Of a DNA stretch of 64,000 bases, positions 1 to 64,000 are shown piece by piece; position 1 is the first letter of the stretch; each line of letters opens with the position of its first letter. This stretch comes from Clostridia bacterium. GTDB lineage: Bacteria > Bacillota > Clostridia > Oscillospirales > CAG-382. The notes beneath the pieces were generated by a model. The model was not told where the DNA came from. It made no database searches and worked only from the letters and a program-made list of their open reading frames with translations. Position numbers and translations under genes: made by a program. The DNA lies in assembly GCA_017436675.1 (NCBI GenBank), contig JAFSCS010000020.1:1-64000 (forward strand). The letters are read 5' to 3'.

Positions 1-409
1 ACGACGGATAAGAAGCTTCAAGATAACCGTCGATCAACACGGGTCTGTAATTGATAACAACTATTTCAAAGAAAATGTACATCGCCAGCACAATGATGTA
101 AAATCCACCGAGTGCGAGTATACTTCGATCCACTTTGAATAGGCTTTTTCTCCCCACCCATTGCACAAGACCGAGAACGGCAAATCCAAATGCTACTCCA
201 ATTGGCACAAGACCGAGCCAATCGGTGATCGTGTATAGGAACATATTCACTCCCGTGAGATCGTGAACGTATCCGTTCAGCGTAGCAAAGCCAACCGACG
301 AACCGTTTGGACCGATTGCGCGGACATCAACAACACTTACAAGAACCGTCCACAATACGAATACTGCAATCAAGCCCGTCCCCATCCAAAGCATCTTTCT
401 TTTTTTCAT
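1..409 (-). CDS. PAP2-family phosphatase-like membrane protein (3' end cut by window edge)
   Basis: About 136 codons are visible, starting at the ATG at 409, which follows an AAGGAAGG ribosome binding site (about 417-427). The protein begins MKKRKMLWMGTG and has at least three hydrophobic segments: an N-terminal anchor, a segment containing LVPIGVAFGFAVLGL, and one containing ILALGGFYIIVLAMYIFF. The last visible residues contain an RP pair followed by LIDGYLEASYPS, which fits the start of the RP...PS(G/S)H phosphatase signature of the PAP2 superfamily. The histidine-bearing motifs lie outside the window. Members dephosphorylate lipid or prenyl phosphates at the membrane. The family call rests on the partial signature and topology, so the substrate cannot be given. 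Confidence 0.55.
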   Translation of the reverse strand, partial: MKKRKMLWMGTGLIAVFVLWTVLVSVVDVRAIGPNGSSVGFATLNGYVHDLTGVNMFLYTITDWLGLVPIGVAFGFAVLGLVQWVGRKSLFKVDRSILALGGFYIIVLAMYIFFEIVVINYRPVLIDGYLEASYPS

Positions 410-516
410 AATCTTCTTACCTTCCTTTTGTGTATTGGCTTTCGCCCGAATACAGTTTAGAGGAAGATAGAAGGATAAGCAAGAAACGGCTCGTCACAAA
501 GGCGGTACGCTTCGTA

Positions 517-1122
517 TCATCGGAGTTTTATGAGGATAAAAACCTTGACCAGTAATAACACGAACGCAAACACCGCGGCATACGGCTGTGAGCTTATTAC
601 AAATAGAAGTACCGATACCGTGCCGAGCATCAATGAAGTATTGGTTTTGCTTTTCGTCCAAAATGCTTTTTGACAATTTTGCAAGGCAAGCGCAAGAACG
701 CCCGCGAAAAACGTACCGATCACAACAATAAAATACGCCGCCTTCAAATAGGGTTGAACACCCTCAAGTGCGATAAGAGAGACGCTTCGGATCACGCCTT
801 CGTTATTCTCGGCAAAGAACGGCAGAAAAAGAAGCATTGCAATACAGAGATCAAGCAAAGCGTAAATCAGATCCTTAAAACGTTTTTCTTTTTGCTTATG
901 ATCCTCCTCGGCTATTGTGAGCACCTCGTCGGATGAGAGAAGCAAATCGATGGATACCGAAAAGAATTTTGAAATTGCTTTTAAAGAATCTATGTTAGGA
1001 TATCCTCTGTCCGATTCCCATTTTGAGATCGCCGTGCGCGTTACGTAGATCTTTTCCGCAAGCTCGTCTTGTGTCAATCCGCCGTCGGTTCTTAACTTTT
1101 TTAATTTTTCACCAAAAGTCAC
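517..1122 (-). CDS. XRE-family regulator with C-terminal membrane domain
   Basis: 201 aa, starting at GTG 1122 behind a strong AAGGAGG site. Residues about 5-60 form a Cro/C1-type helix-turn-helix (GLTQDELAEKIYVTRTAISKW). A charged linker (residues 70-83) leads to about four hydrophobic segments (near 86-105, 127-149, 162-180 and 183-199). This layout is common in Firmicutes as a membrane-tethered repressor controlling a neighbouring gene. The upstream neighbour in the same orientation is the NERD protein; the PAP2 gene lies downstream. Which gene it controls is not visible. Confidence 0.75.
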   Translation of the reverse strand: MTFGEKLKKLRTDGGLTQDELAEKIYVTRTAISKWESDRGYPNIDSLKAISKFFSVSIDLLLSSDEVLTIAEEDHKQKEKRFKDLIYALLDLCIAMLLFLPFFAENNEGVIRSVSLIALEGVQPYLKAAYFIVVIGTFFAGVLALALQNCQKAFWTKSKTNTSLMLGTVSVLLFVISSQPYAAVFAFVLLLVKVFILIKLR

Positions 1123-1233
1123 TTTTTTGCCTCCTTGATTTTATCAATTCATTATAACATATAATCTCTGTTAAGTCACGACACGATCCGTCACCTTGCC
1201 TTTTCTTTGTCTACTGCGGGGTTTATATAGCAA

Positions 1234-1267
1234 AGCCGCTGAGGTGGAGAGATCCATCTCAGCGGCT
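1234..1267 (-). terminator. Hairpin terminator after the NERD gene
   Basis: A 10-bp perfect stem (agccgctgag with ctcagcggct) is continued by five more pairs closing a 4-base loop. It lies immediately downstream of the stop of the NERD-domain gene. The T-rich tail is weak (ttgctatata). Confidence 0.6.
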
Positions 1268-1273
1268 GTTCTA

Positions 1274-2032
1274 TTATGTTTCGTTTTCAATACTCGCTGT
1301 ATATCTACACTTTGGAAAGTTGCTGCATCCATAAAACTTCCCATTTTTTCCATTTCGCAAAATTAGTTCGGATTTGCAATAAGGACAAATTCTATGCTTT
1401 CGAAGTTCTTCCAAACTTTCTTTATATGCAATTACGTTCTGTTTATGTTCTAAACGTGCATCTTTTCCAACACGTTGATTGTTTTTTATGTATTCGAAAA
1501 CATCCTGTTTTTTGGTATCGTCAAATACAGTCGCCTTATGTTCTGCGATTTTATATATAGCATCTTCCATTGCGGGCAGGGACGAACAAATTGCGGTATT
1601 CAAATTATCGCCATCATTAATTTCCCCACTTATTAAATCATCGCAAATCATTGCAACGATTGAAAAACAAGGAATGTCGCCATAATCCTTAAGGAATACT
1701 TTTAAATATTCGACATGTTTTTTATTTTGCTTTAGCGGACTGTAAATTTCGTATTTTTTACCATGCTTATAATAATTCCATTTTGATTTTTTCGTATCAC
1801 CGTAAATTTTCGCATCAGCAAACATTTTCGCTTCGATAACATAAATACCTTTATTCCCGACAATAAGCAAATCTATTTGAGAAGTATATCCGTCTGCACC
1901 GTCGATTAATACATCGTGCAAAACGAGGGCACCGGGCGTTGTTTTTACATATACCTTTGCCAACCATTCGCCAAAACTGCCTTTAATTTCATTCGCTGTT
2001 GGTATTTTCTTAATAAAATCAAACAATCCCAT
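1274..2032 (-). CDS. NERD-domain protein with topoisomerase-type zinc ribbon
   Basis: 252 aa. Residues about 14-120 match the NERD (nuclease-related) domain: GSFGEWLAKVYV, then QIDLLIVGNKGIYVIEAK, where the D and the E-x-K are the usual catalytic-like positions of this PD-(D/E)XK relative. The C-terminus (216-242) is a four-cysteine zinc ribbon (C216, C219, C236, C242) like those ending type IA topoisomerases. NERD proteins are thought to act on DNA or RNA, but few have a tested role. The gene is monocistronic, with its own terminator. Confidence 0.8.
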   Translation of the reverse strand: MGLFDFIKKIPTANEIKGSFGEWLAKVYVKTTPGALVLHDVLIDGADGYTSQIDLLIVGNKGIYVIEAKMFADAKIYGDTKKSKWNYYKHGKKYEIYSPLKQNKKHVEYLKVFLKDYGDIPCFSIVAMICDDLISGEINDGDNLNTAICSSLPAMEDAIYKIAEHKATVFDDTKKQDVFEYIKNNQRVGKDARLEHKQNVIAYKESLEELRKHRICPYCKSELILRNGKNGKFYGCSNFPKCRYTASIENET

Positions 2033-2113
2033 AGAAACTCCGTTTAAATGAATTTGTTATATTATATCATTTATCACCATTAATTTCAACCGCCTTCAAT
2101 ATCAAAAAGAAAA

Positions 2114-2145
2114 GCCGATGAGGTTTCGGTTGATTCCTCATCGGC
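2114..2145 (-). terminator. Rho-independent terminator after the XRE/zinc-ribbon gene
   Basis: A 10-bp perfect stem (gccgatgagg with cctcatcggc) and a 12-base loop, followed in the minus direction by a T-rich tract. It lies just downstream of the stop of the XRE/zinc-ribbon gene. Confidence 0.75.
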
Positions 2146-2150
2146 AATTT

Positions 2151-2915
2151 TTATCTCTTTTTATAAATAACAAGCTCGGGATTTTCTCCGTTTTCTTCAT
2201 AGGTACAAACGAGGATGAAGTCCATATTGGCGACTACGCCGAAGCATCGGTCACCTCCGAATTCGCACTCCAACTGATTTCCGAGGTAGGTTGCGTTATC
2301 ATCGAGGAATTTGACGGTTTTACCGTTTGGGAGACGGTATTCAAGATTAACGTAACCGCCCACGAGTGCATTGAGCTTTTCGAGCTTCGGCATTCCTTCA
2401 ACACCAAGGGCGTTGATCTCGTCGATCAGCTTACGCTTGAATTCCTCAAATTTTCCGCCGTCGTCGAGGCTTTTATAATTCTTCCAATAGTCGAGCTTGG
2501 GGAGCATTTCCTTCAAATACGCGCGAGCCTGCTCCGAGGGAAAGGCTTCGCTTGCCATATTCGTGACACATACCTCGATCAGTTCGTCCATATCGTGATA
2601 CATATATTCACCGTCGGCATAGCACCACTTGCAATAATCTTCGTTGAAGATCCCGTCTTTCTCTTTGCTGATACTGCTATCCTCCAGAGGCATACCACAG
2701 CATTGACAGATCAATTCTCTTGGAGAGCCGAGAAGCGTGTTGATCGAAACGTCAAAAAGCTTTGAGAGAAGCTTGAGCGTTTCGGTGTTGGGTACTGTTT
2801 CGCCGTTTTCCCAACGGCTGACCGCCTGACGTGTGACGAATACCTTTTCGGCAAGCTCCTCTTGGGAGAGTCCGTGCTTTGTTCTGAGTTCAAGAATAAT
2901 ATCTTTTGTTTCCAT
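2151..2915 (-). CDS. XRE-family regulator with zinc-ribbon effector domain
   Basis: 254 aa. Residues 5-60 are an XRE helix-turn-helix (GLSQEELAEKVFVTRQAVSRW). It is followed at about 71-112 by a cysteine-rich module (CQCCGMPLED ... YCKWCYADGEYMY) of the putative zinc-ribbon type found fused to HTH regulators and to GyrI-like effector proteins in Firmicutes. The C-terminal ~90 residues (VGGYVNLEYRLPNGKTVKFL onward) appear beta-rich and are not assigned. It is probably a cytoplasmic one-component regulator; its target is unknown. Confidence 0.75.
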   Translation of the reverse strand: METKDIILELRTKHGLSQEELAEKVFVTRQAVSRWENGETVPNTETLKLLSKLFDVSINTLLGSPRELICQCCGMPLEDSSISKEKDGIFNEDYCKWCYADGEYMYHDMDELIEVCVTNMASEAFPSEQARAYLKEMLPKLDYWKNYKSLDDGGKFEEFKRKLIDEINALGVEGMPKLEKLNALVGGYVNLEYRLPNGKTVKFLDDNATYLGNQLECEFGGDRCFGVVANMDFILVCTYEENGENPELVIYKKR

Positions 2916-3003
2916 AAATTATCACCTCGTGTTTATTATACTGCGTTTCACGATCATAAACAAGCAACTGTCTGTTGCTTTCTGCGCGGCAAATTGGAAT
3001 TTG

Positions 3004-3414
3004 TCAGTTATTTAGTTCATCTAACAAGGTATCAAAGCGTTTTGCTTCGTCGTATGTCATTTTATACCAAGAGCCTTTTTCGGCACAGATAAACATATTA
3101 CCGAAGTGATACACAGTTAATCCATCGCCATTGTCATATTCCAGAAATATGACCCACGTCATTCCTGTGTATTCATTAGGATCTTCTTCGAAATTGCTCT
3201 GCAACTTCAAGTTGGAAAGATAGTCTATGATCTCTTTTGCATCTTCCCCGTCAAACGAATAATTGTATCCCTCGGGGAGAGAAGATACGTCAATCTTGAT
3301 TACATTGCCTTCTGCCAATAATTGGTTGCCCTGCACTTGTTGAGGTTGTTTACTGCATCCGACCATACCCAACACACAAAGAAACGCTAATGTGATTATC
3401 AATAGTTTTTTCAT
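3004..3414 (-). CDS. Small lipoprotein, unknown function
   Basis: 136 aa from ATG 3414, chosen because GGAGG lies 8 bases upstream and the ORF then opens with a signal peptide (MKKLLIITLAFLCVLGMVGC). The lipobox cysteine is C20. The mature part is acidic, contains SSLPEGYNYSFDGEDAKEI and ends YDEAKRFDTLLDELNN. I recognise no family. It is the last gene of the leftward run that starts at 7503, 21 bp after the small ORF at 3436-3549. Confidence 0.7.
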   Translation of the reverse strand: MKKLLIITLAFLCVLGMVGCSKQPQQVQGNQLLAEGNVIKIDVSSLPEGYNYSFDGEDAKEIIDYLSNLKLQSNFEEDPNEYTGMTWVIFLEYDNGDGLTVYHFGNMFICAEKGSWYKMTYDEAKRFDTLLDELNN

Positions 3415-3435
3415 TATGTTTACCTCCGTCAAATA

Positions 3436-3549
3436 TTAGTTTTCTGCCTCAAAATACATTTTCATAAATTCAATTCTCGCCGCAAGTGCCGATTTTGTGG
3501 TCTTTGCCTTTTGCATAATATCAAAGCCGTGCATCAGTTCTTTGATCAT
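3436..3549 (-). CDS. Possible 37-aa small protein
   Basis: A 37-codon frame (MIKELMHGFDIMQKAKTTKS ... MYFEAEN) starts 6 bp after the stop of the P-loop kinase gene, with GGAG in the overlapping stop region as a plausible ribosome binding site, and ends 21 bp before the lipoprotein start. The product is predicted helical, with alternating basic and acidic residues. Position and spacing fit a translated member of the operon. No domain is recognised, and it may be a chance frame. Confidence 0.4.
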   Translation of the reverse strand: MIKELMHGFDIMQKAKTTKSALAARIEFMKMYFEAEN

Positions 3550-3555
3550 ATCATT

Positions 3556-4224
3556 TCACTCCACAAGTCCAAAATGCTTGGCGATCATATCGCAAACCTG
3601 TTCTCTCGTATCCAAACCATTATCCTCACGCACAACCGTAAAGAATCCGCTGTTTGCGTATTCGTCATAGTGCTCCTTGCTGTTGATTCGGGCAAGGCCT
3701 TGGCGATAGTTTTCCATTACTGCCGCAGGATCGTCGCAACTATCGATCACATTTAAGAGAAACTGCTTTTCCGGATCACTTCGGTCGAAGAAGCGCTCGA
3801 CGCTCATAGATTGAGGTGAAAGCATCACCGCAACGTGATCGTAATCTGTGATTTCTTTCAGTATATCGATGGGAATACAGGTGTCCACAATCACCTTCTT
3901 ATCTTGCGATATGGCGATCAGCTCGGCGACCTCAAACTCTGCTGCCTCGCGACCGACGGCATAGAGCCAACGTTCATACTCCTCCGGCGTGCGGGTAACG
4001 AACTCTTTCCAATCCGTGAGGCTTCGGTTGTAGCAGAGGTCGGGGTGCGTTTCGTGCGTCGCTACGATCTCGGATACCGCCATATGATAGTTTTCGCCGC
4101 AACAAATCATATCATAACGCTCGGCAAGCATCTTCACGGTGGTAGACTTGCCCGCGTAGGCAGTCCCTGTGATGAAATATACGTTTTTCAGATAGTGCTT
4201 CAGGATGTTGTTTTCGATCTTCAT
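3556..4224 (-). CDS. P-loop kinase-like ATPase
   Basis: 222 aa. A Walker A loop is clear at the N-terminus (FITGTAYAGKST), followed at about residue 110 by KKVIVDTCIP, a Walker B-like beta strand. The size and N-terminal P-loop fit the broad shikimate/adenylate kinase-like AAA_18/AAA_33 group of small-molecule or toxin-type kinases. It follows the acetyltransferase gene by 17 bp and is clearly in the same operon. The substrate is unknown. Confidence 0.7.
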   Translation of the reverse strand: MKIENNILKHYLKNVYFITGTAYAGKSTTVKMLAERYDMICCGENYHMAVSEIVATHETHPDLCYNRSLTDWKEFVTRTPEEYERWLYAVGREAAEFEVAELIAISQDKKVIVDTCIPIDILKEITDYDHVAVMLSPQSMSVERFFDRSDPEKQFLLNVIDSCDDPAAVMENYRQGLARINSKEHYDEYANSGFFTVVREDNGLDTREQVCDMIAKHFGLVE

Positions 4225-4241
4225 TTTTGCACCTATTTGTT

Positions 4242-4895
4242 CTATTCTACTCCCTGCATCTCCATCAGATCCCGCAGATCTCCGAAGCTCTTGTCATACT
4301 GCACCTGAGAAATCGCGCCATTTTGCAGGAAGGTATCAAGCAACTTCTTCTGTTGACGGAACAGCCCGACCTTCTGCCAACGCTCCTTGGTCATAAGACT
4401 CGAGTGCCCCGTGCGGATCTCACCGAGCAGCGACACTTCGATGCCCTCGGTCTTGCGCTGATAGACGAATCCGAGCTTTTCTTGCACGCGACGGGATTTC
4501 TCGTTGCCGTCGTAATATCCGCACCAGATGCGGTTCATACCGAGATCCTCAAACGCATAGCGGAGCATCTCACGGGAGGCTTCGGGAATGAGTCCCTGCC
4601 CCCAATATGGCTTGCCGATCCAATAACCAAGCTCGTATTCATCGTTCGCTTCGGCAAGGTCCTTGCGGTGAAGCCCAATGCTTCCGATAGGCTTGCCGCT
4701 CTCTTTTAAACAGACGGCATAGGTTTCGGGAGCTGACAGTACTGTGCGGATGATTTCGAGGCTGTTTTCCACGCTCGTATGAGGTGGCCATCCTGCGGGT
4801 GGTCCTACCTCGGGGTCGCTTGCGTATATGTATAGATCCTCTGCATCATCCTCGCACCACGGGCGAAGGATAAGGCGGTTTGTTTCTAAAATCAT
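4242..4895 (-). CDS. GNAT-family N-acetyltransferase (RimJ/RimL type)
   Basis: 217 aa. It opens with [13 protein letters not shown], the usual start of RimJ/RimL-type acetyltransferases. The acetyl-CoA region is visible as [19 protein letters not shown] (motif A), followed by [20 protein letters not shown] and KLGF (motif B). The last ~50 residues ([16 protein letters not shown] onward) extend beyond the usual fold. The start at 4895 has AGAGGG upstream and lies 50 bp inside the preceding gene, an unusually long overlap implying coupled translation. Confidence 0.85.
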
Positions 4896-5658
4896 AGTTT
4901 CCCTCTTGTATTGCTCTACGTATTCTCTCGTTTCGTGCTTGCAAAAACGAAAGTTGTTTATCTATTAACATCAGATAATCTTCAACCGATTCCGGTAATG
5001 GCGAAACAGTAAAATCATTGTTGTCAAGCCATATATTTACTTTTTTGTAATCCGCAGAAACACAATCGTTTAAATAAAAGAAATCAACATATCCCTTAAA
5101 ATCAACAAATAAATCGAAAAACGCTTTATCCGCACATAACGCGTTATATAAAGGACTTTCCTCGCTATTATAAAATTTACGAATACATTCAAGCGTCAAA
5201 TCCCATCGATCACAAATCTTGGTATTGCAACCGCGCACTTGATTAATACTGTTTTTATGTTTTGGAAAAATGATGGAACCGCCTATAGTATAAAACTTTC
5301 GTAATGTGGTTTCTATAAATTCATGATAATTCGGGATTGTTTCGCTAACCTTTTGGAGCAAATCACGATTCCTCTTGTATCTAAATGTTACAAGAATCGA
5401 ATCGCTACCAAACGAAAAGTCGTTCCACACTAAATATTGATTATTATTCTTGGAGTCTAAAAGCATCTTTTCCCCATTAGGCAATGTTTTGCTCCATAAT
5501 AATTGGTGATATCTTTTTAATGTTTTACTACACGCATCGGGGTCGTTTCCCATACATCCTAAGTATGGGTCGTTATCCCAGAAATTTGTCCAAAAATCGC
5601 TTGTGTCGGTAGTGAAATCAAAGTCAACATCTATGACATCTTTTTCTTGCAATTTCAT
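4846..5658 (-). CDS. DUF6994-like protein of unknown function
   Basis: 270 aa from ATG 5658 ([20 protein letters not shown]). This start forms an ATGA overlap with the stop of the upstream kinase gene, and the longer frame to 5706 would run deep into that gene. The protein is soluble, rich in Asp, Phe and Tyr, with a central [22 protein letters not shown] segment. I associate this pattern with the uncharacterised DUF6994 family. No catalytic motif is evident. The 3' end overlaps the acetyltransferase by 50 bp, so its last ~17 residues may be a recent extension. Confidence 0.6.
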
Positions 5659-6155
5659 AGGTCTTCTCCATTCAAGAACGCATCCGCTTGTTCTCTGCTC
5701 TTGCAAATGACAATGTTTTTATCCCTGTATTTTTCAAGCAACTCAAACACTTTCGGTCTTTGCTGCTCGTTGTAGTTTTTGATAAACTCGACAAATTCCG
5801 AATCCTCTTCGGTTTCAATCCAAGGCATATCGCTGCGTGGCTTTCCGCGTCGCTCTTTGATGCCGTCAAGGCAAACGTCAAGCGGATAATCGAGGAAAAT
5901 CACCGTATCGCACGCCGCCATTCGTAGCGCCATCGTAGAGCCGTAATTGCCGTCAATGATCCACTCGTCTTTCTCGAGCACAGCAGACAAGCGTTCAAGG
6001 AACACACTCTTTTCTACAGTAGTCTTGTCCGCATTCCAATACATCATATCGAGATGATACAGCGGAATGCCTGTTTTGTTATGTAACGCCCGCGAAACCG
6101 TGCTTTTGCCGCTTCCGGGACAGCCGATGACTATAATCTTTTTCAACTCGCTCAA
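5655..6155 (-). CDS. P-loop kinase, adenylate kinase/FlaR-like
   Basis: 166 aa. The N-terminal Walker A is VIGCPGSGKSTVS. It is followed by LYHLDMMYWNADKT and EWIIDGNYGSTMALRM, the characteristic second half of the small P-loop proteins annotated as DNA topology modulation/FlaR or adenylate kinase-related (about 165-180 aa). The RRGKPRSDM segment is the basic lid. It overlaps both the upstream nuclease gene and the downstream gene by ATGA, so all three are translationally coupled. The substrate of this group is not established. Confidence 0.75.
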   Translation of the reverse strand: MSELKKIIVIGCPGSGKSTVSRALHNKTGIPLYHLDMMYWNADKTTVEKSVFLERLSAVLEKDEWIIDGNYGSTMALRMAACDTVIFLDYPLDVCLDGIKERRGKPRSDMPWIETEEDSEFVEFIKNYNEQQRPKVFELLEKYRDKNIVICKSREQADAFLNGEDL

Positions 6156-6727
6156 TCCATTTCTTCAAGGTGAAATTCTTTCTGCAACATATAGTAGCGT
6201 TTTCTTCCTCGTGATCTGCTATTAGACAGAATCTCTTCTATTTGACGAGAATATGTAATCTCCTTTTTCAACATATCAACAAAAGTTGTAACTTCTTTTT
6301 CAGAAGGCTCGTAATCTACAAAACTAAAAAGGAAATCAAAGTTTGTTCCATGTCTAAATAGTCTACCCGGCAAAGGATAGGTTTCTCTTGCGCCAAGCAT
6401 AATTCCGTATCTGACAAAAGGAATTACATTTTTGTGATACATCGCTTTATGACTGTATGTAATAGCATCATGCGTAGTCACCGTTCCAACCTTGGATTCG
6501 ACAATAACTCGCGGAATGATTTTCTCGTCTACTTTCTCATAAATAACCATGTCAGTTTCAAAGGATGTTTCATCAAAACTGTCAGCATCAACTCCCCATT
6601 CTTCATTGAACGAGGAAATCTCAAATGCGTAAGGGATCTTTTTCAACACATCGATGTGAATATTGTCACCCAATCCTTGTTGTTGTAACAACCCACAAAT
6701 ACTTTTTGTCCAATCGTTTTCTTTCAT
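6152..6727 (-). CDS. PD-(D/E)XK nuclease-like protein
   Basis: 191 aa. The segment TDMVIYEKVDEKIIPRVIVESKVG (about residues 59-81) has an Asp at the end of one strand and E-S-K one strand later. That is the D...(D/E)xK geometry of restriction-endonuclease-like folds. It is followed by a helix (HDAITYSHKAMYHKNVIPF) resembling the alpha helix after the active site. The C-terminus is basic (NSRSRGRKRYYML). It could be a standalone nuclease or a restriction-type subunit; no methyltransferase or specificity subunit is nearby. Start at ATG 6727. Confidence 0.6.
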   Translation of the reverse strand: MKENDWTKSICGLLQQQGLGDNIHIDVLKKIPYAFEISSFNEEWGVDADSFDETSFETDMVIYEKVDEKIIPRVIVESKVGTVTTHDAITYSHKAMYHKNVIPFVRYGIMLGARETYPLPGRLFRHGTNFDFLFSFVDYEPSEKEVTTFVDMLKKEITYSRQIEEILSNSRSRGRKRYYMLQKEFHLEEMD

Positions 6728-6753
6728 ATTCTTACTCCAAAACTATTTTTCCT

Positions 6754-7503
6754 TTACGGAGCATAATCCTTTATAATTTCCATAATATCGCGCTCATACA
6801 CGTTCCCGCCGAGAACGTCGCCGTTTGGTGAGAATGAAACGCAACGCACGTCGCGCGGGTCTTCGATATACGGATTATCGGGAAGCTCGTCCGTGAAATA
6901 CTCGGCGAGATATTTCAGCGCATTTCCCTCGGGGAAAATAACGTTCCCGTCATTTTCGGGGATTTCCAAATCGGAGAAGCTGTTAAGTATTTCTCTCGTT
7001 TTGCGATTGTATGGGTTATCATTCGTCGGGCCAACCAGCCACGCAGGCTGAAGGCGGATTGGGATGCCGTTTTTCTTTGCTTCTGTAGCAAAAGCTCTAA
7101 CCGTTTCAAGCGGTATGGTTTCCTGATGAAAGGCATCCACGGAAAGAAGCAGATCGTTGACACCGCATTTAGCAAGGCGCACAGCGACCTCGCGGATCTG
7201 ATCGGCATTCTTTGAAAAATAGCCGTTGGTGATGACTTGTCGTTTTGGTATACTCAGTTCCTTTGCGGCGTTCATAATTTCATAGACCGCATCCGTGTGC
7301 AAAAGCGGCTCACCGCCGAAAGTCATCACGGTTTTGATATCGTACTCCCGTGCGATCTTGCGCACCGCGTCTGCGGCTATTTGCGGATCGATATGTTCAC
7401 CGCAAGGGGTATGCTCTCCCTCGGAGCAATGCTTACACCGCCCCGTGCAAGCATAGGTTATGACGAATTCGATCTTGTTTATGTTCTTTAGATACTGATT
7501 CAT
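6754..7503 (-). CDS. Radical SAM protein
   Basis: 249 aa. The CxxxCxxC iron-sulfur motif is near the N-terminus (YACTGRCKHCSEG, C19, C23, C26). It is followed by MTFGGEPLLH (the GGEP-type SAM-binding motif) and VITNGYFSK. A short C-terminal part contains DVRCVSFSPNGDVLGGNVY, a trace of a substrate or auxiliary-cluster region, but there is no full SPASM cysteine set. It is the first gene of the leftward run to 3004, 26 bp before the nuclease gene, with its own promoter at 7554-7582. The substrate is unknown. Confidence 0.85.
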   Translation of the reverse strand: MNQYLKNINKIEFVITYACTGRCKHCSEGEHTPCGEHIDPQIAADAVRKIAREYDIKTVMTFGGEPLLHTDAVYEIMNAAKELSIPKRQVITNGYFSKNADQIREVAVRLAKCGVNDLLLSVDAFHQETIPLETVRAFATEAKKNGIPIRLQPAWLVGPTNDNPYNRKTREILNSFSDLEIPENDGNVIFPEGNALKYLAEYFTDELPDNPYIEDPRDVRCVSFSPNGDVLGGNVYERDIMEIIKDYAP

Positions 7504-7553
7504 ATTCTTTTCGTGCGAGCGGAAGGCACTCCGTCGTTTCCTCTTTCGACTTT

Positions 7554-7582
7554 ATTCTATCACAAACATAAAAGAATATCAA
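7554..7582 (-). promoter_or_regulatory. Promoter of the radical SAM operon
   Basis: On the minus strand TTGATA and TAGAAT are separated by 17 bp, about 50 bp upstream of the radical SAM ATG. It is a good sigma-70/SigA-type match by eye. Confidence 0.5.
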
Positions 7583-7612
7583 CATTTTTCGCAAATGCTT
7601 CCGAACCCTCTT

Positions 7613-7673
7613 TTTTCGGAGCTGACATAAACAAAAAGCTCCTCACCGACGGTTTTTGCCGTTTGTGAGGAGC
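7613..7673. repeat. Repeated terminator cassette, copy 1
   Basis: This 61-bp segment (ttttcggagc ... gtgaggagc) is nearly identical to 12921-12980. It ends in a hairpin (7638-7673, gctcctcac with gtgaggagc plus an inner acgg/ccgt stem) flanked by A/T runs on both sides, so it can terminate in both directions. It ends the leftward GH110-like gene. The same cassette beside an unrelated gene indicates a mobile or gene-converted terminator. Confidence 0.75.
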
Positions 7674-7736
7674 ATTTTTTACCACAGTTTATTCCGTTTT
7701 GACGTATGGAGCAAACATCAAAGCAGGCTTGCTGTT

Positions 7737-9380
7737 CTATACTTGATCTCTGATGACCGTGATTCCTTCCGCTTCAATGCTTCCGCTTGCCACAGCTCGT
7801 ATCTGTGTCGGACCATCGCTTTTATTATTCCGAAAAACTACGTTGTCGACGTGGTTCAGCCTTGCTATGACCGCACCCTGCGAGCCACATCCCTCAAAGC
7901 TACAATTCTCCACTGTTATATTCTTGTGGAAATAAGGCTCTTTTTCCGTGAACTGCACTTCTCCCATAGCGTTCAAAACGAGTCTGTTTGAATGGAGAAA
8001 TCTGCAGTTTCTTATGGTAAGATCCTCAACAGGACCCGATTCGTACCAATACGTAGTATCACCGTGAAGAAGAATACACGATCCGACGTTATCGAAAATA
8101 CAGTTTTGCAAAACGGTCTTTTCGCGGTTTGAGAAGCGCATAATGCCTCTATATTCTCCGATAAAGCAATCCTCTACCAAAACTTTGGGCTGTGCGGATA
8201 GATTTTCAACAAAATCACCCACGCAAAGCTCAGACACGTCGCCATCTACCTTCAAACGATAACAATTCTCAGCCTCGTCTTGAATTACCTGAAGCACCTG
8301 ATATTGCGCCTTTTTCTCTATGGTCTGTTGACGATAAACCGCAATAGTCTGTCCATCATAGACCATAGGACAATGGATCGTTCGTCCTTGACCGGGGAAG
8401 CGAAGGGTGAGTTGGTTTCCGACCGCCTCGTCTATTCTGAGATAATTTCCGTGGAAATTCAGAGCATCATCCATCATTCCTTCCAAATGGCAATTACGTA
8501 CGGTGATATCTCCGCCGCAGTTGAAGGTCAGTATCGAGTCTGCATTGCTGGTAACGTATCTGCCGTTTCCGTTATAATTTTTATATAGCCTCAAACCGTC
8601 CACCTCGATGTTCGTTGAACCGTATCCGACCAATACGAGCGAAGGGCTGTGGATGATCGTAATGTTTTCAAAATGAACGTTTTCGCAGCTGACGTAAGCA
8701 ACAGTATGCTTGTCACGAAGCTCGTGAGTTATTATCAGCAAATTGTTTCCGTCGTTTGTATCCCATTGTTGCGGAAACGGTCCTTTTAAAAGCAGTCGGT
8801 CTCCTTTTTCCTCTACCTTGATATGACGTATCGGTACGGCGGGGTTCTCCATTGGATATATCACGTCTCCTATACAGCCCTGTATAAAGGGATATTGCTT
8901 TGTCCTCGTCTTATCATACATCCAAAGCAACTGACACGGGGCATTAAGGTTCTTGTCCCAACCGTCACCGATGACGTGCAGATCGTTGTCTTTGACGTAA
9001 TAATCAAATCCGTCGCATACCTTTACCTCCATTACCCCGTCAGCAACTGACAGGACCTCCATTTGCGTATAAAAAGGACGGTCATAATCGATCTTGAAAT
9101 TTTTTAACGTAATATTTTTGCATCTCTTTAGCACAAAGGGCGCAACTCTTCCGTGAAACATAAGCGTTGCCCCGCCAAAATCGAGCACTACGTTCTCCAA
9201 TCCGATCAGGCGGAAGGCAATTCTGGAATGATCGGACGCCAGCTTACAGCTGCTGTACGCCTCCTTCTCTTCTACCTCGGGGATCTCATTCCAATAAAAA
9301 TCATACCGTTTTTCCGTAGCCACATATGTTGTATTGCTCTCAAAAGCAATTCCTTTTTCAAATTTTACCGTTTTCATCAT
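7737..9380 (-). CDS. GH110-like alpha-1,3-galactosidase (right-handed beta-helix)
   Basis: 547 aa with no signal peptide. It has short beta-helix rungs throughout (SRIAFRLIGLENVVLDFGGATL; FVLKRCKNITLKNFKID; ITVRNCHLEGMMDDALNFHG). The combination of an early HGR plus 'NITLKNFKIDYDRPFYTQ' and the central 'GMMDDALNFHG' loop matches GH110 exo-alpha-1,3-galactosidases, which remove terminal alpha-galactose from blood-group-B-like and alpha-Gal glycans. The start (ATG 9380, second Met also possible) overlaps the stop of the upstream esterase gene by one base (TAATG), so translation is coupled. The lack of a signal suggests a cytoplasmic enzyme acting on imported oligosaccharides. Exact specificity is inferred. 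Confidence 0.65.
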   Translation of the reverse strand: MMKTVKFEKGIAFESNTTYVATEKRYDFYWNEIPEVEEKEAYSSCKLASDHSRIAFRLIGLENVVLDFGGATLMFHGRVAPFVLKRCKNITLKNFKIDYDRPFYTQMEVLSVADGVMEVKVCDGFDYYVKDNDLHVIGDGWDKNLNAPCQLLWMYDKTRTKQYPFIQGCIGDVIYPMENPAVPIRHIKVEEKGDRLLLKGPFPQQWDTNDGNNLLIITHELRDKHTVAYVSCENVHFENITIIHSPSLVLVGYGSTNIEVDGLRLYKNYNGNGRYVTSNADSILTFNCGGDITVRNCHLEGMMDDALNFHGNYLRIDEAVGNQLTLRFPGQGRTIHCPMVYDGQTIAVYRQQTIEKKAQYQVLQVIQDEAENCYRLKVDGDVSELCVGDFVENLSAQPKVLVEDCFIGEYRGIMRFSNREKTVLQNCIFDNVGSCILLHGDTTYWYESGPVEDLTIRNCRFLHSNRLVLNAMGEVQFTEKEPYFHKNITVENCSFEGCGSQGAVIARLNHVDNVVFRNNKSDGPTQIRAVASGSIEAEGITVIRDQV

Positions 9381-10783
9381 TAATTGTCTCCTTCATATTC
9401 TGCTTGTTCTATGCTAATCGGTCCAAATGCCAAGATCGATCTGTCAGCTTTGTCCGTTATATTACAATAGGCTTCATTACCCCAGCCGTACCATATTTCC
9501 TTGGTTCTCAGCTCCTGCGGTGTATATTCTGTGTGCAGTATCGCGCGATCCCCTTCCAATTCGATACGCTGGATCTTCTCCATGGAAGGCTTTTCCATAA
9601 CCCCGCGCTCCCTCATACCGAAGCCTGAAGGTACTCCCAACGAGCTCAAGGCACCCATCACGTTTTGAAAGCGCACACAAACCGACCCGAAGCTTTCGTT
9701 ATAGTTATGAGGGCATACTGTCACGTCCAAAAGCTCAGGTTGTCCCATCCCTTCTCCCGTCAGCAGATGATACATCGCGTTTGCGGCTCGTACACCGACC
9801 TTCTTCTGTGAGGCGGAGGAAAGATGAATACAATCATCTCTGTCCAGATCTATGGTAGCTACCGTAACGAGCTCGGGATCGGTATGAGCCATTCTTGCCT
9901 GTAAAGTTCTCATACTGCTCCACGCCTCTCCGTTACCCACGGTGTTATAACCGGGAAGAGAATGGTGGCATATCTGCATCTGCACCGTCGGCAGAGCGCC
10001 TTCTCTGCCATAAAAATCGCGAAAGCCTTCTCTCATTCTGCGGAAATTACGAGCGTAGATCTCATTTCCGAAAGCGTTCTCACCCTGATACCAGAAGAGC
10101 CCTCTGATTCGTCCGCCGCATTCCGCCAATCTTTTTACGGCAGCGGTATAATAATTATACCCATCATCATTCGGAGGTGTCCAAGCTTCCATGGGCGCAC
10201 CGCCCACAGCTGTTGGGATCAAGCCTTGGGGAACACCGCTTGTCAGCCGATAGAGCTCCTTGGCAAAAAACAGACCAGGTCCAACGCCCTTTCGCTGCGG
10301 TGCAGGATTATCGTTTTCGTTCGGAGCTTTTTGATTCGTTCTCTTGCTCATCACAGTCTGATACCATTCAACGTGGGCAGGATCTTCGGAAAGCCAGATC
10401 TGATGCAGCTGAGGCAACGCCGATCTCCACACTCTGTCCATATAAAATGCCCGAAGCTTATCCGAAGGCATTTTCTCATATGAATCATCCTCCGCAGTCA
10501 TAAGACCCGCGCCCTCCATATTGGATTGACCTGCCAAAAGCCAAACGTCACCAACGTAAATATCGGCAAAGCGTTGTGTTGATTTTTCATCTCCGATCTC
10601 GATAGTATAGGGGCCACCCGTGGCGATTCCCGAAAGCTTCCAGATCGTATCCGACACCCGAGATAAAGTCCCTATAGAGCTATGGGGCGTACCCGTAAAC
10701 TCAGCTTTCATAAAGGTCTCCGACACTTCGTTTTCCGTTCTTTGAAGCACTGCTCCGTCTGCAATACCATATTCTAAAACCAT
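9380..10783 (-). CDS. Sialate O-acetylesterase-type SGNH esterase
   Basis: 467 aa. The block VWLLAGQSNMEGAGL (about residues 78-92) carries the GQSN nucleophile-serine motif of the SASA/DUF303 carbohydrate esterases. A C-terminal DRDDCIHLSSASQKKVG segment supplies the expected Asp/His pair. The TAVGGAPMEAW and GLFWYQGENAFGNE blocks are also typical of the family. No signal peptide is present. These enzymes remove O-acetyl groups from sialic acids or other glycans; pairing with a GH110-like enzyme suggests trimming of decorated host glycans. It is the first gene of the operon, reading away from the AraC gene. Confidence 0.8.
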   Translation of the reverse strand: MVLEYGIADGAVLQRTENEVSETFMKAEFTGTPHSSIGTLSRVSDTIWKLSGIATGGPYTIEIGDEKSTQRFADIYVGDVWLLAGQSNMEGAGLMTAEDDSYEKMPSDKLRAFYMDRVWRSALPQLHQIWLSEDPAHVEWYQTVMSKRTNQKAPNENDNPAPQRKGVGPGLFFAKELYRLTSGVPQGLIPTAVGGAPMEAWTPPNDDGYNYYTAAVKRLAECGGRIRGLFWYQGENAFGNEIYARNFRRMREGFRDFYGREGALPTVQMQICHHSLPGYNTVGNGEAWSSMRTLQARMAHTDPELVTVATIDLDRDDCIHLSSASQKKVGVRAANAMYHLLTGEGMGQPELLDVTVCPHNYNESFGSVCVRFQNVMGALSSLGVPSGFGMRERGVMEKPSMEKIQRIELEGDRAILHTEYTPQELRTKEIWYGWGNEAYCNITDKADRSILAFGPISIEQAEYEGDN

Positions 10784-10907
10784 TTAGATATTCTCCTTTC
10801 ACGATCCCCGCTAACAGCGGTATGTCCGCAACGACACTCGGCTTACGCAAATTATCAGATCCTTCTCTTCAGACCCTTCATTTTTCAAAAAAATATTCAA
10901 AAACAAA

Positions 10908-10936
10908 TTGAATATTATTCACTGTTTTGCTATAAT
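10908..10936 (+). promoter_or_regulatory. Promoter of the AraC-type regulator
   Basis: TTGAAT and TATAAT separated by exactly 17 bp, about 95 bp upstream of the AraC ATG. It lies in the 249-bp divergent region shared with the esterase operon and is therefore well placed for autoregulation. Confidence 0.65.
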
Positions 10937-11032
10937 TATAATAGCATACTCAATATGATATTACTTTAAAAATTCTATATTGTTTTTTAGAATTTCTATT
11001 CTAATGACCATTTCATTACAAAGGAGATCATC

Positions 11033-11854
11033 ATGGAAACACACCTTCCGATCATCTTTTCCGCAGGACAATTTCATTCGTGTAATAAGTTTTCCGATCC
11101 TGACAAATATCCCGATTCATACGTTACAAAGCTTCGTACGGTAATTGATTTTGAGATAGAGTTGTTTTCCAAGGATGGCGGGATCTCCCATATAAACGGC
11201 AAAAGCTATCCTATAAAAAAGGGCGCGCTGCTGATCGTGGAGCCGGGGGATAAACGTCGGAGCACGCTCCATTTTTCCGCCCTATTTCTGCATTTCGGAA
11301 CCGGTGATAAAGCGATCAGAGATCTGATCCATTCCGTCAGCGGATTCCATTACGGGTTAGACTATGAAAAATGGGAACCCATATTCAGCGACATCTGTAA
11401 CACAGCGCTCCAATTCGAGCAGGACAGCAGCATTTATGCTGCAGCCAAATTAATTTCGTTTCTTTGCAGCGTCAAGCAAGAATGTAACACCGTGTCCGAT
11501 CCAAATCAGAATTCTCACAAATACTCCGTTATCAGCGAAGCGATCGACTACATAAAACGCACCTATACGGAAGCTATAACAGTAAACGACATTGCAAAGC
11601 ACAGCTGTGTCAGCGTCTCTTACCTTCACAAGATCTTTGTGGAAACAGTACATACGACGCCGAGCAAGTATTTGCTTGATGTCCGACTGGCAGCAGCTAA
11701 ATCATTGCTGACGACCACCTCGATGCCAATGTCCGAGATAGCGTCCAAGAGCGGATTTAATTCCCAAGCCTATTTCAGCGACTGCTTTAATAGGCATTTC
11801 GGCATCAGCCCAAAGGAGTTTCGAAGCTCCTTCCTTGACAAAACACCGTGTTGA
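11033..11854 (+). CDS. AraC-family transcriptional regulator
   Basis: 273 aa, starting at ATG 11033 behind AAAGGAGATC. The N-terminal ~130 residues (HINGKSYPIKKGALLIVEPGDKR) form a cupin-like sensor. The C-terminal ~100 residues carry two helix-turn-helices (ITVNDIAKHSCVSVSYLHKIFV; MSEIASKSGFNSQAYFSDCFNRHFGISPKEFR). It is divergent from the esterase/GH110 operon and so probably activates it in response to a sugar. Confidence 0.85.
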   Translation: METHLPIIFSAGQFHSCNKFSDPDKYPDSYVTKLRTVIDFEIELFSKDGGISHINGKSYPIKKGALLIVEPGDKRRSTLHFSALFLHFGTGDKAIRDLIHSVSGFHYGLDYEKWEPIFSDICNTALQFEQDSSIYAAAKLISFLCSVKQECNTVSDPNQNSHKYSVISEAIDYIKRTYTEAITVNDIAKHSCVSVSYLHKIFVETVHTTPSKYLLDVRLAAAKSLLTTTSMPMSEIASKSGFNSQAYFSDCFNRHFGISPKEFRSSFLDKTPC

Positions 11855-11886
11855 TGCCATTCACCGCAAAATATTGCTCCACCGAA

Positions 11887-11906
11887 AAAGTGCAGATCCG
11901 CACTTT
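11887..11906 (+). terminator. Weak hairpin after the AraC gene
   Basis: A 7-bp stem (aaagtgc with gcacttt) with a 6-base loop, 33 bp after the AraC stop. There is no long T-tract, so it is only a possible terminator. The short motif caccgcaaaa occurs on both sides. Confidence 0.35.
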
Positions 11907-11926
11907 CACCGCAAAAACCGATCTGC

Positions 11927-12697
11927 TTATTTTTCATCGGGTATGATCGGGTACAACTGGATCATATTACCGCCATCGACCACCATCTCCGCGCCGGTGG
12001 TGTTACGTGACTCATCGCTGCCAAAGTAATATACCGCATTGGCAATATCCTCAAAGGTAGCAATATCTCCAAGAGGGGTATAGTTAGATAATGCAGCACG
12101 GCAATCGTTGTAATTGTTTTCCCATCTGTCTGTCTTGATCATACCGGGTAGAACTGCATTTACTCGAATATTATATTTTCCAAGGTCAAAAGCCATTGCG
12201 CGCATCATAGAAAGTGCACCACCCTTAGATGCGCTGTATGCGATACGGTCCGGAATACAACGGTAAGCTGTGTTGGAATTGACAAAAACAATACTCCCCT
12301 TACCTTTTTCCATCATATGTAATGCGGCAAGACGGGCTATAATAAAATTCCAAATCATATTTGTATAAATAACATCTGAAAATTCTTCCACAGACACGGT
12401 TAAAAATTCTTGTTTGATGCCAAGATTTGCCGCATTCAACACAAGACAATCAAGCAAGTATCCTTCTGCTTTTATTTCATCAAAAACTATCCTTAATTCT
12501 TCCTCGCACATAGCAGGATCTGCTCGATAGCCTTTCGAATATACACCATATTTTTCTGTGATCTTCTCCGCTGCTTTATCAGCTCTGCCTTGGTCTCTGC
12601 TACCGATAAAAACAGTGTAACCCTCCTTGGCAAATCTTTCCGCTATTCCAAAGCCTGTATTTACAACTGCGCCTGTAATAAAAACGCTTTTTTTCAT
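11927..12697 (-). CDS. SDR-family oxidoreductase
   Basis: 256 aa from ATG 12697, preferred over the upstream in-frame start because AAGGTG lies just before it and the Rossmann fold begins at once (MKKSVFITGAVVNTGFGIAE). The NAD(P)-binding glycine stretch is atypical (TGAVVNTGFGIA instead of TGxxxGIG). The NAA motif (LNAANLG), catalytic Ser (VNSNTAY) and YSASK are present. Typical length is 250 aa. The substrate is unknown. It faces the AraC gene convergently. Confidence 0.8.
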   Translation of the reverse strand: MKKSVFITGAVVNTGFGIAERFAKEGYTVFIGSRDQGRADKAAEKITEKYGVYSKGYRADPAMCEEELRIVFDEIKAEGYLLDCLVLNAANLGIKQEFLTVSVEEFSDVIYTNMIWNFIIARLAALHMMEKGKGSIVFVNSNTAYRCIPDRIAYSASKGGALSMMRAMAFDLGKYNIRVNAVLPGMIKTDRWENNYNDCRAALSNYTPLGDIATFEDIANAVYYFGSDESRNTTGAEMVVDGGNMIQLYPIIPDEK

Positions 12698-12920
12698 ATT
12701 GTTCACCTTCTTAAAGCCTTTCAGGAAATATTGATCCGACAAAGTCGGTACGATGCTGACCGCACACAGTTTATTAACGTCTCTGCTATGGTCGGGCATA
12801 TCTCATTCATACGTTTATTATAGCAGTTTGTTCGCGCGTACACTATAAATATCCTATTCACTTTTTTAGATATTCTATTTTTTGTCATCGTTCCCTGTCG
12901 CCAATGCTTCAACAAGCTTC

Positions 12921-12980
12921 TTTTCGGAGCTACACAAACAAAAAACTCCTCACCGACGGTTTTTGCCGTTTGTGAGGAGT
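12921..12980. repeat. Repeated terminator cassette, copy 2
   Basis: Near-identical to 7613-7673. The hairpin is 12945-12980 (actcctcac with gtgaggagt): both outer base pairs differ from copy 1 (a-t here, g-c there) yet stay paired, so the structure is conserved. It lies upstream of the SDR gene and downstream of the FliB-like gene. Confidence 0.7.
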
Positions 12981-12988
12981 GAACTTAG

Positions 12989-13025
12989 TCCCTCGGACGC
13001 TTTTGCTCCGCAGGGATCTTTTTTC
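12989..13025. terminator. Hairpin after the FliB-like gene
   Basis: Stem tccctcgga with tccgcaggga (one bulge), followed on the plus strand by tctttttt and bordered by A/T-rich sequence on the other side. It lies 35 bp downstream of the FliB-like stop, next to the repeated cassette. Confidence 0.5.
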
Positions 13026-13059
13026 AATTCATTTTATGACGTGCGATGACACGGCGGTG

Positions 13060-14235
13060 TCACAGGCTGATGAGGTCACGTATCTGTTCGCGCGAGGTGC
13101 AATTCAGTCGTTGGAGCATATGGGAGGCGAGTCGGTCAAATTCTGTGTGATCGATGAGACGGAATGCCGCCGCCATTCCATCGATCAAGCCGTCTTTTTC
13201 TCGGCATTCTGCCATACTGCCGACACCGAGAAAGCGCATTATCGCATATACTGCGCAAAGCGCTATATACTCGCTGTGCATACTTTCCGGTCTGTCTTGG
13301 AACGGAAACTGTGAGAAAAACATATGGTTGACGAGCATATTCTCGTAAAATTGCTCCCAATTCGGCACTGCCTCTTCAAAGCTAGTGCTTGCGCTTTGGT
13401 ATTTTGCCAATGCATCCTTGCCTTTGCCGAAATAAGAAAGTGCCGCCTCTCCGCATCCGCGTATGCTTTGGCTTCGTTCGTCCAACGCTGCGATCATCTG
13501 CTCCGCTATCTCAAGTCCGAACCGCAGATGCTCCTCGCTGATCTCATTCGTCTCAATACCTGTTTGCTCGAGCTGTCGCGGCTCATTCATTATCCGCTCC
13601 ATCATAGACTTATCCTTTTTTTCAAACGCAAGATCCATTTCGTCCAGCACTTCTCCGAGGCACGTCAACCGCATCGGTAGCGGCATCCTTCTGTCCTGAA
13701 CGATCGAGATCAGATATGCTCTTATTTTTTGCTCAGCACCCAAGGTCTCAAAGACCAATTGCCGCTCAGCCACGAGTGGCAGATCCAAGCTTAACTGACA
13801 TCGCTCGAAGGTGATCGGTCCTTCTTGATCCATCAAAAGCTCCAAAACTGCCTCACAGCTGTTTGAGCACGAGCATTCATACATACCACCCCCAAGCCGT
13901 ATTCCCCGCGGATACAGACGGCACACGTCGGGAAGGACGCCTTCACCCAATTCCTTATGAAGCATACAACGGCCATCGTGCATATGCAAAGGGCAAGTTC
14001 CGTCATATCGCGGTTCAAAGCGCGCATACTCGTCCTCTGTGGGATGATCGGCAACACGCACTCCGCAATCAAGACGGTGTCGCAGCTCTTCGCTGCATTC
14101 CACGCCCAAAAGCTTAAAATAGTTCTTCATTGAGATGGAAACGGGCCAGCCCTCGCAGCACGCCGAACGGCATTTCCCCATTTTACAAGAAAACCGCGGA
14201 TAATAATTCGGGACAAAAAAAGTATGTATCTGCAT
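13060..14235 (-). CDS. FliB-like protein (lysine-N-methylase family)
   Basis: 391 aa from ATG 14235 (MQIHTFFVPNYYPRF), which has GGAGG 8 bases upstream. The longer frame to 14274 would begin inside a terminator hairpin. The cysteine-rich head (CKMGKCRSACCEGWPVSISM, then GTCPLHMHDGRCMLHKELGEGVLPDVCRLYPR and SCSNSCEAVLELL) is the fingerprint of the FliB family. The founding member methylates flagellin lysines; the cysteines probably bind a metal cluster. No flagellar gene is in the window, so a flagellin substrate is doubtful here. Confidence 0.8.
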   Translation of the reverse strand: MQIHTFFVPNYYPRFSCKMGKCRSACCEGWPVSISMKNYFKLLGVECSEELRHRLDCGVRVADHPTEDEYARFEPRYDGTCPLHMHDGRCMLHKELGEGVLPDVCRLYPRGIRLGGGMYECSCSNSCEAVLELLMDQEGPITFERCQLSLDLPLVAERQLVFETLGAEQKIRAYLISIVQDRRMPLPMRLTCLGEVLDEMDLAFEKKDKSMMERIMNEPRQLEQTGIETNEISEEHLRFGLEIAEQMIAALDERSQSIRGCGEAALSYFGKGKDALAKYQSASTSFEEAVPNWEQFYENMLVNHMFFSQFPFQDRPESMHSEYIALCAVYAIMRFLGVGSMAECREKDGLIDGMAAAFRLIDHTEFDRLASHMLQRLNCTSREQIRDLISL

Positions 14236-14262
14236 TGCAAAATACCTCCAAAAAGGAAAACA

Positions 14263-14297
14263 AAGGTGCTCCAAATGCGATGGAACACCCTTTTTTT
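14263..14297 (-). terminator. Terminator of the DUF1295 gene
   Basis: Stem aaggtgctcca with tggaacaccctt (one wobble pair) and T-runs on both strands. It lies downstream of the DUF1295 stop and just upstream of the FliB-like start, which fixes that start at 14235. Confidence 0.6.
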
Positions 14298-14379
14298 CAA
14301 AGCGGATTATACTCTTTTTTTGTGATTATTTGAAGAAATATTTTTGAAAATTTTTCTTCACAAAAGAATCTATGAGATC

Positions 14380-15234
14380 TCATTTTTTTATCGGAATTAA
14401 CATTCGAGTCTGTTTTTTATACTCGGCAAAGCCTTCCTTGCGGGACTGTCTTTTGTCAGCCATCGGGATGCTGACCACCAAGAACAGCAACGTGTTTGCC
14501 ACGGCTCCTGCCGTCAAATACCACGTGCTCGGAGCGGCACATACGACCGCCATCGCCACGCCCCACCACATCAATATCTCGCCGAGGTAGTTGGGATGGC
14601 GCGAGTATTTCCAAAGTCCCACGCGAATGAACGGCGTTGTTCTGTTCTTGCGGAATTTATGCATCTGGATATCGGCGACGCCCTGCATCACAGCCGCGCC
14701 GAACGAAGCAAGAAGAAATATAATGCTTACGGTATTTGCCGAAAGTCCTTCGCGGATGGCGCATACGGCGGGAAGGATACATCCGTACACCACGAGCGTC
14801 GGCACCATATGGATGCCAACGAAATTGATGATGGGATAGAATACGCCCGTCTTTTCGCAGAGCATAGTGTAACGCCAATCCTGATGGGTGAGGTCTTTGA
14901 AGGTATACGCCCAGTTTGCAGTCAAGCGGATCGCCCAGAAGGACACCACTGCAAGCAAAAGAATGCCGAGCGCGGTCAGCTTCTTGCCGACGGCGAACGC
15001 CACGAGGATCACGGGTGGCTGCACGCTCCAATAGGGATCGTAGACCGATGCGTTTTTGAATATCAAGCTGAAAATAAAGGTCGCCACGGTCGCCGCAACG
15101 TCTGCGATGAGAAGCGAAAGCCACCAATCGAGAGTGAGCGCACGGTAGACGAGCACACCCATCGCGGTGGCGAATATGTAGACAAGCGTGACGACGACAA
15201 AGCTCGCCGCACGGTTTTTCTTTAACGGTTTCAT
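14380..15234 (-). CDS. DUF1295 / steroid 5-alpha-reductase-like membrane protein
   Basis: 284 aa with about seven hydrophobic segments. The signature FIRVGLWKYSRHPNYLGEILMWWGVAM lies in the C-terminal third, as in DUF1295 proteins of the isoprenylcysteine methyltransferase/5-alpha-reductase superfamily. The protein ends with basic KKQTRMLIPIKK. Members are integral membrane proteins that are likely NAD(P)H-dependent reductases of lipids; the substrate is unknown. It is 34 bp downstream of the methyltransferase gene and may be cotranscribed with it. Confidence 0.85.
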   Translation of the reverse strand: MKPLKKNRAASFVVVTLVYIFATAMGVLVYRALTLDWWLSLLIADVAATVATFIFSLIFKNASVYDPYWSVQPPVILVAFAVGKKLTALGILLLAVVSFWAIRLTANWAYTFKDLTHQDWRYTMLCEKTGVFYPIINFVGIHMVPTLVVYGCILPAVCAIREGLSANTVSIIFLLASFGAAVMQGVADIQMHKFRKNRTTPFIRVGLWKYSRHPNYLGEILMWWGVAMAVVCAAPSTWYLTAGAVANTLLFLVVSIPMADKRQSRKEGFAEYKKQTRMLIPIKK

Positions 15235-15268
15235 ATTTCTCCATTTGTGATCATCTGTGGTATGATGA

Positions 15269-15889
15269 TCAATATTCTCCGAGGCGGAAGATCATTATTC
15301 GCTCTCGGGCGTCATTTGTATCAAACAAGTCGTCGAGGTCGAGCTCGTCGTAAAAATCAAGCTCGTCGAGCGTCATCAGATAGCACATATACTCATCGGA
15401 TGGATAATAGAAAAACAAAAGCATCTCTCGCGGAGAAGCATAGTATGAGTTGATGAGCTTTGGCATCACCTTTTGCAATATTTCAAGAGAAAACGGGTTG
15501 AAAAAATAGATACGATCGACGTTTTCGCTCGGCTCATACTCCTCGGCTTTGACGTTCAAAAGCTCGACGTTCGTTTTTTGTGACGCGGTCTTCTTGTTTT
15601 CCATCGCCATACGGTATATTCGCTCGTCATACTCGATGCCGATAGCCTTCAGTCTCGTCCGATTCGAAAGATAGAACCCGACTCGTCCTTTTCCGCATCC
15701 GTAATCGAGCAACACGTTATCCTTTCCGAAAAGTCCGCTTTGCTCGAGCCGTTCCAAAACACAATACGGCGTCGGCTCATATGCAAAACGATGATCGTCG
15801 GAGCTTGTATCGTCGCGCCCGATGGTTTTTATTTGCAGGATTTTATCCCAAGCTGTTTCTTTGTCTGTCATTTTCTCGTCCTGCTTCAC
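15269..15889 (-). CDS. SAM-dependent methyltransferase
   Basis: 206 aa. Class I methyltransferase motif I is NVLLDYGCGKGRVGFYLS, followed by the acidic loop residue in KAIGIEYDE (motif II) and IYFFNPFSLEILQKVMPKL (motif IV/V). It overlaps the upstream ICMT-like gene by ATGA (15886-15889). The substrate is not identifiable; the neighbours (ICMT-like, DUF1295, CPBP) are all membrane proteins. Confidence 0.8.
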   Translation of the reverse strand: MKQDEKMTDKETAWDKILQIKTIGRDDTSSDDHRFAYEPTPYCVLERLEQSGLFGKDNVLLDYGCGKGRVGFYLSNRTRLKAIGIEYDERIYRMAMENKKTASQKTNVELLNVKAEEYEPSENVDRIYFFNPFSLEILQKVMPKLINSYYASPREMLLFFYYPSDEYMCYLMTLDELDFYDELDLDDLFDTNDARERIMIFRLGEY

Positions 15890-16551
15890 CAGATCAATGG
15901 CAACAATCTGTATTTGACTCGTTTTTTATATTCCGAATAGCCGCAAAGACCCGTTTCGAGCACCTTTTCCTCGTTTTGTATCCTTACGACGATCACCGCA
16001 ACGTACGGCAAGAAGCAAAGAAACGACCACCACGAGCCGAGAACGACGGGTATCGACAAAAACAGCCACACCGTAACGGCGTACATCGGGTGACGCACTA
16101 TCCCGTAAAGCCCCGTGTCGACGATCTTTTGGTCGTCCTGCACCTCTATCGTGCGCGAAAGGTAGGCGTTCTCTCTCATCACCTCTGCATAAAGTCCATA
16201 TGACACGAGCATCACTACTGATGCTGCGGCGACCACCCAAAAGGGAATTCTCGACCATCCAAAGCGGAAATCGAGTCCGGCGACGACAAATCCGAGTACG
16301 AACAAAAGTCCCGCCACGGCGACGACACGCTTTTGCGTTTTTTCCGTCTCGTTTGCGTTGAGTCGTTTTTCGAGAAGCTTCGGCGACCTTATGAGCAATA
16401 CGACGCCGAGCAACAGCATCGGCAAAAATAACAGCCCAACAAACAGCCAGCCATTCATATACCCAAAGCTACCTGCCGGCAGAAACAAAAGCACACCTAC
16501 GAGCAAAAGCCCGAATATATATTTTGTTAATGCATTAAATATCAGCTTCAT
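15886..16551 (-). CDS. Isoprenylcysteine carboxyl methyltransferase-like membrane protein
   Basis: 221 aa with about five hydrophobic segments. Near residue 155 it carries DTGLYGIVRHPMYAVTVWLFLSIPVVLGSWWS, the RHPxY...GSW signature of the ICMT/PEMT family, and it ends with GYSEYKKRVKYRLLPLIW. Bacterial members of this fold methylate or modify lipids or quinones; the substrate is unknown. It overlaps the CPBP gene by 17 bp and the methyltransferase gene by 4 bp. Confidence 0.8.
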   Translation of the reverse strand: MKLIFNALTKYIFGLLLVGVLLFLPAGSFGYMNGWLFVGLLFLPMLLLGVVLLIRSPKLLEKRLNANETEKTQKRVVAVAGLLFVLGFVVAGLDFRFGWSRIPFWVVAAASVVMLVSYGLYAEVMRENAYLSRTIEVQDDQKIVDTGLYGIVRHPMYAVTVWLFLSIPVVLGSWWSFLCFLPYVAVIVVRIQNEEKVLETGLCGYSEYKKRVKYRLLPLIW

Positions 16552-17317
16552 CGTTTCGTCCTGCTTTTTCGTTTGTTTTATTCATTTCACGCTCCTTCGC
16601 GAGACTGAGCGCAAGATATGCTCCATATGCGGCGGTTATCAGCGCAAGGATCAAGCAAAACAGAACCCGCATCCCACTCGATGCGCCATTCTCGTCGGCA
16701 AAAACGCTAAGCGAATTGAAAACTCCGTGGATGACGATACATCCGACGAGGCTTTTCGTTTTGCAATAGATCATCACGAACATAAATCCTGCCGAGGTGG
16801 CGTAGACGACCTGTAGCAGATTTGGAACGAGCTCTGCGCCCGAGCCGTTTATAAGGTTGACGATATGCCCGATCCCGAAGGTCAACGACGAAACGATCAC
16901 GGCGGTCTTGAAGCCATCGGGCCGCATTGCCTCAAAAAGCAAGCCACGGAAGATGACCTCCTCCAAAAGTCCGACACAAAGCATTGAAAGTATGTAAAGA
17001 ATCGTTTCCAAAGCTCCGTAATTCACCGTAACGCCATACCAGAGATTAGTCGTCATCATCACAAGCACGGGGACGTAATAGAGCATCGACCTCATTGACG
17101 CCCTCGACGGACAGATGCCGTATTCCTCAAAAAGTCCGTTTTTTCGCAAAAATGCCATTAATACGATCGAAAGCACGACTCCGATCGGCAAAGTTATCGA
17201 TTTTTCGACTCCTATGATCGACGAGATCGAGTCGCCAAGTGACATCAAAACACAATATGCGATTATCCAAGCGACCGCAAACCATATCTTGCTTTTATCA
17301 TATAGCTTTTTCAACAT
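16535..17317 (-). CDS. CPBP-family intramembrane glutamic endopeptidase
   Basis: 260 aa with about seven transmembrane segments. The catalytic motifs of the CAAX/Abi family are present: CVGLLEEVIFRGLLFEA (EExxxR), TFGIGHIVNLI (FxxxH) and VIHGVFNSLSVFA (HxxxN/D). Related proteins process peptides, toxins or regulators in the membrane. It is encoded directly before the ICMT-like gene, an arrangement recalling CAAX-processing pairs, though prokaryotes lack prenylated CAAX proteins. Confidence 0.85.
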   Translation of the reverse strand: MLKKLYDKSKIWFAVAWIIAYCVLMSLGDSISSIIGVEKSITLPIGVVLSIVLMAFLRKNGLFEEYGICPSRASMRSMLYYVPVLVMMTTNLWYGVTVNYGALETILYILSMLCVGLLEEVIFRGLLFEAMRPDGFKTAVIVSSLTFGIGHIVNLINGSGAELVPNLLQVVYATSAGFMFVMIYCKTKSLVGCIVIHGVFNSLSVFADENGASSGMRVLFCLILALITAAYGAYLALSLAKEREMNKTNEKAGRNDEADI

Positions 17318-17350
17318 TTCCCTCCTGAGACGATCCTTGAGTGTTCAATT

Positions 17351-18008
17351 TTATGACTCTTTTATCGATATTCCTATCTTGCTGACAGGATGCTTATCGT
17401 AGTAATTGAAGCAAATTTCGATAAATTCGTTTCCTGCTTCCGTGAAATGATATTTATCATAATCACCATAGACATCCAAGACTCCGTCCTTTTCGTCGTA
17501 GCTGGTGACGATAATATATCTTTTTCCTTCTTTTCTTCCGTTCAAGCGATAGTTCACTCTGCATTTCAACGTGGCGTAATCGAACGTCTTTTTGCCTTTT
17601 TCCCACGTTTGATGGTGTTTGATGGCAACGTTCGAGACGGACAAAGAATATAGATTCGGCAATATCTCGATCGGAATATCCGTTATTCGTCACGACGCTT
17701 CCGAGGTGACCGAACCTCTCGTTTTCATATTCGACCGATGCCTTCAGCCAATTCTCGCTATCGAGATACATAACTATTCCGCATTGGTCGAACCTATGGC
17801 TGCTTTGGTACTCCGTTTTCACGGAAAACGAGAAGTACTTCTCATCGGTCTCTGTTTGGAGCACGGGTGCATTATCGTTTCTGAAATGATAATACGTTCG
17901 TTGCCAAAGATCCGTTTTAGGCTCGGTGACGATCTCTATTTTATCGTGCGTGATGCTATAGTCTCGCGGAAAACGAGTCCATTTTAATTTATCAACGTCA
18001 AAGCTCAT
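17351..18008 (-). pseudogene. DUF1349 remnant joined out of frame to an unrelated C-terminal fragment
   Basis: From ATG 18008 (second Met) the frame reads a good DUF1349 N-terminal half (MSFDVDKLKWTRFPRDYSI; YQSSHRFDQCGIVMYLDSEN; HLGSVVTNNGYSD). DUF1349 similarity then stops just where the conserved 'W-x-T-x-DIP' should follow, near 17660-17680. A different frame, open to 17351, encodes ~95 residues of another beta-rich protein (VSNVAIKHHQTWEKGKKTFD ... HPVSKIGISIKES) that is not DUF1349. This looks like a deletion fusing two genes out of frame. DUF1349 proteins are lectin-like and normally ~190 aa. Confidence 0.65.
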
Positions 18009-18017
18009 CATTTTTCC

Positions 18018-18560
18018 TCATTTTACCATTCCGTAGCCACCCGCGTATTTGCTGACCTCGGAAGCGACAACGAATACGTTGTTTTGGCACAATTTTCTTA
18101 TTTCTTTTAATACTCGTCCGCATTCGCGTCTCGGAAGCACGATGAGTATCATATTCATTTTATCTTTCGAGCCGTGACCGTCGAACACGGTATATCCTCG
18201 CGAACCCGCGCGAAGATATTCGATAATCTTTTCCGTGTTCTCATCATTCGCGATAAGCTGAAGATTCGATGTACCGAGCGCGATCTTCCCCTCAAGCGTT
18301 GAGCCGACAAACAGCCCCACCGCATATCCAACTGCATAAAAAGCGAGCAGAACGAGGTTGTCACCGAGGGTACTTATTATCGTCGAGATGACGAGTCCCC
18401 AAACGGTACATTCCAAAAGTCCGAGAAGTGCTGCCTTGACACGCTGCCCCTTCACCATCATACACGTTTTTAATGATTGTATCGTTATTTCAACTATCTT
18501 TGCCGCACAAACGATGAAGCATACTGCGACAGGATGGATGGACGATAAAAATTCCGACAT
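18018..18560 (-). CDS. UPF0316/DUF5698-DUF2179 membrane protein
   Basis: 180 aa. Three hydrophobic segments (residues 8-28, 45-65 and 68-88) are followed by the soluble DUF2179 domain (NLQLIANDENTEKIIEYLRAGSRGYTVFDGHGS ... MILIVLPRRECGRVLKEI). The start EITIQSLKTCMMVKGQR is typical of the DUF5698 membrane half. The physiological role of the family is unknown. It is transcribed leftward from a promoter at 18592-18620. Confidence 0.85.
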   Translation of the reverse strand: MSEFLSSIHPVAVCFIVCAAKIVEITIQSLKTCMMVKGQRVKAALLGLLECTVWGLVISTIISTLGDNLVLLAFYAVGYAVGLFVGSTLEGKIALGTSNLQLIANDENTEKIIEYLRAGSRGYTVFDGHGSKDKMNMILIVLPRRECGRVLKEIRKLCQNNVFVVASEVSKYAGGYGMVK

Positions 18561-18591
18561 ATTTTACCTCTTTCGTAATTACTATAGTGTC

Positions 18592-18620
18592 ATTATACCA
18601 CACATATTTTATTTTTTCAA
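18592..18620 (-). promoter_or_regulatory. Promoter of the UPF0316 gene
   Basis: Minus-strand TTGAAA-17-TATAAT, 31 bp upstream of the UPF0316 start codon. Confidence 0.6.
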
Positions 18621-18632
18621 TCGGGAACGTGC

Positions 18633-18661
18633 TTGTATTATACCTCGGTTTATGATACAAT
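18633..18661 (+). promoter_or_regulatory. Promoter of the 5'-nucleotidase gene
   Basis: Plus-strand TTGTAT-17-TACAAT, just downstream of the divergent UPF0316 promoter, leaving a leader of about 25 nt to ATG 18692. Confidence 0.5.
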
Positions 18662-18691
18662 AAGCATATATGAAAATGCGAGGTGAAGAAA

Positions 18692-19582
18692 ATGCCGTTC
18701 AGGTTAGACGACAAGCTTGTCATTGGGGTATCGTCCCGTGCTTTATTCGATCTTGAGGCAGAAAACGAGATATTTGAAAAGGGCGGGCTCGAGGAATATT
18801 CCGCCTATCAGATAGCGCACGAAAAGGACATTCTTTCGCCCGGAACTGCGTTCCCGCTTGTGAGGGCGTTGCAAAGGCTCAGCGATATGACCGAGATAAT
18901 CATTATGTCAAAAAACAGCGCCGACACGAGCCTTCGCATCTTCAACTCCATTGAGCATTATAAATTGGACATCAGCCGTGCCGCACTCGTGGGCGGTGCC
19001 TCGATATCGTCGTATTTGGGCGCATTCAAGACCGACCTGTTTCTGTCTGCTAACGAGGACGACGTACAGGAGGCGATCGACGCGGGCGTTGCATCGGGAA
19101 TAATATGCAGCCACGACGGTTTCTCTCTCGATCCGAGCGATGATATCGAGCAGATACGCATCGCGTTCGACGGTGACGCGGTGATATTCTCCGACGAGTC
19201 GGAGCGCATTTACAAGGAAAAGGGGCTTCAAGCATTCGCTGAGCACGAGCAGGCTAACGCGAGAAAGCCGCTTCCCGAGGGCCCGTTTGCGAAGCTTTTG
19301 AAAACGCTCGCGCTCATCCAACAAAAATTCCCGAAGGAAGAGGTGCCCATTCGTACCGCACTCGTTACGGCGCGAAACGCACCTGCACACGAGCGAGTCG
19401 TTCGGACGCTTCGGGCGTGGAACGTCCGCATCGACGAGGTATTCTTCCTCGGCGGGATCGAAAAGAGCGAGGTTTTGAAGGCGTTCGGCGCGAACATCTT
19501 CTTCGACGACCAAAGCGTTCACACCGAGCCTGCATCGAAGGTCGTTCCTTCGGCAAGAGTACCTTACAAGCAAACGAAATAG
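18692..19582 (+). CDS. Cytosolic 5'-nucleotidase
   Basis: 296 aa from ATG 18692 (MPFRLDDKLVIGVSSRALFD). AGGTG lies 6 bases upstream, and the earlier GTG at 18683 lies within that site. The family layout is intact: IGVSSRALFDLE; the DTSLRIFNSIEHYKLDISRAALVGG block; IAFDGDAVIFSDESE (acidic catalytic loop); and C-terminal EVFFLGGIEKSEVL and ANIFFDDQSVH. Members hydrolyse nucleoside monophosphates. It is monocistronic, with a terminator 25 bp after the stop. Confidence 0.85.
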   Translation: MPFRLDDKLVIGVSSRALFDLEAENEIFEKGGLEEYSAYQIAHEKDILSPGTAFPLVRALQRLSDMTEIIIMSKNSADTSLRIFNSIEHYKLDISRAALVGGASISSYLGAFKTDLFLSANEDDVQEAIDAGVASGIICSHDGFSLDPSDDIEQIRIAFDGDAVIFSDESERIYKEKGLQAFAEHEQANARKPLPEGPFAKLLKTLALIQQKFPKEEVPIRTALVTARNAPAHERVVRTLRAWNVRIDEVFFLGGIEKSEVLKAFGANIFFDDQSVHTEPASKVVPSARVPYKQTK

Positions 19583-19606
19583 AGCTATTGCCATATTTCA
19601 CGAATT

Positions 19607-19632
19607 AAAAAAGACGGCTTTGCCGTCTTTTT
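19607..19632 (+). terminator. Terminator of the 5'-nucleotidase gene
   Basis: An aagacggc stem pairs with gccgtctt, with a short loop and a run of T on the plus strand, just downstream of the stop. Confidence 0.85.
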
Positions 19633-19640
19633 ATTTGTCG

Positions 19641-19941
19641 GATTTTAAGGTGCGCCATCAGGCGCACGACTGTATTGTTGCTTTAATCAAGACAGAAATA
19701 TATCAAGATGGGTGTTTTTTTGTGCCACACAAAAGCAGTTCGAGTATGATGTCGCTTTCAAGGGGCTATGCGCCCCTTGACCCGCACAATTTTTTGAAAA
19801 AAATTGAGTAAAACTTTTGATTTTATGGTGATGTAACTGTTTCGATACTATCAAGTCATTCCCCACAATTTAAGTTTTTTGGGGGGAGTTTGAGGGGGGA
19901 CTTTTTCGAAAAAAAGTGGTTCTCATAAAAAGGAGTTATCG
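19641..19941. repeat. 301-bp tandem repeat unit A
   Basis: This unit repeats at 19942-20227 with an exact offset of 301 bp. It holds, in order, a 7-bp hairpin with an atca loop (19650-19667), a conserved block ttgtgccacacaaaag (about 19720), a 7-bp hairpin aaggggc/gcccctt, a conserved AT-rich block, and a G-rich tract ending in a partial gggggactttttcgaaa stem. There is no ORF of interest. The 300-bp scale and G-rich tail suggest a non-coding repeated element. Confidence 0.75.
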
Positions 19942-20227
19942 CATTTTAGGGGACGGCATCAGCCGTCCGTCCGGATCGTTAGTTTAATCAAGATAGAAAC
20001 GTATCAAGGCGGGTGGTTATTTGTGCCACACAAAAGCAGTTCGAGTATGATGTCGCTTTCAAGGGGCTATGCGCCCCTTGACCCGCACAATTTTTTGAAA
20101 AAAATTGAGTAAAACTTTTGATTTTATGGTGATGTAATAGTTTCGATACAATCAAGTCATCCCCCAAAATTTGAGTTTTTTGGGGGGAGTTTGAGGGGGG
20201 ACTTTTTCGAAAAAAAGTCCCCCCTCA
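19942..20227. repeat. 301-bp tandem repeat unit B
   Basis: Second copy. The first hairpin (19951-19968) keeps the 7-bp stem and atca loop, but its stem is ggacggc/gccgtcc instead of gtgcgcc/ggcgcac, so structure is kept while sequence changes. The central ~150 bp is almost identical to unit A. The end forms a long perfect stem (gggggactttttcg, then aaaaagtccccc, about 20199-20227) just downstream of the kdgK stop and may terminate that operon. Confidence 0.75.
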
Positions 20228-20249
20228 AAAAAACTTCTCATAATAAAAA

Positions 20250-21272
20250 TCACCGTTGGACTCTGCCGCTGCCGTCGCCGAGCGCGAGTTTTTCAACCTC
20301 GGAAACGGAGACGCGGTTATAGTCGCCCTCGACCGAATGCTTGAGCGCTGATGCGGCTACTGCGAACTCGATCGCGGACTGACCGTCCTTTTCGTTTATT
20401 AGCGAATAAATGAGCCCTGCGCCGAAGCTGTCACCGCCGCCGACACGGTCAACGATATGGAGGTGGTACGATCTCGAGAAATAGTACTCGCTACCGTCAT
20501 AGAGCATTCCTGCCCAATCGTTATCGCTCGCGGAGATGGATGAGCGCAAGGTTATTGCAACCTTTTCAAACCCAAACTTGTCGGCAAGCTGCTTTGCGAC
20601 CGACTTATAGCCGTTGTGGTCGAGCTTTCCGCCGTATATATCGGTGTTCTCGGCTTCTATTCCGAAAACGTCCTTCGCGTCCTCCTCGTTGGAGATGCAT
20701 ACGTCAACGTATTCGCAAAGCCTCGTCATCGCTTCCCTTGCCTCCGCTCTCGTCCAAAGCTTTCCGCGGTAGTTGAGGTCGCACGATATCTTCACGCCCT
20801 TTTCCTTCGCTTTTTTACAAGCCTCGACACAGATATCGACGAGAGCTCCGCCGAGTGCGGGGGTGATACCTGTGAAATGAAACCAATCTGCGCCGTCAAA
20901 GATGCTGTCCCAATCGAAATCGCTCGGAGCTGACTCCGCTATAGCTGAATGTGCTCTGTCATAGATACAAACGCTTCCTCTTTGGGACGCGCCCTTTTCG
21001 AGAAAATATATCCCCACTCTGTCGCCGCCTCTAACGATGCTTTTCGTATCCACACCGAAATAGCGAAGCGAATCGACCGCCGCCTGACCTATCGCGTGCT
21101 TCGGAAGCTTCGTTACGTATGCGCTGTCAAGCCCGAAGTTAGCGAGCGATACGGCAACGTTTGCCTCGCCGCCGCCGAAGGTGGCTTGCATTTGGTCGTT
21201 TTGGAAGAATCTATAATATCCGTTGGGCGCAAGGCGAAGCATAAGCTCGCCGAAGGTTACTACTCTTTTCAT
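20250..21272 (-). CDS. kdgK: 2-keto-3-deoxygluconate kinase (PfkB family)
   Basis: 340 aa. The PfkB signatures are at the N-terminus (FGGGEANVAVSLANFG) and near residue 285 (DRVGGGDSFGAGLIYSL, the catalytic Asp/anion hole). The opening VVTFGELMLRLAPNGYYRFFQ is characteristic of KDG kinases, which make KDPG from 2-keto-3-deoxygluconate. It is the last gene of the operon, overlapping kdgA by ATGA. Confidence 0.9.
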   Translation of the reverse strand: MKRVVTFGELMLRLAPNGYYRFFQNDQMQATFGGGEANVAVSLANFGLDSAYVTKLPKHAIGQAAVDSLRYFGVDTKSIVRGGDRVGIYFLEKGASQRGSVCIYDRAHSAIAESAPSDFDWDSIFDGADWFHFTGITPALGGALVDICVEACKKAKEKGVKISCDLNYRGKLWTRAEAREAMTRLCEYVDVCISNEEDAKDVFGIEAENTDIYGGKLDHNGYKSVAKQLADKFGFEKVAITLRSSISASDNDWAGMLYDGSEYYFSRSYHLHIVDRVGGGDSFGAGLIYSLINEKDGQSAIEFAVAASALKHSVEGDYNRVSVSEVEKLALGDGSGRVQR

Positions 21273-21826
21273 TTTTCTGCCTCCATTTTTTCAAGCGATT
21301 CCTTCACAAAAAAGCTTCCGCCGATCGCGGCGACCTTGTCGAACGCGAGGAATTCGTCGATGTTGCTTCTGTCAACGCCGCCCGTTGGGATGAATCTCAC
21401 CTGCGGGAACGGTGCGGAGAGTGCTTTTAGTGCCTTGAGCCCGCCATATACGTTCGCAGGGAAAAATTTCACAGTTGTGATGCCAAGCTCAAGCGCAGCC
21501 ATGATCTCCGTCGGTGTTACGCAACCGGGGTAATAGGACACTCCCCTCTCGTTGCATATTTTCGCAACGGAGGGTGAAAGACCGGGCGAAACGATGAACG
21601 TCGCACCTGCCTTCAAAGCCGCCTCACATTGCTCGGCGTTGATGACAGTGCCTGCGCCGATCTCCATTTCGGGATAATTCTTCACCGCATACTCGATCGC
21701 CTCTGCGGCACAAGCGGTACGGAACGTTATCTCCGCGCAATTGATACCGTTATTTTTTAATGCTTTCAAAATTCTATCTGTTTCGCTCGTTTCCTTTATT
21801 ACAACGACAGGGATAAATCTTTCCAT
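21269..21826 (-). CDS. kdgA: KDPG/KHG aldolase
   Basis: 185 aa, standard for the class I Eda fold. The Schiff-base lysine lies in TTVKFFPANVYGG. The catalytic Glu region is NCAEITFRTACA and the phosphate-binding loop IPTGGVDRSN. It splits KDPG into pyruvate and glyceraldehyde 3-phosphate, completing mannonate breakdown. It lies 18 bp after uxuB and overlaps kdgK. Confidence 0.9.
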   Translation of the reverse strand: MERFIPVVVIKETSETDRILKALKNNGINCAEITFRTACAAEAIEYAVKNYPEMEIGAGTVINAEQCEAALKAGATFIVSPGLSPSVAKICNERGVSYYPGCVTPTEIMAALELGITTVKFFPANVYGGLKALKALSAPFPQVRFIPTGGVDRSNIDEFLAFDKVAAIGGSFFVKESLEKMEAEK

Positions 21827-21844
21827 TTTTCTCTCTCCTTTCGA

Positions 21845-22690
21845 TCATACTCCCGAATATGATGCAAATCCGCAATCGATCGGAAGCACTACTCCCGTTA
21901 TCGCAGACGCCGAATTCTCGTCGCACAAGAAAAGCGTTGCGCCGATCAGCTCGCTTGCATCAACGAATCTGCCCATCGGAGTTGATCGGAGTATTTTTTC
22001 GCTCCGTGGTGTCGGTGTTCCGTCCTCGTTGAAAAGAAGTGCTTTATTTTGCGCAGACACGAGAAAACCCGGTGCGATCGCGTTGCATCGTATTCCCGTC
22101 CCCGCAAAGTGTGTCGCGAGCCATTGTGTGAAATTCGATATTCCCGCCTTTGCCGCAGAATATGCGGGGATCTTCGTCAAGGGTGTGTATGCGTTCATCG
22201 AGGAGATGTTGAGAATACTTCCGCTTCCCTTTTTCGCCATATCCTTTGCAAAGACCTGTGTCGGAAGCAGGGTTCCTTGGAAGTTGAGCTTGAACACGAA
22301 ATCGACTCCGTCGGGTGTCAGGTCAAAAAATGATTTTCCGCCCTCCTTTGCCTCGTGGTGATATTCGTTGTCGGTCGTTGCTCGCGGGTTGTTACCGCCT
22401 GCGCCGTTGATGAGGATATCACATTCGCCGAGGTCACGCAAAACAGCCTCGTGCACCGCCTCGAGCGATCCGACGTCGAGCACGTTCGCTTTATATCCCT
22501 TGCAGACAAATCCTTCGCTTTTCAGCTCGGAAGCGAGCTTTTCCACGGCATCCTCGTTCAGATCGAGTGCGGCAACACTTGCGCCCGACTGTGCGAACGC
22601 TCTCGCCATCGCACCGCAGATAAGTCCGCCTGCGCCCGTCACTACGACGACCTTTTTTCTGTAATCCACGTTTAATGGTAGCTTTATCAT
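21845..22690 (-). CDS. uxuB: D-mannonate (fructuronate) oxidoreductase, SDR type
   Basis: 281 aa from ATG 22690, which has AAGGAG upstream; the frame continues upstream into uxuA. The Rossmann motif is VVVTGAGGLICGAMARAFA, with INGAGGNNP, ISSMNAYTP and YSAAKAG as the catalytic Tyr-Lys segment. The N-A-G-G-N-N-P stretch and position after uxuA match the SDR-type fructuronate reductases used by Bacillus and clostridia in place of the E. coli polyol dehydrogenase-type UxuB. It reduces D-fructuronate to D-mannonate. Confidence 0.85.
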   Translation of the reverse strand: MIKLPLNVDYRKKVVVVTGAGGLICGAMARAFAQSGASVAALDLNEDAVEKLASELKSEGFVCKGYKANVLDVGSLEAVHEAVLRDLGECDILINGAGGNNPRATTDNEYHHEAKEGGKSFFDLTPDGVDFVFKLNFQGTLLPTQVFAKDMAKKGSGSILNISSMNAYTPLTKIPAYSAAKAGISNFTQWLATHFAGTGIRCNAIAPGFLVSAQNKALLFNEDGTPTPRSEKILRSTPMGRFVDASELIGATLFLCDENSASAITGVVLPIDCGFASYSGV

Positions 22691-22703
22691 ATCATACTCC
22701 TTG

Positions 22704-23789
22704 TTATCCGTCGTATCTTTCGAGGCTATCCCAAACACCGAGCATATACATTATGCCGAGCGCGCGGTCATAGAGCCCATAGCCCGGACGAACGTTTCCT
22801 GCCGTTTCGCCCCAGAGGTGTCTTCCGTGGTCGGGACGAATATATCCCTCAAAGCCACAGTCGTGGTATGCCTTCAGTATCTCCAAAATACCCGTATCAC
22901 CGTCGCAGTCGCGGTGGCTCGCCTCTTGGAAATCTCCGTTTTCGAAATGCTTCACGTTTCTGACGTGAGCAAAGGCGATCCTGTCGCAATGCTTTCTGAT
23001 TATTTCTGCGACGTTATTCTCGGGGTTGGCGTTGAGACTTCCCGAGCAGAGCGTCAAGCAGTTATACTCGTCGTCGACCATTCTCAAGAACCTGTCAATG
23101 CTCTTCTCGTCAACGAGCAGTCTCGGAAGCGAGAAGATATCCCACGGCGGATCGTCCATATGTATCGCCATCTTGATATCACACTCACGGCACGTAGGCA
23201 TTATCGCCTCGAGGAAATATTTGAGGTTCGCCCAAAGCGTTTCGTGGTCAACACCCTCATACGCCTTGAACAGCTCGTCGAGCTTTGCCATTCGCTCGGG
23301 CTCCCAGCCCGGAAATGACATATTATATTTTTCGGTGAAATCCAAGATATATCTCGCCATCGCGTTATAATCCTCTTGGATCATATTCTTTTCGTAGAAA
23401 AGTGCGGTCGAGCCGTCGCCGACGGGATGAAAGAGGTCGCTTCGTGTCCAATCGAAGATCGGCATAAAGTTATAGCAGATGACCTTCACCCCGAATTTCG
23501 AGAGGTTTTTTATCGTCGTCTTGTAATTTTCGATATATTTATCACGGCTCGGAAGTCCGATCTTGATATCGTCGTGGACGTTGACCGATTCAACGACGTC
23601 CATATTAAAGCCGTATTCGTCGAGCTGTCGCTTGACCTCGGCTATCTCGCTTTCCTCCCACACCTCGCCGGGCATTTTGTGGTGGAGTGCCCAAACTATT
23701 CCATCAACACCGGGAATCTGTTTTATATCCGACAGCTTGATACGGTCGTTTCCCTCGCCGTACCAGCGGAAAGTCATTTTCATCGGCAT
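22704..23789 (-). CDS. uxuA: Mannonate dehydratase
   Basis: 361 aa starting MPMKMTFRWYGEGNDRI behind GGAG. The family blocks IPGVDGIVWALHHKMPGEVW, VKVICYNFMPIFDWTRSDL, MAIHMDDPPWDIFSLPR and GYIRPDHGRHLWGE are all present, including the metal-binding His and Cys positions. It dehydrates D-mannonate to 2-keto-3-deoxygluconate. It is the first gene of uxuA-uxuB-kdgA-kdgK. No uronate isomerase (uxaC) or transporter is in the window. Confidence 0.95.
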   Translation of the reverse strand: MPMKMTFRWYGEGNDRIKLSDIKQIPGVDGIVWALHHKMPGEVWEESEIAEVKRQLDEYGFNMDVVESVNVHDDIKIGLPSRDKYIENYKTTIKNLSKFGVKVICYNFMPIFDWTRSDLFHPVGDGSTALFYEKNMIQEDYNAMARYILDFTEKYNMSFPGWEPERMAKLDELFKAYEGVDHETLWANLKYFLEAIMPTCRECDIKMAIHMDDPPWDIFSLPRLLVDEKSIDRFLRMVDDEYNCLTLCSGSLNANPENNVAEIIRKHCDRIAFAHVRNVKHFENGDFQEASHRDCDGDTGILEILKAYHDCGFEGYIRPDHGRHLWGETAGNVRPGYGLYDRALGIMYMLGVWDSLERYDG

Positions 23790-23820
23790 ATTTTTCTCCT
23801 TTTATACTGATATCTGATCT

Positions 23821-23849
23821 ATTGTAGCATATTATAGCTGATTTTTCAA
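23821..23849 (-). promoter_or_regulatory. Promoter of the uxuA operon
   Basis: Minus-strand TTGAAA-17-TACAAT, 32 bp upstream of the uxuA ATG, in the 104-bp gap to the hydrolase gene. A second TATAAT overlaps the spacer. Confidence 0.5.
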
Positions 23850-23893
23850 TCATTTTTTCAATAGCCGTAATAATGGGATATAGATAAGTCTTT

Positions 23894-24853
23894 TTATGAA
23901 GCAAGGTGGTCAAAAATGATCGCCCACACCTCGTTGTCCTGCTCTGTCATCTTTACCCAATCGAACGACTCGACGAAAGCTTCCTTTTGTTCCTTCGTCA
24001 ACGTCTTTTTCTTCAAAAGCTTCGCTCTTGCCTTCGTGAAGCTGTCAAGCAGTTTTAACGCATCGTCGCTGTAGTTCGGATTATGACCTTTATTTTCCAA
24101 AAGCAAAAACGAGACGTTTTCTTTTTCCTCAAGCCCTTTTTTCAAGATATCAAAATGGTGTCTCTTACACATCGGATCGTTTGCCGAATAGACGAGTAGC
24201 GCATTCACATCGCTGTGGAGCAAGGAGTCAACAGCGTTAAACTCGCAAAAGCGTGGGTTCGTTTCACGTTCAAGCTTCATCACTGCACTGCGATACCCCT
24301 TCAAAAGTCCCGAGAAGAACGTTTTTACCATCTCCTCGACCGATACAAAGCCGCTTATCGCAACGATATGTGTTATTTCGGGATGAAGCGCCGCAATATT
24401 CAGCGTTGAAAACGCTCCCCAGCTATGTCCCATTACGGAGAGCTTCACATCCTTGAACCGTTCGTCACTCTTTATTGCACAGATGCAGTCGTTCAAGTCG
24501 CTCAGCGACTGCGCAAGTCCGTTCGGACTCTCCCCACCCGATTCCATACACCCCGTGTGGTCATAGGCAAAGACGGTATATCCGTGACAACAAATCAAGG
24601 ATATCTCCTTCATATACGCTCTGTGGCCGCCACCGAATCCATGATCAAAAACGACGAGTCTGCCCTCTATCGCCGCATCGGTGCTATAGATATAGCCCTG
24701 AAGAGTATGGCCCGCCGACGCCTTGAACGGATATTCCTCTCGTTTTATTCCGTCGAAGTCATCTGATGAAAAATAGAAAACGGTCTCAGTATCGTCACAC
24801 CTTGAATACATCATTTCTTTATACGTTCCGACTATCTGCTTTTCGAATAACAT
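23894..24853 (-). CDS. Alpha/beta hydrolase (serine aminopeptidase S33/BAAT-like)
   Basis: 319 aa from ATG 24853 behind GGGAGAA. The oxyanion strand is VVFDHGFGGGHRAYM, and the nucleophile elbow is LSVMGHSWGAFSTLN (GHSWG). The acid is in ALLVYSANDPMC and the catalytic His in LLLENKGHNPNYSDDA. No signal peptide is present, so it is cytoplasmic. The substrate is unknown. It is encoded alone. Confidence 0.85.
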   Translation of the reverse strand: MLFEKQIVGTYKEMMYSRCDDTETVFYFSSDDFDGIKREEYPFKASAGHTLQGYIYSTDAAIEGRLVVFDHGFGGGHRAYMKEISLICCHGYTVFAYDHTGCMESGGESPNGLAQSLSDLNDCICAIKSDERFKDVKLSVMGHSWGAFSTLNIAALHPEITHIVAISGFVSVEEMVKTFFSGLLKGYRSAVMKLERETNPRFCEFNAVDSLLHSDVNALLVYSANDPMCKRHHFDILKKGLEEKENVSFLLLENKGHNPNYSDDALKLLDSFTKARAKLLKKKTLTKEQKEAFVESFDWVKMTEQDNEVWAIIFDHLAS

Positions 24854-24936
24854 ATCATTTTCTCCCAATCTGTATTATTATCAAATATATTATAACACAT
24901 CTTTATTAAAACAACAAGAAAATTAAATTTTTACCA

Positions 24937-24965
24937 TTGACAAATCGCGGCGAGCGGAATATAAT
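24937..24965 (+). promoter_or_regulatory. Consensus promoter of marR-ABC exporter operon
   Basis: TTGACA and TATAAT separated by exactly 17 bp, 48 bp upstream of the MarR start. Confidence 0.85.
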
Positions 24966-24997
24966 AGTTGCGTTTGAAACTGTTGCGCGTGCAACTA
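24965..24997 (+). promoter_or_regulatory. Likely MarR operator
   Basis: Immediately after the -10 box lie an inverted pair TAGTTGC (24965-24971) and GCAACTA (24991-24997), and an inner dyad GTTGC-GCGT-GCAAC (24982-24995). Overlap with the transcription start and position before marR suggest autorepression by the MarR product. Confidence 0.6.
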
Positions 24998-25012
24998 TTT
25001 TAGGAGAATGAT

Positions 25013-25453
25013 ATGTCAAGATTTATGAAGATGCTGAACAACGTCAGCCGCTCACAAGCGATATACAGACAGTCCAAGGTGTCCGCCGCTGATCTTCAAG
25101 GGTGTCACTACGCCTTCGCGTTGGCGATCTGCCGCGAAGCAGGACGTTCCCAAGAGGATATCGCGCGGGAGCTTTGCGTCAACAAAAGCACAGTCGCGAG
25201 AAACGTAAACTACCTTGAGGAAAGAGGATACGTTACGAGAGAGGCTCAAAAAAGCGACAGGCGTCAAGTTTCCGTTTATCCGACGGAAAAGCTTTTGGCG
25301 GTGTTGCCCGAGATAAAAAAAGTGTCGAATGAATGGATGGAGCTTCTTTCCGACGGTATACCGCAGGCGGAGCTGGAGATATTCCATTCTGTTTTGAGCC
25401 GTATGGAAAAACGCGCTCGCGAGATCATTGAGAAGCAAGAGGACGCAAGATGA
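25013..25453 (+). CDS. MarR-family repressor
   Basis: 146 aa behind AGGAG. The winged helix is visible (EAGRSQEDIARELCVNKSTVARNVNYLEERGYVTREAQKSDRRQVSVYPTEK, about residues 40-92), flanked by dimerisation helices. Its stop overlaps the next start (ATGA), tying it to the two ABC half-transporters. This gene order is typical of ligand-inducible multidrug exporter operons. Confidence 0.9.
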   Translation: MSRFMKMLNNVSRSQAIYRQSKVSAADLQGCHYAFALAICREAGRSQEDIARELCVNKSTVARNVNYLEERGYVTREAQKSDRRQVSVYPTEKLLAVLPEIKKVSNEWMELLSDGIPQAELEIFHSVLSRMEKRAREIIEKQEDAR

Positions 25454-27168
25454 GGTGGGTTTTTAATTATTTGAAGCCGCTCGGCAAACGGATCGCCGTC
25501 GGCATAACGATAAAAGCGATCGGTACTGTCGCCGAGCTGATGATACCTTTTTTGTTGACTTACATACTCAACAACGTCATAGAAACGGAAAATTCGGGAA
25601 GGATAGTGCTTTTCGGTGTCATTATGGCGTTTTGCGGTGTCGTCGCGTGTCTCGGCAATATAATCGGCAACAGAATGGCGGCGAAAACGACGATGCTGTT
25701 TTCAACGAGGATGAGAGAGACGCTCTTTTCAAAAACGCTCTTTCTCTCGGCGCGGAGCACGGACAAATTCACGATCCCGTCGCTCGAGTCGAGGATAACC
25801 TCGGACACCTACAACGTCCAGAACTTCATCGGTATGATGCAGAGGATGGGAATTCGTGCGCCTATGCTGTTGATCGGCGGAAGCATTATTACGTTGATAA
25901 TGGACAAAAGCCTTGCGCTCGTTATGATCGCAACGCTTCCGTTCATCTTCGCGATCGTTTACAGTATCTCTCGCAAGGGCGTTCCGCTCTATTCGACGGT
26001 GCAACGCTCGGTCGACGGAATGGTGAGAGTCGTTCGCGAGGATGCGAACGGAATTCGCGTTATAAAGGCGCTCTCGAAGGTAGATTACGAAAATGAGAGA
26101 TACGACAAGGCTAATTTGACCTTGAAGAAAAACGAAACGAGGGCGGGAGTCATTATGGGTGTCGTCAACCCGATAATGACATTGCTTATGAATTTGGGCA
26201 TCGTTGCCGTCGTTGGTGTGAGTGCATACCTCGTTTCGAGCGGAAGATCGTCGGCGACAACGGTGATCGCATTTATGCAATACTTCACGTTGATATCGAT
26301 GGCGATGATGTCGCTTTCGAGGATGTTTGTAATGTATACGAAATGTGCCGCATCGGCGAAGCGTATTTCGGGAGTGCTCGACGAGGAAAACGAGCTGAAG
26401 CCGCTCGAAAACAGCAACGCGATCAGCACGGACGCTCACGTTTCGTTCGAGAACGTTTCGTTTTCATATCTCGGCAAGCGCGACAATATCAAAAACGTGT
26501 CGTTTTCATTGAAGCGCGGTGAGACACTCGGTATCATCGGTGCGACGGGAAGCGGAAAATCGACGATGCTTCGACTTTTGATGCGGTTCTACGATGCAAG
26601 CAGCGGAACGATCCGAATAGGTGGAAGAGACGTTCGCTCATATTCGAGCGACGAGCTGAGCGCGATGTTCGGGCTTGTGCTTCAGAACGATTTTCTGTAC
26701 GCTGACACTATCGAGGAAAATATTCGATTCGGTCGTGATATCGACGATGAAGCTATCGTCGCGGCGACGAAGATCGCACAAGCGTATGATTTTATCACCT
26801 CGTTCCCCGACGGATTTCAGCATAGAGTTTCCACGGGAGGCACCAACCTTTCGGGCGGTCAACGTCAACGGCTTTTGATATCTCGCGCGATCGCGGGAAA
26901 GCCCGAGATATTGATACTTGACGACTCCTCTTCCGCGCTCGACTACAAAACGGATGCCGAGCTTCGAAAAGCGCTCTCAGCTTCGTTGCCCGACTCGACC
27001 ATCATAACGGTTGCGCAAAGAGTCAGCTCGGTGAAAAACTGCGACCTCATCCTCGTTATCGACGAGGGCGAGATAATCGGATGCGGAAAACACGAGCATC
27101 TGCTCGACACCTGCGCAGAATACAGAGAGATCAGCGAATCGCAGATGGGAGGTGCTTTCCTTGACTGA
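25450..27168 (+). CDS. ABC exporter half-transporter A
   Basis: 572 aa. A six-helix type-1 exporter membrane domain (residues ~1-320) is followed by an ATPase: Walker A GATGSGKSTML, signature LSGGQRQRL, Walker B ILILDDSS followed by Ser. The usual catalytic Glu after Walker B (ILILDE) is replaced here by Asp (DDSSSALD), suggesting the degenerate site of a heterodimer. It is translationally coupled to MarR and to the partner subunit (17-bp overlap). Confidence 0.9.
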   Translation: MRWVFNYLKPLGKRIAVGITIKAIGTVAELMIPFLLTYILNNVIETENSGRIVLFGVIMAFCGVVACLGNIIGNRMAAKTTMLFSTRMRETLFSKTLFLSARSTDKFTIPSLESRITSDTYNVQNFIGMMQRMGIRAPMLLIGGSIITLIMDKSLALVMIATLPFIFAIVYSISRKGVPLYSTVQRSVDGMVRVVREDANGIRVIKALSKVDYENERYDKANLTLKKNETRAGVIMGVVNPIMTLLMNLGIVAVVGVSAYLVSSGRSSATTVIAFMQYFTLISMAMMSLSRMFVMYTKCAASAKRISGVLDEENELKPLENSNAISTDAHVSFENVSFSYLGKRDNIKNVSFSLKRGETLGIIGATGSGKSTMLRLLMRFYDASSGTIRIGGRDVRSYSSDELSAMFGLVLQNDFLYADTIEENIRFGRDIDDEAIVAATKIAQAYDFITSFPDGFQHRVSTGGTNLSGGQRQRLLISRAIAGKPEILILDDSSSALDYKTDAELRKALSASLPDSTIITVAQRVSSVKNCDLILVIDEGEIIGCGKHEHLLDTCAEYREISESQMGGAFLD

Positions 27169-28951
27169 TAACAAAAAAAGTTCAGGCTTTAAAAAAGGTA
27201 TATTTTTGAGGCTCGGCAAATACGTCCTCGAGCAATGGCCTCTTTTCATTTTTGCGCTGATACTGACACTCGGAGCAAACCAGCTTTCGCTGCTCGGACC
27301 GAAATACTCGGGCGCGGCTATCGATGCGATCGAGCTCGAGAGCGGAGTCGATTTCGTTGCGGTCTGGCATAATATCATCCGAATGCTCGGCTGCTATCTC
27401 ATCTCGGCGATACTGTCATACGTGCTTTCGGTGACGATGATACACTTGAGTCAACGCATAATCTATAAAATGAGAAAGCAGGTCTTTGAGAAGCTGACAA
27501 CGCTCCCCGTCGGATATTTCGATACTCACGCAACGGGAGATATCATCAGCCACCTATCGTACGACATCGATACTATCAACAGCACACTCTCGCACGACCT
27601 GATACAAGTTATGACGAGCCTTTATACCGTTATCGGCTCACTTATATTTATGTGGAACATCTCCAAGCCGATGATCCTTATATTTACGATCACGGTGCCC
27701 GTCTCGATCCTGTTCACTCGCTATCGCTCGAAGGTAGTTCGCCCGCTCTTCCGCGCAAGAGCAAAAAAATACGGTGAGCTGAACGGATTTGCCGAGGAGA
27801 TGCTGACCGGCTCGCGCACGATATCCGCGTACGGACGGCAGGAGGTCATCTCGTCTCGCTTCAACAAGATCAACGACGAGGCGATGAGTGCTTTTTACGG
27901 TGCGGAATACCACAGCGCATTGCTCTTCCCGACGATAAACCTGATCAACAATATCTCGCTAACGCTCGTTGCGGTCGTCGGCGGTATATTATATATGTAT
28001 TCGCAAAACGGAACGTTTCTCGAAGGCTCGCTGTTTTTCATATCGCTCGGCGGTATCGCTCAGTTCGTCCAATACTCGCGAAAATTCGCAGGACCGATCA
28101 ACGAATTCTCAAACATCCTACACGAATTCCAATCTGCGTTTTCTGCCGCAGAGCGTGTCTTCGCAATACTTGACGAGGAAAGCGAAAAGGCAGACAAGCC
28201 AAACGCGGCAACGCTCACCGAGGTGGTCGGCGACGTATCGATCAACGACGTGACGTTTGGATATACCGAAGATAAGACCGTGTTGAAAAACGTGAACGTG
28301 ACGGCAAAGAAGGGACAGACCGTTGCCATCGTCGGACCGACAGGCGCAGGAAAAACAACGATAATCAACCTTTTGATGCGGTTCTACGATCCGCAAAGCG
28401 GAGAGATACTCATCGACGGAGTGCCGTCCGACGACCTGAAGCGTGCAGAGCTCCGACGTGCGTTCACAATGGTGCTCCAGGATACGTGGTTGTTTTACGG
28501 AACGATATACGATAATATCGTGTACGGACGTGAGGATGCGACACCCGAAGAGGTGTATGAAGCGGCAAGATCGGCAAAGATCGCCTCGTATATCGAGGGG
28601 CTTCCCGACGGATATAATACGATACTCTCCGACGACGGAATAAATATCTCAAAAGGGCAAAAGCAGTTGATAACGATCGCCCGTGCATTTTTGTCAAAGG
28701 CACCGATATTGATACTCGACGAAGCGACATCGAACGTCGACTCGCGAACGGAGCAGCAGATCCAAAACGCAATGACAGAGTTGATGAAGAATAAAACGTG
28801 CTTCATTATCGCGCATCGGCTTTCGACGATCCAAAATGCCGATACGATCCTCGTCGTCAAGGACGGTGCAATAATCGAGCAAGGCAACCACGAGCAGCTT
28901 ATCAAAAAAGGCGGATTCTATTCCTCGCTCTATAATTCACAGTTCCATTAA
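27152..28951 (+). CDS. ABC exporter half-transporter B
   Basis: 599 aa. It has a type-1 exporter membrane domain, then Walker A GPTGAGKTTI, a diverged signature (ISKGQKQLI in place of LSGGQ) and Walker B ILILDEATSNVDSRT with the catalytic Glu. Together with subunit A this is a classic asymmetric pair: A has the good LSGGQ but lacks the Glu, B has the Glu but a weak signature. Likely a drug, peptide or lipid exporter. Confidence 0.9.
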   Translation: MLSLTDNKKSSGFKKGIFLRLGKYVLEQWPLFIFALILTLGANQLSLLGPKYSGAAIDAIELESGVDFVAVWHNIIRMLGCYLISAILSYVLSVTMIHLSQRIIYKMRKQVFEKLTTLPVGYFDTHATGDIISHLSYDIDTINSTLSHDLIQVMTSLYTVIGSLIFMWNISKPMILIFTITVPVSILFTRYRSKVVRPLFRARAKKYGELNGFAEEMLTGSRTISAYGRQEVISSRFNKINDEAMSAFYGAEYHSALLFPTINLINNISLTLVAVVGGILYMYSQNGTFLEGSLFFISLGGIAQFVQYSRKFAGPINEFSNILHEFQSAFSAAERVFAILDEESEKADKPNAATLTEVVGDVSINDVTFGYTEDKTVLKNVNVTAKKGQTVAIVGPTGAGKTTIINLLMRFYDPQSGEILIDGVPSDDLKRAELRRAFTMVLQDTWLFYGTIYDNIVYGREDATPEEVYEAARSAKIASYIEGLPDGYNTILSDDGINISKGQKQLITIARAFLSKAPILILDEATSNVDSRTEQQIQNAMTELMKNKTCFIIAHRLSTIQNADTILVVKDGAIIEQGNHEQLIKKGGFYSSLYNSQFH

Positions 28952-28954
28952 TAT

Positions 28955-28984
28955 AAAAAAACGGCTCTGACGAGCCGTTTTTTT
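28955..28984. terminator. Bidirectional terminator between the ABC operon and the first Ig-repeat protein gene
   Basis: An aaacggctc stem pairs with gagccgttt, with A-run before and T-run after, so it works on both strands between two convergent genes. The same hairpin occurs at 35567-35593. Confidence 0.85.
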
Positions 28985-28985
28985 G

Positions 28986-29805
28986 TTATTTCATTGAGAG
29001 TGTTACTGTGTTTGTTTTTACTGTATTGCCGTATTTATCGGTAATTACACAGTATACTTTTCGTCCGTCGCGGGTGCTATCCATCGTTGTGGAATAGGTT
29101 GCACCTGTTACGGAAGATTTATAGAACTCCGTTGTTTTACCGTTACTTGTATAGTACCAAGTATATGTCAAGCCTTCGCCCGTTGCAGTTACTGTTGTTG
29201 CGGCCTTTGAGCCGTTTGCTACGGTAACGTTCGTGGGTTGCTTCGTTATCGCAAGTCCCGATTTCATTGAGAGTGTTACTGTGTTCGTTTTTACTGTATT
29301 ACCGTATTTATCGGTAATCACGCAGTATACTTTACGTCCGTCACGGGTACTATCCATTGTTGTGGAATAGGTTGCGCTTGTAACAGAGGATACGAAAAAT
29401 TGATTCGTGTTACCGTTACTTGTATAGTACCAAGTGTAAGTCAAGCCTTCGCCCGTTGCGGTAACAGTCGTTGCAACTTTTTCGCCGTTTGCTACGGTAA
29501 CGTTCGTAGGTTGCTTCGTTATCGCAAGGCTCGGTTTCATCGTAAGGGTTACTGTGTTGGTTGTTACTGTATTGCCGTATTTATCGGTAATTACACAATA
29601 TACTTTACGTCCGTCACGTGTTGCGTCCATTGTTGTTGTATAGGTTGCGCTCGTTACTGAGGAAACGTAGAACTCCGTTGTTTTGCCGTTGCTTGTGTAA
29701 TACCAAGTGTATGTGAGACCGTCGCCCGTTGCTTCTACTGTTGTTGAAGCGGGCTCTCCCATTGCTACCGTCACGCTTGTAGGCTGTTTGGTGATGGTTG
29801 CGGGT
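28986..29805 (-). repeat. Three 273-bp Ig-coding repeats
   Basis: Three in-frame copies with a 273-bp (91-codon) period encode the QPT...GLTYTWYYTSNG...RDGRKVYCVITDKYGN module. They are closely similar at DNA level to the copies at 31778-32330, 35598-35865 and 39034-40400. Confidence 0.9.
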
Positions 29806-31634
29806 TTGATATCCTCTTCCCAAACGGCGTAGAGGCTCAGGTTTTTATTTTCATTAAATGTCGCGCCGGGTGCATACGCTACGGTGCTGCTATTTTGAGC
29901 GGTAGCCCATCCCTTGAAGATATAGCCGTCGCGCGTGGGCTTCGTTGTTGAAAGGGTGAGTGCCACTCCGTATTTCTTCGTTTGTGATGACGGAGCACCC
30001 GTTCCGCCGTTGGCGTTATAGGTGACCGTATACGTCGAAGATCCTGTTGTTTGGAAATCGTATTTTTGGCTTGTCAACGTATAGCCTTCCACATTGATCG
30101 TGAAGGTATATTGATATTTTGTTCCCGGCTTCAAGGTCAAGCCCATCTGGGATGCCTTCCACCAGAACATCGGGGTGTCCTCTCCAACCCATCCGCTCGA
30201 AGGAGCAGAAATGGAGCCGATCGCAACGCCGTTCTCATAGATCGTCGCCGCATAGGAATTGACCGTTGAGCTTTCGGCTTTCTTGATCGAGACGCCGACA
30301 ACTGCATCGATATCGGTATTCAGCCCCGAGATCGTTTTGTCGTATCTTGAAAATTCAAAAGGAACGATCGAAAATGCACTATTGTATATGGTGACCGTTT
30401 GACTTTTGGTGCTGACGGTCTTCGCATCGGAAGCATAATGCGTTTTGAGAGTTGCGCCGATGTGATATGTAAAGATACCGACGCCGAGCTCGCTGAACTT
30501 AACTGCCGCATCGACTTTGCTCGAGCTTAAATTATATGATTTTGTGGTCTTGGTCTCTGTACCGCCGGTCGCATATCTACCGTTGCTGTCGTTCACCCAT
30601 GCGCCCACGGCAGTCAGGGTTTGATATTTTGCCGCTACCGTGCCCTTTATTGAATATGCATAGCCTTTTATCAGCTTCGATGGAGACGATGCTCCGCTGA
30701 CCGTACAATCGTCTGTCAGCTGCTTTACGAAAGAGGTATTTCCCGCATAGATATAGCCTAATTTGCCGTTCTTCGTTTCAACCTTATACCAAAGGTTGTT
30801 CGCGGTGTTCATATATAGTCCTATCGCTTTATACGTCGTATTGATCGCGGCGTTTTCCACGACCTTGACGGTCGATACCGTCGATTCGCTGCAAGGAAGG
30901 TCTCTTATCGGCGCGGCGTCCTTTGTTACCTTGATCTCGCAATATGAGTCATATGCAGTACAAGAGTTGAGATATGTAGTGTCTGTATATTCAACGTAGG
31001 GAAGCTTTCCGTGCTTCGTCCAGTTACGGCGGTTATATCCTTCTACGTTTCGGTTACAAGCTGTTATCTGCACCTTATTATCCCACGCGGGCGTACATTC
31101 AACAGCCAAGCCGTTTCCGACGTATACTCCGATGTGTCCGTCCATCCACACCATCTCACCGATCTCTATATCGGTAAAATCGGTGCTTTTCTCGGTGCAA
31201 AGGGCGAAAAGTCCGTTCGCACTTTTGTCGGGAACTCCGTTCGACGCATATTTCGCGCCGCCGTAGGTGGCGTTGACATCACCCTTCCAGCCCCACAAGA
31301 TCCCTTTTATCAAGCATACGCAGTCGAAACCGAACGTGTCCGACGATGCGGCTTTGATCATTGCCGTTCTGGCAGGCTGCTTATTATAATCATAGTTATT
31401 GCAATAACGTTCTTTGTTTTTTTCTGTGAGCGGTGCGCCGAAGCATCCATACACGTACAGAGTTTTGAATTCCGTTGCTATGGTGACCGCAGCTGCTGCC
31501 AGTTGCTCGCCCGTTTTTATGCTCGTGTAATTATACGCTGCCGCGGCGGGCAAAGGAACGATAGACAGCATTGTGCACAAAAGTAAAATTACGCTGAGGC
31601 TCCTCAAAACGATTTTAACGTGCTTTTCGTTCAT
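28986..31634 (-). CDS. Secreted NlpC/P60-like protein with SH3, InlB and three Ig-like repeats
   Basis: 882 aa. A signal peptide (MNEKHVKIVLRSLSVILLLC, cut after PAAAA) is followed by a papain-like NlpC/P60-type domain: the catalytic Cys in TFGFDCVCLIKG and the His in WMDGHIGVYVGNG. Next come an SH3b-like segment (KDAAPIRDLPCSESTV ... LGYIYAG), ~170 residues of beta-rich unknown sequence, one InlB/Listeria-Bacteroides repeat (YTVTYNANGGTGAPSSQ ... LSLYAVWE), and three 91-residue Ig-like repeats. The protein ends exactly with the last repeat (TVTLSMK). There is no LPXTG, SLH or choline-binding motif. Probable role: cell-wall peptide hydrolase with adhesive tail. Confidence 0.85.
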   Translation of the reverse strand: MNEKHVKIVLRSLSVILLLCTMLSIVPLPAAAAYNYTSIKTGEQLAAAAVTIATEFKTLYVYGCFGAPLTEKNKERYCNNYDYNKQPARTAMIKAASSDTFGFDCVCLIKGILWGWKGDVNATYGGAKYASNGVPDKSANGLFALCTEKSTDFTDIEIGEMVWMDGHIGVYVGNGLAVECTPAWDNKVQITACNRNVEGYNRRNWTKHGKLPYVEYTDTTYLNSCTAYDSYCEIKVTKDAAPIRDLPCSESTVSTVKVVENAAINTTYKAIGLYMNTANNLWYKVETKNGKLGYIYAGNTSFVKQLTDDCTVSGASSPSKLIKGYAYSIKGTVAAKYQTLTAVGAWVNDSNGRYATGGTETKTTKSYNLSSSKVDAAVKFSELGVGIFTYHIGATLKTHYASDAKTVSTKSQTVTIYNSAFSIVPFEFSRYDKTISGLNTDIDAVVGVSIKKAESSTVNSYAATIYENGVAIGSISAPSSGWVGEDTPMFWWKASQMGLTLKPGTKYQYTFTINVEGYTLTSQKYDFQTTGSSTYTVTYNANGGTGAPSSQTKKYGVALTLSTTKPTRDGYIFKGWATAQNSSTVAYAPGATFNENKNLSLYAVWEEDIKPATITKQPTSVTVAMGEPASTTVEATGDGLTYTWYYTSNGKTTEFYVSSVTSATYTTTMDATRDGRKVYCVITDKYGNTVTTNTVTLTMKPSLAITKQPTNVTVANGEKVATTVTATGEGLTYTWYYTSNGNTNQFFVSSVTSATYSTTMDSTRDGRKVYCVITDKYGNTVKTNTVTLSMKSGLAITKQPTNVTVANGSKAATTVTATGEGLTYTWYYTSNGKTTEFYKSSVTGATYSTTMDSTRDGRKVYCVITDKYGNTVKTNTVTLSMK

Positions 31635-31680
31635 ATCTTCTCTCCTTTTTTAAACGTCTTTTTGGTCATCTTTATCATTC

Positions 31681-31709
31681 ATTTTAATACTCCTTTCCGA
31701 AAAAGTCAA
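31681..31709 (-). promoter_or_regulatory. Promoter of the NlpC/P60-Ig protein gene
   Basis: Minus-strand TTGACT-17-TAAAAT, about 47 bp upstream of the ATG at 31634. Confidence 0.65.
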
Positions 31710-31737
31710 TGCTTTCTCCGTTTTTTAACTAAAAAAA

Positions 31738-31765
31738 GAGCCGCGACCTTGGTGAGTCGCGGCTC
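31738..31765 (-). terminator. Terminator of the 1215-aa Ig-repeat protein gene
   Basis: A 10-bp perfect stem (gagccgcgac with gtcgcggctc) followed on the minus strand by seven T, 12 bp after the stop. Confidence 0.85.
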
Positions 31766-31777
31766 GAATTACTAATA

Positions 31778-32330
31778 TTATTTCATTGTAAGAGTAACAA
31801 CGTCGGTCGTTGCGGTATTGCCGTTTTTGTCGGTAATTACGCAATACACCTTTCTTCCGTCGCGGGTGCTGTCCATCGTTGTGGAATAGGTTGCGCTCGT
31901 TACGGACGAAACGAAGAATTCGACTCCCGCTTTATTCGAGGTAAAGTACCAAGTATAAGTCAAGCCGTCACCCGTTGCTGCAACTGTAGTGGTTATCTTC
32001 GAGCCGTTTGATGCACTCGCGCTCTTCGGTTGAGATATGATCATTATCGAACTCGGGAGCGAGAGCACTGCCGTGTCGGTCGTTACCGAATTGCCGTATT
32101 TATCGGTGATAACGCAGTACACCTTACGTCCTGTTCGAGCGGTGTTCATCGTTGTGGAATAGGTTGCGCCCGTTACGGACGACTTATAGAACTCTACGCC
32201 GTTTTTATCCAAGGTATAGTACCATGTGTACGTGAGTCCTTCACCCGTCGCGATGACAGTCGTTTCTGCTTTCTCGCCGTTTGCCACGTATACGTTCGTC
32301 GGTTGCTTTGATATTTTGATCGGAGTAGCA
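31778..32330 (-). repeat. Two 273-bp Ig-coding repeats
   Basis: Two copies of the shared Ig module. They are slightly more diverged than those in the neighbouring genes (DKNGVEFYKSS and NKAGVEFFVSS at the variable loop). Confidence 0.85.
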
Positions 32331-35300
32331 TCGTCGACTGACGTCATCACGTAGATCTGTGCTGTTCCTGCCGAAGCTGCTGCCGTTGAGTTTACTGCTG
32401 TCGGGCAGATCACGTATTCGCAAAGTCCCAAGTCGGCGTTGCTTATCGTCATCGTCGCTTCGTCGCCGTAGAATGCGGTCTCAAACGTCGTATTCGGGAA
32501 TAGCGTTCTCAGCTCATCGAGCGTATAGACGATCATTATGCCGTCCTCGTCCGCTTTTTCGAAATACCATTCCGCAGAGGTCATATTGTCTGCCTCAAAG
32601 GAGAAGGTCATATCTTCGCCGATAAAGCACGACTGTTCTTCGATAAACTTTTTAATAACAGGTCTGTTGACATAGGCTTCAAACGGGAGCAAGTTATCGA
32701 GGTCAAGCTCGACCTTGCCAAGTGAGTTTTCAAGCGTGTAGCCGATATAGTATTTTCCTGCCCAGCTTTCATCAACGTTTTTGAACAACACCGACGCACT
32801 ATGCAGACCTGTGGCGTAATCTCTGTGAGTTGTGCCGTATTCACATCCCGTTTCTTCCGCAAACTTCTCAAGGGTATATATATCAGTGCTTCCGCTTCTG
32901 CGTTTGACGACCACCCACTTGATGACGTCGGCGTATTTTGCCCACAGCTTGAATTCCGCATCGCCGTTTGCGCGGATCTCACCACCGCCAAAGCTCTTTT
33001 CCGAGGGCATTTCGCCAAAGGTGAAGCTTATCGTGTTTGTCTTTACCGTTGAGCCGTCCGTTCCCGTTACAACACAGTAGAAATACTCTCTTCCGACACC
33101 ATTAAGAGTCACGCTCAATCTTGGGGACGTATAGCCCGTAATGCCCACAAAGCTATCGGTCAGTTTCATCGGATAGCTTCCGTTATAGAGATAGTACCAT
33201 TGGTACGACGCGGCGTTATTTGCGACTACCATAGCTTCGGCACATTCGCCGACACCAACGGTCATTGAATACGGCTGTGCCAATATCTCGGGAGCTGCGG
33301 GAACTTCGCTGACATCGATTGAATAAATGCTCATAAAATACTGCTCTTCGTTTACCGTCGGAATTTTCACTTTAAGGCCGACGACTACGTCCAAGCCATT
33401 GGGATAATCTTTATAGTCGATAGTTTTTTCTGTGACGTTTTCGGTCGTTGTCGCTCCGCCGTTGGGAGTAACCGAGATATAGGGGGTATATATAAATTCA
33501 TCCAATCCATACGGAACTGTATAATCAAGCTTGAACGTCTCGGTCTGACCGACGTATCGCTCCAGAGCTTTGAAGCCGTTCGTGACCGGAATCGTTTTAA
33601 GTTTGAGCAACGACTCGTTGATAACGTAGACCGAATCTGCCTCATGCAGATCCAAGAGCGTTAGTCCATCGGTCTGCTTAAGCATCTTGCCACCCTTAAT
33701 ATAAACGAACAGAGTAGAGGGATTAACAATGGTAGATGCGGCTCTTTCCTTGTATTCATCCACTCCCAATCCGGTACAGTCCCAATTATCATAGGTAAAG
33801 CTCATTCCGATATAACCTATGCTTCCGAGGAAAACGCCGCCGTAGATCTTCGGGAATCGCATAGACCTCGTTTCGTCTGTATCAAGCGAATGGTCAAAAT
33901 GGTGGATGGCATATCCGTCGGATATAAACATACCGCCGTTAATAATGGTATGAGCCTCCTCCACACCGCAAATATTGTCCTTGGCATTACTGCAGGTAGC
34001 AAAGGCAGACAGCTCTCTTGCACAGAAGTCGTCTCCGTCATAATATCTACCGTTGCTTTTTGCCTCAAATTTACCGCCGTTGATCACGATAGCGCCTTGA
34101 GCGAAGGTATCGGCAATAACGGTTCCGCGATAAAACACATTTGGATTAATGGTGCCCGAACCGATTTTTTGTGTTGTTGCGGAAAGCCTATAATTACCGC
34201 CGTCGATGGTAAGCTTGTTACAGGGGGCACAAGTCTGATAAATTCCGTCGATAACGTAGCATCTCATATCAACGATATGAAGTGCCGCAAGCTGATTGTC
34301 ATATGCACGGTCGGATTCCATATAGATACCGCCGCCGCCTTTGGAATCGGTCAGACGTAATTCGATCGGAGTGCCGTATCGAGATCTTAAGCCGATTCGA
34401 ATAAAATCAGAAAGAGCTGATGACAAGTCCGTCGTGGAGACATTATCGTAGCATTTGAGCGTATAGCCGTTGAAGTCAAGCGTTACGTTACAGCCCAGCA
34501 CTTGAACCTCCACAAGAGCGGTCGCGCTGCGTTTTGCATCTTCCGCCATATAAGTCAAGGACTTCATCAATTTTATCGTGTAGCTTTCGCCCCGGTTATC
34601 GGAATAATAAAATGCCTCTTCGAAATCACTCCACGAATAGACCTCAAAGACCTTTTCGTCCTCCAATTCGTCACCAACGGTGATCGGAACGTCAAGCTTT
34701 ACCGTTTCAGTGCCCTTGGTATAGCTTATCGTAACGGAATTTTGTTCCTCTACAAGCGACAAGCCGTTGACTACAAAATAATCCTTGACAATAATGGTCT
34801 CGCTGTTGTCATAGCACGCATAGACCTCCATACCGGTAGTGTCAAAATATTCACCTTCAATATATTCCGTTTTTGAAGGAGACGTTTTTAATTTGAGGCC
34901 GGTCAATTTTCCGCCTGAGTTCTCGCCATCCTTCGTCAATACGAATTCAGGACTATAAAAATAAATGTAGCCGTACCCATTCGAATATGACAGAACGCTA
35001 TAATCGGGATCCTTCGTCCACTTAACGTCGTTCACGTACAGCGATGTGTTTGCGGTCAACGCATAATACTCGTTCGCATCGTTTGACTCGGTTCTCAGCT
35101 GCACATACATTCGATATGTTCCTTCTTCCATAGTCGGATGCGGAACCCTACCGTACTGCTCCCATTTTTGCTTCTCTTCGTTCCACTTTTGCCAATAGCC
35201 GCTAACGCTGACACCTTGATCGACGGGAGACGTGATCTCAATGAGATCAATCGGCTTATTTTTTCCGCCAACCGTTGGGTTGAGCTCCGCATTGACGGTA

Positions 35301-35425
35301 ACCGTCGGGATCTCACCGAGCTTGGTATATACCTCTTCAGCAAAAGCAGTTATGGGCAATATTCCGACTATCATCACCAAGATCAGCAATATGCTCACAA
35401 CGTGCTTCGATGTGTTATACTTCAT
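31778..35425 (-). CDS. Giant secreted beta-helix protein with Ig-like repeats
   Basis: 1215 aa. A signal peptide (MKYNTSKHVVSILLILVMIV, cut after TAFA) precedes a Big_3-type Ig-like domain (KTSPSKTEYIEGEYFDTTGM ... about residues 180-255) and a long region with beta-helix character (~260-620: LTIDGGNYRLSA, GAIVINGGKFEA, HTIINGGMFISDG). A divergent Ig-like unit follows (ILAQPYSMTVGVGECAEAMV), then ~200 beta-rich residues and two canonical 91-residue Ig repeats at the extreme C-terminus. The 'INGGxF' rungs resemble pectate-lyase-fold adhesins. It has no sortase signal. Likely a surface or secreted glycan-binding protein. Confidence 0.8.
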   Translation of the reverse strand: MKYNTSKHVVSILLILVMIVGILPITAFAEEVYTKLGEIPTVTVNAELNPTVGGKNKPIDLIEITSPVDQGVSVSGYWQKWNEEKQKWEQYGRVPHPTMEEGTYRMYVQLRTESNDANEYYALTANTSLYVNDVKWTKDPDYSVLSYSNGYGYIYFYSPEFVLTKDGENSGGKLTGLKLKTSPSKTEYIEGEYFDTTGMEVYACYDNSETIIVKDYFVVNGLSLVEEQNSVTISYTKGTETVKLDVPITVGDELEDEKVFEVYSWSDFEEAFYYSDNRGESYTIKLMKSLTYMAEDAKRSATALVEVQVLGCNVTLDFNGYTLKCYDNVSTTDLSSALSDFIRIGLRSRYGTPIELRLTDSKGGGGIYMESDRAYDNQLAALHIVDMRCYVIDGIYQTCAPCNKLTIDGGNYRLSATTQKIGSGTINPNVFYRGTVIADTFAQGAIVINGGKFEAKSNGRYYDGDDFCARELSAFATCSNAKDNICGVEEAHTIINGGMFISDGYAIHHFDHSLDTDETRSMRFPKIYGGVFLGSIGYIGMSFTYDNWDCTGLGVDEYKERAASTIVNPSTLFVYIKGGKMLKQTDGLTLLDLHEADSVYVINESLLKLKTIPVTNGFKALERYVGQTETFKLDYTVPYGLDEFIYTPYISVTPNGGATTTENVTEKTIDYKDYPNGLDVVVGLKVKIPTVNEEQYFMSIYSIDVSEVPAAPEILAQPYSMTVGVGECAEAMVVANNAASYQWYYLYNGSYPMKLTDSFVGITGYTSPRLSVTLNGVGREYFYCVVTGTDGSTVKTNTISFTFGEMPSEKSFGGGEIRANGDAEFKLWAKYADVIKWVVVKRRSGSTDIYTLEKFAEETGCEYGTTHRDYATGLHSASVLFKNVDESWAGKYYIGYTLENSLGKVELDLDNLLPFEAYVNRPVIKKFIEEQSCFIGEDMTFSFEADNMTSAEWYFEKADEDGIMIVYTLDELRTLFPNTTFETAFYGDEATMTISNADLGLCEYVICPTAVNSTAAASAGTAQIYVMTSVDDATPIKISKQPTNVYVANGEKAETTVIATGEGLTYTWYYTLDKNGVEFYKSSVTGATYSTTMNTARTGRKVYCVITDKYGNSVTTDTAVLSLPSSIMIISQPKSASASNGSKITTTVAATGDGLTYTWYFTSNKAGVEFFVSSVTSATYSTTMDSTRDGRKVYCVITDKNGNTATTDVVTLTMK

Positions 35426-35485
35426 TGTTCTTCCTCCTGAAAATTCTTTGTATACAAAGCCTTTTGGCTTCTATTTGTCAACTTT

Positions 35486-35514
35486 ATTTTAGTACCGTTT
35501 TAACACGTTGTCAA
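35486..35514 (-). promoter_or_regulatory. Promoter of the 1215-aa Ig-repeat protein gene
   Basis: Minus-strand TTGACA-17-TAAAAT, about 60 bp upstream of the start codon. Confidence 0.7.
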
Positions 35515-35566
35515 TCCTTTTTTGTGAATTTTTAATTCTCGAGCAAGATTTTTTCTCTACCAACAT

Positions 35567-35593
35567 AAAAAAACGGCTCTGACGAGCCGTTTC
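35567..35593 (-). terminator. Terminator of the 1004-aa Ig-repeat protein gene
   Basis: The same aaacggctc/gagccgttt hairpin as at 28955-28984, placed just after the stop. The T-tail on the minus strand is formed by the A-run on the plus strand. Confidence 0.8.
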
Positions 35594-35597
35594 TTTA

Positions 35598-35865
35598 TTA
35601 TTTCATTGTTAGCGTTACGGTGTCTGTCGTTACTGTGTTGCCGTATTTATCGGTAATTACACAGTATACTTTTCGTCCGTCACGGGTTGCATCCATTGTT
35701 GTTGTGTAGGTTGCGCTTGTTACGGAGGAAACGTAGAATTGGTTTGTTTTGCCGTTGCTTGTGTAATACCAAGTGTAAGTGAGGTCTTCGCCCGCCGCGA
35801 TAACGGTCGTTGAGACCTTCTCGCCGTTTTGTGCCGACTCATTGGTGGGTTGGAACACGATAAAA
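35598..35865 (-). repeat. One 273-bp Ig-coding repeat
   Basis: A single copy of the shared Ig module at the 3' end of the gene, with the YVSSVTSATYTTTMDATRD variant also seen in the first repeat of the 28986 gene. Confidence 0.9.
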
Positions 35866-38612
35866 GCAGGCTTTGCTTTCTTTTCAACAACTGCATACAG
35901 TGTAATGTCTTCGCTGATGGTTATCAGCTCGCCTGCGGGATACTCCACCGCTCCCTTCGGTGAGGTCGCCCATCCCAAGAACGTATAGGTATGAGTGAAC
36001 GTCTCCTCGGGTACGATGATCGGCGGAAGCACTTCTTCTCCGTTTTTATATACTTCGCTAAAGATCGTCTCGCCGTTCTCGTCTTTCAGGGTGAGAGTAT
36101 ATTCGATCTCGCTTTCCTTGATCGTCGGGTGAGGGTCAACATTATCGTTCAATCCATCGCCGTCATAATCGACGAAGGTCGAGCCCGATCCGTTGTTGTA
36201 GAGCGTGAAGCTGTTTCCTTTGTGGTCAAAAAGCTTCGAGATGCTGATCGTTCTCGCAAAAACGACACCGTTTGAGGATGTGTTGTTGATCTCGATCACG
36301 CCTGCGCTATATATATCTGCACTTTGTTGCTCGTCGCCGTCGAAAACGACCGTTCCTTTTATGCTGCTATTGATACTGACGTTCTTTTTCAGCACCAGTG
36401 TCGAGGCGTCCGTATCTCTATAATAACCGGTGTTGCCTACCGTGAGGTCTCCGCCGACCGATAATTTTCCGTAATTTTTCAAATATGCGTAATAGTCGCT
36501 TATTCCCGAGACATTTACGTTTCCGTTTATCTCGACGTCAGCATCCTCGGGGATGGTCAAGCTCGTGCTTGATGATCCCAATGTGGTTATCTTCACATTC
36601 GCGTTGACGTCATAAGTCAAGGTATAGTCGGATCTGACCACTACCTCGTGGAAATCCGAGCCGTCGAGCGTTGCGTTCCCTTCGAGGTACGTATTAAAGC
36701 CGTTCAAGTCGAGCGGGTTGCCGTTGAGCTTGAAGCTGCCCTCCAAATACAAATTGTCAAGGTATTTGATTCCCTTTTCGTTCGTTACCTCGATGTTTTT
36801 GACGTAGGACATATCGAGCTCTTGTTGCTCGTCGCCATCAAAAACGACCGTTCCGTATATTGTGTAGGGCTCTGTGAAGGACACGTTTCCTCTCACGACC
36901 AAGGTGGAGGTGTTTGTCGAAGGTGCGTTATACAATCCGCGTGAGCTTGTTGTGATATCGCCGTTACAAATCAACGTTCCTTCGTTTCTTAAATATGCAT
37001 AATTGTCGTTGTTGCCTTCGACAAAGATATCGCCGCCGATCTCAAAAGTCATTCCTTCGGGGACCTTAACGCTTTTGCTATCATATGACGAGGAGGTGAT
37101 GGTGAGCGAGCCATTGATATAAGGCGCGACTCCGTCCTCGGCTTTGATCGTAGCGTCTGTATTATAGGCAAGGCTTCCGTTGAAAGCGCCGTTACACAGA
37201 TAGATCGAATCCTCCTCCAACACATCCGATGCGGCTCTGAAGGTCGAGGTGAGGTTAGAAACCGTGCCGTGATCCTTAAGCTCACGTTCTGCTGCGGGGA
37301 TCGAGCTTATCGATTCGGTGATCTCACCAATAAAGGTCGAATAGTCATAATCCTCCCAAACGAGTATGATCTGTCCAAGCTCATACTCATTGTCCTTCGC
37401 CATCGATCTTGATTCCTCAAGCGCGGCGTTGGTCGCTGCGATATATGCGGTAAAGATCGACTCGAGCTCCCTGACGTCATTCGAATCCACGTTGCCGTAG
37501 AAGGAGAGGAGCTTGCCTCTCAGGATCTCGTACAGTTCGGAGGAATATGACGCAAGAGTCTTCTGCTTTGTCATCTCACCGAGATCGGGCACGTCGAACA
37601 ATATATCGAAAACAACAGTCGATGCGATCGAAAGCGCATCTCCAATGAGACCGTAGGTAGTGCCCAACGGAGACAGAAGCGCATCCGCTATCTCACCGTG
37701 AAGCTTATCTATGATCTTCGGTTGGAGATAGTTGTCCGTAAAATATTGAAGGAAACCGCCCGAAAGCTTATCTCTCAGACGGATCATTCCGTCATATACA
37801 CAATAATCAGACGAAGAGGCGCTGATAACGTCGTTGATAACGTCCATTCTGACGTCCTCGAGCATTATTCCGACAAATATCGTTTGCATCATCTCGAACG
37901 CCTTCGCGGCAGCTCCGAACATCTTGAGATACCCGCTGAGATCCTCGAGGATGACCTCCTCGACCAGCGTCAGATTCGTGCTGCTGATATGGACGAAAAG
38001 TCCGCCGTTCCTTGCTTCCTCAAAAACGATCTCGACGATCTCATAGTCGGTCATCTTTTCGATCACGTAGTTTTCTCGGATATCCTCATAAAACTCGGCG
38101 AGATCTTTCATAAATTTCATCGTTTTTGCGGCAACACCCGTTCCGTTTCCGCCAAAAAGCGCGGCGTCGCCTACCGACGTTTTCAGAAGATATTTTACCA
38201 TCTCCATATTTGCGTCGTCCAACGAATTCGTATAGATATGATCTGTGTTGCCATAAGTATCCGACATCAAGCTCGCATAATCCTTGAACTTGAGGCTAAA
38301 CATCGCATCGGTGGAATAGTTCAATCCCGTTTTAAACGAGCTCCAAAACCCTGCGAAGCTGTCGGCATAATCGTTATATATCTTCTCCATAATGTCGCCC
38401 GTCTCTCTGGTGTGCAGGCGGAGCGAGGAATATTTTTCCCAGACGTTTTTCTCGACCTCTTTATCGTTCAGATAGTCCGGGCTAAATCCGAAAAACAGAT
38501 CGGAATAATATATCCTGTCCTCGTCGGCTGCATATACTCCCGACAAAACGGCAAAAGCCATCACTGTGACGAGCGTTACCGAAACGACCGTCAGTACGAT
38601 CCTTTTAAACAT
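35598..38612 (-). CDS. Secreted protein with helical N-terminus, TSP3 motif, InlB repeat and one Ig-like repeat
   Basis: 1004 aa from ATG 38612 (MFKRIVLTVVSVTLVTVMAF; signal peptide cut after VYA). The longer frame adds an implausible basic leader. Residues ~20-480 look mainly helical and are unrecognised. About 480-800 is beta-rich with repeating GDI/VNVSG rungs (EGNNDNYAYLRNEGTLICNGD and GISDYYAYLKNYGKLSVGGD) that look like internal duplications. Then come a thrombospondin-type-3 calcium motif (DYDGDGLNDNVDPHP), an InlB-like repeat (TFLGWATSPKGAVEYPAGE) and one canonical Ig repeat. Function unknown; likely surface-exposed. Confidence 0.75.
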   Translation of the reverse strand: MFKRIVLTVVSVTLVTVMAFAVLSGVYAADEDRIYYSDLFFGFSPDYLNDKEVEKNVWEKYSSLRLHTRETGDIMEKIYNDYADSFAGFWSSFKTGLNYSTDAMFSLKFKDYASLMSDTYGNTDHIYTNSLDDANMEMVKYLLKTSVGDAALFGGNGTGVAAKTMKFMKDLAEFYEDIRENYVIEKMTDYEIVEIVFEEARNGGLFVHISSTNLTLVEEVILEDLSGYLKMFGAAAKAFEMMQTIFVGIMLEDVRMDVINDVISASSSDYCVYDGMIRLRDKLSGGFLQYFTDNYLQPKIIDKLHGEIADALLSPLGTTYGLIGDALSIASTVVFDILFDVPDLGEMTKQKTLASYSSELYEILRGKLLSFYGNVDSNDVRELESIFTAYIAATNAALEESRSMAKDNEYELGQIILVWEDYDYSTFIGEITESISSIPAAERELKDHGTVSNLTSTFRAASDVLEEDSIYLCNGAFNGSLAYNTDATIKAEDGVAPYINGSLTITSSSYDSKSVKVPEGMTFEIGGDIFVEGNNDNYAYLRNEGTLICNGDITTSSRGLYNAPSTNTSTLVVRGNVSFTEPYTIYGTVVFDGDEQQELDMSYVKNIEVTNEKGIKYLDNLYLEGSFKLNGNPLDLNGFNTYLEGNATLDGSDFHEVVVRSDYTLTYDVNANVKITTLGSSSTSLTIPEDADVEINGNVNVSGISDYYAYLKNYGKLSVGGDLTVGNTGYYRDTDASTLVLKKNVSINSSIKGTVVFDGDEQQSADIYSAGVIEINNTSSNGVVFARTISISKLFDHKGNSFTLYNNGSGSTFVDYDGDGLNDNVDPHPTIKESEIEYTLTLKDENGETIFSEVYKNGEEVLPPIIVPEETFTHTYTFLGWATSPKGAVEYPAGELITISEDITLYAVVEKKAKPAFIVFQPTNESAQNGEKVSTTVIAAGEDLTYTWYYTSNGKTNQFYVSSVTSATYTTTMDATRDGRKVYCVITDKYGNTVTTDTVTLTMK

Positions 38613-38671
38613 TTTCGATCTCCTTAGCTTTTTTATTCCTTGCGAACGGACATGCCGTCGCATATATGGTT

Positions 38672-38700
38672 ATTGTAAGGGCAAAGTGCCAAATTGTCAA
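38672..38700 (-). promoter_or_regulatory. Promoter of the 1004-aa Ig-repeat protein gene
   Basis: Minus-strand TTGACA-17-TACAAT, 60 bp upstream of ATG 38612, which also supports that start. Confidence 0.7.
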
Positions 38701-38719
38701 GTGTTTACCTGAATTTTGC

Positions 38720-38748
38720 TTGACAAGTTTCGTTCCGATATTTATAAT
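38720..38748 (+). promoter_or_regulatory. Consensus promoter of the gene relic
   Basis: TTGACA-17-TATAAT on the plus strand, divergent from the promoter at 38672-38700. It drives only the short broken frame at 38789. Confidence 0.75.
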
Positions 38749-38788
38749 ATTTATAATAAAACCATAAACCTTAGTTGAGGAGAAAAGT

Positions 38789-38950
38789 ATGAAAAAAACG
38801 CTGATTTTTATTCTGAGCGGCGTTTGTTTCGATATGTTTTCCTTTAATTTTGACTGCTTATGACGAAGCGGAAATATCAAATGCCGTTTTCGTTGAGCGA
38901 TCGGAGGACACCTCTCCCCCGAGCCTATTGTTGTTAAAAATAACTTGGCG
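38789..38950 (+). pseudogene. Relic of a secreted-protein gene (signal peptide only, frameshifted)
   Basis: Behind a perfect promoter and a GAGGAG site, ATG 38789 opens a signal-peptide-like frame (MKKTLIFILSGVCFDMFSFN) that stops after 24 codons. Shifting frame near 38836-38850 restores a plausible signal peptide end and mature start (FPLILTAYDEAEISNAVFVE), which then degenerates before the terminator at 38962. This looks like the 5' stub of another surface-protein gene left after a deletion. Confidence 0.55.
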
Positions 38951-38961
38951 ACACACAAGAA

Positions 38962-38995
38962 AAAGGACAGAGATGCTTTGCGTTCTCTGTCCTTT
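38962..38995 (-). terminator. Terminator of the BspA-like Ig-repeat protein gene
   Basis: A 12-bp perfect stem (aaaggacagaga with tctctgtccttt), followed on the minus strand by a T-run. It may also end transcripts of the plus-strand relic. Confidence 0.8.
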
Positions 38996-39033
38996 CTATT
39001 TCTTTGAACTCGAGGGTCACCCTTCGGCTCATA

Positions 39034-40400
39034 TTATTTCATTGTAAGAGTAACAACGTCTGTCGTTACCGTATTGCCGTATTTATCGGTAATTACGCAG
39101 TAAACTTTACGTCCGTCGCGTGTTGCGTCCATCGTTGTTGTGTAGGTTGCGCTTGTTACGGAGGATACGAAAAATTGATTCGTTTTACCATTACTTGTAT
39201 AGTACCAAGTGTAAGTGAGTCCCTCGCCTGCCACTGTAACAGTCGTTTCGACTTTTTCGCCGTTTGCGGCTATGACGCTTGTCGGTTGCTTTGTTATTTC
39301 AAGTCCCGAGCTCATTGACAAGGTGACTACTTCCGTTGTGACGCTATTGCCGTATTTATCGGTGATAACGCAATAGACTTTTCTTCCGTCGCGGGTGCTA
39401 TCCATCGTTGTTGTGTATGTTGCTCCTGTTACGGAGGATACGAAGAATTGGTTTGTTTTACCGTTGCTTGTGTAGTACCAAGTGTAAGTGAGTCCCTCGC
39501 CCGTTGCGGTAACCGTTGTTGCGACTTTTTCACCGTTTGCGGCTGTAACGTTCGTCGGTTGCTTTGTTATTGCAAGTCCCGAGCTCATTGACAAGGTGAC
39601 TACTTCCGTTGTGACGCTATTGCCGTATTTATCGGTGATAACGCAATAGACTTTTCGACCTGCGCGGGAATCGTTCATAACTGTCGTGTATGTCGCGCCG
39701 GTTACGGACGAAACGTAGAACTCTGTCGTGTTGCCGTTGCTTGTGTAATACCAAGTGTAAGTGAGGTCTTCGCCCTCTGCAACAACCATGGTCGATGCGG
39801 TCTCGCCGTTTGCGGCGGTTACGTTCGTCGGTTGCTTCGTTATTGCAAGGCTCGGTTTCATCGAAAGGGTTACTGTGTCCGTTGTGACGCTGTTGCCGTA
39901 TTTATCGGTAATTACGCAATAAACTTTACGTCCGTCGCGTGTTGCATCCATTGTTGTTGTGTATGTAGCCGAGGTCACGGAGGAAACGAAGAATTGGTTC
40001 GTTTTACCGTTGCTTGTGTAATACCAAGTATAAGTCAAGCCCTCGCCTGTTGCGGTGACAGTCGTTGCGACTTTTTCACCGTTTGCGACGGTAACGTTCG
40101 TGGGTTGCTTCGTTATTGCAAGGCTCGGTTTCATCGAAAGGGTTACTGTGTCCGTTGTGACGCTGTTGCCGTATTTATCGGTGATCACGCAATATACTTT
40201 TCTGCCTGCGCGCGAGTCGTTCATAACTGTCGTGTATGTCGCGCCGGTTACGGATGAAACGTAGAACTCTGTCATGTTGCCGTTGCTTGTGTAATACCAA
40301 GTATATGTGAGTCCTTCGCCCGTCGCGATTACTGTGGTACTTATTTTCTCTCCCTCTCGTGCAATTTCAGAGGTGGGTTGATTCGTGATAGTGAGAGCGA
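39034..40400 (-). repeat. Five 273-bp Ig-coding repeats
   Basis: Five in-frame copies, period 273 bp. They come in two alternating subtypes in the loop (NQFFVSSVT with TTTMDATRD or TTTMDSTRD, and TEFYVSSVT with TTVMNDSRA), consistent with duplication of a two-repeat block. Confidence 0.9.
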
Positions 40401-42246
40401 CTACCAAGACACGCTCGTAACCGCAAACGTCACATACCGCATCGTGATTCGAATCGTATTTATGCTCGTTTTTGTTGAATATATAATTACAAAGGCTGCA
40501 TTCGTTCCAATGGCTCGAGCCATCGCTTTCATATCCTTCGTTAATATCGTGGGGAGCTTTTCTCACGTCACCACATCTGTTACAATCCAAGTCACACACA
40601 TCATCATGGATGTGATCGAGCGGATTGCCGCTCTTAAAGGTTTCATCCGAAACGGCTCCGCATTCACAAGAGAGATAATACACAGCCGAATCGGTACAGG
40701 TAGCCTCACTCTTTAGATATGCGTCATCAACAAATTCAACGTAACAGCACCCATCCTTGCAAGGAAGAAATTGTATTTTTCTGTCATAGCTGTTAGCATA
40801 ATCTATCGTCACCGAGTCATCGGTGTAGCACAAAATAGTAACGTCTTTATATATTGTATATTCGTCATCCTCGATGCTTTTCGGCGGTGCGTAAAAGGCG
40901 AGTTGTCCCTCTTCGTAGATCGAGATCCACCCGAACGCAGCTCTTTTTATATCCGCCGAGCCGTATATCTCCACATTTGACAGGCTGTAGCAGGATGCAA
41001 AAGCATTTTTTCCGATATACGACACGCCTTCGGGGATCACGACCTCTTTCATTCCCTTGCACGAATCGAATGCATTGTCTCCTATCGCTGTGACGCTGTC
41101 GGGAATCGTTACGGAGGTGATCTCACCGCAATTATAAAATGCGCTTTCACAAATGGTTTTCGTCCCTTCGGGAATATTTATCTCCCCCGACAAGATCTCG
41201 TTGTTCAGCTGCAACTCGAAATAATATCCGAGATTCTTTGCTATATCTATTTCACACCATTGCTTCACGTCGGTGATATTTACGCGCTCTAAAGTGCCAC
41301 CGAAGAAAAATGCATTTTTTCCGACGGACTCGAGCCCTTTGCCGATGCTCACGCTCTTGACCCCCTCACACAGATAAAACGCGCATTCTCCGATCGAGGT
41401 CACGCTGTCGGGAATAATGATATCTGTTATTTGGTCACAGCAATAAAATGCATATGCCCCGATACTTGTCACACCCTCGGGGATAGCCAATTCTCCCGAT
41501 ATCTCTTCACCGTTCAAATATAAATTTTGCGCATAATACAACGGGTTATCGTGCATTTCGGCAAAATTGAAATCACACCATTTTTTCAGGTCACTGATAT
41601 GAAGCTGATATATACCCTTACAATTCAAGAACGCGCCTTCACCGATACTTGTGACGCTGGCGGGGATCTTCAGAACACCTATCTTATCATAACAATTAAA
41701 CGCATAGCTTCCGATCCTCGTCGTTCCTTCGGGAATCACCAATTCACCACCGACAAGGCTGCCGTTGAGGTATAGATCACCCGAAAAGCAAAGCGGGTTT
41801 GATGCGCCCTCGCAAAACTCGATCTCACACCACGAGCGAAGGTCAGAAATATTTACTGTGTTCAATTTAGTTGTATTCATAAAAACGTTGCTCGATACAT
41901 ATTTGAGTGTCGTGGGAATAGTAATATGCGTTATATTGCAAAAAGCAAACGCTTGTGCTCCTATTTCTCGCACACCCTCGGGAATAACGACTCTTGTCAT
42001 TTTAGAGCAAGCAAAAAAGGCACTTGAACCAATCGACGTCACGGGATATCCATCAAGCGTTGACGGTATCGTAACTTCTCCGGAAATAGAAGTGTCAACA
42101 TCGGTTATACACGCCTCGCCGTCGGTGACGGTAAAGGTATAGTATCCGGAACTGTATTCGGGCGATGCTTCTACAACAAAAAATATAGAAACAAGCATCA
42201 TTATAAGAAAAGATACGATCAGCACACACTTTTTAAGTTTCATCAT
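39034..42246 (-). CDS. BspA-like leucine-rich-repeat surface protein with five Ig-like repeats
   Basis: 1070 aa. A signal peptide (MMKLKKCVLIVSFLIMMLVS, cut near VEA) is followed by about a dozen BspA/LRR_5 repeats (residues ~45-460, for example TSIGSSAFFACSKMTRVVIP and VTSIGAYAFYCCDQITDIII). A cysteine/histidine-rich stretch (ATCTDSAVYYLSCECGAV, DHIHDDVCDLDCNRCGD, NEHKYDSNHDAVCDVCGYE; ~505-615) may bind metal. Five 91-residue Ig repeats follow. BspA proteins of gut and oral bacteria bind host proteins or other bacteria. Two of the five repeats (1 and 3) carry the variant TTVMNDSRAGRK, so the array alternates repeat types. It ends at the last repeat with no anchor motif. Confidence 0.85.
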   Translation of the reverse strand: MMKLKKCVLIVSFLIMMLVSIFFVVEASPEYSSGYYTFTVTDGEACITDVDTSISGEVTIPSTLDGYPVTSIGSSAFFACSKMTRVVIPEGVREIGAQAFAFCNITHITIPTTLKYVSSNVFMNTTKLNTVNISDLRSWCEIEFCEGASNPLCFSGDLYLNGSLVGGELVIPEGTTRIGSYAFNCYDKIGVLKIPASVTSIGEGAFLNCKGIYQLHISDLKKWCDFNFAEMHDNPLYYAQNLYLNGEEISGELAIPEGVTSIGAYAFYCCDQITDIIIPDSVTSIGECAFYLCEGVKSVSIGKGLESVGKNAFFFGGTLERVNITDVKQWCEIDIAKNLGYYFELQLNNEILSGEINIPEGTKTICESAFYNCGEITSVTIPDSVTAIGDNAFDSCKGMKEVVIPEGVSYIGKNAFASCYSLSNVEIYGSADIKRAAFGWISIYEEGQLAFYAPPKSIEDDEYTIYKDVTILCYTDDSVTIDYANSYDRKIQFLPCKDGCCYVEFVDDAYLKSEATCTDSAVYYLSCECGAVSDETFKSGNPLDHIHDDVCDLDCNRCGDVRKAPHDINEGYESDGSSHWNECSLCNYIFNKNEHKYDSNHDAVCDVCGYERVLVVALTITNQPTSEIAREGEKISTTVIATGEGLTYTWYYTSNGNMTEFYVSSVTGATYTTVMNDSRAGRKVYCVITDKYGNSVTTDTVTLSMKPSLAITKQPTNVTVANGEKVATTVTATGEGLTYTWYYTSNGKTNQFFVSSVTSATYTTTMDATRDGRKVYCVITDKYGNSVTTDTVTLSMKPSLAITKQPTNVTAANGETASTMVVAEGEDLTYTWYYTSNGNTTEFYVSSVTGATYTTVMNDSRAGRKVYCVITDKYGNSVTTEVVTLSMSSGLAITKQPTNVTAANGEKVATTVTATGEGLTYTWYYTSNGKTNQFFVSSVTGATYTTTMDSTRDGRKVYCVITDKYGNSVTTEVVTLSMSSGLEITKQPTSVIAANGEKVETTVTVAGEGLTYTWYYTSNGKTNQFFVSSVTSATYTTTMDATRDGRKVYCVITDKYGNTVTTDVVTLTMK

Positions 42247-42279
42247 TATTACCTCAGAAAAAGATATGTTTACTTATTT

Positions 42280-42308
42280 AGTATAGCACACCACATGGCA
42301 TTTTTCAA
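42280..42308 (-). promoter_or_regulatory. Promoter of the BspA-like gene
   Basis: Minus-strand TTGAAA-17-TATACT, about 34 bp upstream of the start at 42246. Confidence 0.65.
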
Positions 42309-42385
42309 GCATTAGCTTTGTCATAAAGAATTTTTAGATTTTCTATTGTAATAGAAGGGTTCTGTTACTATGTTAACTTTATTTC

Positions 42386-42414
42386 TTGACAATATGGAAA
42401 ACAAAATATATAAT
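42386..42414 (+). promoter_or_regulatory. Promoter of the phosphoesterase lipoprotein gene
   Basis: Plus-strand TTGACA-17-TATAAT, 35 bp upstream of ATG 42449. It is a full consensus promoter and excludes the longer frame start at 42386, which lies inside it. Confidence 0.85.
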
Positions 42415-42448
42415 AAAATCACAAACTACCTTTAAAGGAGTAAAGATT

Positions 42449-44431
42449 ATGAAAAAAGCGTTTATTTTAGCTTTATTATGTCTTATTTCGCTATGTCTTC
42501 CGTTTGTTTTGACGGGATGCGGCGGTGATGAGATATCGGGCGAGTCGACTGATGCTTCGGTGGAGGTATCGGTTCCCGAGCCGACCGATCCGATCGTTGT
42601 CGAGAACGGGTTGGCTGTTTACAAAAAGAACGACGCGCCGTTGAAGATCGCTCAATTCGCTGACCTTCATTTTGGTATAGAGGGTAACGCTTACCACAAC
42701 AACAAGCTCGAGCGCACGAAGGACTATATGCGCTACGTTGCCGAGGTCGAAAAGCCCGACCTGATCGTTTGCTCCGGTGACAACGTGATGTCCACGGGTG
42801 TTCAAAAGCTCGCTGAGTTCGTTGAGCTGATGGACAGCCTCAAGACGCCTTGGGTTTTTATCTATGGCAACCACGATGCCGAAAACAACTCCGAGGGCTA
42901 CAGCAAAAAGGAGATGTCGGAATATCTCGACACCTGCGACTCGGAATATCTTCTTTATGACAGCGGTTACGTTGAAGCCGAAAACAACAGATACGGCAAC
43001 TTCTCCGTTTCGATACTCAACGAAAAAGGAACGAAGCTTCTCGGTGCGATCCTGTTTTTCGATTCGGGCATCTATGACGGTGCCGTCAAATCGTATGAAT
43101 CGATCACAAAGGGACAGATCGATTGGTATAGATCCGAGATCGACAAGCTCGATTCTCTCTATATCGGCGAGGGCGTGATGCCGTCGATCGTTTTTTCACA
43201 CATTCAGCTTCCCGAATACTATACTGCATACAAAAAAGCGTTAAACGGAAACGGTGCTGAATTTATCATCAAGCAGCCGCTCACGTCGGGCGAGATCGAG
43301 GAGATCAAGACAGGCGGGCCGACAAACGAAAACACGGGACTTTTCGACGTGATGAAGGAAAAGAAGAGCACGGTCGCGTTCTTCTGCGGTCACGCGCACC
43401 TTTCGACGTTCCAAGTGAAGATGGACGGCATCGTGCTCGGATTCGGACCGCAATCAGGATTCTCGACGCTTTTCGCCGACAACGATATGCCGCGCCGTAC
43501 ATACGTCTACTCGTTCGATGAATCCCTCTCGTTCACAACTAACGCTTGTGTTGAGGACGGAAGCACGCTCGGGTTGACCTACAGCGGTACGTTCGACGAC
43601 TCGGGAGCTTATGACGAGGCGACGGGCAAATACACCGTCACCTATAATTTCAATTTCGGAAACACGATCGAGCTTGCATACAACGGCGTTCGTCTCACGA
43701 AGGAGAACACGACGTTCACGGGCAGCTTCAAGAACATCACCTCGCCCGAATGGAAGGCAGGCTTCTATTCTCCCAACGGAAAGACGATCGTTTTCGACGG
43801 TCTCACGACGAGAAGCTGTACGTTCACGTACGATCCAAAAGCAAAAACGCTCGACATCTCGATGAAGGACGTTGAGGTCGACCCCGACGCGCCAACGAGC
43901 ATCAAGTTCAAGACTCACAACTCCGACGCAGGTGCCGATGCGATCGGTCTTTGGACGACGGCAGGCACGAAGATCAAGACGGTCACCGATGCTCAAACGG
44001 GTGCGGGCAACTGGATCGGTAACGGCTGGAGATATTACGTCGTTTGCGATTCGGAGGGCAAGATCGCATATGCCGTACAATTCCCGATCAGCGGATACGG
44101 CGGACCTGACGGCTCAAGCTACTACACGCATTTCGTATATTCAAGCGACTATAAGACCAACCCCGCAATAACCACGCTCGACGGATTTGCTAACGACTGG
44201 GCGGCAGGCGGTATCGGTTATACTCTTTATGAGATACAGATCCCCGAGGGCGGATTTGCGTTCACGGGACACGGAACGGCGATATTCGAGATGATCGATA
44301 TGCTTTCACAAGGTGTCGTTGAAAATTATGACCTCGGAAACATCAACACACGTTCTATCTACAACAATAACATCAGAGTATCATACGATCTCGGAGAAAA
44401 AACTATCTCGATAACGACTGTCGAAGACTGA
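42449..44431 (+). CDS. Lipoprotein metallophosphoesterase
   Basis: 660 aa from ATG 42449 behind AAAGGAG. Signal peptide with lipobox (CLPFVLTGC), then a Ser/Asp/Glu/Pro-rich linker. The calcineurin-like phosphoesterase blocks are in order: FADLHFG (DxH), VCSGDNVMS (GDN), FIYGNHDAEN (GNHD), FSHIQLPEY (H) and FCGHAHLSTF (GHxH). About 250 beta-rich residues (~390-650) follow, including a possible carbohydrate-binding region (FNFGNTIELAYNGVRLTKEN). It acts at the outer face of the membrane; the substrate (phosphoester, nucleotide or sphingolipid type) is unknown. Confidence 0.85.
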   Translation: MKKAFILALLCLISLCLPFVLTGCGGDEISGESTDASVEVSVPEPTDPIVVENGLAVYKKNDAPLKIAQFADLHFGIEGNAYHNNKLERTKDYMRYVAEVEKPDLIVCSGDNVMSTGVQKLAEFVELMDSLKTPWVFIYGNHDAENNSEGYSKKEMSEYLDTCDSEYLLYDSGYVEAENNRYGNFSVSILNEKGTKLLGAILFFDSGIYDGAVKSYESITKGQIDWYRSEIDKLDSLYIGEGVMPSIVFSHIQLPEYYTAYKKALNGNGAEFIIKQPLTSGEIEEIKTGGPTNENTGLFDVMKEKKSTVAFFCGHAHLSTFQVKMDGIVLGFGPQSGFSTLFADNDMPRRTYVYSFDESLSFTTNACVEDGSTLGLTYSGTFDDSGAYDEATGKYTVTYNFNFGNTIELAYNGVRLTKENTTFTGSFKNITSPEWKAGFYSPNGKTIVFDGLTTRSCTFTYDPKAKTLDISMKDVEVDPDAPTSIKFKTHNSDAGADAIGLWTTAGTKIKTVTDAQTGAGNWIGNGWRYYVVCDSEGKIAYAVQFPISGYGGPDGSSYYTHFVYSSDYKTNPAITTLDGFANDWAAGGIGYTLYEIQIPEGGFAFTGHGTAIFEMIDMLSQGVVENYDLGNINTRSIYNNNIRVSYDLGEKTISITTVED

Positions 44432-44437
44432 AATATC

Positions 44438-44928
44438 AAAAATATCCCCTGCTATGCGTGTTATCCGTTAAGGATAACACGCATAACTAAGTTTGCCCTT
44501 ATGGGCAAGTGAAGTTTACTTCGTAAGTGAAGTTATCCTGCGGATAGTGAAGTTTTGCCTATGGCAAAGTGGGCAAACTTAACTTCACTTGTGCGTAGCA
44601 CAAACTTCACTGCGTAGCAACTTCACTTTTGCGTTAGCAAAAACTTCACTAACAGAAAAAAGAGCAAGCACATAAGGTTTTATCCTTGCGTGTTTGCTCT
44701 TGTTTTTTCTTTTGTCGATATGTCAACTTCGTTGACTCGATATGCCTTCGCTACGCTCAGGCTCGATATATTGTCGTTTTGCTCCAATTCGATATGAGAT
44801 AAATCCCTCGATATCGAGTGCGTCAGCACATATCGAACGCCGCAGGCGTATATCGAAAATCCCGCAAGGGATTTATCTCGATGCGTGTTCTCCGTTAAGG
44901 AGAACACGCTAAGCAAGGGGATATTTTT
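44438..44928. mobile_element. MITE-like element of hairpin arrays with terminal inverted repeats
   Basis: The ends (44438-44462 and 44903-44928) are inverted copies of each other, with few mismatches. Each extends into its own hairpin (gtgttatcc/ggataacac on the left, gtgttctcc/ggagaacac on the right; the a-t pair is swapped for c-g). Between them lie two modules. Module 1 has GTGAAGTT at 44509, 44527 and 44547 and its reverse AACTTCAC at 44581, 44603, 44619 and 44642, with small hairpins between. Module 2 has TCGATAT at 44715, 44737, 44763, 44789 and 44808 and ATATCGA at 44811, 44830 and 44850. A central hairpin (44654-44712) separates them. No ORF. It fills the gap between two convergent genes. 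Confidence 0.65.
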
Positions 44929-46657
44929 ATTCGGACATAGGAAGATCCGATATCGTTTTTTCAATAAACTCCGCGCGGTCATGGACGAATTTTTTCAAAT
45001 AATTCAGCTGCTTTTCGAAGCTGTTTTCTGCACTGCACCATTTTGATTGGAAGCCCGCGCGTTTGTCCCAGATATCCCAAACGGTGAAGTTTTGCTGCTG
45101 TGAGCCGCCGTTAAGTATTTCACCGTATTTGTCGATCGTATCGCTCGTCGTTGACAATATCTGCTCTTTCAGGCTCTCCCATCTCGCCTTGAAGCGTTCG
45201 CAAAACTCTTTATCGCGGAAGAGATAGGTGCACCAGTTATAGCTGACGTATGCGCCCTTTTCGTCGCTTCCGTAGGTCGCGAGGTCGTCATAATTCTTGT
45301 TATCGTGGGAGAAGTTCCCGAACGCGAGGTCGAAATCCCAATATGCCGCCATCTTTATTTTCCCGCCCTTTTCCTTCACAAGAAAGCAAGAACGACGGAA
45401 GCAGGAATCGATATTATACGAAAGCTCGTGCAAAATTATCCAATCGATGAAGCTGTCGACGTCGATATATTCCTCGTACCCCTCACCGCTTTTGATCGCC
45501 GCCTCGGCTTTTTCGAAATAGTCGGTGATGAATTTCTTTTGGGCGTCGGTTATTTCGGTGTAGTCGGGTGATTTGAAGGTCGCAAATTTCACGAGATGGC
45601 TTTTCGTGTGGAAATAATGCACTCCGTTTACGTCGCCGGTCGGTGCCATTCCGCCGACCTCGAGCAGATAATCCGTATCGACCTCGGTACTGCCCTCCTC
45701 GAGCTCCATTCGTCCGTTCGCCACCTCCATATGCTCGCCGAGTGTATAGACGCCCTGATATTCGCCGTTGACGAACAGATCGACGGGGTATGCGTGAGGC
45801 GACCACGACACGCTGTCGAGCACTCTTCCGAGCTCGTATGCAAGTGTATTGCGGATGAGCGATTTGTCGGCGTAGTTGGCAAGCAATATCCAATCGCGGT
45901 TGTCGTCCATTCCGAGAAGCGACGCCTTTTCGTCGAGCTTTATTTTATAGGGCTTTTTCTCCCAATTCCAAGTGGAGTTGCCTCTTCCTCTTATCGTCCC
46001 GCCGACGGTCGAAACGGAATATTCGCCCTCGAACGAGCGGTCGAGCGAGAAGGTCATTGTCATCGTTTCGTTTCTGTCGATCTCGTCGATGCTTTTTCCG
46101 TCACCAAGCGTGATATTGATTATCGGAAGCTCATAGACCGCTCTGTCGACTATCACGGCATACGTTCTAACGAGTCCGTTTTCGTCGGTCACTCGGCAGA
46201 CGAGCTCCTTCGTCAGATCGACGCTGCCGTCGACGTTTTTCGCCGAAAGCTCAGCCACACCGCCGCTGCACTCGAGCTCGAGGTTGCAGCGTCTCAACGT
46301 TGGCAGATCGATGTAATTATAGTAATCGAGCTTCAAAACGGCACTGCGCCGTCCCTCGTCGATAACGAACGAAAAGTCTTTTTGAAGCGCGTTGTTTTTC
46401 GCTTTGCAAAGCTTTATCTCAAGCAGCATCGCCTCACCCTCGGGCTCGGGCGGTGGATTTTCGGGGAGCGTCTCCTCGGGCTCGGACACCTCGTGCGAGT
46501 TATCGATGCTTTCGTCGATCGACGCATCTGCGCTCACCGTGCTCTCGGTTATGGTAGACTCAGCGCTGCTTTCGTCCGTTGAGAAGTCTCCGCCGTCACA
46601 CGCAGACAAGGCAAAAACCAACAAAAATGCGATCAAAAACAATATTATTCGTTTCAT
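44927..46657 (-). CDS. CotH-kinase-domain lipoprotein
   Basis: 576 aa. Lipoprotein signal (FLLVFALSAC) and a long Ser/Glu/Pro-rich linker (to ~75), then a beta-rich domain (~80-180) and a CotH domain (~185-560). CotH hallmarks are TIRGRGNSTWNWEKKPYKIKLD, DWILLANYADKSLIRN, LGEHMEV and AAYWDFDLAFG. CotH proteins are atypical kinases, first known from spore-coat phosphorylation. This one is outside the cell and probably modifies surface proteins or binds polysaccharide. The stop codon overlaps the right end of the hairpin element. Confidence 0.85.
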   Translation of the reverse strand: MKRIILFLIAFLLVFALSACDGGDFSTDESSAESTITESTVSADASIDESIDNSHEVSEPEETLPENPPPEPEGEAMLLEIKLCKAKNNALQKDFSFVIDEGRRSAVLKLDYYNYIDLPTLRRCNLELECSGGVAELSAKNVDGSVDLTKELVCRVTDENGLVRTYAVIVDRAVYELPIINITLGDGKSIDEIDRNETMTMTFSLDRSFEGEYSVSTVGGTIRGRGNSTWNWEKKPYKIKLDEKASLLGMDDNRDWILLANYADKSLIRNTLAYELGRVLDSVSWSPHAYPVDLFVNGEYQGVYTLGEHMEVANGRMELEEGSTEVDTDYLLEVGGMAPTGDVNGVHYFHTKSHLVKFATFKSPDYTEITDAQKKFITDYFEKAEAAIKSGEGYEEYIDVDSFIDWIILHELSYNIDSCFRRSCFLVKEKGGKIKMAAYWDFDLAFGNFSHDNKNYDDLATYGSDEKGAYVSYNWCTYLFRDKEFCERFKARWESLKEQILSTTSDTIDKYGEILNGGSQQQNFTVWDIWDKRAGFQSKWCSAENSFEKQLNYLKKFVHDRAEFIEKTISDLPMSE

Positions 46658-46684
46658 TTTTCCCTCCTGCGTTTTATTAGCTCA

Positions 46685-46713
46685 AGTATAACAAAAAAAC
46701 GCCGCTATGTCAA
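46685..46713 (-). promoter_or_regulatory. Promoter of the CotH lipoprotein gene
   Basis: Minus-strand TTGACA-17-TATACT, 28 bp upstream of the start codon. Confidence 0.8.
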
Positions 46714-46745
46714 CAATACACGAAAGACTATCGTCTGAAAATCTC

Positions 46746-46774
46746 TTGACAAATATACGTATATACTATATACT
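46746..46774 (+). promoter_or_regulatory. Promoter of the attenuated lipoprotein gene
   Basis: TTGACA-17-TATACT, placing the transcript start near 46781 and leaving a ~160-nt leader before ATG 46940. Confidence 0.85.
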
Positions 46775-46806
46775 GAAAACAGAATAAGAAAGCGAGGTAC
46801 GGACCG

Positions 46807-46866
46807 ATGGGACAGTTAGAACTTGAACAAGAAAATATGACTACCCCTGCGGGAGTATCCTTTTAA
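46807..46866 (+). CDS. Leader peptide (19 aa)
   Basis: A GCGAGG-type site is followed by ATG and 19 codons (MGQLELEQENMTTPAGVSF, then TAA). Codons 12-15 overlap the first strand (46841-46852) of a regulatory hairpin, the arrangement expected for ribosome-position-dependent attenuation. Confidence 0.6.
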   Translation: MGQLELEQENMTTPAGVSF

Positions 46867-46920
46867 ACCACTTTTTAGCGCATCACCGCAGGGGTAGAAC
46901 ACCCTTGCGGTTTTTTATTT
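46841..46920 (+). promoter_or_regulatory. Transcription attenuator with alternative hairpins
   Basis: Strand 1 (46841-46852) pairs perfectly over 12 bp with strand 2 (46886-46897), giving an antiterminator. Strand 2 can instead pair with strand 3 (46901-46911; 11 bp, one wobble, loop agaac) to form a terminator followed by ttttttattt. The two folds are mutually exclusive, and the leader peptide is translated across strand 1. A ribosome that finishes the leader frees strand 2 for the terminator, whereas one held near the leader start leaves 1:2 to form and allows read-through. This is the logic of ribosome-targeting-antibiotic-inducible leaders. Confidence 0.75.
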
Positions 46921-46939
46921 TATCAAAAGGAGAATATTT

Positions 46940-47728
46940 ATGAATAAGTTAAAATTAATTATCTCATTTATCTTGCTTGTGTCGCTGTTTCTCGGCGTTG
47001 TTGCTTGCACACCCGAGGAGGAAAGCAAGGCAGACGTGAGCGAGGATGCGTCGGATGTGGTGAGTGAAGAAGTGAGCGAGGAAGAAAGCGAAGAGGAAAT
47101 AATCGAGGTGTCGGGGGAATACGAATATACAAGCGATTATAAAGATGCTATGCAAAAGTATTTTAGGGTTGATGAGCCTTACAACAATAAGAACAACTAC
47201 AAATTCACCTTTCTTCTTGACGGATTTAGAGAGTATTGGCCATATCATACTGAAAACAGAGATACGCTTACACTAAAAGCTGTTAAGGAAGACGGACGAG
47301 AATTGAAGGTCGTCGCACTTAATCTTGTGTCCCCCGAGGAGTATAACGAGGCGTTTGAAAAGCGATATCCCAATTATGTCTATAATTATGACTTGTACGA
47401 AAGCTGGATGGGTTACAGGATAAGATCTTTCAGAATTTTAAGATCATATGCGGAAAACATTCTTGCAGAATTTGAAAAGGTCAACCCGATTCCAAAAGAA
47501 AACTGCTATTCTGACATTGACCAAGTATTTAAAGGTGTTCACTTTATCTATGTACCACCGTATCACGAGCTTAATATGTACACACTTTTAATTCTCGCAT
47601 ATGTTGATCCAACCGAAATCGAACAGCTCGAGAATTTACCAATGGTTTTCAGCGTTGAAGATGTTTATGACGGACCATGGTTTCATTATGATGTCGAGTG
47701 GGACTGTTGGGTTCAAATGCTCCAATAA
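46940..47728 (+). CDS. Lipoprotein of unknown function under attenuator control
   Basis: 262 aa behind AAAAGGAG. Signal peptide with lipobox (VVACTPEEESKAD), then an acidic linker (SEDASDVVSEEVSEEESEEE). The mature domain (~65-262, DYKDAMQKYFRVDEPYNNKNNY ... GPWFHYDVEWDCWVQMLQ) is rich in Tyr and Glu and is not recognised. The strong promoter and attenuator directly upstream belong to this gene alone, because a terminator (47764) follows. Confidence 0.7.
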   Translation: MNKLKLIISFILLVSLFLGVVACTPEEESKADVSEDASDVVSEEVSEEESEEEIIEVSGEYEYTSDYKDAMQKYFRVDEPYNNKNNYKFTFLLDGFREYWPYHTENRDTLTLKAVKEDGRELKVVALNLVSPEEYNEAFEKRYPNYVYNYDLYESWMGYRIRSFRILRSYAENILAEFEKVNPIPKENCYSDIDQVFKGVHFIYVPPYHELNMYTLLILAYVDPTEIEQLENLPMVFSVEDVYDGPWFHYDVEWDCWVQMLQ

Positions 47729-47763
47729 CGAAATATTGATCCACAATTTTACATTCTCCTTTT

Positions 47764-47787
47764 AAAACGCTCCTTCGGGGGCGTTTT
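47764..47787 (+). terminator. Terminator of the attenuated lipoprotein gene
   Basis: Stem aaaacgctcc with gggggcgtttt around a ttcg tetraloop, followed by gttttt. Confidence 0.8.
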
Positions 47788-47845
47788 GTTTTTCGGCTGA
47801 CGAGATATTATAGCGATATCCAAGGACAATTATTTTAAAAAACTG

Positions 47846-47874
47846 TTTACTTTAGCTTGGTTTTGTGCTAAAAT
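47846..47874 (+). promoter_or_regulatory. Promoter of the ADP-ribosylglycohydrolase operon
   Basis: TTTACT-17-TAAAAT, 27 bp upstream of ATG 47902. Confidence 0.5.
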
Positions 47875-47901
47875 CATAAAAAACGTTTGAGGTATGATAC
47901 T

Positions 47902-49233
47902 ATGGCAGGATACAACAAACTCGAAGTGCTTCTTCGCGAGGAGCTCGACCAGCTCGCCGAAGAAGGAAAGCTTTTTGACAAAGCGGCTTTTTTAAAGAAA
48001 ATTGACGATGCGGCAGGCGACATCGCGAAGCTGAACGCTATTTACGACGAGCTTTGCGCGTTGCCGACCGACCCGAATTTCAAATATATCGAGCCGTCGG
48101 AATACGACGAGATACTGAAGGAGAGCGAGACGGAGCTCGTTGATGAATACAAAGACATCGACGACGGCTTTTTCCACGGCGCTTGGCTCGGAAGATGTAT
48201 CGGCTGTGCGATGGGACAGCCAGTTGAGGGATGGCAAAGCAAGGACATCATCGAATGGCAAAAAACGGCAGGTGCTTACCCGAGAAGAAGCTATATTCCG
48301 ACAGTCAGCGGTGAGCGCAGAAACGAAGGTCCCGCGACCGACGAGAAGATAAACGGGATGCCGCCCGACGACGACACGAGATTTACCGTTATCGGATACA
48401 AATTGATGAAGGCGAAGGGGTATGAGTTCGACTCCTATGACGTTGGAAGCCATTGGGCGTATTCGCTCCCCATCCGTCACATCTGCACGGCAGAAACACA
48501 AGCATATCTCAACTTCGTCAGCGTTGACGAGTTCGGACCTTGGGGCAGACCCGAGGGTGCGCTCGAGCTTCTCAAAAAGGCGAAGGTGAACACATACAAA
48601 AACCCCTATCGTGAGTTCATCGGTGCGCAGATACGTATTGACGCATATTCCTACGTTGCTGCGGGAATGCCGCTTCTTGCGTCGCGGCTTGCGTTCCACG
48701 ATGCGTATTTCTCACACGTTAAGAACGGTATTTACGGCGCGATGTTCTTCGCGGCGTTTATCAGCGCGGCGTTCACAACGAAGGATATTGAAAAATGCTT
48801 CCAAATCGCCCTCTCGGTAGTGCCGAAGAGAAGCCGATTCTACGAGGAAGCGCTTCTTGCTCGTGATATCGCGAAAAGCGCGAGGTCTCGCGAGGAGCTC
48901 ATCGAAAAGCTCGTCGAAAACTCGAGAAGATACAATTGGGTACACACGCTCAACAATGCGGCGACGTGTATCGGGGCGATATTCTATGCGGACGGCGATT
49001 TTGCCGAGGCGGTCTCGCTCGCAGTCGAATGCGGATATGACACCGACTGCAACGGTGCGACGGTCGGCTCGTTTATGGGTGCGCTCGTTGGTGAGACGGG
49101 TATTCCCGAATATCTCAAAGCTCCGATCAAGGACACGTTCAGCATCAACATTTCTCCCTACGATGACTATTCGATAAAACGCTTCGCGTTCGAATGCCGC
49201 GACCTCAGAAAAAAACTCAACGAAAAGGAATAA
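47902..49233 (+). CDS. ADP-ribosylglycohydrolase family protein
   Basis: 443 aa from ATG 47902 with GAGG upstream; an upstream TTG would extend it by only five residues. The DraG/ADP-ribosylglycohydrolase core is visible: FFHGAWLGRCIGCAMGQPVEGW, GMPPDDDTRFTVIG (the Asp-Asp metal ligands) and GYDTDCNGATVGSFMGALVGE (the C-terminal DxDxN ligand set). The N-terminal ~85 residues are extra. Members remove ADP-ribose from proteins, nucleic acids or small molecules. Here it is first in an operon with a TIM-barrel sugar-isomerase-like enzyme and a transporter, which points to small-molecule metabolism. Confidence 0.8.
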   Translation: MAGYNKLEVLLREELDQLAEEGKLFDKAAFLKKIDDAAGDIAKLNAIYDELCALPTDPNFKYIEPSEYDEILKESETELVDEYKDIDDGFFHGAWLGRCIGCAMGQPVEGWQSKDIIEWQKTAGAYPRRSYIPTVSGERRNEGPATDEKINGMPPDDDTRFTVIGYKLMKAKGYEFDSYDVGSHWAYSLPIRHICTAETQAYLNFVSVDEFGPWGRPEGALELLKKAKVNTYKNPYREFIGAQIRIDAYSYVAAGMPLLASRLAFHDAYFSHVKNGIYGAMFFAAFISAAFTTKDIEKCFQIALSVVPKRSRFYEEALLARDIAKSARSREELIEKLVENSRRYNWVHTLNNAATCIGAIFYADGDFAEAVSLAVECGYDTDCNGATVGSFMGALVGETGIPEYLKAPIKDTFSINISPYDDYSIKRFAFECRDLRKKLNEKE

Positions 49234-49238
49234 CCACG

Positions 49239-50075
49239 ATGAAACGCAAACTTGGGCTTTCAAGCTGTGGAAAGGCGCTCACAAAAGCACTTTTCGAGCA
49301 ATATGCAGAAAACGGTATCGACTATATGGAGATAAGCTGCGAAAGTGCGCTCTACGACTCGCTCGATCTTCCGTTACTTCAAAGTTGGGCAAAGGAGTAC
49401 GGCGTCGTTATCCGTTCGCTCCATCTTCCATTCTACCCGTTTGAAATATACGATATCTCGTCTCTCGACGAAAACGTGCGTCAAGCCGCCATTATGTCAC
49501 ACACTCGCCTGATCGAACGCGCGGCAAAAAGCGGAATTAAAATTTTCGTTATCCATCCTTCAGGTGAGCCTATCGCCGATGATGATCGCAAAAGGAAGAT
49601 CGAATTGACAAAAAATTCGCTCAGTGTTCTCGCGGACGTTTGTGAACGCTTGGATGTTACACTTGCAGTCGAGGACCTTCCTCGGACCTGTCTCGGAAAC
49701 TGCTCGGACGAATTGTTATATCTCGTCGAAGATAAACGCTTGAAGGTATGCTTCGACACCAATCATCTGCTCGGCGAAGATATTGAGCATTTCATTCTCG
49801 CGTGCGGCGACAGATTTATCTCTACTCACGTTTCCGATTATGACGAGGTAAACGAGCGCCATTGGTTGCCCGGTGAGGGTGTTATCGATTGGATACGGCT
49901 CATCGGTGCGCTTGACAAGGTCGGATATTGCGGTCCGATTCTTTATGAGGTGCACTTTAAAGCTCCGAACACGATAATTCGCGAACGCGATCTCACTTGC
50001 AAGGATATCAGAGCTAATTTTGATACTCTCATCGCAGGAAAGATACCCGAACCGTTCGGAAAGGCTAACGTATAA
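49239..50075 (+). CDS. Sugar phosphate isomerase/epimerase (AP endonuclease 2-like TIM barrel)
   Basis: 278 aa from ATG 49239 (MKRKLGLSSCGKALTKALFE), 5 bp after the previous stop. Metal-site blocks of the xylose isomerase-like TIM barrel are present: IKIFVIHPSGEP, VTLAVEDLPRTCLGN (Glu), VCFDTNHLLGED (Asp-x-x-His), FISTHVSDYDEVNERHWLPGEG (His, Asp, His) and ILYEVHFK (Glu). These enzymes isomerise or epimerise sugars. Cotranscribed with its neighbours. Confidence 0.85.
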   Translation: MKRKLGLSSCGKALTKALFEQYAENGIDYMEISCESALYDSLDLPLLQSWAKEYGVVIRSLHLPFYPFEIYDISSLDENVRQAAIMSHTRLIERAAKSGIKIFVIHPSGEPIADDDRKRKIELTKNSLSVLADVCERLDVTLAVEDLPRTCLGNCSDELLYLVEDKRLKVCFDTNHLLGEDIEHFILACGDRFISTHVSDYDEVNERHWLPGEGVIDWIRLIGALDKVGYCGPILYEVHFKAPNTIIRERDLTCKDIRANFDTLIAGKIPEPFGKANV

Positions 50076-50078
50076 AAA

Positions 50079-51356
50079 ATGGATCAAAAAACGATAAAAA
50101 GGAATGGGTTCTACGTATTTCTGCTCGGCACGATGGCGTATATGTTCAGCTACATCGGTCGAATGAACTATTCCGCCTGTCTGAACTCGATGGTCGAGGA
50201 CGGACTTTTCACAACTGAATTCGGCGGCTATATCTCGACGGCGTATATGATCGTCTACGGCTCAGGTCAGATGATCAACGGTGTTTTCGGAAGAAGGCTC
50301 CCGTCGAAATATATGGTATTTTTCGGGTTGTTCGGCGCAGGGCTTATGAACGTTTTGATGGGGCTTGTCGAAAACAAATTTGCCATTATGGCGGTCTGGG
50401 CGTCCAACGGACTGTTTATGTCGATGCTTTGGGCACCGATAATCAAGGCGTTCGCCGAATGGATCGAGGAAAAAGACCGAAAAAAATATGCCGTCCGGCT
50501 ATCGATCTCGATCCCCTGCGGAACGATCATCTCGTACCTTATCCCCGCGATATATCTCGACAGCTCAAGCTGGAATACTGTATTTTTCATTTGCGGCGGA
50601 TGTCTGTTTTTCGCATCAGCGGTTTGGATAGTCGGAACCTCGCTTATTGGAAAATATATAAAGCATATGACGAGTCTCTTTAAGGAGCGGCAAGCCGAGG
50701 CACTCGAAACGGTCGGCGACAAAAAGAAGATCTCACTCGGAAGCCTCATCTTCGGATGCGCATTGTTCATCGTTATGGGCGGTGTCGTATTCAACGGCTC
50801 GCTCAAGGATGCGCTCGCGAACTGGGTACCGACCTACGTTGTCAACACCTTCGGGCTCAGCGACTCATATTCGGCGACCATCTCGATGATAATTCCTGCG
50901 ATCACGATCTTCGGAACGTTCATCGCATCGAAGATCGACAGAAAATTCTTTGACAACGAGATATACACCTCTGCGATAATGTTCTTCTGTGCGACCGTGT
51001 CGCTCGTTCCCGTTATATTCACCGCAAAAATAGGCGGCGAGCTCGGCGGCATCATCACTACTTTGCTCATCGCACTCGCTATCTCTGCGATGTGGGGCGC
51101 GAACACGATGTTTCTCTCGATGGTACCGTATCGCTTCGCCGACATCGGAATGGCGTCCGCGGTTACGGGGTTTCTCAACTGCTTCGCGTATTTCTCCTCC
51201 GCGCTCTGTTCGTCGGTATACGGTGTTGTTGCGCAAAATTGCGGTTGGAATATCGTCGTCATCGTTTGGATCAGTTTGGGCTGCGGCGGAACGCTTTTGT
51301 GTGCGCTCGGCGGAAAGCTTTGGAAGACAAAATTGAAAAAGCTTATACTTAAATAA
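50079..51356 (+). CDS. MFS transporter, organophosphate:phosphate antiporter-like
   Basis: 425 aa, starting 4 bp after the previous stop. Twelve hydrophobic segments. The first region YMFSYIGRMNYSACLNSMVEDG and the GSGQMINGVFGRRLPSKYMV loop are typical of the GlpT/UhpT/UhpC (OPA) branch of the major facilitator superfamily. It probably imports the glycoside or sugar phosphate processed by the two enzymes encoded before it. Substrate not known. Confidence 0.85.
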   Translation: MDQKTIKRNGFYVFLLGTMAYMFSYIGRMNYSACLNSMVEDGLFTTEFGGYISTAYMIVYGSGQMINGVFGRRLPSKYMVFFGLFGAGLMNVLMGLVENKFAIMAVWASNGLFMSMLWAPIIKAFAEWIEEKDRKKYAVRLSISIPCGTIISYLIPAIYLDSSSWNTVFFICGGCLFFASAVWIVGTSLIGKYIKHMTSLFKERQAEALETVGDKKKISLGSLIFGCALFIVMGGVVFNGSLKDALANWVPTYVVNTFGLSDSYSATISMIIPAITIFGTFIASKIDRKFFDNEIYTSAIMFFCATVSLVPVIFTAKIGGELGGIITTLLIALAISAMWGANTMFLSMVPYRFADIGMASAVTGFLNCFAYFSSALCSSVYGVVAQNCGWNIVVIVWISLGCGGTLLCALGGKLWKTKLKKLILK

Positions 51357-51360
51357 ATGA

Positions 51361-51390
51361 AAAAAGAACCTTCAATTGAAGGTTCTTTTT
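51361..51390. terminator. Bidirectional terminator
   Basis: The palindrome aagaaccttc-aatt-gaaggttctt, with A-run and T-run on its two sides, separates the convergent MFS gene and the redox operon. Confidence 0.85.
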
Positions 51391-51422
51391 TGATATAAAA
51401 AGAGATATTAAAAGATAAGATC

Positions 51423-51638
51423 CTATGCGTTTTGGGAGCTTGCGCCCATCATTATTTCGGAGATGACGTCAAGCACCTTGTTGTGACATCCGCCGCAGCC
51501 TGTTGAGCAATGTGTCACCTTTTGAACGTCCTCGAACGCCTTGAGCACGTCGGTGAATTTCGGAAGAGTATGTAATGCGTCCTCGATATCGCCGTAGGAC
51601 ACCTTTTTACAATTACAGATCATATAATTTTCTTTCAT
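51423..51638 (-). CDS. Bfd-like [2Fe-2S]-binding protein
   Basis: 71 aa from ATG 51638 (MKENYMICNCKKVSYGDIED) behind AGAGGG. Cysteines C8-x-C10 and C48-x-x-C51 (STGCGGCHNKV) form the 2Fe-2S site of bacterioferritin-associated ferredoxin-like proteins. It is the last gene of the flavodiiron/superoxide reductase/rubredoxin operon and may serve as an electron carrier. Confidence 0.8.
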   Translation of the reverse strand: MKENYMICNCKKVSYGDIEDALHTLPKFTDVLKAFEDVQKVTHCSTGCGGCHNKVLDVISEIMMGASSQNA

Positions 51639-51654
51639 CGCCGATCCCTCTTGC

Positions 51655-51816
51655 TTATTCAGCCTCGCTGAACATATCCTTGTCAACTCCGCAGAGCGGA
51701 CACTCAAAGTCCTCGGGAAGATCCTCGAATTTTGTTCCGGGAGCTATACCGTATTCGGGAGCACCCAATTCCTCGTCGTATTCCCAACCGCATGCGTCAC
51801 AAACGTATTTTTTCAT
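51655..51816 (-). CDS. Rubredoxin
   Basis: 53 aa, between the superoxide reductase gene (27 bp upstream) and the Bfd-like gene (16 bp downstream). Starts [20 protein letters not shown]. The two CxxC iron-binding loops are VCDACG and [11 protein letters not shown], with the usual EDLPEDF before the second. Rubredoxin donates electrons to flavodiiron proteins and superoxide reductase, both encoded in this operon. Confidence 0.95.
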
Positions 51817-51842
51817 TATAGTTATTTCCTTTCAGCTTATAT

Positions 51843-52223
51843 TTAGAATTCTGCCTTCCACAAGCCGTGGAGGTTACAATATGCATATACCGCAACGGGC
51901 TCTTCGTCGCTGAGTGCGAACGTAGCAACGGGAGCTTCCTCGGGAGCGAGGATCTTGCGTTGTCCGCCCTTTGTTGTTTGGAGATAGATCCATTCGATGC
52001 TGTGCTCCTTTGTCATCGGGTGCTCTACTTCGCCAACGGTAACCTTGATGAAGTTGCCCTTATCCTCGTATACGGGGATATGCTTTTCCTTGCTTGCTTC
52101 TACAACGCCCGCTTCAAGTCTTGTCATCTTTTGACCGCAGCAGATCATCGGTACGCCTGAGTCGTTGATAACGCCAACGAGATTGCCGCAATGCTCACAT
52201 AGAAAAAATTTTGTTTCTTTCAT
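51843..52223 (-). CDS. dfx: Desulfoferrodoxin (2Fe superoxide reductase)
   Basis: 126 aa from ATG 52223 behind GGAGG. The N-terminal desulforedoxin-like Fe(Cys)4 centre is intact (C9, C12, C28, C29: CEHCG ... CCGQ). The Fe(His)4Cys catalytic centre follows (EKHIPVY, EHPMTKEHSIEW, YAYCNLHGLWKA). It reduces superoxide to hydrogen peroxide using rubredoxin. Located 27 bp after the flavodiiron gene. Confidence 0.95.
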   Translation of the reverse strand: MKETKFFLCEHCGNLVGVINDSGVPMICCGQKMTRLEAGVVEASKEKHIPVYEDKGNFIKVTVGEVEHPMTKEHSIEWIYLQTTKGGQRKILAPEEAPVATFALSDEEPVAVYAYCNLHGLWKAEF

Positions 52224-52250
52224 TATTATTTCCTCCAAAGTATATAAAAA

Positions 52251-54041
52251 TTATTGAATTCTTTCAAAATCGCTTGCGCCGTGCTTACAAAGCGGGCAAA
52301 CGAAATCATCGGGAAGCTCCTCTTCGTCGTGTACGTATCCGCATACTGTACATACCCAGCCCTTCTTTCCGTCGGTCACGGGCTTCGGCTTCACGTTGTT
52401 TTGGTAGTAGGTATATGTCATCGTTTCCTTGTCGCTGATGACTCTCGCCTCGGTTATCGAGCAAATGAACATTCCGTGTGTATCGAGATCGACGTATTGC
52501 TCGACCTTCAACGACATAAACGAGTTGATGTGTCTCGGCAAGAACACGAGTCCGTTGTCGGAGCGAAGCGGAGTGTAATCGGCGAACTTGTCAACGTTTC
52601 GTCCGCTGACAAACCCGAACTTCTCGAACACCGCGAACGGTGCACTTTGCGCGAGGCAGTTGATGTTCATTATACCCGTTTGCTTGATAACGTGGTGTGA
52701 ATAGTTGTCCTTATTGATGGTAACGGCGATACGGTTCGGTGTGTTGGTGACCTGAGTTACCGTGTTCACGATCAAGCCGTTGTCCTTTTTGCCGTCGTTG
52801 GACGTTACGACGTAGAGTCCGTATCCGATATTAAAGAGCGCCGTGAGGTCGTTTTTGTTCGCCTTCTCGCCTTGACGCGCGATATAATCGCGGCTCAATT
52901 CAGTTGCAAGAGCATCGAGCTGTTGTGAGCTGTCGGAATTGAGGGCGGACGTTATCTTCACTGTCGTATCGGCAAAGGTGATATTTTTGCTTCCCTCGAG
53001 CATCGATCTCATCACCTTCGCTGCCATCGGCGCCCAGCTTCCGTTCTCAATAAGAGCGACTGTGCGGTTTTGGAAGCTTCTTGCGGTGAGATGGTCGATA
53101 TATTGACGCATAAACGGGAAGATATCTGCGTTGTAGGTCGTCGTTGCCAAAACGAGCTTTCCGTATTTGAACGCATCCGCAACGGCTTGTGCCATATCGC
53201 ATCTTGCGAGGTCGTGTACTACGACGGACGGGCATCCGTTTGATTTGAGCTTTTCCTCAAGCAAGGAAACTGCTTTTTTGGTGTTTCCGTATACCGAGGT
53301 ATATGCGATCACAACACCGTCAGCTTCGACCTGATAGCTCGACCAAGTGTTATAGAGATCCAAATAGTAGCCGAGGTTTTCGGTCAACACGGGGCCGTGG
53401 AGCGGACAGATGATCTCGATATCAAGCGTTGCCGCTTTTTTGAGAAGCGCCTGTACCTGCGCACCGTATTTTCCGACGATACCGATGAAATATCTTCTCG
53501 ATTCGTCGATCCACGGCTCGTCGGCGTCGGTCGTTCCGAATTTTCCAAAGCCGTCAGCGGAGAAAAGCACCTTATCGGCGCTGTCGTAGGTTACGATGAC
53601 CTCGGGCCAATGCACCATCGGAGCTGTCACAAACGTCAACTCGTGGCGTCCGAGCGAAAGTGTGTCGCCCTCGCCGACAACGATACGTCTGTCGGAAAAG
53701 TCGTCGCCGAAGAAGTTCTTCATCATCGCGAACGCCTTCGCCGAGGAAACGACGGTCGCACTCGGGTACGCCTTCAAGAAATTGTATATATTCGCAGAGT
53801 GGTCGGGCTCCATATGTTGTACGACGAGATAGTCGGGCAAGCGTGTGCCGAGTGTATTCTGGATATTGTCGAGCCACTCGTGTGTGAACGCCGCATCGAC
53901 GGTATCCATTATCGCGATCTTCTCGTCGATGATCGCATAGGAGTTGTATGCCATTCCGTTTTTGACCTTATATTGTCCCTCGAACAGCTCTATTTTTCTA
54001 TCGTTGACACCAATATATTTTATATCGTTCGTTATTTTCAT
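52251..54041 (-). CDS. Multidomain flavodiiron protein with flavin reductase and rubredoxin domains
   Basis: 596 aa. Domains in order: metallo-beta-lactamase-like diiron domain (1-250) with all ligands (H76, E78, D80, H81 in QHMEPDHSAN; MVHWPE; SADGFGKF; CPLHGPVL); flavodoxin (~252-395, VVIAYTSVYGNTKKAV); flavin reductase-like (~402-555, INKDNYSHHVIKQTGIMNIN); and C-terminal rubredoxin (~560-596, CTVCGYVHDEEELPDDFVCPLC). It reduces O2 to water or NO to N2O. Having the flavin reductase and rubredoxin fused makes a self-contained electron path. First gene of a four-gene operon. Confidence 0.95.
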   Translation of the reverse strand: MKITNDIKYIGVNDRKIELFEGQYKVKNGMAYNSYAIIDEKIAIMDTVDAAFTHEWLDNIQNTLGTRLPDYLVVQHMEPDHSANIYNFLKAYPSATVVSSAKAFAMMKNFFGDDFSDRRIVVGEGDTLSLGRHELTFVTAPMVHWPEVIVTYDSADKVLFSADGFGKFGTTDADEPWIDESRRYFIGIVGKYGAQVQALLKKAATLDIEIICPLHGPVLTENLGYYLDLYNTWSSYQVEADGVVIAYTSVYGNTKKAVSLLEEKLKSNGCPSVVVHDLARCDMAQAVADAFKYGKLVLATTTYNADIFPFMRQYIDHLTARSFQNRTVALIENGSWAPMAAKVMRSMLEGSKNITFADTTVKITSALNSDSSQQLDALATELSRDYIARQGEKANKNDLTALFNIGYGLYVVTSNDGKKDNGLIVNTVTQVTNTPNRIAVTINKDNYSHHVIKQTGIMNINCLAQSAPFAVFEKFGFVSGRNVDKFADYTPLRSDNGLVFLPRHINSFMSLKVEQYVDLDTHGMFICSITEARVISDKETMTYTYYQNNVKPKPVTDGKKGWVCTVCGYVHDEEELPDDFVCPLCKHGASDFERIQ

Positions 54042-54065
54042 TTTTGCACCTCTTTCACAATATAC

Positions 54066-54094
54066 ATTATACCACTTTTTTTGAAAATTTCAAC
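54066..54094 (-). promoter_or_regulatory. Promoter and dyad operator of the flavodiiron operon
   Basis: Minus strand: TTGAAA-16-TATAAT, 24 bp upstream of the ATG. The -35 region is covered by an odd palindrome (ttgaaa-a-tttcaa on the plus strand, 54081-54093). It resembles the dyad in front of the crp gene (54875-54888), so the Crp/Fnr protein is a candidate regulator. Confidence 0.55.
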
Positions 54095-54100
54095 AAAAAT

Positions 54101-54814
54101 TTATTCAAGAATACGGCCGTCGGTAGAAATCGTTATCACCTGCCACGGAATAAATTTTCCGCTTGCCATCAATGCGCGTTTTACAGCCATTTCAAGCCCA
54201 CTGCAACAGGGTACCTCCATCCTAACCACCTTGACGCTTTTTATATCGTTATTAGCTATTATTGCCGTGAGCTTTTCGGAATAATCGACCATATCGAGCT
54301 TCGGGCATCCGATCAGCGTTATATGGTTTCGAATAAACTCGTTGTGGAAGTTGCCGTATGCAAACGCCGTGCAATCAGCCGCGACGAGCAGGTTCGCTCC
54401 GTCGAAATACGGCGCATTGACAGGCACGAGCTTTATTTGGCAGGGCCATTGGGAAAGCTTGCTCGTCATTGATGATGCTCGCGGTGTGGGTGCATCGTCT
54501 CGCTTGAAGGTCTTCAGCGCGTGACCGGGGCAAGTAAAGCCGCCACCGACTCCGCTCGGACAAGATGAGCCGCTTTTTTGCTTTTTCGCTCTCAGCACTG
54601 CCGCCTCGTCGTATTCGGGTGCTTCGCGCTCCTCGAACGAGATGGCGTCCATCGGGCACGCGGGAAGGCAATCGCCGAGCCCGTCACAATAGTCCTCGCG
54701 AGTCAAGACCGCCTTTCCGCCGACCATCTCGATCGCACCCTCGTGACAAGCTTCCGCACAAGCTCCGCATCCATTACATTTATTTTCATCTATTTTTATT
54801 ATTTTTCTTATCAT
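54101..54814 (-). CDS. Dicluster ferredoxin-domain protein
   Basis: 237 aa. The N-terminal 2x[4Fe-4S] ferredoxin domain is CNGCGACAEACHEGAIEMV plus a second cluster CDGLGDCLPACPMDAI. A 40-residue linker with SSCPSGVGGGFTCPGHA contains two further cysteines. The C-terminal half (QIKLVPVNAPYFDGANLLVAADCTAFAYGNF ... MEVPCCSGLEMAVKRAL) is a conserved module with a CC pair, found after ferredoxins in anaerobes. It is divergent from crp and often accompanies hybrid-cluster/NO stress genes (established pattern in clostridia). Electron transfer to an unknown partner is inferred. Confidence 0.8.
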   Translation of the reverse strand: MIRKIIKIDENKCNGCGACAEACHEGAIEMVGGKAVLTREDYCDGLGDCLPACPMDAISFEEREAPEYDEAAVLRAKKQKSGSSCPSGVGGGFTCPGHALKTFKRDDAPTPRASSMTSKLSQWPCQIKLVPVNAPYFDGANLLVAADCTAFAYGNFHNEFIRNHITLIGCPKLDMVDYSEKLTAIIANNDIKSVKVVRMEVPCCSGLEMAVKRALMASGKFIPWQVITISTDGRILE

Positions 54815-54830
54815 CTTTTTGCCGCCCTTC

Positions 54831-54859
54831 TTGATTTTCTGATGCTATTATAGTATAAT
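54831..54859 (+). promoter_or_regulatory. Promoter of the Crp/Fnr gene
   Basis: Plus-strand TTGATT-17-TATAAT. The start point falls near 54866, just upstream of the dyad at 54875-54888. Confidence 0.55.
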
Positions 54860-54874
54860 CAAATCGAAAAGTAT

Positions 54875-54888
54875 GTTGAATTTTCAAC
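54875..54888. promoter_or_regulatory. Crp/Fnr-type dyad operator
   Basis: GTTGAA-TT-TTCAAC, a perfect 6-bp dyad with a 2-bp centre, lies between the divergent ferredoxin and crp genes. It sits just downstream of the crp start point and at the -35 region of a possible leftward TATACT promoter (54852-54857). The position fits autorepression and control of the ferredoxin gene. Confidence 0.55.
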
Positions 54889-54912
54889 AAAATCGGGGTG
54901 ATTTTTTAAAAA

Positions 54913-55572
54913 ATGAAAAAATTTTTCAACGTTTTGAAAAAATGTCCGCTGTTTTTCAACATTGCCGACAACGATCTCGACAGAATGCTCCATTGTCTCG
55001 GGGCGAAGGTGGTCAGCTTTGACAAAAAGTATTCCGTTTTCACCGAGGGAAGCAGCGCGAAGCATATTGGGATCGTGCTTTCGGGCAAGGTGCAGATGAC
55101 TCGCACCGATTATTACGGAAACAGGAGCATCATATCGAACGCCACGGCAGGCGAGATATTCGGTGAAGCGTTCGCGTGCGCCGAGGTCGGCTCGATACCT
55201 GTCAGCGCGATATCGCTCGAGCCGAGCGAGGTGATGCTGATCGAATGCTCACACATACTCCATACCTGCACCAATAATTGTGGGTTTCACCAGCAGCTTA
55301 TCTTTAATTTGATGAAGGAGCTGGCAACGAAAACGCTCGTTTTCCATCAAAAGCTCGAGATCACCTCGAAGCGAACGACACGCGAAAAGCTGATGACATA
55401 CCTTTCCATCTGCGCAAAGCAGGTCGGAAGCGATTCGTTCGATATCCCCTTCGACCGTCAAGAGCTCGCAGACTATCTCGAGGTCGACAGAAGCGGACTT
55501 TCCGCCGAGATCAGCAAGCTTCGTGCACAGGGAGTTTTGGAAACGACGAAAAAACACTTTGAATTGCTTTGA
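54913..55572 (+). CDS. Crp/Fnr-family transcriptional regulator
   Basis: 219 aa, starting at ATG 54913 behind GGGGTG. Residues ~10-125 are a cyclic-nucleotide-binding-like sensor (GKVQMTRTDYYGNRSIISNATAGEIFGEAFAC). Residues ~145-215 are a winged helix (IPFDRQELADYLEVDRSGLSAEISKLRAQGVL). Five cysteines (C11, C29, C94, C115 and C119 or nearby) could bind a redox cofactor. Next to the redox operon, it is a probable oxygen/NO/peroxide-responsive regulator. Confidence 0.85.
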   Translation: MKKFFNVLKKCPLFFNIADNDLDRMLHCLGAKVVSFDKKYSVFTEGSSAKHIGIVLSGKVQMTRTDYYGNRSIISNATAGEIFGEAFACAEVGSIPVSAISLEPSEVMLIECSHILHTCTNNCGFHQQLIFNLMKELATKTLVFHQKLEITSKRTTREKLMTYLSICAKQVGSDSFDIPFDRQELADYLEVDRSGLSAEISKLRAQGVLETTKKHFELL

Positions 55573-55581
55573 GCTTTTCTC

Positions 55582-55610
55582 TTGTTTTTTTCGTCGATCG
55601 GTGGTAAAAT
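55582..55610 (+). promoter_or_regulatory. Promoter of the DUF2156 gene
   Basis: TTGTTT-17-TAAAAT, 29 bp upstream of ATG 55640. Confidence 0.45.
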
Positions 55611-55639
55611 AGAAGAAATCTTTAATCGCAGGTGACGAT

Positions 55640-56512
55640 ATGCTCAGCTTTAAAAGGATAGAAAAGGAAGATATCCCAATAATTCGTTCTGCGCTGAAGG
55701 GTGACTCCTCCGTTTGCGATCACACGATCGGCGGGATCTTTCTTTGGCGCGGATGGTTCGACACACATTATTGTATTGTCGGAGACACTCTTTTCCTTCG
55801 TGTTCGATATACGGATGACCGTGCGGCGTTCACGTTCGTCGGCGGTGACGCTTTACAGGCATATCTGACCTTGAAGAAATACTGTGAGCAAAGTGGCGAG
55901 AGGCTGATGCTGTATTGCATCACGATCGACGTTATGGAAAAGCTTCGACCTACTTTTCCCGAGCTATGCTTTTCTGCCGAACGAGATATGTTCGACTACA
56001 TCTACGACTTGGGCGATTTCATATCGCTCACGGGCAAAAAATGGAACGGGCAGAGAAACCACATCAACCGATTCAAAAAAACGTATCCCGATCATTCGGT
56101 GAAGGTCATCGAAACGAGCGAGGATATCGAAGCTGTTCGCGGGTTTTTCCTTTTTTTGAAGACGTCGAGGCTAAAGAGCTTTTCCGCTGCATTCGAGGAG
56201 CTCGAGCGCATTGACGAGGCGATGACGATGTTTTCGGAGCTGGGGCTTTGCGGTGCATATATCACCGTTGACGGCAAGGTCGTTGCGGCATCGATCGGCG
56301 AGATAGTCGGTGACGTTCTGTTCTCCCACGTTGAGAAGGCGCTTGTCGAATATACGGGCGTCTATCCGATGATGGCGAACTCGTTCGCATCGCTCTTCGG
56401 AAGCTCTCTTCGCTACCTCAATCGCGAGGAGGACGATGGCGACGAAGGGCTGAGAAGATCGAAGTTATCGTACCACCCTGTCATTTTGAAGGAAAAGTAT
56501 GTCGCGAGATAA
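55640..56512 (+). CDS. DUF2156 (phosphatidylglycerol lysyltransferase C-terminal-like) protein
   Basis: 290 aa. The GNAT-like double domain of DUF2156 is visible: DHTIGGIFLWRGWFDTHYCI, ERDMFDYIYDLGDFISLTGKKWNGQRNHINRFKKTYP (the family's most conserved stretch) and YPMMANSFASLFGSSLRYLNREEDDGDEGLRRSKLSYHP. Family members transfer aminoacyl groups to lipids or have unknown roles. This one lacks the membrane part of MprF, so it is soluble. Confidence 0.8.
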   Translation: MLSFKRIEKEDIPIIRSALKGDSSVCDHTIGGIFLWRGWFDTHYCIVGDTLFLRVRYTDDRAAFTFVGGDALQAYLTLKKYCEQSGERLMLYCITIDVMEKLRPTFPELCFSAERDMFDYIYDLGDFISLTGKKWNGQRNHINRFKKTYPDHSVKVIETSEDIEAVRGFFLFLKTSRLKSFSAAFEELERIDEAMTMFSELGLCGAYITVDGKVVAASIGEIVGDVLFSHVEKALVEYTGVYPMMANSFASLFGSSLRYLNREEDDGDEGLRRSKLSYHPVILKEKYVAR

Positions 56513-56619
56513 AAAATTTTGTGCAAATCGACGATAACAAATTTTCGGTTTTCGCTTCCTTTTTTTGACAAAATATATATAATAGAAAGTAATTATTGAG
56601 ATAATTTTTGGAGATCGCT

Positions 56620-57645
56620 ATGAAAAAGTATTCCGTCGTTCTTATCGGCTGCGGTTACATCGGCCGCCAACATCTTGAGGATATCTATTTTCGTGACAAC
56701 ATCAGGATCGCGGGAGTTGTTGACTTCAACGAAGAGGTTGCAAAGGAAACAGCAACGCTTTACAGAGCTGAAAGCTACGACACAGACTATCTTAACTATT
56801 TGAAGCGTGACGACGTTGATATCGTTATAATCGCTACCTACACGAAAACGCATCTCAATATCCTTCGTGATTGCGTTAAATACGGAAAGCACGTGCTCTG
56901 CGAGAAGCCGCTCGCGTCAACGGTCGAAGACGTCAACGAATTCGAGCGTATTGCGACAGAGGCTGACGTCAAGGTAACGATCGGTCTTATCCTTCGTCAC
57001 AACAAATCGTATCACAAGATATACGAAATGATCCAAAACGATATGATCGGTCACCCGATCGTGTTCCGTCTCGCCCAAAACCAGCACGCACTTAATTGGA
57101 ACAGATTTCTCCATCTTCTCGAGGACACTCCTCCGCTCGTAGACTGCGGTATCCACTATTTCGACCTTATGGAATGGTTCACCGGAAGCGAGGTCGTTGC
57201 CATCAACGGTATGAAGGGACAAGCCGATTACTTGCCCGAAGGAAAGCACAACTACAACATCGCGTCCGTGAAGCTCGCCGACGGCTCGGTCGGTTATTAC
57301 GAGGTCGTTTGGGGCAAGGCTGCGACTGTCGATACGCTCAAGGAGTTCGTTGGTCCGAAGGGACACATCAAGCTCGTTTACAAGGAGCATCGTCTCACTC
57401 ATCACGAGATGGGAGACCTCATCGAGTTCTATGATTCCGAAACGAACGAATACAAGGAGATCAACGTCGACGCGAAATACAAGCCGATGTATGAGCAGCT
57501 CGCTCACCTTATCGATGCGATCGAAAACGACAGCTCGACCGACGAAGAAGTTAAGCACGCGTGCCACGTCAACAGAATGCTCATCGAGGCGTGCAACGCG
57601 CATCCCGATTTCATCCAATATCGCGCCCCTTCCTACAAAGACTAA
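56620..57645 (+). CDS. Gfo/Idh/MocA-family oxidoreductase
   Basis: 341 aa from ATG 56620 (MKKYSVVLIGCGYIGRQHLE) behind GGAG; the longer TTG frame adds four residues. The Rossmann motif GCGYIGRQHLED is followed by KHVLCEKPLASTVEDVNEF (EKP motif) and LVDCGIHYFDLMEWF (GxxxxD/H catalytic region). It is an NAD(P)-dependent sugar dehydrogenase-like enzyme, substrate unknown. The transcript runs into the hairpin repeats at 57656. Confidence 0.9.
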   Translation: MKKYSVVLIGCGYIGRQHLEDIYFRDNIRIAGVVDFNEEVAKETATLYRAESYDTDYLNYLKRDDVDIVIIATYTKTHLNILRDCVKYGKHVLCEKPLASTVEDVNEFERIATEADVKVTIGLILRHNKSYHKIYEMIQNDMIGHPIVFRLAQNQHALNWNRFLHLLEDTPPLVDCGIHYFDLMEWFTGSEVVAINGMKGQADYLPEGKHNYNIASVKLADGSVGYYEVVWGKAATVDTLKEFVGPKGHIKLVYKEHRLTHHEMGDLIEFYDSETNEYKEINVDAKYKPMYEQLAHLIDAIENDSSTDEEVKHACHVNRMLIEACNAHPDFIQYRAPSYKD

Positions 57646-57655
57646 TATCTTTCTC

Positions 57656-57680
57656 ACACCTCAAGCAACGCTTGAGGTGT
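57656..57680. repeat. 25-bp hairpin repeat, left copy
   Basis: A 10-bp stem (acacctcaag with cttgaggtgt) and 5-base loop just after the Gfo/Idh/MocA stop. The same 25 bp, with one mismatch in the loop, returns at 57914-57938, where it is followed by a T-tract. The two copies bracket the left 201-bp element like a target-site duplication or a split terminator. Confidence 0.7.
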
Positions 57681-57681
57681 C

Positions 57682-57882
57682 AGACTGAAGACAAACTCGT
57701 TCTTTACGCCCTTGAAGGAATATAGCTGATAAATACCAAGCTTACTCGATAGAGATAAGCTTGGCTTTTTTATAAGGAATAATTATATTTTTTTATAAGG
57801 GCTTTCACGAAAAACTCGACTGTCTTACCTCTGTAAGCCGACGCTCGTTTTTCGTGAAAAATAACTTCATTTCTCTCAGTCT
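57682..57882. mobile_element. 201-bp inverted-repeat element, left copy
   Basis: This is an inverted copy of 59360-59560, with only scattered differences. Its own ends are AGACTGA ... TCAGTCT. Inside are a strong terminator hairpin pointing right (ccaagctta/taagcttgg followed by cttttttat, about 57736-57772) and a long structured hairpin whose base is tttcacgaaaaac/gtttttcgtgaaa (13 bp, about 57803-57858) with an inner cttac/gtaag stem. No ORF. Confidence 0.75.
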
Positions 57883-57887
57883 TTCTC

Positions 57888-57938
57888 AGTTTGCAGACTT
57901 TGTCTGCAAACTGACACCTCAAGCAACTCTTGAGGTGT
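57888..57938 (+). terminator. Double hairpin before the DUF3343 gene
   Basis: Two adjacent stems: cagtttgcaga with tctgcaaactg (about 57888-57913), then the right copy of the 25-bp hairpin (57914-57938) followed by ttttt. The second looks like the original terminator of the Gfo/Idh/MocA gene. Confidence 0.65.
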
Positions 57939-58007
57939 TTTTCACATTTCGACAAAACCCGCATATTATATTAGAAAAGACAAACCGAAAAAAAGGGGGA
58001 GGAACGC

Positions 58008-58232
58008 TTGATTCTTGTCTTTTCGTCAATAACGTACGCTCTAAAGGCTCGCGACCTGCTTTCACGTGCATCGATAAGCTCGGAGCTGATCAGATCGCCG
58101 CGAGTGCGAGAGATCAGAGGCTGCGGATACGGGCTGAAGCTCCAAAACGACAGCGTCGAGTCGGCAAAAACGATCTGCTCGGCATCGGGGATACGTATCC
58201 TATCAACGCTCGAGGATGTGAAACGAAGGTGA
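58008..58232 (+). CDS. DUF3343 protein (putative Se/S carrier-like)
   Basis: 74 aa from TTG 58008, 5 bp after GGGGGAGG. The start [20 protein letters not shown], the [18 protein letters not shown] stretch with its single conserved Cys, and the length match DUF3343, a small domain associated in clostridia with selenium and sulfur mobilisation. Its TGA overlaps the GTG start of the cysteine desulfurase (GTGA), so the two are coupled. The longer frame covering both genes is an artefact of an open upstream frame. Confidence 0.8.
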
Positions 58233-59350
58233 GAAGCGATCTGATATATTTTGATAATGCGGCGACCTCGTTTCCGCGGTCGAGACGAGCACTCGACGAG
58301 ATGCGCCGGTTCTACAATTACTGCGGAAACGCGGGGCGAAGCGGTCACTCGCTCTCGATGAATTCGGGAGAGGCGGTATTTGAATGTCGGCGAAAGCTTT
58401 CCGACCACTATGGCTGCGAGACGGAGCGAGTCGTTTTTGTGCCGAGCGCGACCATCGGGCTCAACACCGCGATCCGTTCGCTTGTGAGGGAGGGCTCGAC
58501 CGTTCTGATCAGCGACCTCGAGCACAACGCAGTCCTGCGCCCTCTCGCGTTGATGCATTCGCGCGCTGAGATCAAGCTGAAGACCTTCAAGACCGACCGC
58601 TTCAGCGACCACAAGACGCTCTCTTCGTTCAAAAATGAGCTTTGCGGTGACGTTTCGCTCGTCGTCGTTACTCACGCCTCGAACCTTTTTGGGCAGGTGT
58701 TACCGATCGAGCTGATCGCAAAGGAGGCAAAAGCCGCAGGAGCAAGCGTCATCATTGATGCGGCGCAAAGCGGAGGGTATCTTCACCTCGACGTCGACGA
58801 CGCGGGGCTTGACGCGGTCGTGCTTGCCACCCACAAGGGTATCGGTGCTCCGTTTGGGTGCAGCGTGCTGATGTTCGGCAAGAACGCCTCGCCGAGAGAT
58901 ACTCTTATCGCAGGCGGAACGGGTAGCGCGTCCCTTTCGTCAAATATGCCCGAAGGTCTGCCTGACAGGTTTGAGGCGGGCACGCTTGATGCGCCTGCTA
59001 TAGTTGGTCTTTCATATGCGATGGACGAGGTGGATTACAACGTATACGACGTTTTCTCTCTCGCCGAATACCTTCGCGACGAGCTGAGGATGATGAAGGG
59101 CGTTGAGCTGCACGGTGAAAGCGCTCTCGCGTTACCCGTTATTGCATTCACGAAGGACGGTCTCGACTCCGAGAGTCTCGCCGCCATGCTCAACGAAAGA
59201 GGTGTATGTGCTCGCGGTGGTTACCATTGTGCTCCGCTCGCTCACAGAGCTATCGGAACGATCGAGCACGGCGCAGTTCGGGTCAGCCTTGGAAAGCACA
59301 ACACGCTTGACGAATGCAGAAGATTTATTGATATTCTTAATGCGATATAA
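58229..59350 (+). CDS. Cysteine desulfurase / class V aminotransferase
   Basis: 373 aa from GTG 58229 ([20 protein letters not shown]). The PLP-lysine is in [14 protein letters not shown] (HKG). Also visible are the [14 protein letters not shown] block (PLP-binding Asp), [33 protein letters not shown], and the C-terminal [20 protein letters not shown] (catalytic Cys in the GGYHCAP loop). This is the clostridial 'cysteine desulfurase family protein' that often accompanies DUF3343. It probably delivers sulfur or selenium from Cys/Sec to the carrier encoded just upstream. Both genes lie between the two inverted 201-bp elements. Confidence 0.85.
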
Positions 59351-59359
59351 AAAAGAGGC

Positions 59360-59560
59360 AGGCTGAGACAAATGAAGTTATTTTTCACGAAAAACGAGCG
59401 TCGGCTTACAAAGGTAAGGTAGTCGAGTTTTTCGTGAAAGCCCTTATAAAAAAATATAATTATTCCTTATAAAAAAGCCAAGCTTATCTCTATCGAGTAA
59501 GCTTGGTTTTTATCAGTTATATTCTTTCAAGGGCGTAAAGAACGAATTTGTCTTCAGCCT
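59360..59560. mobile_element. 201-bp inverted-repeat element, right copy
   Basis: Same length as and inverted to 57682-57882. Its ends are AGGCTGA ... TCAGCCT, differing from the left copy at one position on each side such that the ends still pair. In this orientation the internal ccaagctta/taagcttgg terminator points left, toward the end of the two solute-binding protein genes. Confidence 0.75.
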
Positions 59561-59561
59561 G

Positions 59562-59596
59562 AGAGCTTGTATGGTCTCCATACAAGCTCTTTCTAT
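59562..59596 (+). terminator. Hairpin with plus-strand T-tract
   Basis: A 13-bp stem (agagcttgtatgg with ccatacaagctct), loop tct, then ttctatttttt on the plus strand. It probably ends the DUF3343/cysteine desulfurase transcript after it crosses the right element. Confidence 0.7.
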
Positions 59597-59608
59597 TTTT
59601 TAATTAAA

Positions 59609-61123
59609 TTATTCGAGAGCTTCAAACACATCTACGAAGGTGGTCATCTTTGTTTCAAGAGTTGATTTGTAGCTATCGTAGAGAGTTGTGAAGTTTTGAC
59701 CGCTTGCGGTGTTGTTGAGGATATCGGCAGCTGTTCCTGCGAAGCAATAAACGTAACCGATATCGCATCCGATGTTATCAAAGATGATATCGAGCATATC
59801 CTCGCTATCGTCGTCGCGGAGTCTTTGACCTTTGAGTGTCGTTTCAACGTATGCGGGCGTGATATAGTTTTTACCCTCTGCGCCGAGAACGTTCATAACG
59901 GTCGCAACGTTCTTTACTTGGCTCGGATCAACGTTGCCTGCTATCGCAAACGCGTTGCTGGGCCACGGAGTGAGCATCGAGCTGTATCTGTCTTGGTTTT
60001 CGTCATAAAGCGGAACGGGAAGGATACCGAAATCGACGTCCATCGCACGCATTCCTTCGATGTTGGAAAGTGCGTCCCAGAACATCAATGCTCTGCCTTC
60101 AACGAATGCGTCAACGAGGAGGTTGACGGGTGTGTTGGAAACACCGAAAAGGTCGTCTGCTCTTACGAAGCAGGTCTTGTCTGTAATAAACTCTTGGAAT
60201 CTGTCGGCAACCTCTGCGCTGCGTTCACTGTAGCCTGAGGTTATGGGGTTTTTGTTGTTGTCGAGTGACGCGAACACCTCGCCTGCGCCGAAGAAGAACG
60301 CTTTGAAGTTATCGTTTTGTCCGCCGATACCGAATTTATCAAGATGGTTGATAGATCCGTTGTTGTCGACGTCCTCGTTATACATCTTCGCCCAAGTGTG
60401 AATAACGTCGATCGTCCATTTTTTATCCTTAACGAGCTGATAGGGGTTTTCGATCTCGAGGTCAGCCGCGAGGTCTTTGTTGAAGAACACTGCGGAGATA
60501 GAATCCTTTGCGATAAATCCGATATCACCCGTTACAAAATAGAGCTTACCCATAACGTCGACGGCGTCAATAAAGAATTCGTCCCACCATTCGCTTTGAA
60601 GCGACATATTCTCGATCTCGTTGAGGTTATAGAACTGACCGTTCATCGCGAGTGCACCCGCTTGGTAGAGCGAGGGAGCGACCATATCGAAGTCTCCCGT
60701 GCCGCTGTTTATTGCGGTTTCTACGAAGCTGACAAACTCACCTGTCTCACTTCTGTTGTTGCACGCTTCCATTTCTTCAACGATCTTAACGCCCAAAAGG
60801 GTCTCAACGATATCGTTTCTCGTTATGACCGCGTCGTTAAGCACGTTCTCTTCCATTTCCTCGGAGGAATTAAAGCCAAACTCCGTATATTTTACGGAAG
60901 AAGGGTCTGATGCGGTAGACAATATTATAAAATCGCCTTCCCACGAGAAGTCCTCGGGAACGGTTGCTTTATATACTGTTTTTCCGTCGGTGGAGGTAGT
61001 TTCGGACGTGTCCGTCGAGTTCTCCGTCGACGTCGTCGGTGTGCTTGTTTCTGTTTCGCCGCCGCACGAAACGAGGCTGACGACCATCAAAATGCAAAGA
61101 AGCATTGCTAAAAGCTTTTTCAT
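59609..61123 (-). CDS. Extracellular solute-binding lipoprotein B (sugar ABC type)
   Basis: 504 aa. Lipobox LVSLVSC, then a Ser/Thr-rich linker. The mature part resembles family 1 sugar-binding proteins (YQAGALAMNGQFYNLNEIENMSLQSEWWDEFFIDAVDVMGKLYFVTGDIGF; TPWPSNAFAIAGNVD; YITPAYVETTLKGQRLRDD). It is strongly similar along its whole length to its upstream neighbour, so the pair arose by tandem duplication; the gap is 25 bp. No permease gene is adjacent. Confidence 0.85.
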   Translation of the reverse strand: MKKLLAMLLCILMVVSLVSCGGETETSTPTTSTENSTDTSETTSTDGKTVYKATVPEDFSWEGDFIILSTASDPSSVKYTEFGFNSSEEMEENVLNDAVITRNDIVETLLGVKIVEEMEACNNRSETGEFVSFVETAINSGTGDFDMVAPSLYQAGALAMNGQFYNLNEIENMSLQSEWWDEFFIDAVDVMGKLYFVTGDIGFIAKDSISAVFFNKDLAADLEIENPYQLVKDKKWTIDVIHTWAKMYNEDVDNNGSINHLDKFGIGGQNDNFKAFFFGAGEVFASLDNNKNPITSGYSERSAEVADRFQEFITDKTCFVRADDLFGVSNTPVNLLVDAFVEGRALMFWDALSNIEGMRAMDVDFGILPVPLYDENQDRYSSMLTPWPSNAFAIAGNVDPSQVKNVATVMNVLGAEGKNYITPAYVETTLKGQRLRDDDSEDMLDIIFDNIGCDIGYVYCFAGTAADILNNTASGQNFTTLYDSYKSTLETKMTTFVDVFEALE

Positions 61124-61148
61124 AATAACTCTCCTGAATTATTCGGGA

Positions 61149-62669
61149 CTATTCACCCAATTGCTCAAATGTATTGATGAGCTTCTGGATATCTTGGTTA
61201 GCCCAAATTTTATAGCTGTCATAAGTCGTTGTAAAGTTCGCGCCTTCGTTAACCTTATGGAGAAGATTGATTCCGAGATGTGCGAAGTCATAGATGTGAC
61301 CGATGTCGCATCCAATGTTATTCAAGATGATATCGAGCATCTCCTCGCTATCGTCATCGCGGAGTCTTTGTCCTTTAAGTGTTGTTTCAACGTACGCGGG
61401 AGTGATGTAGTTTTTAGCTTCTGCGCCGAGAAGGTTGAGAACGATTGCAACATCCTCTACCTCGTCGGGCAATACGTTGATCGCAATACCTATGCAAGAC
61501 GAGTTCCAAGGGTTGAGCATCGAATGATATCTCTCTTGGTTCTCATCATAGAGCGGGCAAGGCAAAATACCGAAATCGGTATCCATTGTTCTCATATCTT
61601 CGATACACAACATAGCGTCGCAGAAAAGAAGCGATCTGTCTTCAACGAACGCTTTTGTTGTAAGCTGAACAGGCGAGAGGGAATAGTCCCAGAGCTTGTT
61701 TGCGTTAACATAGCAAGCTGTATCTGTGGTGATCTCTTGGATCTTCGCCATAATATCGGGTATACGGGTGCCCTCAATGGTCATATAGGGATTTCCGTTT
61801 TCGTCGCATTTCGCGATAGTTTCGCCTGCGGCATAGAAGAACGCCCACATATTGTCGTTTTGTCCACCCATACCGAATTGGTCAAGGTGACCGATAACGT
61901 TATCGCTATCGAGGTCCTTCGAGAAGAGCTTCGACCATTTTGAAATAGTATCAAACGTCCATTTGTTGTTTCTGACGAGCTCATAGGGGTTTTCAAGCTC
62001 GAGGTTTGCGGCGATCTCTTTATTGAAGAGCACTGCCGTGATAGAGTTTCTTGAATAGAAGCCGATATCACCGGTAACAAAATAGAGCTGACCGAGCACT
62101 TCTGCTTCATCAACGAAGAACGCATCCCACCATTCGCTTTGAAGCGCCATATTTTCGATCTCTGTGAGATCATACATATGTCCCTTGAGTGCCAACGCAC
62201 CTGCTTGATAAAGCGAAGGAGTGATCGCAGAGAAATCCGCTGTTCCGCTGTCGATAGCCTGGTTAATGATGGTTACGAATTCGCCTGTATTAAAACGGTC
62301 TGTTGAAAGCACCATATCCTCAACGATCTCAGCACCGATGATATCCTCAACGATATCATTTCTCGTTGCAACAGCATCGTTGATAACGGTAGCTTCCATA
62401 TCCTCAGCACCGTATCCGAACTCGGTGTATTTGAGATTGGAAAGATCTGCCCAAGTACTTTTGATGATAAACTGCTCTTCGCCCCACTTGAAGCCTTCGG
62501 GGACGTTTGCGCTGTATTTTATCGTCGTTTCCGTCGACTCTTCTGCGGAAACATCGCTTTCCGTCGAAACGGCGTCGCTCGTTGCCTTGCTCGTTTCTTC
62601 CGTCGGCGTGCAAGCGCAAACTGCCACGAGCATCACAAGGCAGAGCAAAACAGCTAATGTCTTTTTCAT
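61149..62669 (-). CDS. Extracellular solute-binding lipoprotein A (sugar ABC type)
   Basis: 506 aa. Lipobox VAVCAC, then an acidic Ser/Thr-rich linker (TSDAVSTESDVSAEESTE). Same fold and motifs as its neighbour (ATRNDIVEDIIGAEIVEDM; LYQAGALALKGHMYDL; ALQSEWWDAFFVDEAEVLGQLYFVTGDIGF; FVTGDIGFYSRNSITAVLFNKEI). First gene of the pair, driven by a consensus promoter. It captures an unknown oligosaccharide outside the membrane. Confidence 0.85.
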   Translation of the reverse strand: MKKTLAVLLCLVMLVAVCACTPTEETSKATSDAVSTESDVSAEESTETTIKYSANVPEGFKWGEEQFIIKSTWADLSNLKYTEFGYGAEDMEATVINDAVATRNDIVEDIIGAEIVEDMVLSTDRFNTGEFVTIINQAIDSGTADFSAITPSLYQAGALALKGHMYDLTEIENMALQSEWWDAFFVDEAEVLGQLYFVTGDIGFYSRNSITAVLFNKEIAANLELENPYELVRNNKWTFDTISKWSKLFSKDLDSDNVIGHLDQFGMGGQNDNMWAFFYAAGETIAKCDENGNPYMTIEGTRIPDIMAKIQEITTDTACYVNANKLWDYSLSPVQLTTKAFVEDRSLLFCDAMLCIEDMRTMDTDFGILPCPLYDENQERYHSMLNPWNSSCIGIAINVLPDEVEDVAIVLNLLGAEAKNYITPAYVETTLKGQRLRDDDSEEMLDIILNNIGCDIGHIYDFAHLGINLLHKVNEGANFTTTYDSYKIWANQDIQKLINTFEQLGE

Positions 62670-62732
62670 TGCTTTCTCCTTAAAAATTTAAGATTTTTAA
62701 TAAATATATGAACAATTTATTAATTAGCTTGT

Positions 62733-62761
62733 ATTATACCACAAAAAATTCACATTGTCAA
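62733..62761 (-). promoter_or_regulatory. Consensus promoter of the solute-binding protein pair
   Basis: Minus-strand TTGACA-17-TATAAT, about 64 bp upstream of ATG 62669. Both hexamers are perfect, so expression is likely strong. Confidence 0.85.
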
Positions 62762-62790
62762 CAAATCGACTCGCTATTGCCAAAAAGAAA

Positions 62791-62825
62791 AGCACACGGA
62801 AAAAGACGAGCTTCTCCGTGTGTTT
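62791..62825 (-). terminator. Terminator of the TetR gene
   Basis: Stem cacacgga with tccgtgtg, extended by A/T pairs, with a T-rich run on the minus strand (cttttctttttgg). It separates tetR from the solute-binding promoter. Confidence 0.75.
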
Positions 62826-62856
62826 TTCAAAGGTGTGTATAATATCTTCTGCGTAA

Positions 62857-63351
62857 TTATTTGTTGAATATCGTATGGACGAGAGCAACGAACTCGTCTG
62901 CGTCCATGCCGTTTTTGTCCAAGATCCAACGCTTGAGCAACAAAATGAACGAATCGGTGTAAAAATCACGTGCGAATTTGGTCGACGGCAACACGTACAG
63001 ATCACGAACCCTCTGCTCGATGATCGGCTCGAGGCGCTCGCGGAAATGCTCGGTAAACGAATTTTGTCCCTCGATCTTAAATGCACGGCGATAAAAATCG
63101 CGGTTTGTGTAAAGATATTGGCACAGCTCGGCGAATCCGCTCGGGTCTGTGGAAGCATCGATCATAAATTCGCAATCGAATATCCAATTCAAAAGGTCGT
63201 ATTTGTCCTTGAAGTGATAATAGAAGCTTTTTCTGTTCATAAAACAACGGTCGCAGATCTCCCCCACACTGATCTTCTCGAACGGTTTCTCTTTAAGAAG
63301 CTCCTTCAGTGAATTAGCAAGTGCTTTTTTTGTTATTGTAGAATCAGCCAA
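62857..63351 (-). CDS. TetR/AcrR-family regulator
   Basis: 164 aa behind GGAG. The N-terminal helix-turn-helix is TKKALANSLKELLKEKPFEKISVGEICDRCFMNRKSFYYHFKDKYDLLNW. The C-terminal part (LPSTKFARDFYTDSFILLLKRWILDKNGM) is the TetR_C domain of the DhaS-like/YbiH-like group. It follows mntP by 14 bp and is probably cotranscribed with it. Confidence 0.85.
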   Translation of the reverse strand: MADSTITKKALANSLKELLKEKPFEKISVGEICDRCFMNRKSFYYHFKDKYDLLNWIFDCEFMIDASTDPSGFAELCQYLYTNRDFYRRAFKIEGQNSFTEHFRERLEPIIEQRVRDLYVLPSTKFARDFYTDSFILLLKRWILDKNGMDADEFVALVHTIFNK

Positions 63352-63365
63352 TTTTGTTTCTCCTA

Positions 63366-63926
63366 TTAATATATAATTCCATAATGCTCAAGCACGATCT
63401 CGACCCCCATCAAGATGAGTACTATTCCGCCGATAAGCTCGGCTTTTGATTTATACTTCGTTCCGAAGATGCCTCCGATCTTCACGCCTACCGCCGACAA
63501 TGCGAAGGTAGTCACACCGATCAAAAGCGCCGCGGGTATGATCTCAACGTCGACAAGCGCAAACGTAACGCCCACCGCCATCGCGTCGATGCTCGTTGCG
63601 ACCGCAAGCGGAAGCATCGCCTTAAAGCAAAAGGAGCAATCGACCTTTTCGTCCTTCTCGAACGATTCCTTGATCATATTGGCACCGATCAACACGAGCA
63701 GCACAAGCGCGACCCAATGCGACACGCCCGTTATCAGATGTTCAAATTTATCTGCCAACCAATATCCGAGCGTTGGCATCAATGCCTGAAACACTCCGAA
63801 ATATGCACCGACTGTCAAGGTTTGGCGTACGGTCGCTTTCCCAACGGAAAGGCCTTTACAGACCGCGACGGCGAACGCATCCATCGACAAGCTCAGTGCG
63901 ATCAAAAATAGCTTTGTGTACTGCAT
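63366..63926 (-). CDS. mntP: Manganese efflux pump MntP
   Basis: 186 aa with six transmembrane segments in two related halves. The MntP signatures SLSMDAFAVAVCKG and AVATSIDAMAVGVTFAL, with the conserved membrane Asp residues, are present. Exports Mn2+. Preceded by a riboswitch-like terminator (63947-63985), consistent with known Mn2+ control of mntP genes. Confidence 0.95.
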   Translation of the reverse strand: MQYTKLFLIALSLSMDAFAVAVCKGLSVGKATVRQTLTVGAYFGVFQALMPTLGYWLADKFEHLITGVSHWVALVLLVLIGANMIKESFEKDEKVDCSFCFKAMLPLAVATSIDAMAVGVTFALVDVEIIPAALLIGVTTFALSAVGVKIGGIFGTKYKSKAELIGGIVLILMGVEIVLEHYGIIY

Positions 63927-63934
63927 TTCTTTTC

Positions 63935-64000
63935 TCCGAAAAAAAAGACGAAACTCTACCCGCGAAGAAGCAGATAAGTCTCGCCAATTAAGATGAAGCC
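63935..64000 (-). promoter_or_regulatory. 3' part of a probable yybP-ykoY (Mn2+) riboswitch and its terminator
   Basis: On the minus strand, the leader of mntP contains GGCGAGAC followed by a stem (63947-63985, gcgagac...gc with gcggg...gtttcgt) and eight T, i.e. an intrinsic terminator 20 bp before the ATG. The strand that begins the terminator overlaps a GCGAGAC motif like the 3' end of the yybP-ykoY aptamer (consensus GCxAGAC). Most of the aptamer would lie beyond position 64000, so the assignment is inferred from the terminator, the motif and the mntP context. Confidence 0.5.

Follow-up and report, generated by a model that had tools for sequence, protein, structure and literature searches.

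For three decades, S23 proteins have been known as passengers of 23S rRNA intervening sequences (IVSs), and their function is not settled. The Coxiella IVS, which has been called a selfish element, carries short word repeats (heptamer GACAGAT) upstream of its gene; the origin and function of IVSs are described as unclear, and their ORF was once proposed to be a component of mobility (PMC4990558). S23 proteins (PF05635) and the DGR protein Avd are homologues (PMC10053308). Gut-1 (RF01706) is listed among candidate noncoding RNAs (PMC2864571), and Rfam models 77 nt of it, as an RNA that in 2010 was known only from human gut samples.

Here we describe a locus in a 64,000-nt stretch of DNA (the window) from a clostridial gut bacterium that is probably a non-autonomous, double-headed copy of a dispersed, S23-linked mobile element, lying in the loop of a bidirectional terminator; S23 is its candidate partner in mobility. 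The family is apparently undescribed: it is IVS-like in its working but not in its location, and it contains Gut-1 but is more than Gut-1. No earlier description was found in the openly accessible journal papers searched for Gut-1 function, S23 with repeats or insertions in terminator loops, which is not proof of novelty.

Structure of the comb locus

The locus lies between convergent genes for a metallophosphoesterase (PF00149) and a CotH-family protein (PF08757), and consists of the following parts.

44438–44450, no strand: left arm of the palindromic host terminator (AAAAATATCCCCT), which the insertion splits
44453–44454, no strand: TA at the left junction, candidate target duplication
44453–44485, plus strand: end hairpin 1, TATGCGTGTTATCC-GTTAA-GGATAACACGCATA
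44484–44558, plus strand: match to Rfam RF01706 (Gut-1), 54.5 bits (cut-off 50), 5′ half of comb 1 only
44486–44655, plus strand: comb 1, spine GTGAAGTT (three) and AACTTCAC (four) with side hairpins
44656–44710, no strand: central hairpin, terminator-like, with A/T tracts
44711–44882, minus strand: comb 2, spine TCGATAT (five) and ATATCGA (three) with side hairpins
44883–44909, minus strand: end hairpin 2, GCGTGTTCTCC-GTTAA-GGAGAACACGC
44910–44911, no strand: TA at the right junction
44916–44928, no strand: right arm of the palindromic host terminator (AGGGGATATTTTT), overlapping the CotH stop codon

Both modules follow what we call a comb plan: W-hairpin-W-hairpin-W, a turn, then rcW-hairpin-rcW-hairpin-rcW, where the spine word W has 7–8 nt and rcW is its reverse complement. 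If W paired with rcW, the predicted result would be a chain of four-way junctions. The original prediction had read the words and hairpins from the letters alone, and they are there: GTGAAGTT at 44509, 44527 and 44547, AACTTCAC at 44581, 44603, 44619 and 44642, the five and three words of the second module, every side hairpin it named and the terminator-like hairpin between the modules (44656–44705). Its enclosing terminal inverted repeats of about 24 bp did not survive. The outer repeat is a perfect 13 bp (44438–44450/44916–44928) and, because its sequence differs at every genomic copy, it is best read as the arms of the host terminator rather than as element ends. The element itself is bounded by the TA dinucleotides (44455–44909), and its own ends are two hairpins, GCGTGTT.TCCGTTAAGGA.AACACGC. 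It has no ORF and no tails, and its combs face each other across the central hairpin; the window copy is two element heads fused tail to tail, each module being one head. No promoter-like site was found in 44300–45050.

TCGATAT is not rare in itself, with 17 other copies in the window; what is exceptional is the arrangement. A scan for word arrays (a run of one word, then a run of its reverse complement) picked out these two modules and nothing else in the 64 kb; 320 kb of shuffled sequence gave no hit. The strong folding that had been expected is also borne out. As DNA, the segment folds at −129.6 kcal/mol, compared with −56.3 ± 5.0 for dinucleotide shuffles (z = −14.8; 0 of 100 shuffles as good), and each module folded alone as RNA lies far below its shuffles on both strands (z of −7.9/−5.6 and −4.6/−3.8). 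Across 93 distinct combs, a hairpin of at least 4 bp occurs in 327 of 442 inter-word segments (70 of 442 when shuffled), with loops mostly of 3–4 nt. The spine words of these combs are of more than a dozen kinds, each matched by its own reverse complement in the opposite half, which amounts to covariation between the comb halves.

Copies, S23 genes and insertion sites

Neither a lone copy nor a shuffle-like fold was found: similarity searches in the assembly of the window (G000; 1.535 Mb, 54% complete) gave more than 20 places that resemble either module. Stretches of 119–154 bp of the left module recur at unrelated loci with 97–99% identity. Most full copies have about 370 bp and no ORF, and run from an end hairpin (GCGTGTTATCCTTAACGGAGAACACGC) through comb, central hairpin and tail to the end motif again, in imperfect inverted form. 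This motif, written CGTGTTNTYCTTARCGGAGAA, has 25 matches in the genome and none in a reversed control; pairs lie about 310–350 bp apart, and the inverted ends are imperfect over about 21–25 bp. Two comb types, with spines GTGAAGTT and TCGATAT, have ends and tail in common, and the window copy joins one of each. Copies sit at the centre of palindromes that resemble bidirectional terminators and are different at every locus, the flanking arms being more complementary to their own partner (mean 12.0) than in crossed pairs (5.7). TA stands at every left junction read but at only about half of the right junctions, and the window copy has both; it is no more than a candidate target duplication. The predicted ‘highly structured non-autonomous mobile element’ is therefore well supported, by near-identical ORF-less copies dispersed over unrelated loci, by recurrent ends and by full-length relatives that carry a protein gene.

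Many of the copies in this assembly stand at contig ends (C4, C16, C21, C26, C31, C34, C35 and C41), where they probably broke the assembly, and flank arms pair between contigs, for example the end of C21 with the start of C41. In gut Clostridia, comb elements would thus be one reason why assemblies break. A further comb type, with spine GCGATAT and a hairpin reading GTGTCCACAGAAGC, occurs on contig C42 (L022 and L049), with a longer tail common to places about 32 kb apart.

Only one gene family recurs directly beside combs (67 loci), the S23 or 23S-rRNA-IVP four-helix-bundle proteins (identified by TIGR02436, 102.5 bits; solved relative 2rld). The one S23 gene in G000 directly follows a Gut-1 comb. 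From named genomes of gut Clostridia and Oscillospiraceae (mostly ruminant), 80 S23 loci were chosen by the protein alone. A comb lies within 500 nt upstream of the gene in 47 of them and downstream in 1, compared with 0 of 67 for a control stretch; 33 lack a comb by the strict test. At most loci the comb ends 14–100 nt before the S23 start. The nearest S23 genes (72–94% identical) have GTGAAG combs (L176–L183), and TCGATA combs stand directly upstream of S23 in L189 and L191, so both spine words of the window are found at S23 genes. Comb 1 is 76–79% identical to the combs upstream of S23 in L176, L179 and L180, and half of comb 2 is 79% identical to that in L191.

The full-length form is 5′ hairpin, comb, S23 gene and tail. 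In L141 and L146 a conserved tail beginning GGGTTTGGGC starts at the S23 stop codon, and in copies without an ORF the same tail comes after the comb or the central hairpin, those of G000 still having the TAA; ORF-less elements therefore look like S23 elements that have lost the gene. The central hairpin of single-headed copies occupies the place of the S23 gene in full-length relatives. In three loci (L181, L182 and L184) a second copy of the comb's 5′ half, 93–99% identical, immediately follows S23, and solo 5′ halves exist. Inverted short-word arrays enclose 29 of 91 S23 genes, with a comb or none, compared with 9 of 300 control ORFs. With pI values of 7.7 and 6.1, these S23 proteins are not basic, unlike a typical general nucleic-acid binder.

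Comb-less S23 genes between inverted short-word arrays were seen in L121, L123, L125, L133, L136, L138 and L143, and L138 runs on downstream into a long tandem repeat. IMG/VR gave one clear case, a putative viral contig (L256) whose S23 gene has a comb upstream.

Combs prefer particular sites. More than a third of the distinct combs (58 of 155) begin no more than 150 nt downstream of a tRNA gene, where about 2% would be expected; 14 kinds of tRNA are involved, and the comb comes after the tRNA terminator. The second recurrent site is the 3′ end of genes for RlmD-type rRNA methyltransferases (L018, L177, L179, L189, L191, L197, L209, L272, L279, L283, L284, L288 and L300–L304). Filled rlmD sites, unlike empty ones, have a hairpin in which the first arm is the sequence coding for HVE(S/T)(I/V)V and the second arm is its reverse complement. 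The mean hairpin score is 13.0 at filled sites (n = 17) and 4.1 at empty sites (n = 30) in a comparison between species, and the second arm fits the codons of its own host best at 13 of the 17. Several different spine words occupy the same rlmD position, which argues for repeated entry.

In G003, two or three tandem combs follow one tRNA gene (L083, L084 and L086), each preceded by its own terminator, and their spacer has a T-arm-like stretch, AAGAGTTCGAATTCATACGC. Other combs (L096, L097 and L091, in G028 and G003) follow only the 3′ part of a tRNA, as at the borders of genomic islands.

Folded DNA, folded RNA and the search for an engine

The loops of the side hairpins differ between the comb halves. 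In the 5′ half, 93 loops are TNC or TNNC and 1 is GNA; in the 3′ half, 81 are GNA or GNNA and none is TNC. The 47 combs oriented by their S23 gene repeat the rule (41:0 and 35:1), with a closing C–G pair in 72 of 77 cases. Read as its reverse complement the rule is unchanged, so it holds on both DNA strands, and published hyperstable DNA mini-hairpins have GNA and GNNA loops with G–C pairs (PMC4686876). We infer that selection has acted on folded DNA, of which a loop rule identical on both strands would be a rare sign.

Selection on an RNA fold would instead make the comb a transcribed structure (Gut-1 RNA, a stabiliser of 3′ untranslated regions or a reinforced terminator) and its dispersal incidental. 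We consider this unlikely. The match of comb 1 to a candidate noncoding RNA (PMC2864571) lies above the cut-off, combs stand after genes and tRNAs, and the RNA folds reach z values of −4 to −8. The fold on the S23-coding strand is slightly the more stable in 34 of 47 combs as RNA (30 of 47 in the DNA model), which leaves room for an RNA role. However, the Gut-1 model spans half of the structure and matches both halves on opposite strands, a self-reverse-complementary loop rule has no reason in a one-strand RNA, and many four-base loops are GNNA but not GNRA (for example, GTCA and GATA). The region has no promoter-like site, and near-identical copies lie at unrelated loci. G–T and A–C mismatches, which could tell RNA from DNA, number 4 and 1, too few for the test. 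The ‘structured RNA’ of the original prediction is thus half right, in that Gut-1 covers the 5′ half of comb 1, whereas the loop rule points to DNA at least equally. For comb 2, no Gut-1 match was reported at the gathering cut-off (50 bits). Among genomes of the same family, 51 of 63 have a Gut-1 match, as do 39 of 293 in the class, so the motif is no longer confined to unclassified human-gut DNA (PMC2864571).

An ordinary MITE would have its end hairpins or imperfect inverted ends acted on by a DDE transposase, with duplication of TA and the comb as a passenger. The inverted ends fit, as does the TA that about half of the G000 copies have on either side, and yet we find this explanation quite improbable: no such transposase was seen at the element ends in G000 (54% complete), IS630/Tc1-like DDE_3 is present in 1 of 63 family genomes, and the tRNA- and rlmD-site combs of other genera have completely different end hairpins. 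A Y1/RAYT partner was likewise rejected (18 of 63 genomes; PF01797 absent from G000, G003, G004, G007 and G028). In the near-complete, comb-rich genomes G004, G007, G027, G028 and G029, reverse transcriptase, Y1 and DDE_3 are all absent. Because none of the three follows the element, S23 is the best candidate partner, in a putative biochemical role.

The closeness of comb and S23 start could also mean that the comb is a 5′ leader of the S23 mRNA, bound by its own product, and that ORF-less copies are decoys or relics. This would be surprising, as most combs have no S23 gene (one gene and more than 20 combs in G000), the 5′ half is repeated after the gene at several loci, and the insertion-linked hairpins at rlmD and tRNA sites go unexplained. 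A retroelement using a borrowed reverse transcriptase, of group IIC intron or DGR type, is hardly credible, despite the homology of S23 to Avd and the habit of group IIC introns of inserting after terminators, which are also the targets here, because RVT_1 (PF00078) occurs in only 13 of 63 family genomes and is absent from G000 and from all five near-complete genomes named above. CRISPR and a plain terminator, both dismissed at the outset, do misfit the word and hairpin pattern and the S23 link, and attC was rejected on such grounds as well.

Under the S23-linked mobile element that we favour, the S23 protein of full-length copies would move ORF-less copies in trans. The moving or recognised form may be a folded single strand of the comb, whose linked four-way junctions and hyperstable 3′-half GNA hairpins could form on either strand. 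Entry would occur at DNA hairpins, and the chemistry may be that of host replication or repair enzymes, given that neither reverse transcriptase nor any transposase tested tracks the element. At rlmD, the second arm may be a copy of the target made during entry or the product of later selection. For the window copy, a probable origin is the joining of two elements, with GTGAAGTT and TCGATAT spines, at their central hairpins, with loss of both tails; both outer ends would then be ‘left’ ends, with the host terminator arms retained. Among the loci compared, no transposition event, excised form or same-species pair of empty and filled sites was seen.

More tentatively, comb elements may form a class of mobile DNA without a transposase, integrase or reverse transcriptase of its own, in which S23 and a strand-symmetric DNA comb insert beside DNA hairpins and a new, target-derived hairpin is made on entry. 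If so, rRNA intervening sequences would be one branch of this class. The function of S23 becomes testable once the protein is linked to a defined repeated structure and to particular places in the genome (terminators, the 3′ flanks of tRNA genes and the 3′ ends of rlmD), and the Rfam Gut-1 ‘RNA’ would be recast as half of a mobile element.

Comparison with known systems

Whereas Gut-1 is modelled as one half, the comb is a longer, strand-symmetric structure, tied to an S23 gene and found in many gut Clostridia. Avd, an accessory protein of DGRs, has a homologous four-helix-bundle fold, but comb elements have neither a reverse transcriptase nor a template or variable repeat. Like MITEs and REP/BIME sequences with their RAYT (Y1), comb elements are short, dispersed, multicopy, palindromic and ORF-less, with terminal inverted ends and a partner protein encoded elsewhere; unlike them, they abound in several genomes that lack a DDE_3 or Y1 partner, and their candidate partner is S23. 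The double-hairpin elements and GC clusters of fungal mitochondria are mobile hairpin DNA with no obvious enzyme, but they have no spine words or partner protein and are much simpler than combs.

The IVSs of Leptospira and Coxiella are also close in kind, and like combs they can have short repeated words upstream of the gene, as in Coxiella. Full-length comb relatives, although not the window copy, carry the same S23 gene (PF05635/TIGR02436), and both elements replace or enlarge a hairpin loop with complementary borders, which at the window are those of the host hairpin at 44438–44450/44916–44928. An IVS, however, lies in a hairpin of the rRNA gene, whereas the window element lies between metallophosphoesterase and CotH genes; comb elements occupy terminators, tRNA 3′ flanks and rlmD 3′ ends, have a comb of side hairpins and reach many copies per genome.
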